44,976 nucleotides of DNA. Source: Lyngbya sp. HA4199-MV5 (GTDB lineage Bacteria; Cyanobacteriota; Cyanobacteriia; Leptolyngbyales; Leptolyngbyaceae). Below, piece after piece: positions 1-44,976 of this stretch. The stretch lies in contig JAHHHL010000050.1 of NCBI GenBank assembly GCA_019359375.1, positions 1 to 44,976 on the forward strand, given 5' to 3'. Both the position numbers and the translations under genes were made by a program. Numbering within the stretch: the stretch's first letter is position 1; the number at the start of each line of letters is the position of its first letter. The notes beneath the pieces are model-generated. The model made no database searches and had not been told where the DNA came from. It worked only from the letters and a program-made list of their open reading frames with translations.

Positions 1-130
1 TAGCTCACCCAATCTCGCATGGTGTTCTCCTGTTTCGAGCGATACTTGTATGCTCCCAGACTTTCGCTCCTGATTCCCTCACAGCATTGCTTCTACACAC
101 TTCTGCCTAATGGATAGAGCCGTGTGTGAG

Positions 131-186
131 GGCAGGCGCGACCATGCTGATACCAGTTTCGGAGCTGAATTGATGACGCGCCCTAG
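131..186. repeat. ISAs1-like terminal sequence (relic)
   Basis: This stretch ends in GAATTGATGACGCGCCCTAG. It is closely matched, in the same orientation, by the right half of the small element at 41058-41188, including the upstream ATGCTGA-ACC block. It is best read as one end of a family of small inverted-repeat elements. The other end was not found in the window. It lies directly beside the transposase relic at 190-425, but its orientation suggests the two pieces may come from different insertions. Confidence 0.5.
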
Positions 187-189
187 ACC

Positions 190-425
190 GAATGACAATT
201 ACATTGCCCACCGCCAGAACTTTCGAGGCATTGAGCATGACTTTTATCAAACCCAAGAGCAGGGGCATGGACGATAAGAAATTCGGCGCTATTGGGCGAT
301 CGGGAAAACAGAATATTTGCCTGGTACCGAGGACTGGGCAAAGTGAACGACGATTGGTTGTGTGGAATCGATTATCGTACCCCGACGATCGTGTATTTTG
401 GTTAAACCAGGAAGACAGTAGGATT
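190..425 (+). pseudogene. Decayed ISAs1-family transposase fragment
   Basis: The frame running through 232-423 (not the longest ATG frame here) reads HDFYQTQEQGHGR, a stop, then EIRRYWAIGKTEYLPG, then EDWAK, a stop, and TIGCVES. This matches the central block of ISAs1/H-repeat transposases, where HGRxExRRYW is followed about 20 residues later by W..L.TIGMVES. At least two in-frame stops and the loss of both ends make it non-functional. The 78-codon ATG frame over the same bases has no family resemblance and is probably spurious. Recognition is from remembered family motifs. Confidence 0.6.
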
Positions 426-1262
426 TAGCACAACTTAATCAAAATCAAGCTTTGCGGTGGGCTCTCTTAAATTGATCGTTTTTCTGCCTGGACAATGGGG
501 TACACCTTACAGGACGGCAGTACGACGTTTTACAAAGTGATAGCGCTTCTGATGTGAAGGCGACAGATCGAGATGTTTCTTCTTGAATACAACGTTTTCC
601 AATTTGCTAAGGTACACCTTACTCCCTTGACTCCTTGACTCCCTGCATGGATCTGTACTTCACTTGATCGAAAATTGCTGTATCTTTACTCCAACGACTT
701 GGGTATTTTTACTCAATGTATTTTGACTCGATGGAAGAAAGGCTTAGAGGATGAGGATTTGGCGTATCTTGCTGAAAGCGTAGCATTGCTATAAGTTCCC
801 AGCTCCTACTTGCTTTATGCCGTCTTTACAAGTATTTGTATGCAACTGAAGGGCTGCAAACTAACAGTATCTCGTCAATCCATGTCGTTCAAGCGTTTAT
901 CCGCTAAGCGCTTGCTGTTGGCATAGAACTGCTTAGTAAAGTCTCCGTAATCGTACTAGGCAATGCGATCGAGAATTAGCTAGCTTACAGGTGTAGTGTG
1001 TACTGCTGTTGCGATAGACCTTCAGTCAGTAATTCTACAGTCCATCCTTAAAGCCTTGAGCACGGTACGTGCCTTTGAGACTGATTCTCATTTTTAATGA
1101 GGATGCAGTACCCTTCAAGACACAAAAAAGCAACTCTTTTTTCCTGTGTAGATGTGCATCTTCGCAAGTTGTGAGACATCAAACACTGCCAGATGAATTG
1201 CTTCTCCTCCCAAAGGCATTGTGATTGTGTCGAGACATCAGCACTAGAGCATCCGATTAGCC
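426..1262. other. Gene-poor region
   Basis: No convincing gene is visible. A 45-codon open stretch around 640-792 ends ...LAYLAESVALL but has no start codon and no family I recognise, so it may be another relic. The sequence GGTACACCTTAC occurs twice (about 499 and 611), and TTGACTCC-type repeats lie near 625-645. A palindromic site at 1076-1101 is listed separately. Confidence 0.5.
1076..1101. promoter_or_regulatory. Palindromic Fur/PerR-like operator candidate
   Basis: TGAGACTGATTCTCA (1076-1090) is a 7-1-7 palindrome with one mismatched pair and resembles the Fur-family layout TGATAATnATTATCA. It overlaps a second perfect inverted repeat, CTCATTTTTAATGAG (1087-1101). The site lies about 160 bp upstream of the PEP-CTERM gene. 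Assignment to Fur or PerR is inference from the pattern only. Confidence 0.3.
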
Positions 1263-1958
1263 ATGCCTACTCTCCAACCGCCCACATCTGAAAAGACAGC
1301 TAAACTATGCTGTACTGCGATCGCAAGCCTTATTTCTCTTGGTTTGGTCGCAGTGACAAAACCTGCTGATGCCTTTAGCGTAACCTATAACTTTACAGTT
1401 CAAGTGACTAGCGATGCCTACGAATCACAAGGTTTGCTCAGCGGCACTACCCAGGAAGGCAGCTTTACTTATAACAGTGATGGTTTAACGCCTTATAAAG
1501 GGGATGACTTAGTAGAAACTAAGGACGAATATGTCTCTCCATCTAAAGGAAATTTAACCCTCACCTTTAACTTTCTAAACAACCGTTATCTTGAGAAAGA
1601 TGACCTGAATTATGGCAGCGAGTTCTACGTTCCTGACTACCCAGCCGCACTGTTTACTGATGGTAAATTGCTAGGGCTAGATTATCTGGTTGTCCCGTCC
1701 CAATTCCAACCACCTCAAAGTGCGCTCGGTTTTCGCATTTACAAAGATGCGTTTTATGTCGGCTCAATCGACAGTTCCTCTAACGGCAGTGGGCTGTTGG
1801 TGGGTACTGTCGCATATATCAACACGGCTACGTTGCCTGCACCACCTCCACCCAGCAATGGTGTAGCGGCTGTCCCAGAACCGTCTGAAATTGGTGGCGC
1901 GATCGTTGCTATCAGCGTTTTGGGCTTTTGGATGAGAACGGCAAAAGGTAGAAGGTAA
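1263..1958 (+). CDS. PEP-CTERM sorting-domain exported protein
   Basis: A 231-residue exported protein. The N-terminus is a signal peptide: a short charged segment, a hydrophobic stretch (about residues 15-32), and an ADA-type cleavage region near 36. The C-terminus reads AVPEPSEIGGAIVAISVLGF followed by a basic tail (about 203-231), the VPEP motif, transmembrane helix and arginines of PEP-CTERM proteins. That tail is known to be recognised by an exosortase and processed for surface or matrix delivery. The middle is Thr/Ser/Gly/Tyr-rich and looks like a beta-rich surface domain; I recognise no named domain. No exosortase gene is in the window. A palindromic operator candidate lies upstream. 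Confidence 0.8.
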   Translation: MPTLQPPTSEKTAKLCCTAIASLISLGLVAVTKPADAFSVTYNFTVQVTSDAYESQGLLSGTTQEGSFTYNSDGLTPYKGDDLVETKDEYVSPSKGNLTLTFNFLNNRYLEKDDLNYGSEFYVPDYPAALFTDGKLLGLDYLVVPSQFQPPQSALGFRIYKDAFYVGSIDSSSNGSGLLVGTVAYINTATLPAPPPPSNGVAAVPEPSEIGGAIVAISVLGFWMRTAKGRR

Positions 1959-2041
1959 AGGGTAAACAGTCGCACTCAGCGTCAGCTTAAATCTCTTTAC
2001 CCTTGCTACTCAGAACTCACAACTCTACCGACCCTGCCTCT

Positions 2042-3145
2042 CTACGCTGGGTGGAAGTAAAACCCGGCTCCTAAAACGGCGTAGGTTGCCAGCAGCAGCA
2101 CGCCCTCAAGCCAGTTGGAGCGACCGTCCAAACTGATGAGATTTGCCAGTGCGACCGCAATGATGATAGCAACCACTTCAAAAAGGTTGAAGCTTAAGTC
2201 CATCGGTTGCCCGATCGCCTGACCCACTAACACCAGAATGGGTGCAACGAGCAGTGCCACCAGCAAACTTGACCCCATCGCTACGGATACAGACAGATCC
2301 ATATTATTTTTGACGGCAACGCGCACGGCTGTAACGTACTCTGCTGCTCCTCCGACTAAAGGCAACAAGATCACACCTGTGAAGAGTGGCGTTAGCCCCA
2401 GCCCTTTGGTCGCTTCTTCCACAGCGCCGACAAAAATCTCAGACTCAAACGCGACGGCGATCGTGGCAACCAGCAGCACACCAATCCAAAGCGGCAAGTT
2501 GGGCTTGTGAGGATGCGGGGTTGCAGGAGCACTGGCATCATCTCCTTGTTCAGTTTCTAGCTCGGCAACGCCGACATCGTAGAGATAGCTATGCGTTTTT
2601 AAAGAAAACAACAGCGTGAGTGCGTAGACCACAATCAGCACGATCGCCACCGTGACTGACAGGCGATTAACGGTTACCTGTTCCACGACATTCGAGGTTG
2701 AAATGACCATCGCTGGAAGCACAACCGCCGTGACTGCTAACGTCATCGTTGAGCCGTTCACCCGCGCCACGATCGGCTGAAACTCCTGCTCTTTGTAGCG
2801 CAACCCACCCAGGAACATAGACAGACCCATCACCAACAGCAAATTGCTGATGATCGTCCCTGTGATGCTGGCTTTAACAATGTCAACCAAGCCAGCCTTT
2901 AAAGCGGATAGTGCAATAATCAACTCGGTCGCATTGCCAAAAACGGCATTCAATAGCCCACCGATTGATGGTCCTGTCGCTACGGCAACTTCCTCGGTTG
3001 CGGTGCTCAGCCAAATTGCCAATGGCACAATGGCGATCGCAGACAGAACAAAAACCACCAAAGCATCCCACTCAAGAGACTCTGCCGCTATAGAAATCGG
3101 CACGAAGACTAGCAAACCGAGCGAAATAAGGTTCTTAATTGACAT
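2042..3145 (-). CDS. cax: Ca2+/H+ antiporter (CAX family, CaCA superfamily)
   Basis: A 367-residue membrane protein with about 11 hydrophobic helices, exchanging Ca2+ (or another divalent cation) for protons. The first alpha-repeat is canonical: GNATELIIALSAL at residues 70-82, with acidic E74. The second repeat reads GGAAEYVTAV (265-274) and GSSLLVAL (291-298), where CAX proteins usually have GNAAEH and SLQIAL. The acidic residue (E269) is kept but the Asn, His and Gln are changed. A Glu/Asp-rich loop with His (about 194-213) separates the halves, as in other CAX proteins. It stands alone on the minus strand. Family assignment is firm; ion specificity is uncertain because of the altered second repeat. 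Confidence 0.88.
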   Translation of the reverse strand: MSIKNLISLGLLVFVPISIAAESLEWDALVVFVLSAIAIVPLAIWLSTATEEVAVATGPSIGGLLNAVFGNATELIIALSALKAGLVDIVKASITGTIISNLLLVMGLSMFLGGLRYKEQEFQPIVARVNGSTMTLAVTAVVLPAMVISTSNVVEQVTVNRLSVTVAIVLIVVYALTLLFSLKTHSYLYDVGVAELETEQGDDASAPATPHPHKPNLPLWIGVLLVATIAVAFESEIFVGAVEEATKGLGLTPLFTGVILLPLVGGAAEYVTAVRVAVKNNMDLSVSVAMGSSLLVALLVAPILVLVGQAIGQPMDLSFNLFEVVAIIIAVALANLISLDGRSNWLEGVLLLATYAVLGAGFYFHPA

Positions 3146-3455
3146 AGCGCTATGGGAAGAAATAAGCGGTGAATGGGCTGTATCAGTAAACGGGCAGTAG
3201 AGAAAGCAATATCATTAGCTACAGGCGTTGCCAGTGTAACCGAAGTTTGCCAATGCTTTAACCCCACGCTTAAACTTTAACGACGTACGATTACATGCCT
3301 CTTACTTAGCCCTCTTCCGTAAGTAGGAGGTTCATCCGGTCTTTAAACTAGAATTCCCCCCCAGCACGTTACTAACGGAGCCAGGTTTCTAGGGAACGTA
3401 GCCTGCTCAGCCCACTAATCGATCGCCGCAGATTGCTACAACTAGAAAAAATAAG
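3146..3455. other. Intergenic region, no gene seen
   Basis: Between cax and the hairpin at 3456 I see no open frame with protein-like composition and no recognisable RNA gene. The cax promoter should lie at the left edge, reading leftwards. Confidence 0.5.
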
Positions 3456-3519
3456 CTAGTTGAGGTTCCTCAAGACCTCTGAGGTTTTCAAAACCTTGGA
3501 GGTTTAAGAACTCGACTAG
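3456..3519. ncRNA. Long imperfect hairpin, possible structured RNA
   Basis: Nested inverted repeats cover 64 nt. The outer arms are CTAGTTGAGGTTC and GAACTCGACTAG. The inner arms ACCTCTGAGGTTTT and AAAACCTTGGAGGT pair over 14 positions with two G-U wobbles around a minimal loop. A terminator-like stem follows within 15 nt. It could be a small RNA, a palindromic element or DNA-level structure. No promoter was identified. Confidence 0.4.
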
Positions 3520-3520
3520 A

Positions 3521-3557
3521 CAAAAAAATAAGCCCCCGGAGGTCGGTGGGGGCTTTG
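3521..3557 (-). terminator. Rho-independent terminator candidate
   Basis: AGCCCCC (3531-3537) pairs with GGGGGCT (3548-3554). Read on the minus strand, the stem is followed by TTATTTTTTTG, a good U-tract, so it would stop transcripts coming from the right (the GAF/kinase-like gene ending at 4056). Read on the plus strand it has only a short TTT tail, so it could act weakly in both directions. Confidence 0.6.
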
Positions 3558-3788
3558 ATACGTGAAGGAGTAATGAGGTTGTAGTGCAATTGTACTAACT
3601 CGGGGCGGCTCTGTCAACCTTGGATAAAATTTGGGGCGGCTGTTGTGAATTTCTGGGCAAACCTAAGATTCGTTGCGGAATTGGAGTGAGTTGGTGTGGA
3701 AAAGTAGACAAGTGTTTTATCAGCCCTACCAGCTTCTGCGTGGGTTGATGAATGCTGTGATGCTTGCCCCTCATCCAACGGATCTTTC
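3558..3788. other. Intergenic region, no gene seen
   Basis: The phrase GGGGCGGCT occurs twice (about 3602 and 3632). A 77-codon frame beginning at 3673 overlaps the start of the next gene out of frame, and nothing in its composition supports it. Confidence 0.4.
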
Positions 3789-4040
3789 ATGCCAAATTAC
3801 TCTTCTCCAACCCCGAGCGCCACATCCTCTGTGCCAGCCAGTTTGCCGAATCAGGCTGAAGCCTCAACGCATAGTATGCCCAGCAATGCGGTGCTTGGGA
3901 GTGTGATGATCGCAGTCGCGTTTAGTGTAACTCTGTTGGCGTTGGGCTATAGGCGGTATCGTACCTGCCAGCGATCGCGCCTGCTGAAACGACAAATCGC
4001 CATGCTAGAAGCCATGTGGCGCATTAGCTCAACCAAATGA
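3789..4040 (+). CDS. Small single-pass membrane protein, function unknown
   Basis: An 83-residue protein: a Ser/Pro/Thr-rich N-terminus, one hydrophobic helix (about residues 35-53, VLGSVMIAVAFSVTLLALGY), and a strongly basic amphipathic tail (YRRYRTCQRSRLLKRQIAMLEAMWRISS). The helix followed by arginines predicts the tail in the cytoplasm. The tail could form a short coiled coil. The layout is protein-like and resembles small cyanobacterial membrane proteins, but I cannot name a family. It converges on the kinase-like gene with 15 nt between stop codons. Confidence 0.5.
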   Translation: MPNYSSPTPSATSSVPASLPNQAEASTHSMPSNAVLGSVMIAVAFSVTLLALGYRRYRTCQRSRLLKRQIAMLEAMWRISSTK

Positions 4041-4055
4041 ATTTGCTTGTCAGAC

Positions 4056-5609
4056 TCAACCTTCTTGACCGTTGGTTGTGACGGGCTGGTCAGCCTTTTG
4101 TGGCAGGCTAATGACATAGCGATAGCCAGTTTCAGAGGTGTTCTGGATTGTGATCTGACCGTTATGCATTTCAGCCAGGTGGCGACTGAGCAACAAGCCA
4201 AGATTTCGGTTAGACGGAGGTTTTACTTTTTCTAGCGTCACGTCAAGGCGATCGGTGGCGGTGGCTGTTTTCGCAACGGTGCTCTTTGCAGATGGCTCAC
4301 CATTCAGCGCGGGATGAGCGGTCGCTGAGTGAGCCGAGTGGTAAGCGGTGGGGCTTTCCAATTCTGTGTTGTGGGCGAGTGGGAATGACAGAGGACGCGC
4401 CACAGTTTCAGCGTTGACTTCTGGGTAGGGAAGTCCTTCTCCTAGCCAGGGGTGAGATACCCAGATCGAGAGGATGAGATGGTTGTTGCGATGAGACACA
4501 TGGATGCGAATAACGCTGCCAGCATTGGAGGCGTGAATCACGCTAAACACCAGATGGTAGAGCATTTGCCGGACTTTATCCTTATCTAAAAGCCAGATTC
4601 GACGACCCGGCTCGACAGACAGAGAAATTTGTTGTTCACGGCGATGGGCTGCTTGAATCAGAGTATTAATTGCCTGCTGACACAGCATTTCAATATCGAC
4701 AGAGGCAAGCTGCAACTGGCTACTGTCTTTGAGGTTGGATAGCTCTAAGATCTCGTTGACCAGCGACAGTAAGTATTGCCCACTGTGGTGAATAATCCCC
4801 AAGTATTCTTTTTGCTTCTTGGTGAGCGGACCATAGATTTCACGGGTAAGTACGCTCGCCATCCCCATGACTGAGGTAAGCGGTGTGCAAAGCTCTTGCG
4901 TAAGTTGGCTCAGTAACTCCACTTTTAGTTGACTGGCGATCGTGGTGCTGGAAAGAACTGTTGCCGCAGTTTGATCCGATACTTTGACATCAGCCACTTT
5001 AGCCACACTTTTACGTGCGCTGCTTTTGGCAAGGGTCGGCAAGATTGTCTGCGGCTTCAAGGTCTGCTGACGCTCAAATTCGCTCATGCTCCAGCGGGCG
5101 GTTAGCTCTAAAAACTCAATGTCTTTGTGAGTAAAAAGGTGCGACCTTACGTCCATCACCGCCAGAGTGCCAATGCAACACCCTGTCGATGTCGTCAGCG
5201 GCACACTCAGATATGCTCGAATGCCGTACTGCTGGGTCAACAGGCTATTGGCAAAGGCTGGATGCGTAAACGTGTCTTCGATCGCCAATACTTGATGGCT
5301 ATCGACCACATGGGTACAGAATGATTCACTGCGCGGTAGTTGGCGTGATGTCGCCAGGGGATTCATCAACCCCAGCCGCGACAGCCCTGTAGATGACTTG
5401 AAGTGCTGGCTGTGCTGATCCATTAAGCTCAAGACAGAAACAGGCGTATTGAGGAAGTGTGCGGCTGTTTGAGTAGCTTCATCAAAGACAGCAATCTGCC
5501 CCAGATCGAGCAGTCCTAACTCTGCGATCGCCAACATGCGTCGCTCCTCTCTTGCTGCAACCGTCTCACCGTCAAGGCGACAAAACAACCGATTATCAGG
5601 GTGTATCAT
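4056..5609 (-). CDS. GAF-domain protein with degenerate histidine-kinase module
   Basis: A GTG at 5636 and an ATG at 5609 are both possible starts; I chose the ATG, preceded by GGGGGACAAAGG, giving 517 residues. Residues about 25-180 form a GAF domain, with the phrases SLMDQHSQHFKSSTGL and FCTHVVDSHQVLAIEDT typical of GAF domains heading cyanobacterial sensors. A low-complexity linker leads to a DHp-like helix pair (about 220-290) reading TQELCTPLTSVMGMASVL. The H-box histidine is replaced by Gln (Q238), where a true kinase has SHELRTPL. The ATPase-like region (about 310-510) lacks a recognisable N-box asparagine (FSVIHAS where LSNAIKF is usual) and a clear DxGxG box, and carries a Ser/Thr/Ala-rich insertion. 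It is probably a non-catalytic sensor or scaffold. No partner regulator is adjacent. Confidence 0.75.
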   Translation of the reverse strand: MIHPDNRLFCRLDGETVAAREERRMLAIAELGLLDLGQIAVFDEATQTAAHFLNTPVSVLSLMDQHSQHFKSSTGLSRLGLMNPLATSRQLPRSESFCTHVVDSHQVLAIEDTFTHPAFANSLLTQQYGIRAYLSVPLTTSTGCCIGTLAVMDVRSHLFTHKDIEFLELTARWSMSEFERQQTLKPQTILPTLAKSSARKSVAKVADVKVSDQTAATVLSSTTIASQLKVELLSQLTQELCTPLTSVMGMASVLTREIYGPLTKKQKEYLGIIHHSGQYLLSLVNEILELSNLKDSSQLQLASVDIEMLCQQAINTLIQAAHRREQQISLSVEPGRRIWLLDKDKVRQMLYHLVFSVIHASNAGSVIRIHVSHRNNHLILSIWVSHPWLGEGLPYPEVNAETVARPLSFPLAHNTELESPTAYHSAHSATAHPALNGEPSAKSTVAKTATATDRLDVTLEKVKPPSNRNLGLLLSRHLAEMHNGQITIQNTSETGYRYVISLPQKADQPVTTNGQEG

Positions 5610-5820
5610 TCCGAGCCTTTGTCCCCCGTGTGTCACCGTAAAACCGTTGCCAAGCCTCAGTAGCTTTAAAGGGCGGTTTTGAAGAGTGGCTTTAAACTAT
5701 ACCCATCGTTCCCTAACCTTTGGAGGGATGAACGTCTAGGAGCAGGAGAGATTACTGAACTTTCTGCCTCATCGGTTTTACAGACAGGAGAGAATACGGA
5801 GAGCAGAGGGTAACAGGTAA

Positions 5821-6816
5821 TTATTCATGCGTTGAGCCGTCGGGCAACGTTGCACCTTGAAGGTTGGCTCCCATTAAATTTGCGCTACTCAATTCTGCTT
5901 TCGCTAAATTTGCGTCGGTCAGGTTTGCATCACGCAAGTCCGCACGCCCAAGATAGGCTTCAATGAGGGTTGCCTCGGTCAAATCAGCGTGATGCAGGGT
6001 TGTCCGGCTCAAGTCGGCTCGATTAAACCGCGCCCGTCGCAGGATGGCATACGCAAAGTTGACTTTGCTTAAGGTCGCCTGGGTCAGATTGGCTTCGGTC
6101 AGATTGACGTGCTTTAAAGTTGCGTCGGTGAGGTTGGCGCGCTCCAGTTTGGCGTTGGTTAAATTAGCTTGACTGAGATCAGCGTCAATAAGAATCGCGT
6201 CGGTTAAAAAGCTGCTCTGTAATGTGGCTCCGATCAGGTTGGCTTCTGTGAGGTTGGCTTCTCTCAGGCTGGTTTCGGTCAGATTCGCACGGCGCAAATC
6301 AGCCTTGGTCAAATCAGCTCCATTGAGATTCGCGCCACGCAGGTCGGCATGGCGTAAATCGATCCCACGCAGGTTTGCCCCTTCATAGCAGCGCTTTTCG
6401 TAACGCAGATTCGCGCCTCGTAGACAGGCTCCCCGAAGGTTGGCGCTACCTAAGTTCACGCTTCGTAGGTCAGCACTAATCAGGTTGGCATCAAGAAGCG
6501 TTGCCAGGGTAATATCAGCTCCACGCAAATCAGCACCGTAGAGAATGGCTCCGTGGAGGTCGGCATCGCGTAGTTTGGCATTAATCAGGTCTGCTTGACT
6601 CAGATTTGCGCCGCTAAGACGGGTGCCTACCAGGTTTGCTTTGCTCAGGTTGGCGCGATTGAGGTATGCCAAGACCAGATTTGCGCCGCGCAGATCGGTG
6701 CCTGTGAGATCTGCGCCAATGAGATCGGCTCCGCTCAGATCAATGCCGCAGAGATTGGCACCGCGAAAGTCGGTTTCGCCTGCTTTGTAGCGTTGCAGTA
6801 GCTCGATCGCATCCAT
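5821..6816 (-). CDS. Pentapeptide-repeat protein
   Basis: A protein of 331 residues from the ATG at 6816 (MDAIELLQRYKAGETDFRGANL, the usual opening of this family). An upstream in-frame ATG at 6873 would add 19 unlikely residues. From about residue 14 to the end it is an almost unbroken series of A(D/N)LxxA pentapeptides, roughly 60 in all, predicting a right-handed quadrilateral beta-helix. One break near residues 148-156 (RYEKRCYEGAN) interrupts the repeat. There is no signal peptide or membrane helix, so it is probably cytoplasmic. Some pentapeptide proteins mimic DNA and protect gyrase, but most cyanobacterial ones have no known function. Confidence 0.9.
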   Translation of the reverse strand: MDAIELLQRYKAGETDFRGANLCGIDLSGADLIGADLTGTDLRGANLVLAYLNRANLSKANLVGTRLSGANLSQADLINAKLRDADLHGAILYGADLRGADITLATLLDANLISADLRSVNLGSANLRGACLRGANLRYEKRCYEGANLRGIDLRHADLRGANLNGADLTKADLRRANLTETSLREANLTEANLIGATLQSSFLTDAILIDADLSQANLTNAKLERANLTDATLKHVNLTEANLTQATLSKVNFAYAILRRARFNRADLSRTTLHHADLTEATLIEAYLGRADLRDANLTDANLAKAELSSANLMGANLQGATLPDGSTHE

Positions 6817-6974
6817 CGTATGTGTCGTCCCGGCGATGATTGTACTGGTGCCAGCAGTCCAATTCTCTAACACGTTGAGCGGCGTGACTGGGCGCGGTGG
6901 CTGAAGAAAAGATCTGGTGACTTGCCTAGTGTGCCCATTGGCGGTTACAACTTACGAATCATGTTTGAGCGCTT

Positions 6975-9302
6975 TTAGTCTACTGCTGTTGGGTAGTCTA
7001 CTGCTATCGGGACAGAGGGCAAACTGATTTCAGATACGCTGGTTTTAGGTGCGATCGCATGGCTGGTTTCGACGATCGAGGTCGCTGGCAGCGGCAAAGG
7101 GGCTGCTACAGACTCATCAAAAAGCTTGGTTGCCTCAGAGGCAGGTGGCAGCAGTTGGCATGTGTAGTCGTCTTCCTCTGCAGCGCTGGCAAATTCTAGA
7201 GTCGTTTCCTCAAAGTCATCGAGTTTGAGTTGGGTCGTGTCAGCCAGGGATTCTAATCGCTGCGTGCTGCTGCTATAGAGGTAGTAGGCGCGAAGGCATT
7301 TGATCACCGCTTCGGCTGTTTGCACCGTTGCTTCGGGTTCTGGCGATCGTCGTGCAGCGGCAAAAAGGCAGGCTTCTAAATCGGTGTAGGTCTTGCAGAG
7401 GCTCAAGAGATGGCGCAGTAGACCATCCAGGTCATGCTGCTTGAGGGTGCTCCAGGCTTGATGGGTGAAATCAAAGGGTTCGTGCAGCGCAGAGAACAGC
7501 AGCATTTTTGCTTGCAGGGGGTTGGCATACTTCATGATGCCGAGCCGAAAATCGAACAGGTTTAGGGGAGAGACTTGTGACTGTTGGGGTGCTGCGTTGA
7601 TAGCCACTTGAGCGCTTTCTTGTGCCTCAACCTGGTTCTCTACTTCTACAGCTCCCTCTATTTCTATAGCTTCAAAGACGGTCTCGGCTTCGTTATGCGG
7701 TGGTAATGCTGGTGCGACTTGATACCCAGGGTAAAGTGGTCTCAGCGCCTGGGCGATCGTCTGAGCGATTGTACGGTATTCATCCTGCTTGTTCAGCGTT
7801 TTGACAACGGCATGGATGGCTGTTTCTAGCTGCTCGACGGTGCGAGTCATTTGGTGCACGTTTTGCAGCAGGTTTTCGAGAGACAACTGCTCCAGTTTGG
7901 CGGTATCGGTTTCCCATTGGCGGGAGCACACATAGAGCAGCAGTTTTTTGATTCGCAGGAGATTTGGGTCTAGCTCAAGGCTATGGGCGATCGCGGCATA
8001 GGGTGCTGTTGGTTCCGCGGCTAACGGTGCGGGTGCTGCATCTAACGGTGCTAATGCCTGTGGTGGCTGGGGTTGGGCTGCCACAGCAGAATCTTGTGCC
8101 GATGCGTCGTACAGCCTCTTGAGTTTGCTGGTAATGGCGTTGGCGATCAGGGAGTATTCGGCTTGTTTGCTCAGCGTTTGAACAAAGCTATCGATCGCGA
8201 TTGTCAGCCGTTCCAACGTTGGCATGGATTGATGCAACTCTGCGATCAAGTCCTGCAAGCGAATTGCCTCCAACTGACGCTGTTCATGCTCCCAACGCCG
8301 TCTACAAACGTAAAAAGCAAGTTTCTTCACCCGTATGCCGTTGCCAGTTGCCTCTAGCTCGGCGGCGAGCTGTGCATAAAGGGCATCGATCGCTTGAGTC
8401 TCTGGCGGTACGGCTGGAGTGAGGTTATAGCAAGTGGGATCATCATCGCGATCGGCTTCTGTTGGATACAGTCGGCTGACTTCTTTGACGATGATGTTTG
8501 CAATCAGGGAGTATTCGGCTGGCTTGCTGAGGGTTCTAACGGCAGCATCCAAAAAGAATCTGAGCCGCTCTGGTGTCGGCGCAAGCAGCATGACTTCTTG
8601 AATTTGTTCCGAAAGATTCAGAAAATTCAGTTGGTTGTGGTCGCTTTCCCAGCTATTTTTACAAGCGTAAAATAATAGCTTTTTCACGCGCAGTAGATTA
8701 CGGCTTTGCTCAAGATTGCGAATTGCCACGGTATGAGGATTCAGCACCTTAGATTCTGGCGACATCAGAATCCGGTAAACGGGCACCACTTCACGGATGT
8801 TTTTGAGTTCGCGTGGTCCCAGGTAATCACTTTCGACGTGCAGACTGGCTTTGATCACATCAAACACGGTCTGAGAAATGCAAATGCCACCTGGTTCTGC
8901 CTCTGTCTGCAACCGTGCTGCAATGTTTACGCCATTGCCCATCACGTCTGTTTCGGTGATGAACATATCTGCTAGATGAATGCCAATGCGGTGCTCCAAC
9001 GCATCTTCAGGTGCAAGTTGAGCTGCTTTTTCGGCGAGATTTTTCTGGATCTCCATCGAACACTGGACGGCTTTGACGGCGCTGATAAAGCACATCAGCA
9101 ACCCATCGCCCGTAGATTTTAAGACGCGTCCTTCGTACTGGCTGCACAACTGCTTCATGTACTTGAGATCGCGGCGGATCAAATCAAGCGTGTGATCTTC
9201 ATCGACTGACATCCTGGCGCTGAACCCAACACAATCGGTGAACACGACTGTAGCGAGCGTGCGCTGTCCTCTCAGTTCTGATGTCAGTAAGTCGTTTTCC
9301 AT
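6975..9302 (-). CDS. Class III adenylate cyclase with repeated C-terminal helical module
   Basis: A 775-residue protein converting ATP to cAMP. The catalytic domain is at the N-terminus (about residues 12-180): metal-binding D23 (VVFTDCVGFSARM) and D66 (KSTGDGLL), the transition-state pair N126 and R130 (GNGVNIAARL), and the adenine-selecting pair K62 and D119. All key residues are present, so activity is expected. The rest is an unnamed module of about 78 residues repeated three times (202-280, 322-398, 448-524). Each copy begins (L/I)RxKKLLxYxC...WE and ends with TLxKxxEY..IA..I...L..LY. A more divergent fourth copy lies near 595-690. Pro/Ala-rich linkers separate them. There is no membrane segment. 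The repeats may be sensory or scaffold; that is inference. It stands alone on the minus strand. Confidence 0.88.
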   Translation of the reverse strand: MENDLLTSELRGQRTLATVVFTDCVGFSARMSVDEDHTLDLIRRDLKYMKQLCSQYEGRVLKSTGDGLLMCFISAVKAVQCSMEIQKNLAEKAAQLAPEDALEHRIGIHLADMFITETDVMGNGVNIAARLQTEAEPGGICISQTVFDVIKASLHVESDYLGPRELKNIREVVPVYRILMSPESKVLNPHTVAIRNLEQSRNLLRVKKLLFYACKNSWESDHNQLNFLNLSEQIQEVMLLAPTPERLRFFLDAAVRTLSKPAEYSLIANIIVKEVSRLYPTEADRDDDPTCYNLTPAVPPETQAIDALYAQLAAELEATGNGIRVKKLAFYVCRRRWEHEQRQLEAIRLQDLIAELHQSMPTLERLTIAIDSFVQTLSKQAEYSLIANAITSKLKRLYDASAQDSAVAAQPQPPQALAPLDAAPAPLAAEPTAPYAAIAHSLELDPNLLRIKKLLLYVCSRQWETDTAKLEQLSLENLLQNVHQMTRTVEQLETAIHAVVKTLNKQDEYRTIAQTIAQALRPLYPGYQVAPALPPHNEAETVFEAIEIEGAVEVENQVEAQESAQVAINAAPQQSQVSPLNLFDFRLGIMKYANPLQAKMLLFSALHEPFDFTHQAWSTLKQHDLDGLLRHLLSLCKTYTDLEACLFAAARRSPEPEATVQTAEAVIKCLRAYYLYSSSTQRLESLADTTQLKLDDFEETTLEFASAAEEDDYTCQLLPPASEATKLFDESVAAPLPLPATSIVETSHAIAPKTSVSEISLPSVPIAVDYPTAVD

Positions 9303-9628
9303 GAAGTTTCGACTGGCAAGCAGCGTGCAGGCGATGTGAGAACAGTCATACCGAACGATGACGCGGAGCGATCAATAAAACAGTCATACGTGCAGCGTCA
9401 AACGTGCTCGATCGCGACTGTTTGCGGCTCTCTTCTCAAACGTTAAAAACGGATAAACGGGGTCAATCATACACACCACAGGCAGTTTAATTGTAGACAC
9501 TCTTCCCTGTAGAGTGCCCTAATATCTAAAGTTTTGCACGACAGCAGGGAGATTGAAGGAAGAGGCAGGACGTATTTTGCGCTCTGCGTTTTGAGTTGAT
9601 TGAGCGGTCAGCCTCGGAGTTTTGAGTT
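9303..9628. other. Intergenic region upstream of cyclase, no gene seen
   Basis: This holds the leader and promoter region of the cyclase gene, which reads leftwards. No open frame of protein-like composition was found, and no clear operator is visible. Confidence 0.4.
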
Positions 9629-9734
9629 AAGGAACGCGAATTTAATCAGGTGTAATTCTGTCTGTAGGGGCGTTGCATGTAACGTCCTTACAGACGGGAA
9701 GTGGTTCAGGTTAATGAACCCACAATCCTAAGAG
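9629..9734. repeat. Dispersed ~105-bp palindromic repeat, copy 1
   Basis: This segment is repeated in the same orientation at 13607-13712 with roughly four bases in five identical. Its core, 9660-9695, folds into a 16-bp stem (GTCTGTAGGGGCGTTG with TAACGTCCTTACAGAC around CATG). The phrase GTAGGGGCGTTGCATG is a widespread palindromic intergenic repeat in cyanobacteria. Both copies lie between genes. Confidence 0.7.
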
Positions 9735-9757
9735 TTTTGAGTTTGGAAAGAGCTTTT

Positions 9758-9838
9758 GCTCCCTCTGCTCCCCTGCTCCCTCTGCTCCCCCTGCCCCCTC
9801 TGCCCTCTGCCCTCTGCCCTCTGCCTCCTCCCTCCTCT
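9758..9838. repeat. CT-rich short tandem repeat tract
   Basis: Tandem degenerate units CTCCCTCTG, CCCCTG and CCCTCTG occupy about 80 bp. The tract ends only 4 bp before the stop codon of the CDF transporter gene. It belongs to the same class as the other heptamer-type tracts in this window. Confidence 0.85.
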
Positions 9839-9842
9839 ATTC

Positions 9843-10535
9843 TCACGCTTGCCTCAACTGCTGTGTGCTTTTCACGACCAGCGGTGCCGCGCCGAGCAGG
9901 ATGATGCTGGCAATCAGCAAGCTAATCACGCCATCTGCCCAAAGCCAATGGAGGGTTGAAACGACGATCGCGGCAACAATCACACCAATGCAGCTCATCG
10001 CGTCTGCCAGCACATGCAGAAAGGCTCCCCGCAGGTTGAGATCGTGGGCGCTGTCGTGATGCAGCAACGCAATGTTGATGCTGTTGACGACAAGTCCGAT
10101 GCCTGCTGTAACGAGCATGGGCATACTGGCGATCGTGTCTGGAGGACTTTGCAGCCGTTGGATGGCTTCCCACCCAATCCAAAGGGCGATAGCAATAAGC
10201 CCTAACCCATTGACCAGCGCTGCCCAGGTTTCCCAGGCGGTTTTGGGTGGAGACTCTGAAGCCGCTTCTGCTGTGATGCCGATGAGGGAATCGCTGAGCA
10301 AGCTGGGTAGTGGTGGTTGAGCGAGTCGGGTCGCAAGGAGTGCCAACCCTAACGCCAGACTATCGGATGCCATGTGTCCTGCTTCAGCAATGAGCGACAG
10401 ACTGCCACTGGTCATACCCACAAGCAGCTCAGCGGCGGCAAAACTACCGATCAACAGAACGGCGATCGTTAACTGTGTTTGCTTTGTGTGCGGTTCGATT
10501 GCGGCATGCTGACAGTCGGCAGAATGTTGATGCAT
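9843..10535 (-). CDS. Cation diffusion facilitator (CDF) transporter, short form
   Basis: A protein of 230 residues from the ATG at 10535; a TTG at 10541 is also in frame. CDF proteins export Zn2+ or similar divalent cations in exchange for protons. The two HxxxD metal-site motifs are present: H54/D58 (EAGHMASDSLAL, helix II) and H174/D178 (LHVLADAM, helix V). Five to six hydrophobic helices are visible. The N-terminus (MHQHSADCQH) is His/Cys-rich and may bind metal. The chain ends right after helix VI, so the usual cytoplasmic dimerisation domain of about 80 residues is missing. A repeat tract begins 4 bp after the stop, which suggests either natural short-form CDF or truncation by the repeat. 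Confidence 0.82.
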   Translation of the reverse strand: MHQHSADCQHAAIEPHTKQTQLTIAVLLIGSFAAAELLVGMTSGSLSLIAEAGHMASDSLALGLALLATRLAQPPLPSLLSDSLIGITAEAASESPPKTAWETWAALVNGLGLIAIALWIGWEAIQRLQSPPDTIASMPMLVTAGIGLVVNSINIALLHHDSAHDLNLRGAFLHVLADAMSCIGVIVAAIVVSTLHWLWADGVISLLIASIILLGAAPLVVKSTQQLRQA

Positions 10536-10549
10536 GAGCAAGAGGATGT

Positions 10550-10652
10550 GAGGAGTGAGGAGTCAGGAGTGAGGAGTCAGGGATGAATTGCTTCTGGCTC
10601 TTGCCTTCTGCCTTCTGCCTTCTGCCTCCTGCCTTCTGCCTTCTCTTGGATT
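10550..10652. repeat. Short tandem repeat tract (GAGGAGT and CTTCTGC units)
   Basis: It begins with GAGTGAGGAGTCAGGA-type units and continues into five or more CTTCTGC/CTCCTGC heptamers. It lies between the divergent CDF and acyl-ACP synthetase genes, within 324 bp that otherwise hold only the two promoters. Confidence 0.85.
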
Positions 10653-10865
10653 GGGTTGATTTTACTCCTTGCTCATAGCGGTTTGATAGCGCGATCGACC
10701 AGTTTATGTGTCTGTACTAGATGATCAGTGAGTATGAGCAAGAGTTTGGGCAAGATGGCGCACTGGTTGATCGCCGAACCACGACAGTTAGAGAAACGGT
10801 ATAACTCCAGTCGTTGATCGGGCAATCTGGTCATAAGATGATGTCAAGGCTTTAGGAGTTTCGCG

Positions 10866-12878
10866 ATGAATCGTTCCCACACAGCATCTACCAGTCAACA
10901 GGCGCGCCAAACCTTGAATCGGCTTGATTACAGTCAGGCAAATTCGCTGCCAGAGATGTGGGCGATCGCGGTGCAACGCTTTAGCCAGCAAATAGCAGTG
11001 TATGACCCACATGCCGAACCGACCGTCAAGCTGACCTACGCCGAACTTTATCAGCAGATGCAGCAGTTTGCGGCAGGACTGCAAGCATTGGGTGTACAGA
11101 AAGGGGATCACATTGCGCTGTTTTCGGATAACAACCCCCGCTGGATTGTAGCGGATCAGGGCATCATGGGCGCGGGCGCGGTTAATGCCGTGCGTGGCTC
11201 TCAAGCCGATCGTGACGAACTGCTGTTTATTCTGACCAACAGTGACAGTATCGCGTTGATTGTGCAAGACCGGGCAACGCTGAAAAAGCTGGCGCAGGGG
11301 CTGGAGTCCTTGCCGCTAAAGTTTATCGTGCTGTTAACTGATGAAACGCCGCTATCTGTCGGCGCACTGAAAATTCTCAACTTTTCGCAGTTGATGGCGT
11401 TGGGTGCAGGTCATTCACTGCAATCGGTGCCGTTGGAACGCGACATGCTGGCAACGCTTATGTATACATCTGGCACGTCTGGTATGCCCAAAGGGGTGAT
11501 GCTGAGCCACAGCAATTTGCTGTCTCAGATTCGTGGTGCTGCCTCGGTCGTGAATCCACAGCTTGGACGGGTGCTGAGCATTCTGCCCATCTGGCATTGC
11601 TACGAGCGATCGTTTGAGTACTTTACCTTCGCCTATGGTTGCACTCAGGCGTATACCAACATCCGCTACGTCAAGAAGGATCTGAAGGAGTTTAAGCCCA
11701 ATTACATGGTGGCGGTGCCGCGCCTGTGGGAATCGATCTACGAAGGGGTGCAAAAGCAATTCCGCGATCAACCTCCTCAAAAGCAACGGCTGGTTAAATT
11801 CTTTTTGGACGTGAGCCACCGTTACATTGCGGCTCGACGAATTCTGCATGGGGTGAGTCTGGAAAATCTCAAACCATCGATCGCCCAGCGCCTTATCGCA
11901 GCGATTCAAGCAGCGCTTTTGTGGCTTCCTCACCAACTGGGCGATCGGCTGGTTTACAAACAGGTGCGGGCTGGCGTTGGCGGCGAGGTAAAGTTTCTAG
12001 TGAGTGGAGGGGGATCGATCGCCGAACACCTGGAAGACTTTTTTGAAGTGGTCGGGATTGATATTTTGGGTGGCTATGGCTTGACAGAAACGTCCCCCAT
12101 CACCCATGTTCGTCGCACCTGGCGCAACATTCGCGGCGGCGATGGACAACCCCTCCCCGATACCGAAACCCGCATTGTCGATCCTGAAACGCGCCAGCCT
12201 GTACCGCTCTATAAGCAAGGTTTGGTGCTCATTCGCGGACCGCAGGTGATGCAGGGCTATTACAAAAATCCCGAAGCAACGGCAAAGGCGATCGACCCCG
12301 ATGGCTGGTTCAATACAGGCGATTTAGGCTGGGTGACGGAGCAAGACGATCTGATTATTACCGGACGCGCCAAAGATACGATCGTCCTGACCAGCGGCGA
12401 AAATATCGAACCCCAGCCGATCGAAGATGCCTGCCTCCGTAGTTCCTACATCGACCAGATCATGCTCGTCGGGCAAGACCAAAAAGTGCTGGGAGCGCTG
12501 ATTGTACCCAATGTCGAAGCATTGCAGAAATGGGCGATGGCGCAGAATATGGACTTGCAAGTGCCTGGAGAAGAGAGGAGGCAGGAGGCAGAAGGCAGAA
12601 GGCAGGAGGCAGAAGAAACTTACCCCACACCCCACACCCCACACCCCACACCCCACACCCTCGACAGCAAGCCTGTGCAGGATCTCATTCGCCAAGAACT
12701 CACCCGTGAGGTGCAGAATCGTCCAGGCTATCGGGCGGACGATCGCATTGGGGTGTTTCGGCTCCTTTTAGAACCGTTTACGATCGAGAATGGACTGCTG
12801 ACACAAACGCTAAAAATCCGGCGGAATGTGGTGACGGAGCGCTACCAGGGTATGATTAACGAGATGTTCGTTGGGTAA
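10866..12878 (+). CDS. aas: Acyl-ACP synthetase / long-chain fatty acid-AMP ligase
   Basis: A 670-residue member of the ANL adenylating superfamily, ATP-dependently activating free fatty acids; the cyanobacterial branch loads them onto acyl carrier protein for recycling. The P-loop reads YTSGTSGMPKGVMLSHSN (about residues 199-216), followed by GGYGLTETSP (about 398-407), the GDLGW region and the TGRAKDTIVLTSGENIEP hinge. Start ATG at 10866 is followed by a typical family N-terminus. Oddly, residues about 569-599 are low-complexity (ERRQEAEGRRQEAEE, then PHTPHPTPHT), encoded by heptamer repeats at 12573-12661 inserted in frame into the C-terminal subdomain. The frame stays open and the expected sequence resumes with KPVQDLIRQELTREV. 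Confidence 0.88.
   Translation: MNRSHTASTSQQARQTLNRLDYSQANSLPEMWAIAVQRFSQQIAVYDPHAEPTVKLTYAELYQQMQQFAAGLQALGVQKGDHIALFSDNNPRWIVADQGIMGAGAVNAVRGSQADRDELLFILTNSDSIALIVQDRATLKKLAQGLESLPLKFIVLLTDETPLSVGALKILNFSQLMALGAGHSLQSVPLERDMLATLMYTSGTSGMPKGVMLSHSNLLSQIRGAASVVNPQLGRVLSILPIWHCYERSFEYFTFAYGCTQAYTNIRYVKKDLKEFKPNYMVAVPRLWESIYEGVQKQFRDQPPQKQRLVKFFLDVSHRYIAARRILHGVSLENLKPSIAQRLIAAIQAALLWLPHQLGDRLVYKQVRAGVGGEVKFLVSGGGSIAEHLEDFFEVVGIDILGGYGLTETSPITHVRRTWRNIRGGDGQPLPDTETRIVDPETRQPVPLYKQGLVLIRGPQVMQGYYKNPEATAKAIDPDGWFNTGDLGWVTEQDDLIITGRAKDTIVLTSGENIEPQPIEDACLRSSYIDQIMLVGQDQKVLGALIVPNVEALQKWAMAQNMDLQVPGEERRQEAEGRRQEAEETYPTPHTPHPTPHTLDSKPVQDLIRQELTREVQNRPGYRADDRIGVFRLLLEPFTIENGLLTQTLKIRRNVVTERYQGMINEMFVG
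12573..12661. repeat. Heptamer repeats inside the aas reading frame
   Basis: Units GGCAGGA, GGCAGAA and then CCCCACA repeat for about 90 bp within the aas coding sequence and keep the frame open. The same units form the intergenic tracts elsewhere in the window. Confidence 0.9.
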
Positions 12879-13059
12879 TTCGGCGAGTGTAAGCCATAGT
12901 ATTGGATGGATAGTGACGGCTGCATGGGTGGCATCAGCGCACTTACTCAGTGCAATAAAATTTGGTGCAATGCACTGGATTCGGTGCAGCACAATTGCTT
13001 ACATCGCACCTTCCTACGAACGCCTTTAAATTCCTCAACCTTTTTCCTGACCCAAGTTT

Positions 13060-13509
13060 ATGGATGTTTCTCAATCTCATCTGCTGCTCAAGCGCACGGT
13101 CAACGTGAAGGCGATCGTGACGGCTCGCTGGAAGGAAGACGCACAGCAACAGCTACAGGCACAGCTCAACCAGCTAGACAGCCAACTGCAACAGCTTGAA
13201 ATGCAGGGACAGCGCATGATTGCCGAAATTCAAAAGCAGAGCCTCAAGCCACCTGGTCCTGAGACGCTGCAACAAATCGACAGCATTCAAATCCAGATCA
13301 ACGAGAAGAAAAGCGAATTTCTGGAGCAGAAAAACCAAATTTTGCAGCAGCTTCAGCAAGTCCAAATGCTAGAGCTAGATCAAGAAGTCCAGCAGGGGCA
13401 AATTGACAGCATTTTCCGCGTAGAAACGGGTGAAAACCTGATCGAAAAAATGCAGGTTGAGATTTTGCTCCGTGATGGCATTGTAGAAGCCATTCGGGGA
13501 GCCGTTTGA
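13060..13509 (+). CDS. YlqD-like coiled-coil protein
   Basis: A 149-residue soluble protein. Residues 1-20 form a short beta-strand segment (HLLLKRTVNVKAIVTARWKE). Residues 25-120 are a Gln/Leu/Glu-rich coiled coil with a Pro-containing kink near 67. The tail (IFRVETGENLIEKMQVEILLRDGIVEAIRG) is a second beta segment. This strand-coil-strand layout matches the YlqD family, whose function is unknown. It has no signal or membrane segment. It is separated from both neighbours by repeats, so it is probably a single gene. Confidence 0.75.
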   Translation: MDVSQSHLLLKRTVNVKAIVTARWKEDAQQQLQAQLNQLDSQLQQLEMQGQRMIAEIQKQSLKPPGPETLQQIDSIQIQINEKKSEFLEQKNQILQQLQQVQMLELDQEVQQGQIDSIFRVETGENLIEKMQVEILLRDGIVEAIRGAV

Positions 13510-13606
13510 GCGATCGCACTTCGTTAGCCACTCAATGCATCAACGTAAGTGCATAGTTGAGCACATCATTCGGCTTTAGGGCTATGTCAGAGTAACAGTA
13601 GACACT

Positions 13607-13712
13607 AAGGAACGCAGATTTAATAAGGTGTAATTCTCTCCGTAGGGACGTTCTATGTAACGTCTCTACTGAAGGGAAATGGTTCAGATTAATAAATCCA
13701 CGATCCTGAGGA
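13607..13712. repeat. Dispersed ~105-bp palindromic repeat, copy 2
   Basis: It matches 9629-9734. The core stem GTAGGGACGTT / AACGTCTCTAC keeps pairing although several bases differ from copy 1. Shorter degenerate echoes (GATTTATTAAGGTACGATTCTC and GTTATTTAATTTACGATCC-like stretches) continue to about 13772. The rest of the 362-bp gap before the E2 gene holds no gene. Confidence 0.65.
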
Positions 13713-13871
13713 TCACAGATTTATTAAGGTACGATTCTCTGCTTTACAGGTTATTTAATTTACGATCCTAAGCGTGCTTTGCTGAAGCACTGACTATGTT
13801 TCGCAACGTTGCTACTTAGTCTCAGTTACTTGGTTTCAGATTCTATTTATTTTCAGATTGGAACTCACTCC

Positions 13872-15164
13872 ATGATTTACGAAGTCTTCATGCCTGCGCT
13901 TAGCTCCACCATGACCGAGGGCAAAATTGTGTCCTGGGTTAAAGAACCCGGCGACAAGGTTGAAAAGGGTGAAACCGTTGTGGTGGTTGAGTCTGACAAA
14001 GCAGATATGGATGTGGAGTCTTTCTATGAGGGGTACCTTGGCGCGATCGTTGTACCAGCAGGCGAAACGGCACCCGTTGGCGACGCGATCGCCCTGATTG
14101 CCGAGACCGAAGCCGAAATTGCCACGGCTCAGCAGCAAGCCTCTGGCAAAGCTCAAGCCACCTCTACAGAAACCTCAGGCGCGATCGCAGATACCCAGCA
14201 AGAAGCCGTCGCAACGGCTGCACCAGTCGCTGTTCAAAATGGCGGCGCAACTGTTTCAAATGGTCGTACAGTCGTTTCTCCCCGTGCCCGCAAACTGGCA
14301 AAAGAACTGAAAGTGGATCTGGCGACTCTGAGAGGCAGCGGACCGCACGGACGTATCGTGGCAGAAGATGTAGAAGCTGCGACTGGTAAGCCTGCGGCGA
14401 AAGCTCCTACGACTCCCCCACCCCCACCCCCCTCTGTCACCCCTCCGACCCCAAAGCCAACGACTCCGACTCCAACCGTTCCCGTGGTTGCTGGACAGCA
14501 GGTGCCCCTCACCACCTTGCAAAACGCCGTTGTCCGAAACATGGTCGCTAGTTTGGAAGTCCCAACCTATCACGTCGGTTACACCATCACCACCGACAAT
14601 CTGGATAAGCTGTATAAGCAAGTCAAGTCTAAAGGCGTGACCATGACGGCGCTGCTGGCAAAAGCCGTGGCGGTGACGCTGCAAAAGCACCCGCTGCTCA
14701 ATGCCAGCTATGTCAACCAAAGCATTTCCTACCCGTCTGTGATTAATGTCGCGGTAGCAGTGGCAATGGAAGATGGTGGTTTGATTACACCTGTGCTGCA
14801 AAACGCTGATCAGCTTGATCTCTATACCCTGTCGCGCACCTGGAAAGATCTGGTCGATCGCGCCAGAGCAAAGCAACTTCAGCCCGTAGAATACAACTCT
14901 GGCACCTTCACAATCTCCAATCTAGGGATGTTTGGGGTCGATCGCTTCGATGCAATTTTGCCCCCCGGCACAGGCGCGATTCTAGCAGTTGGTGCCTCCA
15001 TTCCAACCGTTGTGGCGACCGATGAAGGCATGCTGGGCGTAAAACGGCAAATGCAGGTAAACCTGACGTGCGATCATCGCGTAGTCTATGGTGCCCATGC
15101 CGCCGCTTTTCTGAAAGATTTGGCGAAGTTGATCGATACGAATGCCCAGTCGTTGACGTTGTAG
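13872..15164 (+). CDS. pdhC: Dihydrolipoamide acetyltransferase (E2) of pyruvate dehydrogenase
   Basis: From the ATG at 13872 (MIYEVFMPALSSTMTEGKIV) the protein has 430 residues; an upstream in-frame ATG at 13809 adds an implausible 21-residue extension. Residues 1-78 form the lipoyl domain with lipoylated K43 in ESDKADMDV. An Ala/Thr/Gln linker leads to the E3-binding domain (about 135-175, VSPRARKLAKELKVDLATLRG). A Pro/Thr linker follows, then the catalytic acetyltransferase domain (about 215-430) with H402 in CDHRVVYGA. The usual HRxxDG aspartate is Tyr here, which as I recall is common in cyanobacterial E2. It transfers acetyl groups to CoA. It stands alone, as E1 and E2 genes often do in cyanobacteria. 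Confidence 0.9.
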   Translation: MIYEVFMPALSSTMTEGKIVSWVKEPGDKVEKGETVVVVESDKADMDVESFYEGYLGAIVVPAGETAPVGDAIALIAETEAEIATAQQQASGKAQATSTETSGAIADTQQEAVATAAPVAVQNGGATVSNGRTVVSPRARKLAKELKVDLATLRGSGPHGRIVAEDVEAATGKPAAKAPTTPPPPPPSVTPPTPKPTTPTPTVPVVAGQQVPLTTLQNAVVRNMVASLEVPTYHVGYTITTDNLDKLYKQVKSKGVTMTALLAKAVAVTLQKHPLLNASYVNQSISYPSVINVAVAVAMEDGGLITPVLQNADQLDLYTLSRTWKDLVDRARAKQLQPVEYNSGTFTISNLGMFGVDRFDAILPPGTGAILAVGASIPTVVATDEGMLGVKRQMQVNLTCDHRVVYGAHAAAFLKDLAKLIDTNAQSLTL

Positions 15165-15613
15165 AAACGAGCGGAGGCAGAAGTGAGCAATCCGGCAACA
15201 ACCGATCTAGGGTTAGCTAACTCAAACAGGACTTCGCATTTTGACTAAACTTCGGAGATTTAGAAGCTTTCCAAGAAGGTACTGTCTGGTAGGGGGCAGA
15301 TTTTGGCAGCATCATTGCCTCCAGCCATCGCGTTGGTGTCAAACCTTCCCCTACGGTATTTTGTTTGTTAGCAATCTCTTACGCCACAACGTTGGTCACG
15401 ATGCTTGACGCTCAGTGAAAACCTCCCAGGTTTGCGTAAGTCCTATCAAATTGGTAGCACTATTGCACGCCCTCATCGCTGCCATATGCCCACATCAAAA
15501 GGCTGAGTAGACATTATCTCTTCTGGCTGAGGAAAAGGTCAGAGGTAAAAAGCACTATTGGTTATGTAAATAACAATTTTATTTCCGACCTTATGCATGG
15601 TAACTATGCAAGG
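15165..15613. other. Intergenic region with possible decayed element
   Basis: AGGACTT (15228-15234) and its complement AAGTCCT (15438-15444) bracket about 217 bp. The right end read inward is AGGACTTACGCAAACC, a phrase common at cyanobacterial insertion-sequence ends. Inside, GTAGGGG and CCCCTAC form another inverted pair. No transposase remnant was recognised. A promoter for the stress-protein gene probably lies in the AT-rich stretch 15555-15600. Confidence 0.3.
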
Positions 15614-15627
15614 TGGAAGGAGGATAA

Positions 15628-16290
15628 ATGGCTTTAGGACATCACAAGCGTGCAGTGGGCACCTTTTCTAGCTACCGGGATGCAGAAACGGCTGTACGTG
15701 AATTAAAAGCTAGCGGTTTTCCAATGGATCACGTTTCTGTTGTGGGACGGGACACCGATCGCGCCGCAGAACTGTCAGGCAACGACGCAGGCGATCGCTT
15801 GGGTGACAAAAGCAAGCAAGTTGCACATGACACTCAGGCAGACGAAGGCGCTAAGAAAGGTGCTGTTGCTGGTGGAACACTAGGCGGGCTAACCGGTCTA
15901 CTCGTTGGCTTAGGGGCACTGGCAATCCCTGGTATTGGACCTGTAATGCTAGGTGGGGCGTTGGCGACCGCACTGGCTACCACGATTTCTGGTGGCGCGA
16001 TCGGTGCGGCAGCAGGCGGATTAGTGGGTGGACTGGTTGGACTGGGCATTCCCGAAGACCGAGCCAGAGTGTATAACGATCGTGTTTCCAGAGGTGACTA
16101 TCTGGTAATCGTTGATGGTTCTGAAGATGAAATCCGGCGTGCAGAAAGCATCCTGAGCCATCGGGGCATTCAGGAGTGGGGCATATACAACGCCGCAGGC
16201 AATGAGAACGCCGATCGTGCTACGTATCCTGCTGGAACACCTTACCCAACAGGCGAAACCGCAGCAACCCGACGTGATCCGTTGCTGTAG
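15628..16290 (+). CDS. General-stress-protein (YflT/17M-like) family protein
   Basis: A 220-residue protein. Residues 8-45 match the opening of the GSP17M/YflT family (RAVGTFSSYRDAETAVRELKASGF, then VSVVGRD). A Gly/Ala-rich hydrophobic region (about 75-140) looks like a glycine-zipper segment that could associate with membranes. The end returns to an alpha/beta fold (GDYLVIVDGSEDEIRRAESIL). These proteins are induced by stress in other bacteria; the biochemical role is unknown. The ribosome-binding site is unusually strong (GGAAGGAGG at 15614-15622, 5 nt before ATG). A BON-domain lipoprotein gene follows 90 bp downstream, plausibly in the same stress response. Confidence 0.78.
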   Translation: MALGHHKRAVGTFSSYRDAETAVRELKASGFPMDHVSVVGRDTDRAAELSGNDAGDRLGDKSKQVAHDTQADEGAKKGAVAGGTLGGLTGLLVGLGALAIPGIGPVMLGGALATALATTISGGAIGAAAGGLVGGLVGLGIPEDRARVYNDRVSRGDYLVIVDGSEDEIRRAESILSHRGIQEWGIYNAAGNENADRATYPAGTPYPTGETAATRRDPLL

Positions 16291-16380
16291 CGATGAGCCA
16301 ATTTTTCTGAGGGCGATCGATCTGCGACCTGTAGCAGTTGGTCGTCCTGCATTACACATACAAGTTTGAGCGAGAAAAAC

Positions 16381-16842
16381 ATGAAAAAGATCATACCGTT
16401 GCTCTTAAGCGGTGCTGTGCTGGTGAGTGTAGCCGCGTGTAACAACGCCAAAACCACCTCAGATGCACCAAACTCTACCGATACCAACGGACAGGTGCCA
16501 CAGGCTGAAAATGCTCAGAATGCTCAAAAAGATGCCACAAACGATGTGCGTAAGAAGCAGATGGAGTCTGACATCCGAGCACGCGAACAGCGAAACAAGT
16601 CTGGTGGCGACGAGATGAAGCGAGCTGATGGTGACCTGGAAAGCGAAGTTCGTACCAAATTAGAAGCCAACATCCCTAACGGTAAACTCACTGTAGATGC
16701 TAAAGACGGGGCTGTGACCGTTGCCGGAACGGTTCCTACTCAAGCGCAACTGACAAAAGTTGAGCCACTAGCGAAGCAAATCAAAGGGGTCAAGACCGTG
16801 GCTGTCAAAGCAACCGTTGCTCCTCCAGTGAACACGAATTAA
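16381..16842 (+). CDS. BON-domain lipoprotein
   Basis: A protein of 153 residues from the ATG at 16381; a TTG at 16366 is in frame but unnecessary. MKKIIPLLLSGAVLVSVAAC is a lipoprotein signal with lipid-attachment C20. A polar, charged linker (about 25-85) is followed by a BON domain (about 90-150, LESEVRTKLEANIPNGKLTVDAKDG and VTVAGTVPTQ, then IKGVKTV). BON domains are found in OsmY-like envelope-stress proteins and may bind phospholipid. The mature protein should be tethered to a membrane facing the periplasm. Its position behind the general-stress-protein gene supports a stress role. Confidence 0.82.
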   Translation: MKKIIPLLLSGAVLVSVAACNNAKTTSDAPNSTDTNGQVPQAENAQNAQKDATNDVRKKQMESDIRAREQRNKSGGDEMKRADGDLESEVRTKLEANIPNGKLTVDAKDGAVTVAGTVPTQAQLTKVEPLAKQIKGVKTVAVKATVAPPVNTN

Positions 16843-16874
16843 GCAGCGCAATTGCCGTTACCAGCTTCAACCGT

Positions 16875-16942
16875 CCCTTGCGCCTTTACGCCAAGGGTGT
16901 CATCGTTCCTCTACTCCTTCAATCAAGAGTTAGGGGAACGAT
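16875..16942 (+). terminator. Two tandem hairpins downstream of the BON lipoprotein gene
   Basis: CCCTTGCG with CGCCAAGGG (16875-16897), then ATCGTTCC...CTACTC with GAGTTAG...GGAACGAT (16902-16942), form two stems 33 bp or more past the stop codon. Neither has a U-tract, so they may be processing or stabilising structures rather than a classic terminator. Confidence 0.4.
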
Positions 16943-17153
16943 CGCGGTGTATGCATCCTTTTCAAATTTTATTTCTTTGGACGATGTGCGCGTTTGGCGT
17001 GAGTACAAGACGAACGCATCTCGGTCACGCATCGCAAACAACTGCCGCACCAAGCCATCATCGTTACCTTAGGCAATACTCTGAAAGCTAGGCTGAGTCG
17101 TCTTTTGTTCACTTTGAGCAAGCCTCGCGTTGGCTCTCTAAGTAATTAAACTC

Positions 17154-17181
17154 TTGCACTTTCAAAACCCTCAAGTATAAT
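17154..17181 (+). promoter_or_regulatory. Sigma-70-type promoter of the HU gene
   Basis: A -35 element TTGCAC (17154-17159) and a perfect -10 element TATAAT (17176-17181) are separated by 16 bp. The HU start codon is 30 bp beyond, preceded by GAGGG (17197-17201). Confidence 0.75.
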
Positions 17182-17211
17182 CGCAGCAAACGTTCCGAGG
17201 GATTTTAAGAC

Positions 17212-17493
17212 ATGAATAAAGGTGAACTCATTGATCAAATTGCAGCCAGTGCAAATGTAACAAAGAAAGACGCTGATGCTGTACTGACCGCGACGTTAGA
17301 GGTGATTCTCGAAACGGTCGCCGCTGGGGAAAAGGTAACGCTAGTGGGCTTTGGTACGTTTGAAGCGCGCGATCGCCAAGCACGAGAAGGGCGCAACCCT
17401 TCCACAGGTAAGCCAATTCAGATTCCAGCCACCAGAGTGCCTGCTTTTAGTGCTGGCAAGGTCTTCAAAGAAAAGGTGCTCGAAAAGAAATAA
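17212..17493 (+). CDS. hup: DNA-binding protein HU
   Basis: A 93-residue nucleoid protein. The whole chain matches HU/IHF: MNKGELIDQIAASANVTKKDADAVL (helical dimer core), VTLVGFGTFEARDRQAREGRNP (beta arm base) with the NPSTGKPIQIPATRVPAFSAG arm and tail. The proline at the arm tip that intercalates DNA is in the conserved NPxTG..I.IPA context. It binds and bends DNA as a dimer and compacts the chromosome. It is monocistronic, with its own strong promoter just upstream. Confidence 0.95.
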   Translation: MNKGELIDQIAASANVTKKDADAVLTATLEVILETVAAGEKVTLVGFGTFEARDRQAREGRNPSTGKPIQIPATRVPAFSAGKVFKEKVLEKK

Positions 17494-17559
17494 CCGAATC
17501 TGGGCGATCGCACCTAACCAGGCTCATCGACCACCAAAGCAAAATTGCTGAGTAGTGCG

Positions 17560-17640
17560 TAAAGCCTTCGGCATACAAGAAACGCGTAGCGAGTGCTTTG
17601 CACTCACGTCTCGCTCGCGTCGTGAGCAGGACGCTCATAC
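17560..17640. repeat. Palindrome-rich intergenic repeat
   Basis: GAGTGC and GCACTC around TTT form a short stem inside a run of CGCGTAGCGAG / CTCGCTCGCG-like phrases. This kind of GC-rich palindromic repeat is common between cyanobacterial genes. It lies between the converging HU and RodZ-like genes. Confidence 0.5.
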
Positions 17641-17717
17641 TCGTTGGCAACTTGGCAGAGTTGGATTGGCAAACTACTAACGACGCTTTAGGTTTTCAGC
17701 GTCGTCTTATGACTCAT

Positions 17718-17788
17718 GCAGAAACCGGGTTGCTTTACAAGCAGATGCTTGACTACTCTCAAGACTGCATCCAGAACCCGGTTTCTGC
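17718..17788. repeat. 71-bp element with perfect 14-bp inverted ends
   Basis: GCAGAAACCGGGTT (17718-17731) and AACCCGGTTTCTGC (17775-17788) are perfect inverted repeats around a 43-bp centre. There is no coding capacity. It looks like a MITE or palindromic repeat unit; no target duplication is obvious. Confidence 0.6.
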
Positions 17789-17854
17789 CATCCTTTACCA
17801 GCTCTGCTGTGCTCTGGCTTAAATCATTCAGGGGGTGTTTCGGGCATGGACGAA

Positions 17855-17873
17855 AGGGGCGATCACGCCCCTC
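17855..17873 (-). terminator. Hairpin at the end of the RodZ-like gene
   Basis: AGGGGCG and CGCCCCT pair around ATCA, and the stem begins inside the stop codon of the minus-strand gene. The trailing sequence on that strand is CGCCCCTTTCG, with only a short T run. Confidence 0.45.
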
Positions 17874-18828
17874 AATTATCTGCATTGGGTTTTGGTTTGT
17901 CGTTAGGAAGGAATGTGGCATCTTTCACCTCACCCAGTTCACCCATCCGCTTTGCCTCCCCCTGGTTATACGAAAGAGAGACAGCCCCAGCATTCCCGGC
18001 TTGTAGCACCAGCTTTTTTTGTGCCGTCCAGGTTTTTTGCTCGCCTTTTTTTAAGATGCCTTCATACGCAGTCTTGCCATCTGCAATCACCTGAAACCAG
18101 GAATCGCCCGTTAAATTGACAGCCACTTGAACCGGAGAGTCGGTTGCCGCTGTAGCGGTCGGCTGGGCAGGGACAGTCGGTAAGGAACTGGCTGAGCTTT
18201 GAGGTGAGTCAGTTGGAGCCGTTGCCACGCTTGGCTGTGGTGATGGTGGAACGGGGTCAGCGCTGGTTGTTGGCGTTGCTGCATTTTGGGACTCGATCGC
18301 AGGCTGAGGACGATTGAGAAGATTGACCAACCCGACCCCCAGCAGCAGCGCTGCTGCCGTTCCTAATAGCACCCACGGTAGGTTAGAGCGCTTCGTAGGA
18401 CTGGTGCCGCGCTGGATGTATTCTGGCGGCACGTAGATTGGTTCAGCAACTGTGTTTGCGATCGGGGTTTCAGCGGCTGGACGATCGATCTGTAGTGGTT
18501 CGACAGGGAGTGGGCGTTCAGGGGATGGACGATCCCCGTCTGGAACGTTCCGCTCAACCAGAAAAGAAGCCTGTGGCGTAAAAGTTTTTGCCAGTGCAAC
18601 CCCATCCAGCCCGATCGCGTCTGCAAAGCGGCGAATAAAGCCTTGCACAAAGACGGGTTCTGGCAACCGCTCCACCTGCCCTTCTTCTAAGGCTTGCAAA
18701 AGACGCTGCGGGATGTAAGTTTTAACCGCAATTTCGTCCAGAGAAACGCCTCGCTCTTTGCGCTCTTGACCAAGATACGCGCCGATCGTTCTCAGTTGCT
18801 CCACCTGGGTAGCATCGAGCTCCTTCAT
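17872..18828 (-). CDS. RodZ-like helix-turn-helix membrane protein
   Basis: A protein of 318 residues from the ATG at 18828, which has GGTGAG just upstream; a GTG at 18837 is also in frame. Residues about 10-75 are an HTH_25 domain (LRTIGAYLGQERKERGVSLDEIAVKTYIPQRL in part). A linker (about 85-140) leads to one transmembrane helix (about 149-168, LPWVLLGTAAALLLGVGLVN). After it comes a Pro/Ser/Ala/Thr-rich stretch and a C-terminal DUF4115/RodZ-type beta domain (about 232-305, TGDSWFQVIADGKTAYEGIL). RodZ links the MreB cytoskeleton to the cell wall. Whether this acts in cell shape here is inferred from architecture. Confidence 0.8.
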   Translation of the reverse strand: MKELDATQVEQLRTIGAYLGQERKERGVSLDEIAVKTYIPQRLLQALEEGQVERLPEPVFVQGFIRRFADAIGLDGVALAKTFTPQASFLVERNVPDGDRPSPERPLPVEPLQIDRPAAETPIANTVAEPIYVPPEYIQRGTSPTKRSNLPWVLLGTAAALLLGVGLVNLLNRPQPAIESQNAATPTTSADPVPPSPQPSVATAPTDSPQSSASSLPTVPAQPTATAATDSPVQVAVNLTGDSWFQVIADGKTAYEGILKKGEQKTWTAQKKLVLQAGNAGAVSLSYNQGEAKRMGELGEVKDATFLPNDKPKPNADN

Positions 18829-18837
18829 GAATCTCAC

Positions 18838-19153
18838 CTACAATCTTTCAAACTCGTGTTGACTCTGATGTTAGTAAAGCAGCCTGATGTCAATGCGTAA
18901 ACCCGCTGACAGCACAGTGATGGTACAAATTCTGGCGTGGTCAGCATGATAGGGAAAACGTAAAGAGATGTAAAGGAGGTGCAAAGAAAAGTAATATTGA
19001 ACAGCATACCCCTCCCCTAAGAATGTTAGGGCTGTGTTTGCTGTAATCACGGGGAGTCAAAGAGCGGAGTGCCGTTATTACTTAATTTCACTACCAGAGA
19101 AAGACCTGGATGTAGACAGAACCAGCGAGAATTAACACTCGAAAGCGTTTCTC
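18838..19153. other. Divergent promoter region, no gene seen
   Basis: This separates the leftward RodZ-like gene from the rightward hppD gene. CCTAAGAATGTTAGG (about 19016-19030) is a small hairpin. No recognisable operator or riboswitch was found. Confidence 0.4.
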
Positions 19154-19168
19154 TTGAGTTCAAGTTTT

Positions 19169-20308
19169 ATGAACATTGACCACATCTGTTTCTATGTTAA
19201 AGACGCGATCGCAACTCGCGACTGGTTCATCCAGAAGCTGGGGTTTCGCCTGGTAGAGAGCAGTGTGAGTGATAGTGGCACTATTGAAATTGTTCGTGCA
19301 GGCACCATTTATTTTGTACTCTGTGCCGCGACAAACGCTTGTAGCCCGATCGCCCGTTTTCTACAGCACCATCCCCCAGGGGTAGCCGATGTCGCGTTTC
19401 AGGTAAAAGATATTGAAACGACGATCGCTCATGCCGTGCAACAGGGCGCAACCATACTTCAACCGTTGCAAACGCAGGTGCAGGCACACGGGACGCTAAA
19501 ATGGGCAACACTTGCAGCATGGGGCGATCTCACCCATACGCTGCTAGAACGTCGAGGGCTGACCTCACTATTGCCTCATACCGCTACACCAGCAGTGTCA
19601 GCCTGTGTTGTAGAGCCTCCTACTCAGTCTCCTAAACTGTTTGTGGGGATTGATCACGTTGTCTTAAACGTAGCCGCTGGAGAACTGGAGCAAGCCGTCA
19701 ACTGGTATGAACAGGTGTTAGGCTTTCGTCCCCAGCAAGGCTTCACGATCCAGACGACGTACTCAGCGTTATGCAGTCGCGTGATGCGCCATCCGTTAAG
19801 TGGGGTGCAGTTGCCCATCAACGAACCTGCTTCACCAAACTCACAAATTCAAGAGTTCCTGGAGGTCAATCGCGGTCCCGGTGTGCAACACATTGCCCTC
19901 GAAACAACAGATCTGATCAAAGCGATCGCCCACCTGCGGCAGCGGCAACTATCCCTGATCCACGTACCACCAACCTACTATGCCCAATTACGGCAGCGCG
20001 TTGGGCTACCCCTGACAGAAACGTTACTCCAGCAGCTAGAACAGCAGCAAATTTTAGCCGACTGGCAACCCGAACGGCAGCAAGCGGTCTTGCTTCAGAC
20101 CTTCACCCAGCCCATTTTTGCGGAGCCAACCTTCTTTTTTGAGCTAATTCAACGGCAGGCGGTTGGGATGAGCGATCGCCCAGAACGCGCACAAGGGTTT
20201 GGGGAAGGTAATTTTCGCGCCCTGTTTGAAGCGATCGAGCGCGAACAGATTAAACGCGGCAGTTTACATCCCCTTTCAAACGTCGAAACTAGCGTAGAAA
20301 GCTACTGA
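19169..20308 (+). CDS. hppD: 4-Hydroxyphenylpyruvate dioxygenase
   Basis: A protein of 379 residues from the ATG at 19169; a TTG at 19154 is in frame. It converts 4-hydroxyphenylpyruvate to homogentisate for tocopherol synthesis. Two vicinal-oxygen-chelate domains are visible (about residues 1-130 and 155-330). The iron ligands sit in the second: H163 (GIDHVVLNV), H241 (GVQHIALET) and E325 (FFFELIQR). The closing phrase GFGEGNFRALFEAIEREQ is characteristic of HPPD and covers the active site. The last 20 bp overlap the end of the convergent CPP1-like gene. Confidence 0.92.
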   Translation: MNIDHICFYVKDAIATRDWFIQKLGFRLVESSVSDSGTIEIVRAGTIYFVLCAATNACSPIARFLQHHPPGVADVAFQVKDIETTIAHAVQQGATILQPLQTQVQAHGTLKWATLAAWGDLTHTLLERRGLTSLLPHTATPAVSACVVEPPTQSPKLFVGIDHVVLNVAAGELEQAVNWYEQVLGFRPQQGFTIQTTYSALCSRVMRHPLSGVQLPINEPASPNSQIQEFLEVNRGPGVQHIALETTDLIKAIAHLRQRQLSLIHVPPTYYAQLRQRVGLPLTETLLQQLEQQQILADWQPERQQAVLLQTFTQPIFAEPTFFFELIQRQAVGMSDRPERAQGFGEGNFRALFEAIEREQIKRGSLHPLSNVETSVESY

Positions 20309-20909
20309 CCAGCCACAAAACTATAAATGTCACCACACTCACAAAAGCATTGGCGCTCAGCCCAATACTGACAATTTGAGGCAGCAATGCCGTCCCCAGT
20401 AGCCCTCCCGCCAAAAAGCCAACGACCAGCCCCAGCAAGCCGAGCAGCACCGTTCTGCCAAGCTTGCGCTCTTTACGATAAAGAAAGTAGAAGCTTGCGC
20501 CCATCCCCAAAATCAACGCCATCTGCACCACATTCGCACTAGGTACCGCAATCACTAAAGCACTGAGCGCGGTTAAAATCCCTGCTGGCAACAACACATC
20601 TGCCATGCTGGGCGTATCAATCAAACGCTGTAGCCAAGCAGACCCCTGGTTTGCAAGTACAGGTGGAGGGCTGGCAGGCGGCGGTGTCACTTTTTCAGGA
20701 AAGCGGATGCGATCGGGCACCTTAATCTTGCCTTCCTGCCGCAGACGCAAGCGATCCATCAACACGGCATCATAAGCGGCTTCAATGCTTTCTAGCTGCT
20801 TGCGATCGCCCTGGTGTTGAGCAAACAGCCGATTACGAGCGTCTTGAATTTCCTCAAAGCTGGAAGCCTCTGTTACTCCAAGCTGATCGTATGGACTTTG
20901 GCTACTCAT
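20289..20909 (-). CDS. CPP1-like membrane protein with J-like N-terminus
   Basis: A protein of 206 residues from the ATG at 20909, chosen because AGGTGGAG lies just upstream; a GTG at 20924 is also in frame. Residues 1-60 are a J-like domain without the HPD motif (SPYDQLGVTEASSFEEIQDARNRL). A Pro-rich linker leads to four hydrophobic helices (about 95-205). This matches the CPP1-like family, whose plant member helps protochlorophyllide oxidoreductase folding in chloroplasts. The same role here is inference. The 3' end overlaps hppD tail to tail by 20 bp. Confidence 0.82.
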   Translation of the reverse strand: MSSQSPYDQLGVTEASSFEEIQDARNRLFAQHQGDRKQLESIEAAYDAVLMDRLRLRQEGKIKVPDRIRFPEKVTPPPASPPPVLANQGSAWLQRLIDTPSMADVLLPAGILTALSALVIAVPSANVVQMALILGMGASFYFLYRKERKLGRTVLLGLLGLVVGFLAGGLLGTALLPQIVSIGLSANAFVSVVTFIVLWLVSSFLR

Positions 20910-21351
20910 GGTTTGCTTCTCCACCTCTATCCCAAGCTAACTTAGTCTGATACCTGTTCACAAGCATTTTTAGAATCGATCGCAAAATTTCAGCCATGTT
21001 GCCTCATCCCTTAATCGTCCGATCATCTACCCGGTCTCCAGCACAGGTCATGATTATCCGCGACACACCGCCAAAGCTGAGTCATACTATTGCTGATAAG
21101 CGTGCGGATGAGAGGATGTATGCTCTGTATTAGCAAATTAGGTAGAAAGCAATAGAATATTGCTGTCGTAATTTTTGCTGACGAGGGCATACTGAACTTA
21201 ACCATCAACCAGCTTATCGACAATTGACTAGAATGTTGGATGCGCAACTTGACTTAGCATAATGGCTTCTCAAGGTTGTGTAGCTATCTTTCTCAATACA
21301 GCTTCGCGACTTTACCAATCCAACTCCTCTTCCTTCTCCAAACGCAAGGTT
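20910..21351. other. Intergenic region upstream of the response regulators
   Basis: It must hold the promoters of the CPP1-like gene (leftward) and the regulator pair (rightward). TTGACT occurs twice (21224 and 21249) and TAGCATAAT lies at 21255-21263, but no pair has good spacing. An in-frame ATG at 21262 would extend the first regulator by 30 residues that do not look like a receiver domain. Confidence 0.4.
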
Positions 21352-22074
21352 ATGGCTATGGCTCCAGCCAAGATTCTCGTAGTTGATGATGATCCTGCAA
21401 TCCGGAATCTGATTCATCGCTTCTTAACCAAGCAAAATTATCAGATGGAATCAGCCGAGGACGGCAAGAGTGCACTCGCAACGTTTGAGCTATTCAACCC
21501 AGATCTCGTGATTCTGGACGTGAACCTGCCTGATGCCAACGGCTACAATCTTTGCCAGGAGATGCAAAGCCGAACGAACGTCTTTATTTTGATGCTGACC
21601 AGCCGTACCGATGAAGCAGATAAAATCAAAGGCTTCTCGCAAGGTGCTGATGACTATATCACCAAGCCTTTTAGCTTGGGCGAGTTAGGCGTGCGAGTGG
21701 GCGCAATCTTAAAGCGCCAACGCCCCGTCACCTCCGCAGAGCAGCAGTGCCTTATCTTTGACCAACTGATGATTGACCCGGTACGGCGTGAGGTGAAATT
21801 CAACGATGACATTATTCCACTGACGGCACTGGAATTTGACTTGCTCCATTTTCTAGCTAGCCATCCTGGTCGCGTGTGGCGGCGAGCAGAGCTGATCCAA
21901 GAAGTCTGGGACTACGAGTATGTCGGTGATCAACGGGTCGTTGACGTTCACATTGGTCAGATTCGCAAAAAAATTGAAATTGATACCAGTCAGCCCGCTT
22001 TGATTCAAACAGTTCGGGGTGTCGGCTACAAATTTGAGGCACCTGGCTATGGCAAGCCAGAAGCCAGCGCGTAG
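21352..22074 (+). CDS. OmpR/PhoB-family response regulator (first of tandem pair)
   Basis: A protein of 240 residues from the ATG at 21352 (MAMAPAKILVVDDDPAIRNLI). Residues 5-120 form a receiver domain with acidic DDD at 12-14, phospho-acceptor D56 (LVILDVNLPD), the Thr/Ser switch (LMLTSRTDEAD) and the conserved Lys in DYITKPF. Residues about 135-235 form the winged-helix DNA-binding domain (LTALEFDLLHFLASHPGRVWRRAELI and VVDVHIGQIRKKI). It should be a phosphorylation-dependent transcription factor. The next gene, 24 bp downstream, is a close paralogue. No histidine kinase is adjacent. Confidence 0.92.
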   Translation: MAMAPAKILVVDDDPAIRNLIHRFLTKQNYQMESAEDGKSALATFELFNPDLVILDVNLPDANGYNLCQEMQSRTNVFILMLTSRTDEADKIKGFSQGADDYITKPFSLGELGVRVGAILKRQRPVTSAEQQCLIFDQLMIDPVRREVKFNDDIIPLTALEFDLLHFLASHPGRVWRRAELIQEVWDYEYVGDQRVVDVHIGQIRKKIEIDTSQPALIQTVRGVGYKFEAPGYGKPEASA

Positions 22075-22098
22075 TAAAAAAATCCGGGGAATGGGACT

Positions 22099-22839
22099 AT
22101 GACGAACGTGGCGACAGTAGACACGAAAAAAATCTTGGTGGTTGAAGATGATCCAGCGATCCGTAACCTCATTCAACGGTTTCTTAGCAGTAAGCAACCG
22201 TATCAAGTAAAGTCGGTTGGCGATGGCAAAAGCGCGATCGCCAGCTTTAAGGAATTTGACCCGGATCTGGTCATTTTAGACATTAACCTGCCCGACACTA
22301 ACGGCTTGCAGCTTTGCCGTGATATGCAGGCGGCTACCAACGTTTGCGTACTCATGTTGACCAGCTCTACCGACCAGGCAGCAAAGCTCAAAGTGCTGGC
22401 TGACGGTGCCGATGATTACATGACCAAACCGTTTGATCTGGAAGAATTGGCGGTACGGGTTGAAGTCGTCTTACGCCGGATGCGAGAGCGTACATCGCTC
22501 CAGGAAAAGCCCCTGCTCTTTGCGGGGCTGATGATTGATCCCCCCAGGCGGGAAGTAAAGCTGAACGGCGAATTGGTGCGGCTCACAGCGCTGGAGTTTA
22601 ATCTGCTGCATTTTCTTGCCAGCCATCCAGGGAGAGTGTGGACACGCACTGAACTGATTCGTGAAGTGTGGGGTCACGAGTTTGTGGGCGATCCTCGTGT
22701 GGTAGATGTTCACATCGGTCAAATTCGCAGCCACATCGAAGTCGATACCAGCCAGCCCATGCTCATTCACACGGTGCGAGGCGTTGGCTACAAATTTGAA
22801 GCAGCAGAAGCTGAAGTTCAGGAAGACAGCCCCTCCTAG
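22099..22839 (+). CDS. OmpR/PhoB-family response regulator (second of tandem pair)
   Basis: A 246-residue paralogue of the preceding gene, with roughly two thirds of residues identical by eye. The receiver domain spans about 9-125 with D61 as phospho-acceptor (LVILDINLPD), and the Lys in DYMTKPFDLEEL. The winged helix spans about 140-238 (LTALEFNLLHFLASHPGRVWTRTELIREVWG). The 24-bp gap indicates one operon. The tandem arrangement points to local gene duplication. The DNA-recognition helices are nearly the same (VVDVHIGQIR), so both may bind related sites. The cognate kinase is not in view. Confidence 0.92.
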   Translation: MTNVATVDTKKILVVEDDPAIRNLIQRFLSSKQPYQVKSVGDGKSAIASFKEFDPDLVILDINLPDTNGLQLCRDMQAATNVCVLMLTSSTDQAAKLKVLADGADDYMTKPFDLEELAVRVEVVLRRMRERTSLQEKPLLFAGLMIDPPRREVKLNGELVRLTALEFNLLHFLASHPGRVWTRTELIREVWGHEFVGDPRVVDVHIGQIRSHIEVDTSQPMLIHTVRGVGYKFEAAEAEVQEDSPS

Positions 22840-22957
22840 CGTTTTAGCTCACAGCCAGTCAGTCGTTACAAAAATCGTTTTGACCGTTCTCTGTCCCTTC
22901 AGCCCTCTGCCTTCTCATGGCTGTGCTACACCAAGGTTGTTAGAGGTTGTCTTCGAT

Positions 22958-23197
22958 CTACCAGGTGGGATCGGCGTAGAGGTTAATGGTCAGCCGCGAT
23001 CGACCCTCTGGTACAGCGCTAATGCAGCTACAAACCGATTCTTCGCCGTCTAGCTCTACTTCACAGGCGTGGCAGGAACCCATCAAGCAGCCTGTTGGGA
23101 TCAATACCCCTGCACGATCTGCTACCCGCAGCAAGGATTCCCCTGGCTGTGCGTCGATCGTCACATCGTTGGGCAAAAAATGAATACGAACGCTCAT
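22958..23197 (-). CDS. Small 2Fe-2S ferredoxin
   Basis: A 79-residue soluble electron carrier. C37, C42 and C45 form the C-x4-C-x2-C cluster loop (TGCLMGSCHAC), and the fourth ligand is C56 or C58 (ESVCSC). The spacing to the last cysteine is much shorter than in photosynthetic PetF. This places it with the compact thin-type ferredoxins rather than with PetF. The redox partner is unknown. It lies downstream of and opposed to the regulator pair. Confidence 0.85.
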   Translation of the reverse strand: MSVRIHFLPNDVTIDAQPGESLLRVADRAGVLIPTGCLMGSCHACEVELDGEESVCSCISAVPEGRSRLTINLYADPTW

Positions 23198-23365
23198 ATG
23201 TGAAGCACTCCTGTACTACAAGTGGGCTAAGACTCCAGGAGTCAAGCGGTGCTGCCATGCCTGATTCTAGCGCTTAACGCCAGATTCCTATCTTATGGCT
23301 GTCCTCCAACCCAACACGAGGAACATCCCTTACAGCGCGATCGTTCCATTACCCCCAAAAACATT
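23198..23365. other. Intergenic region, no gene seen
   Basis: It holds the ferredoxin leader, which reads leftwards. No other gene or site is recognisable before the terminator at 23366. Confidence 0.4.
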
Positions 23366-23410
23366 GAGCTTGAAGCAAAGAGTCTACACTCCCGCTTCAA
23401 GCTCTTTTTT
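23366..23410 (+). terminator. Strong rho-independent terminator
   Basis: GAGCTTGAAGC (23366-23376) pairs perfectly with GCTTCAAGCTC (23394-23404), followed by TTTTTT. On the minus strand the stem is followed by AATGTTTTTGG, so it may also stop amylase transcripts. On the plus strand the nearest upstream gene is the second response regulator, over 500 bp away and across the oppositely transcribed ferredoxin. Confidence 0.8.
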
Positions 23411-23463
23411 AACACCAGCAAACTCTGCGAACGTTCCAGCCTCTTAGAGGGTCAAGTGACCCA

Positions 23464-23498
23464 GTTTTTAGCACCAGCTTGTTTTTAGCACCAGCTTG
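23464..23498. repeat. Direct repeat TTTTTAGCACCAGCTTG
   Basis: Two adjacent copies of this 17-bp phrase end right at the stop of the amylase gene. This looks like a small local duplication. Confidence 0.6.
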
Positions 23499-23499
23499 A

Positions 23500-24978
23500 C
23501 TAAGGTTGAGGCACCCATACAGAGACGGAGCCAGCATCGCAGCGAAAATCAGCCCACCCCTCATCATTGGTTGTAACGGGTTCGCTGATATGTTCGGTGA
23601 TGTCGATATACGTGCGGTTGGGTTGACCCACTTCCATCCATTTGGTGCCTTCGCCACCGTTGCTGAGCACCACTGCCATGCCACCAGGGTTTTCTTCGTC
23701 ACCTAAGCGCGTCCAGCCGATCGTATTGGCATGGTCAAAATAATCGTACTGGTCGCCATAGGCATAGGTTTGACGAGCGTATAAGAATTTATCAATAATC
23801 CACTGATGACTGTCGAGCCAAATCTCGTACTCGCTGCCATCGCTTCCCGTATCTTTGTAATGAGCGCCGTAGTAATCGGCATAGAAAAGACAGGGATACC
23901 CCTCACTGCGGAGGAGGATGAGGGCATACGCCAACGGCTTAAACCAACCCTCTACCACCGACTCCAGTGCCTGTAAGGGTTGAGAATCATGATTGTCCAC
24001 CAGGGTTACAGCGAGTGCGGGTTGATCTTTCACTAGCGTGTTGTCAAAAATCTGCCGCATATCGTAGTCGTTGCCCTGCTTGCTAGCAGCGCTGAAGTTG
24101 TAGTGCAGGGGCGCGTCAAACAACAGCACATCGCCACCCGTGACTTCAATAAAATGATGGAGCGCTTCTACTTCATACGACCAATACTCGCCGACCGCAA
24201 AGAGGTTGCGACCAGCATGTTTACGACAATGATCCAACCATTCTGGGAAAAAGCCCGCTTTAACGTGCTTAACAGCATCGAAGCGAAAGCCATCAACATC
24301 GGTGGTATCGACGAACCATTCGCCCCACCGTTTGAGTTCATCGCGGACTTCGGGGTGCTCCATGTCGAGGTCACAGCCCATCAGATAGTCAAAAGCGCCC
24401 TTCTCCAGGTCAACCTGTTCGTCAAATTGTTTATCTTTGAATAGGTAGACGGCGTTTTCGCCTTCGTTGTAAACGTTGTAATCGACAGCATCGAAGTGCC
24501 ACCAGTGCCATTCCATTTCGGAATACTTACCCTGGCGACCGGGGAAGGTGAAATGCGTCCACACTTTGATCGTTTGCATGTCGCCGATCGGCTGGTGGCG
24601 ATCGTCCGGATTGTAGGGCGTTGCTTCAACCTCTTCGGGCTCGTCTGCGCCTAGTTTGTGATTGAGCACCACATCGGCATAAACGCGAACACCTGCCTCT
24701 TTTGCAGCCTTGATCGCAGCGATGTATTCTTCTTTGGTGCCGTACTTTGTCCGCACGGAGCCTTTCTGGTCAAACTCGCCGAGGTCAAAGATGTCGTACA
24801 CTCCATAGCCAACATCGTATCCACCGCCTGTGCCTTTATATGCTGGTGGTAGCCATACAGACGTAACGCCAGCCTCTGCCAAACCTTTGACTCTTTCGGC
24901 AAACTCCTGCCAAAGCTTGCCATCGGGAGGGATATACCAATGGAAGTACTGCATCATTACGCCATTTAGCTGAGCCAT
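23500..24978 (-). CDS. amyA: Cytoplasmic alpha-amylase (GH13)
   Basis: A 492-residue glycoside hydrolase with no signal peptide, so it acts in the cytoplasm, probably on glycogen or maltodextrins. The catalytic triad is visible: D234 (GFRFDAVKH), E264 (AVGEYW) and D331 (LVDNHDSQ). Conserved region I is DVVLNH (102-107). Calcium-site features such as the GCDLDMEHPEV loop (201-211) match the liquefying GH13_5 amylases. The C-terminal beta domain (about 395-490) is complete, ending in CDAGSVSVWV. It is a single gene with a possible terminator at 23366-23404. Confidence 0.93.
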   Translation of the reverse strand: MAQLNGVMMQYFHWYIPPDGKLWQEFAERVKGLAEAGVTSVWLPPAYKGTGGGYDVGYGVYDIFDLGEFDQKGSVRTKYGTKEEYIAAIKAAKEAGVRVYADVVLNHKLGADEPEEVEATPYNPDDRHQPIGDMQTIKVWTHFTFPGRQGKYSEMEWHWWHFDAVDYNVYNEGENAVYLFKDKQFDEQVDLEKGAFDYLMGCDLDMEHPEVRDELKRWGEWFVDTTDVDGFRFDAVKHVKAGFFPEWLDHCRKHAGRNLFAVGEYWSYEVEALHHFIEVTGGDVLLFDAPLHYNFSAASKQGNDYDMRQIFDNTLVKDQPALAVTLVDNHDSQPLQALESVVEGWFKPLAYALILLRSEGYPCLFYADYYGAHYKDTGSDGSEYEIWLDSHQWIIDKFLYARQTYAYGDQYDYFDHANTIGWTRLGDEENPGGMAVVLSNGGEGTKWMEVGQPNRTYIDITEHISEPVTTNDEGWADFRCDAGSVSVWVPQP

Positions 24979-25102
24979 GTATACCCCTAGTTAGATTTAA
25001 CGATTAATTTTTGTTGTAACCGTGAATACTATATCGGGAGTGTTCTGCCTCGTTTCTCTACCAAGAGACAGAAACGCCGACCAACCGAATCACGTCAGCC
25101 CA

Positions 25103-25741
25103 TCAAGATTTTTCTTCTGTGGGTGATAGCTCTTGTGCCAAGTTCTCTTGAAGTGCCTCTAAAACCGCGATCGGATCAGCCGCTTCTTGCATCACTTCGG
25201 CTTCTGGATCGTGTCGATTCATCACTTCGGGTAAATCAGCGCGGAGTTCTTCTAGCAGCGCGATGATCTTGGCAATCTTCTGCTCAGAGAGCAAGTTAAG
25301 CTGTAGCATCAGTTGCGATCGCTGTTCTGCAAAGTTTTCTTGACGGGTTTGTCGTACTAGCACCCCGGTTGAAATGACAAGTGCGGCGGCATCTAAGCCT
25401 TGCGATGACCAACGAAACGGAGGTACGTCAAACGGTAAGAAGGATGCAAACAAACTGCCCACAATCCAAAGCGCCAGGAGGATCAGCAAGCTATATAGAA
25501 AGGTCGATCGACTAAAAAACGTGGCGATCGCTTCTAGGAAACGCTGGTGAGCAGGAATATCCCGAACGTCCTGAGTGTGTAGTGACGTGATTGCTTCAAT
25601 ATTTCTCGTAATCGGATCTGGCAAGGGTGCTGTGAGGACTTGTTGGCGAGACCGATTGGCGTGGAATGAATTTGCGTGGAATGGATGAGAGTCTGTGGGA
25701 ACCGATGCATCGGTACTGTTCTCTACGCTGGGGATGATCAT
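25103..25741 (-). CDS. DUF1003-family membrane protein
   Basis: A 212-residue protein. After a polar N-terminus (about 1-75), two hydrophobic helices lie at about 82-102 (LYSLLILLALWIVGSLFASF) and 118-133 (LDAAALVISTGVLVRQ). RQTRQENFAEQRSQLMLQLNLLSEQKIAKII follows as a cytoplasmic coiled coil. The two-helix hairpin followed by this charged helix is the DUF1003 layout, whose function is unknown. The acidic tail (about 165-212) is variable. It reads the same way as amyA, 124 bp upstream of it, with a small GTTTCTCT/AGAGAC hairpin between. Confidence 0.75.
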   Translation of the reverse strand: MIIPSVENSTDASVPTDSHPFHANSFHANRSRQQVLTAPLPDPITRNIEAITSLHTQDVRDIPAHQRFLEAIATFFSRSTFLYSLLILLALWIVGSLFASFLPFDVPPFRWSSQGLDAAALVISTGVLVRQTRQENFAEQRSQLMLQLNLLSEQKIAKIIALLEELRADLPEVMNRHDPEAEVMQEAADPIAVLEALQENLAQELSPTEEKS

Positions 25742-26032
25742 GGTCGTCTCTTAACGCTAATGCCCCGATTATTGCTTAGAGTAGGGAATTGCTGTAGGGT
25801 AGCTTCCTCTGTTTGATCAACCTAAGTTGCCCAGGCTGACCTAACCCTACCTTTTCCAGGAAGCGATGGTTAGCGCAGTGAAGAGCGATCGTGCCTACTG
25901 CCTCCCGTGTGTAGCGATTCTTTACCAGATCCTAAAGAATATCTAAACGTCTTCGGCTTCTCAGGACTTTCGCTTGTAACCTTTGAGCATTAGGACAAAC
26001 GGGTATGTTGTACCGAAAGGGTTAGGGATTTA
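25742..26032. other. Intergenic region, no gene seen
   Basis: No convincing frame or known RNA was recognised between the DUF1003 gene and the hairpin at 26033. Because that hairpin is best oriented for plus-strand transcription and no plus-strand gene precedes it, an unrecognised small RNA here is possible. Confidence 0.35.
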
Positions 26033-26061
26033 AGCGCGCCAGCATAAGGGTGCGCTTATTT
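26033..26061 (+). terminator. Terminator-like hairpin
   Basis: AAGCGCGCC pairs with GGGTGCGCTT around AGCATAA (one G-U pair), followed by ATTTTG. The U-run is short, so termination strength is uncertain. Confidence 0.45.
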
Positions 26062-26236
26062 TGTGGGAAAGCGTTTTGCTGGCGATCGCAATTTGAACTG
26101 AAACGTTTTGGTATCAAGGAAGAACCCGCTACACGGTCGTCTGCTCAGGTACGGTCGTCTGCTTAAGTTGATGCCTTGTGGACATTCGGGTTTGGCGACC
26201 TGGCACCATTTAAGACTGATCACCAGATGCTTCTTG
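26062..26236. other. Intergenic region, short direct repeat
   Basis: ACGGTCGTCTGCT is directly repeated (about 26133 and 26152). No gene was found. It lies downstream of the cobQ stop codon. Confidence 0.4.
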
Positions 26237-27712
26237 CTAATGATCCTGTGGCAACACAGCCGTCAGGTTCAAGTGTGGCTCCACGGCATCCGCCAAGGCA
26301 TTTAGCATCAGTTCACGCTGTTCGCGGTAGTTAGGTACGCCAGTAGGAAGCGACTTTAAGCCGCGCTGCTGCCGCAAACGGTTGAGCCATGCACGCCTCC
26401 AGGGACCATTATCAAAAATGCCATGCAGATAAGCGCCCCAAACGGATTGGGTCTCGTCCACTACGCCTAAGTTAGGGTCGTCAAAGAGCTGCTGAATATT
26501 TTCGCCTTCAATGAGGCGCGTTCGACCCTGGTGAATTTCGTACCCTGCAACGGGTAGCCCTTCCTGTGGAAAGTTGGACGTGACCAGGCGCTGTCGAGCG
26601 ACTTTTTGCCCCGCGATGACCGTTTTGAGTGGGAGCAGTCCCAGCCCCTTGTAGCGACCTTCGTGCCCTTCAATGCCTTCTGGATCTGCCAAAATTTTGC
26701 CGAGCATCTGGTAGCCGCCGCAAATGCCCAACACTGTGCCACCAGCCGCCACGTAGTTCTGAATTTCTTCTGCCATGCCTGTTTTGTGCAGCACGATGAG
26801 ATCGGCGATCGTCGTTTTAGAGCCGGGGATGATGACCGCATCGGGATGCCCTAAGGATTGTTTGGGGCTGAGGTATTTGACCGAGACGGTCGCTTCTGAC
26901 TCCAGTGGATCAAAATCAGTGAAGTTGGAGATGCGCGGCAACCGAACCACAGCGATGTTGAGATCACCTGTAGGATTGCTTGAGCGACCCTCAATCAGGC
27001 TCAGGGAATCTTCGGCTGGAAAACTCTGGTCAAGCCAGGGAATTACCCCAATGACGGGAATGCCTGTGCGTTCCTCTAGCCAATCAATGCCAGATTGCAG
27101 GAGCGATCGCTGTCCTCGAAATTTGTTGATCACCACGCCTTTGATTAACGCCCGTTCGTCTGGATCGAGCAGTTCAAGTGTGCCAACCACATGAGCAAAG
27201 GCACCACCGCGATCGATATCCACTACCAGAATCGTGGGAGCATTGAGATGTTTGGCAACCCGCATGTTGGTCAGATCGCGGTGCTTGAGGTTAATCTCTG
27301 CCGGACTGCCTGCGCCCTCGCACACTAACATGTCGAATTCTTCACCCAGGCGCCGGAGCGATTCTTCGATCGCTTGCCAGCCGATATCAAAGTACTGTTC
27401 GTAATACTCAGCCGCGCCTACTTTGCCAACCGCTTTGCCTTTGATGACCACCTGAGAGGTCATGTCGCCCTGGGGCTTGAGGAGAATCGGATTCATCTCG
27501 ATCCAGGGTGCCACCCCTGCCGCCCATGCCTGCACTGCCTGTGCATGACCAATTTCACCACCACTGGACGTAACGTATGCATTGAGTGCCATATTCTGCC
27601 CCTTAAACGGAGCGACTCGCCAACCACGACGACTGAGAATCCGACAGATCGCCGCCGTGATCAATGATTTTCCCGCGTGGGAGGTGGTACCCACAACCAT
27701 AATGGCTTTCAT
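26237..27712 (-). CDS. cobQ: Cobyric acid synthase
   Basis: A 491-residue amidotransferase of cobalamin synthesis that amidates four side chains of adenosylcobyrinic acid diamide using glutamine and ATP. The N-terminal dethiobiotin-synthetase-like ATP domain shows GTTSHAGKS (8-16) and FKGQNMALNAYVTSSGGEIGHAQAVQ in the family's usual place. The C-terminal glutaminase-like domain (about 250-480) has the nucleophile C331 in LGICGGYQML and a catalytic His in YLHGIFDN. It is a lone gene here; other cobalamin genes are not in the window, as is usual in cyanobacteria. Confidence 0.95.
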   Translation of the reverse strand: MKAIMVVGTTSHAGKSLITAAICRILSRRGWRVAPFKGQNMALNAYVTSSGGEIGHAQAVQAWAAGVAPWIEMNPILLKPQGDMTSQVVIKGKAVGKVGAAEYYEQYFDIGWQAIEESLRRLGEEFDMLVCEGAGSPAEINLKHRDLTNMRVAKHLNAPTILVVDIDRGGAFAHVVGTLELLDPDERALIKGVVINKFRGQRSLLQSGIDWLEERTGIPVIGVIPWLDQSFPAEDSLSLIEGRSSNPTGDLNIAVVRLPRISNFTDFDPLESEATVSVKYLSPKQSLGHPDAVIIPGSKTTIADLIVLHKTGMAEEIQNYVAAGGTVLGICGGYQMLGKILADPEGIEGHEGRYKGLGLLPLKTVIAGQKVARQRLVTSNFPQEGLPVAGYEIHQGRTRLIEGENIQQLFDDPNLGVVDETQSVWGAYLHGIFDNGPWRRAWLNRLRQQRGLKSLPTGVPNYREQRELMLNALADAVEPHLNLTAVLPQDH

Positions 27713-27907
27713 GCAAATCCCTCATGAGACAGACTAACGGCTAAAGATTGCACCTTGCTGCTGTAGTGTGAACTAGACGCGAACCGCACAATCGAGTCGA
27801 TCGGTGCGGCTACTAGCCGCACACCTGTAGGAACCCATGTTTCTAGTTCATCATTCATCTTTGATTCCTGAGCCTTGATCCACGACCTTTCTTGATTGCT
27901 TTGAACG

Positions 27908-28318
27908 TCATACGGGTAGACGAAACCAGCGATTCCAGGCGTGCTGGAGGCGATCGACCAGCGTCGGTGTCATGCGAATAGAGTCGCCTTGTGCCTGCCA
28001 TTTCTGCACCAGTTGGCGACCCAGTGGTGTCACCCGAAAACTATCGGTCAGCCCCTGCCCATCCACTTCTCGGCGCAGTAGCCCCACCTGAATCAACCAG
28101 AGTAGCTCTGCTTCGGCAATTAGCTCTGAGAGCGGGGTTTGAGTATACTGATTGGCTACCCCAGAGTGCCCCGAAATCGCCGTGAGGGAAACACTCTGCT
28201 GCACCATTGTGCTAAACAAATTGAGCTTAAAAGGAGCGCATCGCATGGACTGCTCTGCCCGATGCACCGTTTGATCTGGGTACTCAATGGTGTGACGTGG
28301 TCTTAAATTAGCCGTCAT
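27908..28318 (-). CDS. Npun_F0494-family conserved protein
   Basis: A 136-residue soluble protein conserved in cyanobacteria. Recognisable blocks are VHRAEQSMRCAPFKLNLFSTM, the PLSELIAEAELLWLIQVGLLRREVDG region, and SFRVTPLGRQLVQKW. The pattern of a helical bundle with a wing-like turn (VDGQGLTDSFRVTPLG) hints at a winged-helix fold, but that is inference. Function is unknown. It stands alone between cobQ and the riboswitch region. Confidence 0.75.
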   Translation of the reverse strand: MTANLRPRHTIEYPDQTVHRAEQSMRCAPFKLNLFSTMVQQSVSLTAISGHSGVANQYTQTPLSELIAEAELLWLIQVGLLRREVDGQGLTDSFRVTPLGRQLVQKWQAQGDSIRMTPTLVDRLQHAWNRWFRLPV

Positions 28319-28712
28319 TGCCGCTCGTTATGACTATAAAAAATTCAAAGTTGACGATCGACCTAGCCAAAAACAAACGCGCTTTGAGGTGCGTTGGCGA
28401 GGCTAGCTCCTATCTTAGGCGTTTTATTTTGGTTACGCACAGGTATCGCTGTGCAGCACGGCAGATTGAGCGGTTGAAACGCGATCGTACAGAATTTCGT
28501 TGCCTTTGATACATCTTTTCTCAATTTGGGTTGCTACAAGTAACGTTAAAGCGCACTGTATACATTTTCTTTGCATCACCCTGTCGCTTGCGGCTTTTCT
28601 GTTTGACGAGAGGCGATCGGTGCTCTTTCCTCACTTGATCGATGGCTGATTGGGTTCGTTCAATCTGGATTCGTTCAATGTAGTGAAGGTCAGTGGGTTT
28701 GTTTAACAATTT
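28319..28712. other. Intergenic region upstream of the riboswitch
   Basis: It must carry the promoter for the guanidine riboswitch operon, reading rightwards, and that for the Npun_F0494-family gene, reading leftwards. Direct repeats GGTTCGTTCAATCTGGA / GGATTCGTTCAATGTAG occur near 28652-28683. An 83-codon minus-strand frame here runs into the riboswitch and was not accepted. Confidence 0.4.
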
Positions 28713-28850
28713 AACCGCTTCTAGGGTTCCAGTTTGGGCAAATGGCTCAGGCGATCGGTCCGAGAGAGGCAAGCCATGCTGGGTGAATTTGATTGCATCA
28801 AAGCACTCTACTGGCTACACGGCGGGACAAAAGCCCGGGAGGAACAGGTA
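28713..28850 (+). ncRNA. Guanidine-I (ykkC) riboswitch aptamer
   Basis: The conserved blocks occur in order and at normal spacing: CTAGGGTTCC (28721-28730), GGTCCGAGAG (28757-28766), ACACGGCGGGACAAAAGCCC (28817-28836) and CGGGAGGA. These are the signature of the ykkC class, whose subtype 1 binds guanidinium and turns genes on. The CGGG/CCCG stem around ACAAAAG is the conserved P3-type hairpin. It sits about 210 nt upstream of a substrate-binding-protein gene, the usual context. Subtype 2 ykkC RNAs sense ppGpp or PRPP; the intact aptamer and importer context favour guanidine. Confidence 0.9.
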
Positions 28851-28886
28851 ACCATGCGACATGGTGCTTGCACTTTCGGGTTTTTT
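28828..28886 (+). terminator. Riboswitch-controlled terminator
   Basis: CGGGTTTTTT (28877-28886) can pair with AAAAGCCCG in the aptamer 3' side, the same CCCG needed for the ligand-stabilised stem. The two structures are therefore mutually exclusive. Two small hairpins (CCATG/CATGG and GTGC/GCAC) fill the loop. Ligand binding should prevent termination and allow expression of the importer. Confidence 0.7.
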
Positions 28887-29064
28887 GCTGCTTCTACCTC
28901 CAGGCAACCGTATAGTACCTCAGGCGATTCAATTGTCGTTCTCACTGCTGCTCCTTGGCGCTTAAGGAGATCACGCCCCTCGACTGCCACAAAAGCCGAC
29001 AGACAACGAGTAGACAGCCAAACCGCTTCTTTTCGCCACTTTTGCTTTCTCGCGAGGACATGCA

Positions 29065-30123
29065 ATGAAATTTCGATCGCTACTTGCCAGTGCAGGGCTT
29101 TTTTTGGTCAGTCTGGCACTAATTGTCAGTTGCTCTAATCCAGCCAGCCAGATGTCCACCCAATCGGGCGGCTCGCCTTCACCATCCGGCAATGCTGGCA
29201 GTGCAACGACTGTACGGTTAGGCTTTAGTGCATGGCCCGGGTGGTTTCCGTGGCAGGTCGCTCAGGATGAAAAAATCTTTGAGAAGAGCAAGGTCTCGGT
29301 CGATTTGAAATGGTTCGATGGGTATCTGGAATCGATCAACACGCTCACGGCTGGGCAGATTGATGCCAACTCGCAGACATTGAACGATACCATTAGCGCG
29401 GTTGCAGGGGGTGCTGACCAAGTCGTGGTGCTGGTGAACGACAACTCCACCGGAAACGACAAAATTATCGTGCGTGAGGGCATTAACTCGATCGCCGATC
29501 TGAAAGGGAAAAAAGTCGCCGCAGAAGAAGGGACGGTGGATCACTTCTTGCTGCTTTTAGGGTTGAGGAAAGCAGGGCTATCACCCAAAGACATCAATTT
29601 TCAGCCCCTTGAAACTGGCAAGGCTGCTGCCGCGTTTGTGGCGGGGCAAGTGGATGCAGTCGGCGTTTTCGCACCGTTTACCACTCAAGCACTCAAGCGT
29701 CCCAAGAGTAAGGAATTGTTTAGCTCGAAGGAGTTTCCAGGAGCGATTCCTGACCATCTGGTTTTCACGCGCAAGTTTGTGGCTGCTCACCCTGAGCAGG
29801 TACAGGCAATGGTTGACGCATGGTTTGCCACGCAGGACTACATTAAAGCCAACCCAGATAAGGCGATCGACATTATGGCAAAGCGAGGCGGCGTTTCTGT
29901 GGATGAGTACAAAGCGTATGCCGACGGCACCAAGATTTTTACCGTCGAGGAAAACTTAAAAGCGTTTCAACCTGGTAAAGACATGACTTCCCTGAGCTTT
30001 GCGGCTCAGGAAATGTCTCGGTTTCTGACCGATGTGGGTCTGGCAAAGACAAAGCCAGATTTGACGAAGCTCTTTGACGATCGCTTTGTCAAAGCCTATG
30101 CTGCTAAGGCAAAGAAAGCATGA
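29065..30123 (+). CDS. ABC transporter substrate-binding lipoprotein (NitT/TauT type), probable guanidine-binding
   Basis: A 352-residue periplasmic binding protein. MKFRSLLASAGLFLVSLALI is followed by VSC, a lipoprotein signal with the lipid-bearing cysteine near residue 23. After a Ser/Gly/Pro linker, residues about 48-345 form the NMT1/SsuA-like two-lobed fold (RLGFSAWPGWFPWQVAQDE, then GQIDANSQTLND and ADLKGKKVAAEEGTVDHF). GAGG lies 8 nt before the ATG. It is the first gene after the guanidine-I riboswitch, so the ligand is most likely guanidinium. The permease and ATPase genes follow on the same strand. Confidence 0.85.
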   Translation: MKFRSLLASAGLFLVSLALIVSCSNPASQMSTQSGGSPSPSGNAGSATTVRLGFSAWPGWFPWQVAQDEKIFEKSKVSVDLKWFDGYLESINTLTAGQIDANSQTLNDTISAVAGGADQVVVLVNDNSTGNDKIIVREGINSIADLKGKKVAAEEGTVDHFLLLLGLRKAGLSPKDINFQPLETGKAAAAFVAGQVDAVGVFAPFTTQALKRPKSKELFSSKEFPGAIPDHLVFTRKFVAAHPEQVQAMVDAWFATQDYIKANPDKAIDIMAKRGGVSVDEYKAYADGTKIFTVEENLKAFQPGKDMTSLSFAAQEMSRFLTDVGLAKTKPDLTKLFDDRFVKAYAAKAKKA

Positions 30124-30247
30124 AGAAGTTGTTGGCTTAGAGCCGTTGTGGGTTGTTAGTTGTTAGCTGTTAGTGGAACAGCACCACTCACCACTGCTCT
30201 GGTACGGTTACGCAAGCGTCTGCTACTTCCCTTACTACCATGACACC

Positions 30248-31102
30248 ATGAGCCAATCCAGCGCACCAACCAGACCAAGTCGCACTACCAGACCAGCAAA
30301 ATCATTGCGATCGACGACTTTTTGGCGACTTGCCGAAGACATTCCATCGTCCATGACTTGGGGGTTAATGACTGCTTCGTTGTTGGTGCCGCTGGTGCTG
30401 TGGTGGTTGGTCACGACGTTTGGCACGCTCGATCCAAAATTCTTGCCGTCCCCCGCCAACGTTATTGCCGCCTTTCAGCGCCTCTGGAGCACAGGCGATC
30501 TGCAAAAAGACACCGTAGCCAGTCTGTGGCGGGTGGGCGTTGGCTTTTTCTTTGCCGCACTAATTTCGATTCCCGTTGGGGTGTTGATGGGCAGCTTTGC
30601 CAGCATTCGCGCACTGCTGGAGCCGCTTTTTGGCTTGGTGCGCTACATGCCTGCACCTGCCTTCATCCCACTGCTCATTCTGTACCTGGGTATTGGCGAA
30701 GAACCCAAAATTATGCTCATTTTTATCGGTGTGTTCTTCTTCAACTCCCTCATGGTGATGGATACCGTCAAATTTGTGCCAAAAGAGTTGATTGAAGCCA
30801 CCTACATGCTGGGTGGGAACCGCCTACAGACGCTTTTACAGGTGATTGCGCCCTATGTGGTGCCCGGTATTATTGATGCCTGCCGCATTAATCTGGCAGC
30901 CGCATGGCAGTTAGTGATCGTTTCAGAATTGATCGCTGCTACCGAAGGCTTAGGTCGCCGCATTAGCGTTGCCGGACGCTTTCTGAGAACCGACGAGATT
31001 TTTGTCGGGCTGATTGTTATCGGTGTCATTGGCTTAGCCTTTGACCTGCTGTTTCAATACGCCCTGCGCGTTTCCTGCCGTTGGGCGAGTCAGAAGCGGT
31101 GA
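30248..31102 (+). CDS. ABC transporter permease (NitT/TauT type), probable guanidine importer
   Basis: A protein of 284 residues from the ATG at 30248; a GTG at 30173 in frame would add 25 unlikely residues. It has a polar N-terminus and six hydrophobic helices. The EAA loop that contacts the ATPase is ELIEATYMLGGNRLQTLLQVIAPYVVPGI, near residues 180-208. It belongs to the SsuC/TauC permease family. It lies 124 bp after the binding-protein gene. The following 250 bp before the ATPase gene are filled with repeats, so the operon has been stretched by repeat insertion. Confidence 0.87.
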   Translation: MSQSSAPTRPSRTTRPAKSLRSTTFWRLAEDIPSSMTWGLMTASLLVPLVLWWLVTTFGTLDPKFLPSPANVIAAFQRLWSTGDLQKDTVASLWRVGVGFFFAALISIPVGVLMGSFASIRALLEPLFGLVRYMPAPAFIPLLILYLGIGEEPKIMLIFIGVFFFNSLMVMDTVKFVPKELIEATYMLGGNRLQTLLQVIAPYVVPGIIDACRINLAAAWQLVIVSELIAATEGLGRRISVAGRFLRTDEIFVGLIVIGVIGLAFDLLFQYALRVSCRWASQKR

Positions 31103-31290
31103 GAGGGGTGAGGGGTGAGGAGTGAGGAGTGAGGAGTCAGCGGTCAGCTTAGGAGTTGTTAGTTGTTGGTTGTTAGTGCCTGAGTCGTTCCTGACTCCTT
31201 CTAAAAACCAAAAACTCCTTTGCCTTCTGCTTCCTGCCTCCTGCCTCCTGCCTTTAGCCCACTCCCTACTCCCTTCTTCTGCCTTCTAAA
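31103..31290. repeat. Short tandem repeat tract inside the ABC operon
   Basis: GAGTGAGGAGT units, GTTGTTAGTTG-type units, then CTTCTGC/CTCCTGC heptamers occupy the space between permease and ATPase genes. It contains the 53-bp segment 31155-31207, which recurs inverted at 34764-34816. Confidence 0.85.
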
Positions 31291-31351
31291 TTCGATGTAA
31301 AACTCAAGACTCAGCTACACGATCGCCCTTAAATACTCTAGAGGTCACTCG

Positions 31352-32128
31352 ATGTACTTACAAATCAACAAACTGAACAAACATTTTGAGACGGGGCAAG
31401 GGACGCTGGTTGTCCTGAAAGACATCAATATGGTGATTGAGCGGGGCGAGTTTATTTGTGCGGTGGGTGCGTCAGGATCGGGAAAATCAACCCTGTTGCG
31501 ACAAATTGCAGGTCTCGACAGCCCCACTACAGGAGAAGTCAAAATCGATCACCAGCTTGTCACAGGTCCTGGACCCGATCGCGGCATGGTGTTTCAGCAC
31601 TACACCTTATACCCGTGGATGAACGTGCAGGAGAATGCCGAATTCGGACTCAAACTGCAAGGGATGGGCAAAAAGCAACGGCAAGAGAAAGCCAGCTATT
31701 ACCTGAATGTGGTGGGGTTAGCAAAATTTGCCAAAGCGCTCCCTAAAGAGCTATCGGGTGGCATGAAGCAACGGGTGGCGATCGCCCGTGCCCTTGCGTC
31801 TGAACCGAAAGTCTTGCTGCTGGACGAGCCGTTTGGTGCGCTCGATGTGCATACCAAAGAAGCGATGCATGAATTTATGCTCGACCTCTGGCGACGGACG
31901 CAGATTACCGTTTTTATGATCACCCACGATGTTGAAGAGGCAGTCTTTCTCGCCAATCGCATCTATGCGTTGGGCGCACGTCCGGGAACGGTGAGAAAAG
32001 AGATTGTGGTGAAACTGCCTGAACGCAGCCATGCCGTCAAACGTCACGCCATTTTTCACGACTATCGGGATGAACTCATGGAACTGCTGCGGAAACACGG
32101 GCAGGAAGCCGTAGCCATCGCCGCTTGA
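31352..32128 (+). CDS. ABC transporter ATPase (NitT/TauT type), probable guanidine importer
   Basis: A 258-residue ATPase with all motifs: Walker A GASGSGKST (39-47), Q-loop MVFQHYTLYPW, signature LSGGMKQRVAIARAL (about 132-146), Walker B VLLLDEPFGALD, and switch histidine in MITHDVEEA. It drives uptake through the permease encoded upstream and is of the SsuB/TauB group. A GAGG lies 8 nt before ATG. It completes the riboswitch-controlled importer. No guanidine hydrolase, carboxylase or Ni-insertion gene follows. Confidence 0.92.
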   Translation: MYLQINKLNKHFETGQGTLVVLKDINMVIERGEFICAVGASGSGKSTLLRQIAGLDSPTTGEVKIDHQLVTGPGPDRGMVFQHYTLYPWMNVQENAEFGLKLQGMGKKQRQEKASYYLNVVGLAKFAKALPKELSGGMKQRVAIARALASEPKVLLLDEPFGALDVHTKEAMHEFMLDLWRRTQITVFMITHDVEEAVFLANRIYALGARPGTVRKEIVVKLPERSHAVKRHAIFHDYRDELMELLRKHGQEAVAIAA

Positions 32129-32318
32129 TCAGAATTATCATAGTTAACCTGTATGCCAGTTGTCTGTCGAGTGGGCGCGATCGCGGCTCAGACAATATCC
32201 GCACGCACTAAGCGGTTCCCTCACGCTGGAAACCACAGAGCTGGTGTACACAAACACCCAAACAGTTGTTATAACTGCCTCAATACGTTCAAACCGCATC
32301 ACGTTCAATCCACCTCGC

Positions 32319-32756
32319 ATGGCTAATTCAACCGTCGCCAAAGATGAAGCCTTTGGTATTGTGCCCATCCTCCAAACGGCTAACGGGCAACAGTTCCTTC
32401 TCATTCAGCATCATGCAGGACACTGGGGCTTCCCGAAAGGACACGCTGATCCAGGAGAATCGGCTTTGCAAGCCGCGTGCCGCGAGTTTGTGGAAGAAAC
32501 AGGCATCTCAGACTATACCCTGATTGAGGGCATCTCGTTTTCAGAGCAATATCCCTTTACCCGCAGCGGCAGACGCTTTGAAAAAACGGTCATCTACTTT
32601 CCAGCCTGGGTGCAGACAACCACGGTTCAGTGTCAGGCAAAGGAAATTCAAGCCTATGCGTGGGCTGAGTACGAGCAGGCGATCGCCAAACTGAGCTTCG
32701 ATGGCGCAAAGCAGGTTTTGCGGGATGTGCAGAAATATTTGCGAAGTAGGGAGTAG
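32319..32756 (+). CDS. Nudix hydrolase
   Basis: A protein of 145 residues from the ATG at 32319; an earlier in-frame start at 32160 adds a low-quality extension. The Nudix box is perfect: G41, E47, R55-E56, E59-E60, G62 (GHADPGESALQAACREFVEE followed by TGI). It cleaves nucleoside-diphosphate-linked substrates with Mg2+. The opening DEAFGIVPIL and the short length resemble bis(5'-nucleosyl)-tetraphosphatases such as Ap4A hydrolase, but substrate cannot be fixed. It follows the importer genes by 190 bp and is probably independent. Confidence 0.87.
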   Translation: MANSTVAKDEAFGIVPILQTANGQQFLLIQHHAGHWGFPKGHADPGESALQAACREFVEETGISDYTLIEGISFSEQYPFTRSGRRFEKTVIYFPAWVQTTTVQCQAKEIQAYAWAEYEQAIAKLSFDGAKQVLRDVQKYLRSRE

Positions 32757-32780
32757 GGCTCAGAGCTAAAGGGTAAAAAA

Positions 32781-32810
32781 GGCAGAAGGCAGGAGGCAGA
32801 GGGCAGAAGG
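32781..32810. repeat. Heptamer repeat tract GGCAGAA/GGCAGGA
   Basis: Four tandem heptamers directly follow the Nudix gene. Confidence 0.85.
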
Positions 32811-32876
32811 ATGAGGGATAAAGCTAAAGGCTATAGCTTGCTTCTACGGAGCAGTAGGCTTAAAAAGATGACTCCT

Positions 32877-32932
32877 TCTAACGTCATTGACTCCTGCTTC
32901 GCTTGTGGAGCCAACAACGTTAACTTCTGACT
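32877..32932. repeat. Repeat cassette also found inside a gene at 42894 and 42981
   Basis: CTCCTGCTTCGCTTGTGGAG followed by CCAACAACGTTAACTTCTG is almost the same as 42981-43035, and is similar to 42894-42950. Here it is intergenic; there it is coding. Tandem CTGACTC units follow. Confidence 0.8.
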
Positions 32933-32979
32933 CCTGACTCCTGACTCCCAATCAACGCCTTCTTACGCAAACAAGACAC

Positions 32980-33243
32980 TTATAGTTCAAACTCTTCGCG
33001 CTCTAAGGTGATTTCGCCGTAGTCGGGAACCCAGGCGAGCCATTGCTGTTCGGACTGTTGGCAGAGGAGTAAGGCTTCGTCTGAGCAATAAGTTGTCGGC
33101 AGCGATCGCAGCTTGACCCATGTAGAAGGCGCGATCGCGGCTTGGACACTGTGCCCCGCGATCGTAGAGGCAGGGGAAGGCTGGAGGAATGCCCATTCCA
33201 GCGATTGTCGTTGAAGGCAGAGTCGAAATTTGTCCAGTTTCAT
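32980..33243 (-). CDS. Small conserved cyanobacterial protein, function unknown
   Basis: A protein of 87 residues from the ATG at 33243 (MKLDKFRLCLQRQSLEWAFL). It has protein-like alternation of polar and hydrophobic residues, two invariant-looking blocks (APSTWVKLRSLP and QQWLAWVPDYGEITLEREEFEL) and no membrane helix. It resembles a cyanobacterial family I cannot name. An overlapping longer minus-strand frame (to 33592) has no such composition. It diverges from the peroxiredoxin gene. Confidence 0.55.
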   Translation of the reverse strand: MKLDKFRLCLQRQSLEWAFLQPSPASTIAGHSVQAAIAPSTWVKLRSLPTTYCSDEALLLCQQSEQQWLAWVPDYGEITLEREEFEL

Positions 33244-33503
33244 TGCTCGTCTGCTGATTGCGCTCAGATTGGAAGTCCTGCTGTTGAGCGATCGTCCCTG
33301 GATGAACACCCCAGTAAAGGACAACGCAGGCAACGGTCAGGGAAATTAAGGCGCAAAAGTTAATTTCGTATTTTATGCTACAGAATTTTGTGGCATTTGT
33401 GCTGAGTTTGTTTTGGAACGTTACGTGCGGTGCAACACTCACCAAAAGCACTGAATCGGTATTACAATCCGTAATGATCCCGTATAAGCAAGGAAGTGAA
33501 CCT

Positions 33504-33953
33504 ATGCCCTTATCTGTGGGTGATACCGCTCCAAACTTCACCGTCAAAGATACGATCGGCAAGACGGTGACGCTATCGGAATATGCAGGCAAGACGGTCG
33601 TGCTGTATTTCTACCCCAAGGACGATACGCCCGGTTGCACCAAGGAAGCGTGCAGCTTTCGGGATAACTACGAGCAATATCTCAGCCAGGGAATTACGGT
33701 CTTTGGCGTGAGCCTGGATGACGAACTCTCGCATCAGCAGTTCACCGAAAAATTCAACCTGCCGTTTCCGCTGCTGGCGGATGTGGATGGCGCGATCGCC
33801 AAAGCCTACGACGTAATCATGGAGCGCAACGGTACTCTCTATGCCCAGCGCGTCACCTATGTCATTGGTGGTGATCGCAAAATTGAAAAGGTCTACACCT
33901 CCATTCAGACCGACACTCACGCCAGCGATATTTTGGCGGAGATTGCTGCCTGA
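33504..33953 (+). CDS. bcp: Peroxiredoxin Q / BCP-type thiol peroxidase
   Basis: A protein of 149 residues from the ATG at 33504 (MPLSVGDTAPNFTVKD); upstream in-frame extension is not supported. The peroxidatic C45 and resolving C50 lie five apart in DTPGCTKEACSFRD, the 2-Cys PrxQ arrangement. It reduces hydrogen peroxide and lipid peroxides using thioredoxin. The stop codon TGA overlaps the start ATG of the next gene by 1 nt (TGATG), so translation of the two is probably coupled. Confidence 0.93.
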   Translation: MPLSVGDTAPNFTVKDTIGKTVTLSEYAGKTVVLYFYPKDDTPGCTKEACSFRDNYEQYLSQGITVFGVSLDDELSHQQFTEKFNLPFPLLADVDGAIAKAYDVIMERNGTLYAQRVTYVIGGDRKIEKVYTSIQTDTHASDILAEIAA

Positions 33954-34627
33954 TGCATGCCCTATCGATCCCCACCTGGGTGATTCACATCTCTAGCGTC
34001 GTTGAGTGGATTGCCGCCATCTGGCTTATCTGGACGTATGGCGACGTGAGCCAAAATCGTGCCTGGTGGGGATTGTCGATTGCCATGCTGCCTGCTTTGG
34101 TGAGTGCGATGTGTGCCTGCACCTGGCACTTCTTTGATAATGCAGCATCTTTAGAGTGGCTTGTCACCCTACAAGCTTCCATGACTGTGGTGGGAAACTG
34201 TACGCAAATGGTTGCGGCATGGTGGATCTGGCGATCGGCAACGGTAGGGCGATTGGATAGCAACCCGCTCTCTTTAAACACGCTCGTACCGTTACCGCTC
34301 CTGCTGCCATCCATCTTTCCCATAGCCAAAGAAACGCTGTTCGCCGTTTCCCTCTTTCCCTATCTTGGCTTTCTCTGGTTTCTCACCCGCTCTAGACAAA
34401 CACCCCGGTTGGCATTGATCGGGTTCTATACGCTGTTAGTGTTTGTCGCCATTACCATTCCCGCCGGGATTTATGCCAAGTCTGCGTATGGTGCGAATCT
34501 GGCAGATGTAGATTGGCTTCACGGCGGCGCTGAATCTTTTCTCACGCTCTCCAATATCCTGGTCGTGCTGGGTTTTCGACAAGGCATTATTGAGCGCCGA
34601 TCGCAGCTTGTAAGCCAAACTGAGTAG
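33953..34627 (+). CDS. DUF2499-DUF3593 fusion membrane protein
   Basis: A 224-residue protein of about six helices. Residues 1-95 match DUF2499 (MHALSIPTWVIHISSVVEWIA, then GLSIAMLPALVSAMCACTWHFFDN). Residues 120-215 match DUF3593 (LFAVSLFPYLGFLWFLTRS, then GLNIAD-like GANLADVDWLHGGAESFLTLSN). Both domains occur in plants and cyanobacteria, separate or joined, and have no established function. Translational overlap with the peroxiredoxin gene suggests a role tied to oxidative stress or the thylakoid membrane, which is inference. Confidence 0.8.
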   Translation: MHALSIPTWVIHISSVVEWIAAIWLIWTYGDVSQNRAWWGLSIAMLPALVSAMCACTWHFFDNAASLEWLVTLQASMTVVGNCTQMVAAWWIWRSATVGRLDSNPLSLNTLVPLPLLLPSIFPIAKETLFAVSLFPYLGFLWFLTRSRQTPRLALIGFYTLLVFVAITIPAGIYAKSAYGANLADVDWLHGGAESFLTLSNILVVLGFRQGIIERRSQLVSQTE

Positions 34628-34631
34628 GGTA

Positions 34632-34700
34632 GTTGTTGGTTGTTAGTTGTTAGAAGGAGTCAGGAGGCAGAGGGCAGAAGGCAGGAGGCAAGGAAGTTTT
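34632..34700. repeat. Repeat tract (GTTGTTAG units then GGCAGAA heptamers)
   Basis: It follows the DUF2499-DUF3593 gene directly. Units are of the same families as at 31103-31290. Confidence 0.8.
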
Positions 34701-34763
34701 TGATTTTTAGTTTTATAGCCCTAAAGCCTTCCAGTCATACCAGAAATGGGCATCCAAGAAAAA

Positions 34764-34816
34764 TTTTTAGAAGGAGTCAGGAACGACTCATGCACTAACA
34801 ACCAACAACTAACAAC
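34764..34816. repeat. 53-bp repeat, inverted copy of 31155-31207
   Basis: The reverse complement matches 31155-31207 at all but one position. It lies 36 bp upstream of the tsaB start. Confidence 0.9.
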
Positions 34817-34852
34817 TGTTTAAACTCAAAACTGATTGATAAGGATTTCCCA

Positions 34853-35482
34853 TTGACTGTTGACTCTGCCCACTACGGGTTAGCTATTCACACTGCCAGT
34901 CCAGAGTTGGGGTTGGCGATCGACAATTTTGCAGGGGACGATCGTACCCAGGTCTGGGATCTGGGACGCGAGTTATCTACTCATTTGCACGTCCATCTCG
35001 CTGCTTTTTTGCAACCCCAACGCTGGGCAGATCTGGCATTTCTGGCAGTGGCGATCGGTCCTGGTGGGTTTACAGGTACCCGGCTTGGCGTTGTCACCGC
35101 ACGCACGCTGGCACAGCAATTAGACATTCCTCTCTTTGCCGTCTCGACTCTGGCAGCGCTGGCTCACACAACGGTCGCAGACAAGAGCCTCCAGATTGCG
35201 GTACAGATGCCTGCCCAACGTGGTGAAGTTTTTGGAGCGATCTATCAACCCGCTGCTGCTGGACTCCAAACTCTGCTTCCAGATGCCGTGATGGGTTTGG
35301 AAGACTGGCAGCAAACCCTGGCGGACTGGCAGAGTCCTTACCATCTCGTTCGGGCAGAGGGAGGCTTGGGTACTTCTGTCTCTGGTGTGCTGGCGATCGC
35401 CCGTCAGCAGTGGCAGCAGGGACAAAGACCCCATTGGTCAGAGGCACTCCCCTTTTATGGGCAGCATCCCGTCGTCACCTGA
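34853..35482 (+). CDS. tsaB: tRNA threonylcarbamoyladenosine biosynthesis protein TsaB
   Basis: A 209-residue ASKHA-fold protein, the platform subunit that pairs with TsaD to make t6A37 on ANN-decoding tRNAs. Typical blocks are YGLAIHTASPELGLAI (N-terminal beta hairpin), LAFLAVAIGPGGFTGTRLGVVTARTLAQQL (about 60-89) and PAQRGEVFGAIY. The start is TTG at 34853, supported by AAGGA 7 nt upstream; no ATG is available close by. It is a single gene between repeat-rich spacers. Confidence 0.9.
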   Translation: MTVDSAHYGLAIHTASPELGLAIDNFAGDDRTQVWDLGRELSTHLHVHLAAFLQPQRWADLAFLAVAIGPGGFTGTRLGVVTARTLAQQLDIPLFAVSTLAALAHTTVADKSLQIAVQMPAQRGEVFGAIYQPAAAGLQTLLPDAVMGLEDWQQTLADWQSPYHLVRAEGGLGTSVSGVLAIARQQWQQGQRPHWSEALPFYGQHPVVT

Positions 35483-35553
35483 GCATCGCCAGAGTGCATC
35501 ATGTTACTGTAGACGCAAGACCCTTACCTTGAGCCGTTTGTGGCATTGCAGCT

Positions 35554-36312
35554 ATGGTGACTCAACTGCCAGCTTCCCCAACAGTCGGTCTTCATTACCC
35601 CAGCAGCGACGGGCAACCAATGGCGGACAACACCAAACAGTTTCGGTGGATTGTTGTCATCCAGCAAAATCTGGAGTGGTTGTTTGCCGACCAGGAAACG
35701 GTGTTTGTCGCAGGCGATCTCCTCTGGTATCCCGTTGAAGGCGATCCTAAAAAGCGGATGGCACCTGATGTCATGGTGGCGTTTGGCAGACCAAAAGGCG
35801 AATCGCCAGGGGCGACGCTTTGCGAACGCGGTTCGTACCAACAGTGGCTAGAAGACAACATCCCGCCTCAGGTTGTGTTTGAAATTCTGTCACCTGGCAA
35901 CCGCGTCACAAAAATGGTGGAGAAATTACGCTTCTATGAGCGCTACGGCGTGGAGGAATATTACATCTACGACCCCGATGGCATCGAGTTAACCGCTCTC
36001 ACGCGCTCTGGTGAAGAGTTAGTCGTTATCACTCCGGCAGATGGTTGGGTCAGCCCTCGCCTTGGTATCCGCTTCGACCTCTCTGGCGCAGAACTCCAAC
36101 TCTACCGCCCCGATGAGCAACCCTTTTTGAGCTACGTCGAAATTGCTCAACGTGCCGAGCAAGAACAACAACGTGCTGACCAGGCAGAACAGCGAGCTAA
36201 CCAGGCAGAACAACAGGCTACACAAGCGCGTCAACGAGCCGAGCAAGCCGAACAACGTGCTGAGCAGCTTGCAGAACGACTGAGGGCAATGGGCATCGAC
36301 CCTAACGAATGA
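35554..36312 (+). CDS. Uma2-family putative nuclease with coiled-coil tail
   Basis: A 252-residue DUF820/Uma2 protein with a PD-(D/E)xK-like core. Active-site candidates are D in KRMAPDVMVAFG (about residues 68-79), E in QVVFEILSPGN (about 106-116) and the following RYGVEEYYIYDPDG. The C-terminal 50 residues are a heptad-like coil of QRAEQAEQRA repeats. Uma2 proteins are hugely amplified in cyanobacteria and are thought to be nucleases tied to mobile DNA; a defined role is not established. Confidence 0.87.
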   Translation: MVTQLPASPTVGLHYPSSDGQPMADNTKQFRWIVVIQQNLEWLFADQETVFVAGDLLWYPVEGDPKKRMAPDVMVAFGRPKGESPGATLCERGSYQQWLEDNIPPQVVFEILSPGNRVTKMVEKLRFYERYGVEEYYIYDPDGIELTALTRSGEELVVITPADGWVSPRLGIRFDLSGAELQLYRPDEQPFLSYVEIAQRAEQEQQRADQAEQRANQAEQQATQARQRAEQAEQRAEQLAERLRAMGIDPNE

Positions 36313-36345
36313 GCTTAACGCTAGAGAGTTCCCAAACGATCGCAG

Positions 36346-36873
36346 TTACAACTTCGCTCTAATTCTTTTAGCCCGTTCCGCAACAGATTTTCTGCGATCG
36401 TTGCTTAACCTTTCCAACTGAAGCATTAACCACTCCTTTAAGCTTGGATCTGTTGCTGCCCATTCGCTTAACGTTTCCATTGTGTTGTTCAAAACAATCC
36501 AATCTGTACTGGTTTCAAGGTTCTGTTTCAGAATGTCTTGTGCGTGCTGTTTCTGTTCTGCTGACATAAAGCTTGAAAGCGTTTGAAACAAATTTGCTAG
36601 CGTCCACTGGGCTGATGCTTGCTTGATGGTGGCTATTTCAGAAATAAGTTGATCAATATAGGGAATCAGCCATTCAGGTTTTTCACGGGATATTCTCTTA
36701 ATGGCATTAGATGTGCGAAGTCGAACGATTTCATCGTTGCCGAAATAACACTGATACAACTCTGAAAGTTTAGCGGGATCTGCTAACACTAAATCAACCA
36801 CCTCAATGGTTCTGCCAAGCGAGTTTGGATGACCACCTGTGAGCATTGTTTCAAACGATTCACCCGTACTCAT
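36346..36873 (-). CDS. Helical-repeat (HEAT-like) protein, function unknown
   Basis: A 175-residue all-helical protein. The phrases LRTSNAIKRISREKPEWLIPYIDQLISEI and DWIVLNNTMETLSEWAATDPSLKEWLMLQLERL look like HEAT/ARM repeats (hydrophobic heptads with Pro-Glu-W-L turns), as in DNA-alkylation-repair-like or bilin-lyase-like helical scaffolds. No catalytic motif is visible. It converges on the Uma2 gene with 33 bp between stops. Confidence 0.7.
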   Translation of the reverse strand: MSTGESFETMLTGGHPNSLGRTIEVVDLVLADPAKLSELYQCYFGNDEIVRLRTSNAIKRISREKPEWLIPYIDQLISEIATIKQASAQWTLANLFQTLSSFMSAEQKQHAQDILKQNLETSTDWIVLNNTMETLSEWAATDPSLKEWLMLQLERLSNDRRKSVAERAKRIRAKL

Positions 36874-36947
36874 CGTTTTCTAACCAAACAATTCAAGGCT
36901 TGAAAGCTTACTCATTTCTAATTGTCTCAAGCAAACCTGTAGCTTTT

Positions 36948-37091
36948 CGTAGGATGGGTTAGCGAAAAGTCCTACGGATATACCAGAAAAGTAACCCATG
37001 CTGTTAAAGGATTTGATGCGTTACGGCTACCGCCTTTAGCGAAGCCATGCCGTAGCTTGCTTCTCGAAGAGTAGGCTATACACATCCTACG
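36948..37091. repeat. 144-bp element with inverted ends CGTAGGATG/CATCCTACG
   Basis: The ends are perfect 9-bp inverted repeats, and GGGTTA...AACCC lies just inside. The inner part carries short palindromes (CCGTAGCTTGC, TCTCGAAGAG). It resembles the CGTAGGATGGGTTAG family of dispersed repeats found in many bacteria. There is no coding capacity. Confidence 0.6.
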
Positions 37092-37095
37092 TTAC

Positions 37096-38232
37096 TTACC
37101 GCGAAACACTACGCGGATCGAGGGCATCTCGGAGTCCATCGCCCAGCAGGTTGAACGCTAAGACGGTGAGAATAATCAGCAACGCGGGAGGCCAGATGAG
37201 CCAGGGTTGCAGCACCAGAATGGAGGCGTTGGTTGCCAGCGACAGCATGTTTCCCCAGGAAGGATCGGGCTGTTGAATGCCTAACCCAATCAGGCTAAGA
37301 ATCGATTCTGCCACAATGAAACCTGGGATGGAAAGCGTTGCCGAAATCACGACATAGCTGGCTGTTTGAGGCAACACATGGCGCAGGATGATGTAGAGCG
37401 ATCGCCCACCCATTGCCCGCGCCGCCTGCACAAACTCGCGCTCTTTAATCGACAAAACTTGCCCACGAATGACTCGCGCTAAGCCAGCCCATTGAATAAA
37501 CGACGTAATCAGAATAATGAGTAAAAAGCGTTGGGCACTACTGAGTCCCGGTGGCAAGACCGCCGCTAAAGCCACTAAAAGATAAATGCTGGGAATCGTC
37601 ATCAGCACTTCGACCAGACGCATCAGCACACTGTCGAGCCAGCCGCCAAAGTAACCTGAAATGCCTCCCACTAGCAGACCTAGCGGAAAAGAAATAATAA
37701 TGCCCACTAACCCAATGCTGAGGCTGATGCGTGCCCCATGTAGCAAACGGCTAAATTGATCACGGGCTTGTTCATCGGTGCCCAAGAGGTTGAATTTCCC
37801 TGTTCCAGCGGCACCAAACAAATGCAAACGTCCAGGAATTCCGCCGAACAGCTCCACTTCATCGAACCTGGGATCTGTTAGCGAAACCTTGGTGGGTAGG
37901 GGCAATTTGAGCTGAAACAAGCGGTACTCGTCGCCCATGACAAAAAGACGCAATGGCGATGGCTTAGTACGATCGACGACGAGCTGTCGATCGCCCGTAT
38001 TCAAATCCACAGGACCCTGAGTGGTGGGGTAAACATGCGGACCAATGAACGCCCCGGATTGATCCTGCCAATACACCTGCGTGGGCGGAAGCAGCGCTCC
38101 ATCTTGCTGGGAGACATAGGGATCATAGGGGGCAATAAATTCAGCGCCGATCGCCGCAATATAGAAGACCAGCAGCAGCACCGCGCCAAACTGAGCTAGA
38201 GGATTTTTTTTAAGTCGTTGCCACCAATTCAT
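37096..38232 (-). CDS. DppC/OppC-like ABC transporter permease
   Basis: A 378-residue membrane protein. The N-terminal OppC helix (about 15-33, AQFGAVLLLVFYIAAIGAEF) is followed by a long periplasmic insert (about 35-155) including FNLLGTDEQARDQFSRLLHGARISL. The permease domain has five helices and the EAA loop EFVQAARAMGGRSLYIILRHVLPQ. It normally pairs with a DppB permease, two ATPases and a binding protein for peptide or nickel uptake. None is adjacent, which is common for scattered cyanobacterial ABC genes. Substrate is unknown. Confidence 0.85.
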   Translation of the reverse strand: MNWWQRLKKNPLAQFGAVLLLVFYIAAIGAEFIAPYDPYVSQQDGALLPPTQVYWQDQSGAFIGPHVYPTTQGPVDLNTGDRQLVVDRTKPSPLRLFVMGDEYRLFQLKLPLPTKVSLTDPRFDEVELFGGIPGRLHLFGAAGTGKFNLLGTDEQARDQFSRLLHGARISLSIGLVGIIISFPLGLLVGGISGYFGGWLDSVLMRLVEVLMTIPSIYLLVALAAVLPPGLSSAQRFLLIILITSFIQWAGLARVIRGQVLSIKEREFVQAARAMGGRSLYIILRHVLPQTASYVVISATLSIPGFIVAESILSLIGLGIQQPDPSWGNMLSLATNASILVLQPWLIWPPALLIILTVLAFNLLGDGLRDALDPRSVSR

Positions 38233-38340
38233 GTTGTCGAAAGTCTCACAGAGAAAACAGAGAGCGTCCTAAGAGTGAATCGCGCTTGGTTAGGATCGTA
38301 CTTCAAAAACTGAAGGAAGAGGGCGCGGGAGTTGTTGGTT

Positions 38341-38433
38341 GGAAAAAAAGCAGAAGGCAGAAGGCAGAAGGCAGAGAGTAGAAGGTGGGAGTAGGGAATA
38401 GGGAGTAGGGAATGAGAAGAGAGTTTTGAACTG
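38341..38433. repeat. Heptamer repeats GGCAGAA and GGGAGTAGG-type units
   Basis: Upstream of the permease gene, three GGCAGAA heptamers are followed by GAGTAGGGAATAGG-type units. Confidence 0.85.
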
Positions 38434-38496
38434 CTCCCTCTGCTCCCTCTACTCCCTCTGTTCCCTCTACTCCCTCTGTTCCCTCTACTCCCTCTG
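38434..38496. repeat. Seven tandem 9-bp units (CTCCCTCTR)
   Basis: Units alternate CTCCCTCTG and (C/T)TCCCTCTA, giving an 18-bp higher-order period. It is the most regular microsatellite-like array in the window and lies 100 bp before the DnaA-box array. Confidence 0.9.
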
Positions 38497-38594
38497 CCTG
38501 CTTCCCTACCCACTCCTCACTCCTCACCTCTCACCACGAAAGTGCCAAAACCCTGACTTTTCTAAGGTTTTGCAATTCTTATCCTCCGCCAGAG

Positions 38595-38678
38595 TTTTCC
38601 CCATTCATTCCACAGGCTTTCCACAGGTTTTCCACCGATTTTTGCCAGTTTTCCACAGGTTTGTTATTCTTTTCCACA
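38595..38678 (+). other. Phased DnaA-box array, candidate replication origin (oriC)
   Basis: Six 9-mers of the form YTTTCCACA or one mismatch away lie in one orientation: TTTTCCCCA (38595), CATTCCACA (38606), CTTTCCACA (38617), TTTTCCACC (38628), TTTTCCACA (38649) and TTTTCCACA (38670). Successive starts are 11, 11, 11, 21 and 21 bp apart, so all boxes face the same side of the helix. TTTTCCACA is a cyanobacterial form of the DnaA box. No dnaA or dnaN gene is in the window, and no clear unwinding element is seen, though TTTCTAAGGTTTTGCAATTCTTATC (cut short: 38560-38584) just upstream is moderately AT-rich. Confidence 0.65.
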
Positions 38679-38679
38679 A

Positions 38680-39082
38680 CCTTGAACGGTAGAATCGAGC
38701 TTCTGTGTCTTAAGCAGGGTTTTGGCGATCGCCGCCGCACATCTGAGAAGTATCCCTGAAATGTTAAGTAATGCAACGGGGATCACCCGCAAACATCGAT
38801 TGCTCCGTTAGTCTTTCTCGGCATAATAAGGACTGACGGGGGGGAGCCGCATTGACAAGGCAACCTGCGTCTAGGCACAATGAGGCACTTACCCACACAA
38901 GCGCTTTGAGATCAGCCTGGTAAGGCGATCCTTCCACAGCAAACTGAGCGCCTGCCAGCGTCCTTGCGTCAGTTTGTCGCCATAGCGCTGTATTTGTGCT
39001 GCCTGCTTTTTATCAGGGTGCGACGTTGAATGTATCTTGCCCACATCAATGCCCACTTGCCCTAGCATCACCTGAGGTTCTC
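38680..39082. other. Intergenic region right of the DnaA-box array
   Basis: No gene was accepted. A 60-codon minus-strand frame at 38889-39071 has no recognisable family. A GGGGGGG run lies near 38837. Confidence 0.4.
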
Positions 39083-39283
39083 ATGAGTACGACCGTTAGC
39101 ATCCTGGCAGAGATTCCTGAAGAACTTCATACGGCACTGACTCGGTATCTTGAAACCCATCCCGATTGGGATCAAGATCGTGTCTTTGCGGCTGCATTGT
39201 CCCTCTTTTTGTTGCAAAATGGAGATTGCGATCGCCGAGCTGCACGAGTTTATTTAGACGCTCTGTTTAACCATGCAGTTTAG
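39083..39283 (+). CDS. DUF2811-family small protein
   Basis: A protein of 66 residues from the ATG at 39083 (MSTTVSILAEIPEELHTALTRYLETHPDWDQDRVFAAALSLFL in part). An upstream in-frame start at 38996 adds an unlikely extension. The strand-helix-helix pattern with IPEELHxAL resembles a ribbon-helix-helix DNA-binding fold, and the sequence matches the cyanobacterial DUF2811 family. Function is unknown. It is the first gene to the right of the DnaA-box array. Confidence 0.75.
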   Translation: MSTTVSILAEIPEELHTALTRYLETHPDWDQDRVFAAALSLFLLQNGDCDRRAARVYLDALFNHAV

Positions 39284-39329
39284 CGAGCTCAGCTTTAAGC
39301 TGATGCAAGTCTTAGGCGGATGCAGCCTT

Positions 39330-39377
39330 AAATGATTAAATTTGCAATCGCAAAATGATTAAGTTTGCAATCGCAAC
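39330..39377. repeat. Two tandem 23-bp units
   Basis: AAATGATTAAATTTGCAATC is repeated with one change at a 23-bp period, upstream of hemJ. It could be an operator pair or a simple duplication. Confidence 0.6.
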
Positions 39378-39462
39378 GCACAAGAGTTGTCCCACTGGCT
39401 GTAATTTAGTCTGTAGTTTAGAATTCGAGACTTTAGATCTAAGCGTTTTAGAGGGCTGATGC

Positions 39463-40050
39463 ATGGCTTACTACTGGTTTAAGGCGTTTCACATTGTCGG
39501 CATTGTGTGCTGGTTTGCAGGCATGTTCTACCTGCCGCGACTGTTTGTTTACCATGCTGAAGCCAGCGAACAGCCCGAACCCGCCCGCAGCATTTTGAAA
39601 AGCCAATATCAAATTATGGAGAAGCGCCTTTACAGCATCATCATGACTCCTGCCATGCTGTTGACTGTGGCAATGGCGATCGGTCTCGTCACCACGGAAC
39701 CCGACGTGCTCAAGCAGCCCTGGATGCACGTTAAGCTGGCGTGCGTTGCCCTTTTGCTGGGCTATCACCACTATTGCAAGCGCTTGATGAAGCAACTCGC
39801 GGCGGATGAGTGCAGGATGAATGCTCAACACTTTCGCTGGTTTAACGAAGTTCCGACTATCTTCTTTGTGGTTATCGTGATGCTGGCTGTGTTCAAAAAC
39901 AGCTTGCCCACGGATTTGACGGTTTGGGGCATTGTGGCAATGGTGCTTGGCTTTGCGATCGCCATTCAGATGTACGCTCGTAAGCGCCGCTTAGCGAAAG
40001 AGCGTGCAGCCGTGGAGTCAGGTGGCTTACTGGGTAATGCGAGTTCTTAA
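39463..40050 (+). CDS. hemJ: Protoporphyrinogen IX oxidase HemJ
   Basis: A 195-residue membrane protein with four to five helices that oxidises protoporphyrinogen IX to protoporphyrin IX, feeding both haem and chlorophyll. The N-terminus YYWFKAFHIVGIVCWFAGMFYLPRLFVYHAE (residues 3-33) carries the conserved His of the family; YHHYCKRL and HFRWFNEVPT are further conserved blocks. A charged tail (about 172-195) follows the last helix. GAGGG lies 9 nt before the ATG. It converges on psaC. Confidence 0.92.
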   Translation: MAYYWFKAFHIVGIVCWFAGMFYLPRLFVYHAEASEQPEPARSILKSQYQIMEKRLYSIIMTPAMLLTVAMAIGLVTTEPDVLKQPWMHVKLACVALLLGYHHYCKRLMKQLAADECRMNAQHFRWFNEVPTIFFVVIVMLAVFKNSLPTDLTVWGIVAMVLGFAIAIQMYARKRRLAKERAAVESGGLLGNASS

Positions 40051-40112
40051 ATGTGGTCTGCAATCTCTAAGCTACTTTTAGCGAACGAGAAACCATGTTG
40101 CTCATGAAGGCA

Positions 40113-40145
40113 AGACCTCCGATTTCTTTAAGAAATCGGAGGTCT
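40113..40145 (+). terminator. Perfect 16-bp inverted repeat downstream of hemJ
   Basis: AGACCTCCGATTTCTT (40113-40128) and AAGAAATCGGAGGTCT (40130-40145) are perfect inverted repeats around one T. The plus-strand tail is AAATTTG. It probably ends hemJ transcription or stabilises its mRNA. The AGACCTC/GAGGTTT arms resemble those of the hairpin at 3456-3519. Confidence 0.6.
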
Positions 40146-40170
40146 AAATTTGATTAGAGTCTGCATGACA

Positions 40171-40197
40171 AAAAAAGGGAGCGATCGCTCCCCTTTT
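40171..40197 (-). terminator. psaC rho-independent terminator containing HIP1
   Basis: GGGAGCGATCGCTCCC (40177-40192) is a perfect palindrome whose centre is the HIP1 octamer. On the minus strand it is followed by TTTTTTT, about 50 bp after the psaC stop, making a strong terminator. On the plus strand it is followed by CTTTTG, so it may also back up hemJ termination. Confidence 0.85.
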
Positions 40198-40240
40198 GCT
40201 TTGAACCCACATGGATCAAACAAACGTGATAACAACGTTT

Positions 40241-40534
<294 letters not shown>

Positions 40535-40729
40535 TCATCAAGGGCAGATCGAACCGCTGAAGGCTTTAGAGTCAACGCCAAGTTTACATCACCGCCGGAA
40601 GGCTCTCCGAGAAAAGGCTGTAAAACTTCAAAGAATGTAATAGTTAACAGTCAGTCGTTGCTCAAGCTAGCATCAGCGGAGTTTTCCAACGACAGGCAGT
40701 GGATCTATATCCAAACCCCTATGACCGAT

Positions 40730-41002
40730 TTATGGTCCTGCAAAGACAGCATCTTCAACGTCTTGCCGACTTAACGAGTATTTAAACGATCGCTGCACCG
40801 TGTAGTCCTGATCGTTTGGCTGCTTGTAGCGCACCGTGAGTTGATCAATATCCAAACAAAGCTCTGCCTTCCAACTGGGATGCTGAATGTGCCAGCAGTG
40901 CCGCGCTGAGCGGTCTTGTTCGCATCCTTTGACCCTCAGCCATTGCTCAATTTCGGGCAGGGGATGGTTGTAAAGGGGAGTATCAGCGGCAGGAAGTGAC
41001 AT
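40730..41002 (-). CDS. DUF3143-family protein
   Basis: From the ATG at 41002 (MSLPAADTPLYNHPLPEIEQWL) the protein has 90 residues. Alternative in-frame ATGs at 41029 and 41074 exist; the last lies inside the mobile element at 41058-41188 and is unlikely to be native. The blocks TPLYNHPLPEIEQWLRVKGCEQD, WKAELCLDIDQLTVRY and RSFKYSLSRQDVEDAVFAGP match the small cyanobacterial/plastid DUF3143 family. Function is unknown. It lies downstream of a J-domain gene on the same strand. Confidence 0.82.
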   Translation of the reverse strand: MSLPAADTPLYNHPLPEIEQWLRVKGCEQDRSARHCWHIQHPSWKAELCLDIDQLTVRYKQPNDQDYTVQRSFKYSLSRQDVEDAVFAGP

Positions 41003-41057
41003 TGACGTATTACGAGGGAGAGAGAACATAAGTGTTACGGAGGGAGCGGTACGGGAG

Positions 41058-41188
41058 CTAGGGGCTGTCATCAATTACGACTATACATACTTTGCAGCAA
41101 TGGTTCCAGCCCCTAGCTTTGTGTGTTGGGACGGGCGCGATAATGCTGACACCGCAAGGTTTTGAGCTGAATTGATGACGCGCCCTAG
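41058..41188. mobile_element. 131-bp MITE-like element between the J-domain and DUF3143 genes
   Basis: The ends CTAGGGGCTGTCATCAATT (41058-41076) and AATTGATGACGCGCCCTAG (41170-41188) are inverted repeats matching at 16 of 19 positions. CTAGGGGCT also occurs directly at both edges (41058 and 41185), a possible 9-bp target duplication if the element proper starts at GTCATC. The right half recurs at 131-186, next to the ISAs1-type transposase relic. There is no coding capacity, so it would move only with help from a transposase elsewhere. Confidence 0.7.
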
Positions 41189-41799
41189 GGGCTAATGCTC
41201 TCTGGTTGGGCAACGTCAACAGTGGGAGGCTCTGTTTGCACAGTTGCGGCTTGGCTATGATCGTTAGAGACAACCGTTTCCAGGGGGGGCGCTTGGGTCT
41301 GCGCTGTAATTGGCTGCAAAACGGCTTCACCTCTGGTAATTCCAATGGCGATCGCCAGCACCAGGCACCCCACAAACGTCAAGCCTAGAATAAAGAGAGC
41401 AAAGATTTCTCCAGGCGAGAGCGGTCGATCAGTGGGGTCAAGATAAGCCGATGAAGCTTGCGCGGTACGAACTGCCTTTTGCTCAGCGTGTAACGCCGAT
41501 TGCACCACAGGCACGGTAGAGTAGCCAATCTTACGATCGTACAGCGTGCGACGCTCAGGGTTACTCAGCGTTGCATATGCCTCATTGAGCTGCTGAAACT
41601 TGGCCGTGGCGATCGCAGCCGAAAGTGACGTGGTATCAGGATGATAGAGCTTGCTGAGATCTCGATAGGCTTGCCGGATTTCACGCACAGAAGCCGACGG
41701 GTGCAACCCCATTAACCCGTAATAGCTTGCAGCCACCACCTTTTGATGTAGTGCCCGCACCCCTTCATTCTCTTGTGGAGTCGCCCGATCCTGAGTCAC
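41185..41799 (-). CDS. J-domain membrane protein
   Basis: A 204-residue protein from a GTG at 41799. Residues 25-90 are a J domain with HPD at 53-55 (LSKLYHPDTTS), the motif that stimulates DnaK/Hsp70. One transmembrane helix lies at about 131-153 (EIFALFILGLTFVGCLVLAI). The remainder is a polar tail. The stop codon (41185-41187) lies inside the terminal repeat of the MITE-like element, so the last residues (about ESISP) may be element-encoded. The N-terminal J domain would face the cytoplasm. Confidence 0.85.
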   Translation of the reverse strand: MTQDRATPQENEGVRALHQKVVAASYYGLMGLHPSASVREIRQAYRDLSKLYHPDTTSLSAAIATAKFQQLNEAYATLSNPERRTLYDRKIGYSTVPVVQSALHAEQKAVRTAQASSAYLDPTDRPLSPGEIFALFILGLTFVGCLVLAIAIGITRGEAVLQPITAQTQAPPLETVVSNDHSQAATVQTEPPTVDVAQPESISP

Positions 41800-41907
41800 G
41801 CGAGAATCCTATTGCTTATCGCTTTAACGAGCTTAATACTTTTGCTTATTGTAACTGGGTTACGGATGCAGAGCCAAGGAAGAAATAGGGAATGAAGGCT
41901 TAAAAAA

Positions 41908-42060
41908 AGGCAGAAGGCAGGAGGCAGAGGGCAGAAGGCAGGAGGCAGAAGGATGAAGGCTAAAGAATAAATAGGGCAGAAGGCAGGAGGCAGAGGGCAG
42001 AAGGATGAGGGCTGAAGGCTGAAGGCTAAACAGGGCAGAAGGCAGGAATGTACACCCTGC
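41908..42060. repeat. Heptamer repeat tract GGCAGAA/GGCAGGA
   Basis: At least a dozen tandem or near-tandem heptamers, mixed with GATGAAGGCTAAAG-type units, fill the space between the J-domain and O-antigen-ligase-like genes. CCCCACACC-type units follow to 42085. Confidence 0.9.
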
Positions 42061-42077
42061 ACCCTATACCCCACACC

Positions 42078-43694
42078 CTACACCCCTCTCCTCACCCCTG
42101 CCCCCCTCGCCCCTCTTCTCCCGTACACCACTCCCGCGATCGCGGCTAACAACAGCCAGCCGAGTAGATTGATGCGGACATCAAACAAAGTGATATCCAG
42201 AAAACTGAAGAGGGCACAGCCTGTGAAGGCAACGAGGTAGCTGAAGTAAAGCAGGCGATCGCTCACCTCGTCGATCGCAATACGACTGAAAGAATGCTGA
42301 GACGCAAGTAAAAGACTACCTTGCACGACGACCCAACCGACCAGACTAAAGAAAAGGAGAGCAGCCGGGATGCCAGTTTCTGCTGCCAGCATCAGCAGTA
42401 AATTATGAGGATGCCCAATGAAGTACTGCATCTGTGCCTGGTACAGCGGGCTGAAGTTACGTAAGCCCCACCCTGTGAGCGGATGCTGTTGTGCCAATGA
42501 CCAGGCAAACTGCCACTGCGTACTGCGAAGCTGTGCTACAGGGCGATCGGTGTAAAGCTGATCGGTCAGCCTTGCCCAGAAAAATGCGGGGACGATCGTC
42601 CGCAGCCAATCTCGCAGTGGCACTGGAGCAAACGCGGCACCCAGCGCACTACTCACCACAATATCCACTCCGACCAGCAGCCAACGCCAGCCCAAATACA
42701 GCGCATACGCAAGACAGGCAAAAACCGCGATCGCCCAGGCATTGCGAGAATTGGTAAAGATAAGAGCGATCGCGTTGCCGAAGACGGCGATCGTCAGGAA
42801 TATTTTGGTGGGGTGTAGGGTGTAGGGGGTGGGGTATAGGGTGTAGGGGGTGGGGTGTACATTCTGCCTCCTGCCTTCTACTTCCTGCCATTTTCTAACA
42901 TCATTACCTTCTACTTCGCCCGTAGAGCCAACAACGTTACTTCCTAACTCCTGCCTCCTGACTTCTGCCTCCTGATCCCTTCTAACTTCACTGCCTCCTG
43001 CTTCGCTTGTGGAGCCATCAACGTTACCTTCTGCCTTCTGCCTCCTGCCTTCGGCCTCTCTAATGCCTTCTGCCTCCCTAATGCCTTCTGCCTTTCTTCC
43101 CCCAAACGCTTCTATCCACAACCCCAAACTCAACGTCAGTGTTATCGAGAGATAGCTTGCCAGCACATTGGCATAGAAGAAAATCGATGCCATGCGACCA
43201 GGAGGCGTGCCAGTTGGAGCGATCGACCAATCAATCAAAATCCACAGAATTTTGACATTGCCTGCCAAGCCTAGAAACTGCTGCCCCAGACCGATCACCA
43301 CGACGGGTACAGAGCCAATGACCAGCAGCCATGCCAAGCGGCGCAGTTGAGCAGGAGTCTGTATCAGCTCACTCAACCCGGCAAAGGCAAAAAAGAACGG
43401 CAGAAAATTAAAAAGACCCAAAAGCGCCTCTGTCCGCCGATATGCAAGAGCTGTACTAAGCAGCATCAGCAAGGTCAGCCCTGCCCAACCCCAATTGAGA
43501 GGGCGGCGTACCATCATCGGAAAGCGCTGTCTCCAGGTGCCGATCGCCGCTATCAAAATGCCCAGGCTACCCAGCAGTGAGCTAAACGGCAGCACCAAGA
43601 CAGCCCATTGAACGATCACCCAATCGGTCTGAAGCCAACGATCGGGATGGCGTTGGGTTGATGACAAGCCCTTCAACCAATCTCTAAATGTCAT
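42078..43694 (-). CDS. O-antigen ligase/polymerase-like membrane protein
   Basis: A protein of 538 residues from the ATG at 43694; a TTG at 43721 is also in frame. It has 10-12 hydrophobic helices. The Wzy_C region is clear: TGWGLRNFSPLYQAQMQYF followed by GHPHNLLLMLAAETG, the loop carrying conserved His of the O-antigen ligase/polymerase superfamily. It would join or polymerise surface polysaccharide at the membrane. About 100 residues (roughly 195-295), between two helices, are encoded by inserted repeats: RRQKAEG, EVRRQE and PTPYTLYPTPYTL peptides and two NVxGST-type cassettes. The frame is open throughout, so the protein may still be made. Confidence 0.8.
   Translation of the reverse strand: MTFRDWLKGLSSTQRHPDRWLQTDWVIVQWAVLVLPFSSLLGSLGILIAAIGTWRQRFPMMVRRPLNWGWAGLTLLMLLSTALAYRRTEALLGLFNFLPFFFAFAGLSELIQTPAQLRRLAWLLVIGSVPVVVIGLGQQFLGLAGNVKILWILIDWSIAPTGTPPGRMASIFFYANVLASYLSITLTLSLGLWIEAFGGRKAEGIREAEGIREAEGRRQKAEGNVDGSTSEAGGSEVRRDQEAEVRRQELGSNVVGSTGEVEGNDVRKWQEVEGRRQNVHPTPYTLYPTPYTLHPTKIFLTIAVFGNAIALIFTNSRNAWAIAVFACLAYALYLGWRWLLVGVDIVVSSALGAAFAPVPLRDWLRTIVPAFFWARLTDQLYTDRPVAQLRSTQWQFAWSLAQQHPLTGWGLRNFSPLYQAQMQYFIGHPHNLLLMLAAETGIPAALLFFSLVGWVVVQGSLLLASQHSFSRIAIDEVSDRLLYFSYLVAFTGCALFSFLDITLFDVRINLLGWLLLAAIAGVVYGRRGARGAGVRRGV
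42806..43105. repeat. ~300-bp repeat tract inside the O-antigen-ligase-like gene
   Basis: GTGTAGGGGGTGGG units, CTTCTGC/CTCCTGC heptamers, and two copies of the cassette also seen at 32877-32932 (42894-42950 and 42981-43035) lie in frame within the gene. Confidence 0.9.
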
Positions 43695-43748
43695 CGTTCG
43701 CTTGCCTGGAGCCGATGACAATACTGTTTAAAGTCTGGATAGCGATGG

Positions 43749-44630
43749 TTAAGCAAGTGCAAAACATTCAGCACGGGTAAGACGAATCTGAGCAAGGGCG
43801 TAAATGGTGGGAATAATGCGACCGTAGTTTGTGGCGATCGTCCGCCAGCCCAAGTCTGCTAAAAACCATGCCCACATTGCTGGACCCACCACCGCAAAAA
43901 TGCTGCGAACAGCGGTTAACCGTGCGGCGCTCAACGCCATCCCACGACGTGCGGTCTGCAATGCCACATAGTTTTGAAACTGAGTTGCGGCGATCGCGCC
44001 CCCTGCTGCCACGGCTTGCTGAGCCGCCTGATAGGTCGCAAAGTGAATCGCAAACTGACGCGCAATCTGCTGCACCAAAAGGGGACGTAGCACTGAGCTA
44101 ATAGCAATGGCACCACTGCCCTTTGCCAACAAACTGAGTGGATCTTGCTGAAGCGCCAGAGGCAGTTGGGGCAAGAGTTGAGACTTTGTGAGCGATCGCT
44201 GTAACCGAATCTTCAACGCGCCGCGCTCAGACACAGGCAACTGCTTCCAGGCACGCGACAGCAGCGACAGAAAAACTTCTGCCTCCAGATCGACGGTAGA
44301 TATCGAACCCTGATACGGCAATTTAAGATGCCGACAGACCTGAATCAAAATTTGACGATAGGTAAGTCGTTGCGTTTTACGACTCAGCACCGTCACCCCA
44401 TCCGCCGCCAAAAACCGAAACCGTTCTTCTAACGAACTCAACCAGGCTGAACGATCCTGACTTTGCACCGCGATCGGGTCAGCCGCATTCACATAATCCA
44501 GGGGATTAAACTTGGGGCGAAACAGAATCTCCGTCAAATCCTGCAACTCATCATCCGTCGCCAACTCCAACGCGGCTCTTAGCTCATCCACCCCTTGTTC
44601 CTCCCCATCCGTGAATTGATTCTGCTGCAA
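43749..44630 (-). CDS. YaaW-family protein
   Basis: A 293-residue protein from a TTG at 44630; a GTG 13 codons later is an alternative, and no ribosome-binding site decides. The opening ELRAALELATDDELQDLTEILFRPKFNPLDY is typical of YaaW/UPF0174 proteins. Residues about 60-175 are a helical domain (LAADGVTVLSRKTQRLTYRQIL). Residues about 190-275 are Ala/Gly-rich and hydrophobic and may be two membrane hairpins. The family's function is unknown; some members associate with stress conditions. Confidence 0.75.
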   Translation of the reverse strand: MQQNQFTDGEEQGVDELRAALELATDDELQDLTEILFRPKFNPLDYVNAADPIAVQSQDRSAWLSSLEERFRFLAADGVTVLSRKTQRLTYRQILIQVCRHLKLPYQGSISTVDLEAEVFLSLLSRAWKQLPVSERGALKIRLQRSLTKSQLLPQLPLALQQDPLSLLAKGSGAIAISSVLRPLLVQQIARQFAIHFATYQAAQQAVAAGGAIAATQFQNYVALQTARRGMALSAARLTAVRSIFAVVGPAMWAWFLADLGWRTIATNYGRIIPTIYALAQIRLTRAECFALA

Positions 44631-44644
44631 TTATTCTAGCCAAT

Positions 44645-44830
44645 GGAGTGAGGAGTGAGAGGTGAGGGGCAAGGAGTGAGGAGTGAGGAGGTTAGCGGTC
44701 AGCGGTCAGCAGTCAGCGAACCCTGCGGGAAGCAAGCTACAGCTTTTTATCCTTTAGCCTTCATCCTTCCCCCTTCCCCCTTCCCCCTTCCCCTCCATCC
44801 CTCATTCCTTCTGCCCTCTGCCTCCTGCTG
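44645..44830. repeat. Short tandem repeat tract
   Basis: GAGTGAGGAGT units, GGTCAGCA-type units, CCCTTCC heptamers, then CTGCCCTCTG/CTCCTGC units. It is upstream of the YaaW-family gene. Confidence 0.85.
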
Positions 44831-44976
44831 CCTTTTTTAGCCTTCATCCCTTACTGGAGTTTAGACTAAAGAGCGAGGAAAGGCAGCCAGACCGAACGAT
44901 CTGACTGCTTAATAGTCAAGGACGTTTCAAATCACTTGACTATGAGTAATTTTGACAAGCTTCGAGCCTTTCGGCA
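44831..44976. other. Window end, no gene seen
   Basis: GCAGCCAGA and TCTGACTGC (about 44883-44909) form a small hairpin. No gene is recognisable before the window is cut. Confidence 0.4.

Follow-up and report, generated by a model that had tools for sequence, protein, structure and literature searches.

A helically phased DnaA-box array that accompanies the DUF2811 gene in cyanobacteria, a candidate regulatory module of the DnaA pathway

Why should a cyanobacterial contig carry a tight row of DnaA boxes beside a small gene of the DUF2811 family, away from dnaA and dnaN? In the window (the whole stretch of 44,976 nucleotides analysed here, contig C32 of a 6.91-Mb genome in 95 contigs), a preliminary description had reported six boxes on one strand, with start-to-start steps of 11, 11, 11, 21 and 21 bp, and had proposed them as a candidate working origin of the chromosome. 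Their positions and strand were recovered from the sequence, and two of the boxes are exact, three have one mismatch and one has two:

38595-38678, + strand: phased DnaA-box array of six sites, conserved over the class
start 38595, + strand: box 1, TTTTCCCCA
start 38606, + strand: box 2, CATTCCACA, two mismatches, the sole such site of the six
start 38617, + strand: box 3, CTTTCCACA
start 38628, + strand: box 4, TTTTCCACC
starts 38649 and 38670, + strand: boxes 5 and 6, both exact TTTTCCACA

The box array and the chromosome origin

Clustering of this kind had been called very unlikely by chance, and simulation agreed: at most five same-strand boxes (one mismatch or fewer) fell within 84 bp in the window, whereas the largest such group in 200 first-order Markov sequences was one box in 173 of them and two in 27, never more than two. 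Over the full window the 9-mer shows no enrichment (15 matches with at most one mismatch against 13.3 expected), so it is the clustering that stands out. Enrichment in the whole genome is slight as well, with 889 and 891 matches at this threshold against 852 and 842 for the reversed pattern, and single boxes therefore mean little. The helical phasing was borne out by the relatives, where same-strand box spacings across loci are multiples of about 10.8 bp, with peaks at 11, 21-22, 32-33, 43-44, 54 and 65 bp. The array lies in a stretch of about 850 bp, 38233-39082, which is free of annotated-looking genes, as had been described, and within which short ORFs of less than 100 aa occur. The low-complexity tract mentioned near the array is present too; it is a purine/pyrimidine tract at 38345-38530, between oppC and the array, and the same form is absent from the aligned part of seven relatives. 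An Rfam search at gathering thresholds gave no match at the array. Elsewhere in the window, a guanidine-I riboswitch aptamer was observed at 28710-28843 on the + strand (RF00442, 68 bits).

The assignment of the boxes to DnaA also held, since the 9-mers match those of a cluster on the dnaN side of the same genome, the geometry has a 2-bp gap, and the boxes are decayed in five loci of genomes that lack dnaA (see below). On this sequence evidence the sites are very probably real DnaA boxes. In vivo, E. coli DnaA prefers box pairs 2 or 3 bp apart and was concluded to bind as a dimer (PMC11317965, available text), and the 11-bp start-to-start steps of the array correspond to a gap of exactly 2 bp between boxes.

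The usual layout of a cyanobacterial origin was found on another contig. Cyanobacterial oriC adjoins dnaN in 55 of 68 species (PMC4674748, available portion), and the origin of S. elongatus has been mapped near dnaN (excerpts of PMC7198777). In the genome of the window, an exact-match scan located six exact boxes in both orientations within 196 bp on contig C87, with two one-mismatch sites nearby. This cluster lies upstream of dnaN (match at C87:97068-97448), which is the arrangement given for oriC in the available portion of PMC4674748. Neither dnaA nor dnaN is beside the array.

The relative G064, assembled in one contig of 2,696,255 bp (2.70 Mb), has its dnaN match at 1,620,411-1,620,773 and, adjoining it at 1,620,830-1,621,094, ten box-like sites with at most one mismatch, seven of them exact. 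Its cumulative GC skew, computed from twenty 20-kb samples that cover 15% of the genome, are weak (none beyond 0.03) and include one odd sample of 37% GC, reaches its minimum between the 1.485-Mb and 1.620-Mb samples, beside dnaN (1.620 Mb). The DUF2811 array of this genome is at 773.8 kb (0.774 Mb), about 846 kb from dnaN and the sampled minimum. G019, from the family of the window, gave no regular GC-skew profile. Among the features of a cyanobacterial oriC, the array thus has the TTTTCCACA cluster, lacks an adjacent dnaN and, as judged in G064 only, lacks the GC-skew switch. With a denser, two-orientation cluster at the dnaN side and the G064 skew minimum beside dnaN rather than the array, the proposal of a working origin was not upheld, and the array is probably not the chromosome origin. 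In G051, also of one contig, a dense two-orientation box cluster was observed near the contig start (L157 1680-1876; G051:C1:3080768), about 1.6 Mb from dnaN if the contig is circular and the distance is taken around it; oriC there seems not to follow the dnaN rule.

DUF2811 and its promoter

Conservation of the boxes in close relatives, on which the origin proposal had been made to depend, is strong, but it follows the DUF2811 gene, including its paralogue. DUF2811 was found in all 58 genomes of a first survey, and in all 30 fetched neighbourhoods, among them that of the window, two or more boxes (at most one mismatch) lie upstream of it on the gene's strand. The best 80 of 460 relatives, being the most similar, were kept as named loci, and two of them were dropped for short upstream sequence; in the 78 counted, among which closer relatives are over-represented, at least three boxes within 110 bp lie upstream on the gene's strand in 67 and at least two in all 78. 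Downstream of DUF2811, at least three boxes within 110 bp were found in none of these 78 loci.

A phased same-strand pair is present upstream of DUF2811 in 72 of the 81 loci of the dnaA-positive set, which comprises 77 with dnaA found and four (G004, G005, G007 and G050) too incomplete for the dnaA search, and in 63 of 65 further named loci. Such a pair was found on the opposite strand upstream of DUF2811 in none of the 151 unique loci (164 loci less 13 that were removed, all of them named loci), and in 2 of 1280 control cases (640 windows of 1.2 kb from two genomes, both strands). The nine failures among the 81 are four loci of f30 (G093, G213, G222 and G294), three of the four of f2, one of f14, and L145, where the failure is an effect of where the locus was cut and the three boxes at 21-bp steps are present. 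A breadth sample of 20 loci from 14 family labels gave a phased pair in 16; three of its four f2 loci failed, f2 having the smallest genomes of all groups, as did one locus of f14. The neighbours vary, hemJ being found in 48 of 145 loci and oppC in 13 of 145 (counts that are limited by flank length and include some genomes twice), and the array stays with DUF2811. The genome of the window itself has a second phased array, on contig C91, upstream of a second DUF2811 copy, which thus has its own array as well as its own leader motif and a promoter at 183 bp. In several family labels a single opposite-strand DnaA-like box was observed 44-46 bp past the final box, as if capping the array (L159 (3922), L201-L203, L205 and L218).

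The elements around the array in the window are the following:

38568-38583, + strand: leader motif TTTTGCAATTCTTATC, its start 27 bp upstream of box 1
38689-38697, + strand: conserved block GTAGAATCG (common form AACGnnnGAATCGG) just 3' of the array, from alignments
38775-38811, strand not applicable: inverted-repeat block AACGGGGATC ... CCGTTAG, located in the array-promoter spacer and conserved in an eight-genome alignment
38852-38881, + strand: sigma-70-type promoter of DUF2811, with TTGACA at 38852-38857, an 18-bp spacer and CACAAT at 38876-38881
39083-39283, + strand: DUF2811 gene, 66 aa, stop included in the coordinates (PF10929, E 7.8e-30)

In the second copy (L003), the leader motif precedes TTTTCCCCA at the identical 27-bp offset. 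Its core, AATTCTTAT, occurs on the gene's strand in 89 of the 151 unique upstream regions and on the opposite strand in none of the 151, and the full 16-mer occurs in 11 of 151. The promoter would place the start of DUF2811 transcription near 38888. TTGACA and ACAATG are invariant in eight aligned genomes, and the strict form, TTGACA and CACAATG separated by 16 to 20 bp, was found in 63 of the 151 loci, not found in the other 88, and present in 0 of 3020 base shuffles. In those 63 loci the distance from the last box to TTGACA has a median of 183 bp, a 10th-90th percentile interval of 180-184 bp and a range of 162-196 bp; it is 182 bp in the window and 183 bp in the paralogue, and of the 54 loci that have a phased pair and in which this distance is 180-186 bp, 48 fall at 182-184 bp. 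The promoter itself lies at a variable distance from the gene, about 63 to 417 bp. That boxes and promoter keep a near-constant distance although the sequence between them is poorly conserved suggests a geometry that is functional and not simply inherited. The array shares with DnaA-controlled promoters the position of its boxes, which lie upstream of a promoter in an arrangement kept among relatives. A gapped alignment of 30 upstream regions was informative only in the array and at the gene start, within the part examined. A promoter abutting the array (TAGAAT near 38690) was rejected, as the block keeps no -10 form in relatives. Two other exact box pairs of the window's genome were rejected as regulatory: the pair on C83 lies inside what reads as clpX, and the pair on C4 lies in duplicated spacers of a CRISPR-like repeat array. 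The latter has repeats of about 36 bp; its spacers are of much the same length, and some are duplicated (L005 2000-2560; G000:C4 about 33.0-33.6 kb).

Occurrence of DUF2811 and dnaA

DUF2811 is a cyanobacterial family, found in one of 14 control genomes, namely S. elongatus. The protein alignment comprised 22 of the 30 first-fetched loci and the paralogue. The predicted structure is mainly helical, with helices at residues 13-25, 31-45 and 51-63 in a low-confidence model (pLDDT 67). No NCBIfam model matches DUF2811, no other Pfam family was found below E 0.01 and no PDB sequence below E 0.5, and a Foldseek search with the low-confidence monomer model as query gave no match with E below 3.9.

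The joint occurrence of dnaA and DUF2811 was surveyed in 388 genomes, each at least 95% complete. dnaA (PF08299) is missing from 18 of them; DUF2811 (PF10929) is missing from 13 of these 18 and carries in-frame stops in two of the remaining five. Two of the 370 dnaA-positive genomes, G060 and G159, are without DUF2811; in G159 no hemJ was found either, maybe owing to an assembly gap, and G060 has hemJ. The resulting 2 x 2 table (368, 2, 5 and 13) gives a Fisher p of about 1e-18 if shared ancestry is ignored. At most 16 candidates per genome were scored for DUF2811 in this search, with G060 and G159 scored fully, and for the 18 dnaA-less genomes all candidates were scored, which left the absences unchanged. 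DUF2811 is present in every one of 30 selected dnaA-positive genomes, 27 of which belong to families with dnaA-less members as well.

Of the 18 dnaA-less genomes, 17 retain hemJ, the neighbour of DUF2811 in the window, so gene loss at large does not account for the co-loss. Genus and family labels sort the dnaA-less genomes into about eight groups, some of which may not be independent of one another. Six groups have lost DUF2811 or carry it interrupted, f30 g133 has an interrupted copy in one of its three genomes, and f34 g91 (G158) has an open frame. Three dnaA-less genomes (G158, G320 and G360) keep an open DUF2811 frame, and the gene can therefore outlive dnaA. Cyanobacteria that lose dnaA tend to lose DUF2811, as read from their genomes.

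The array itself was compared in the same way. In the five dnaA-less loci that retain a trace of DUF2811, the gene's strand bears no exact box or a single one, compared with two or three in dnaA-positive genomes under the same genus labels; the contrasts are dnaA-positive G296 versus G300, G320 and G360, and G277 and G381 versus G158. A phased pair is found in one of the five dnaA-less loci (from three groups) versus 72 of the 81 loci of the dnaA-positive set (Fisher p 0.0015, uncorrected). Four dnaA-positive genomes of f30 (G093, G213, G222 and G294) also have decayed arrays, so that decay may reflect relaxed use of DnaA and not the absence of dnaA. DnaA is dispensable in Synechocystis. Three loci of f30 g59, L143, L146 and L148 (G222, G093 and G213), come from dnaA-positive genomes of 3.7-3.8 Mb with an open DUF2811 and decayed arrays.

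Proposed module, alternatives and known systems

We regard the array as the DnaA-binding part of a class-wide regulatory module that would control DUF2811, a putative gene of the DnaA pathway, and give this reading a probability of roughly 0.7. DnaA would bind cooperatively along one face of the helix, anchored at the strong downstream boxes (38649 and 38670), and the weak upstream boxes at 11-bp spacing would fill through DnaA-DnaA contacts at a higher DnaA level or with the ATP form. The resulting oligomer, about 183 bp upstream of the -35 element, would switch or time DUF2811 transcription, which would then follow the amount or the nucleotide state of DnaA. The array is about 180 bp from the -35 element, a long reach for direct contact with RNA polymerase; a loop or a protein on the spacer would be required, and the oligomer would probably act on the promoter by such a loop or by way of the conserved spacer block. 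The tendency of lineages to lose DUF2811 when they lose dnaA, together with the array, suggests that DUF2811 may act in the DnaA pathway, where its most likely role would be that of a feedback partner or a regulator of initiation. We infer from these comparisons that DnaA occupies the boxes and controls transcription; the direction of that control and the role of DUF2811 are likewise inferred. A bolder version, to which we would give slightly less than even odds, is that DUF2811 is an unrecognised, cyanobacterium-specific DnaA partner or regulator in a feedback loop, where the DnaA level or ATP state would be read on the array and DUF2811 would act back on DnaA. If so, the loop could also be what keeps dnaA useful where origins no longer need DnaA.

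The array might instead be a DnaA sink or a switch of the DnaA state, of the type of datA, DARS or the B. subtilis clusters, with its proximity to DUF2811 being secondary; we consider this unlikely, though a phased cooperative array would suit titration. Non-origin box clusters do exist in these genomes, given that in three genomes a group of three exact boxes immediately follows the 3' end of what reads as guaA, a place where no promoter is expected. However, the array follows DUF2811 and its paralogue, on the gene's strand and at a near-constant distance from the promoter where one was found, and this linkage counts against a pure sink, which needs no gene, strand or promoter. The guaA-side triples (G000:C87:22853-22913 (L002 3854-3914), L152 4819-4879 and L154 4728-4777) have TTTTCCACA boxes spaced 21 and 31, or 21 and 20, bp apart and lie between convergent genes in two of the three genomes, which makes them a candidate titration-type DnaA cluster in their own right. 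A similar triple was observed in G039 (L153 5046-5096), not beside a guaA-like gene.

Ribbon-helix-helix proteins bind phased direct repeats, and the predicted helices of DUF2811, which follow a short N-terminal stretch, resemble the layout of that fold. The boxes could then be operators through which the DUF2811 protein regulates its own gene, their likeness to DnaA boxes being secondary. We hold this to be improbable: no match to the ribbon-helix-helix superfamily was found in Pfam, NCBIfam, PDB sequences or, with the low-confidence monomer model (pLDDT 67), Foldseek, three dnaA-less genomes with an open DUF2811 are without the full array (0, 1 and 1 exact boxes), and the 9-mer is identical to that of the dnaN cluster. 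A chromosome origin or secondary origin, for which multiple phased boxes beside a moderately AT-rich conserved motif, their retention in relatives and the use of several origins by some cyanobacteria (PMC7198777, in part) might speak, is similarly improbable, in view of the denser two-orientation cluster at dnaN in the same genome, the sampled skew minimum of G064 beside dnaN and about 846 kb from the array, and the duplication of the element together with DUF2811 and its tie to a promoter.

If the array is the DnaA-binding part of a module for DUF2811, the module would be a candidate DnaA target in most of the dnaA-bearing cyanobacteria sampled, and DUF2811 a small protein that is present or absent largely in step with dnaA over several losses. 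The role of DnaA in dnaA-positive cyanobacteria with DnaA-independent replication (three species tested) was called unclear in the available text of PMC7198777. The literature search found no paper containing the word DUF2811, and literature on DnaA boxes, datA, DARS and ChIP in cyanobacteria, judged mostly by titles and the beginnings of abstracts, did not describe the array; no word starting with cyanobacteri occurs in the text of PMC8203912. As far as these searches go, including the available parts of PMC4674748, PMC7198777, PMC6478999 and PMC11317965, a class-wide phased array that is tied to one gene of unknown function and tends to vanish with dnaA is undescribed.

DnaA as a transcription factor and clusters of DnaA boxes outside origins are both known kinds. 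In Bacillus subtilis, the sda promoter is a DnaA-controlled promoter of the gene for a small checkpoint protein. DUF2811 resembles sda as a gene for a small protein with DnaA boxes upstream of its promoter, an arrangement that would tie expression to the state of replication, and differs from it in the phased 11-bp array about 183 bp from the -35 element, in the tendency to vanish with dnaA, and in being a cyanobacterial protein with no profile match to any other family. With the cyanobacterial oriC beside dnaN (available parts of PMC4674748 and PMC7198777) the array shares the TTTTCCACA boxes, but it has one orientation, lies without an adjacent dnaN or dnaA, and is away from the sampled skew minimum. 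Like datA, DARS1 and DARS2 of E. coli (PMC4585315, available text), it is an intergenic, non-coding box cluster away from oriC; unlike these, it is attached to one gene and its promoter. The closest geometry is that of the DnaA regulon sites of E. coli (PMC11317965, in part), which likewise consist of same-orientation boxes with a 2-bp gap, 11 bp from start to start, whereas the array described here has six positions in register and is conserved class-wide together with one gene.
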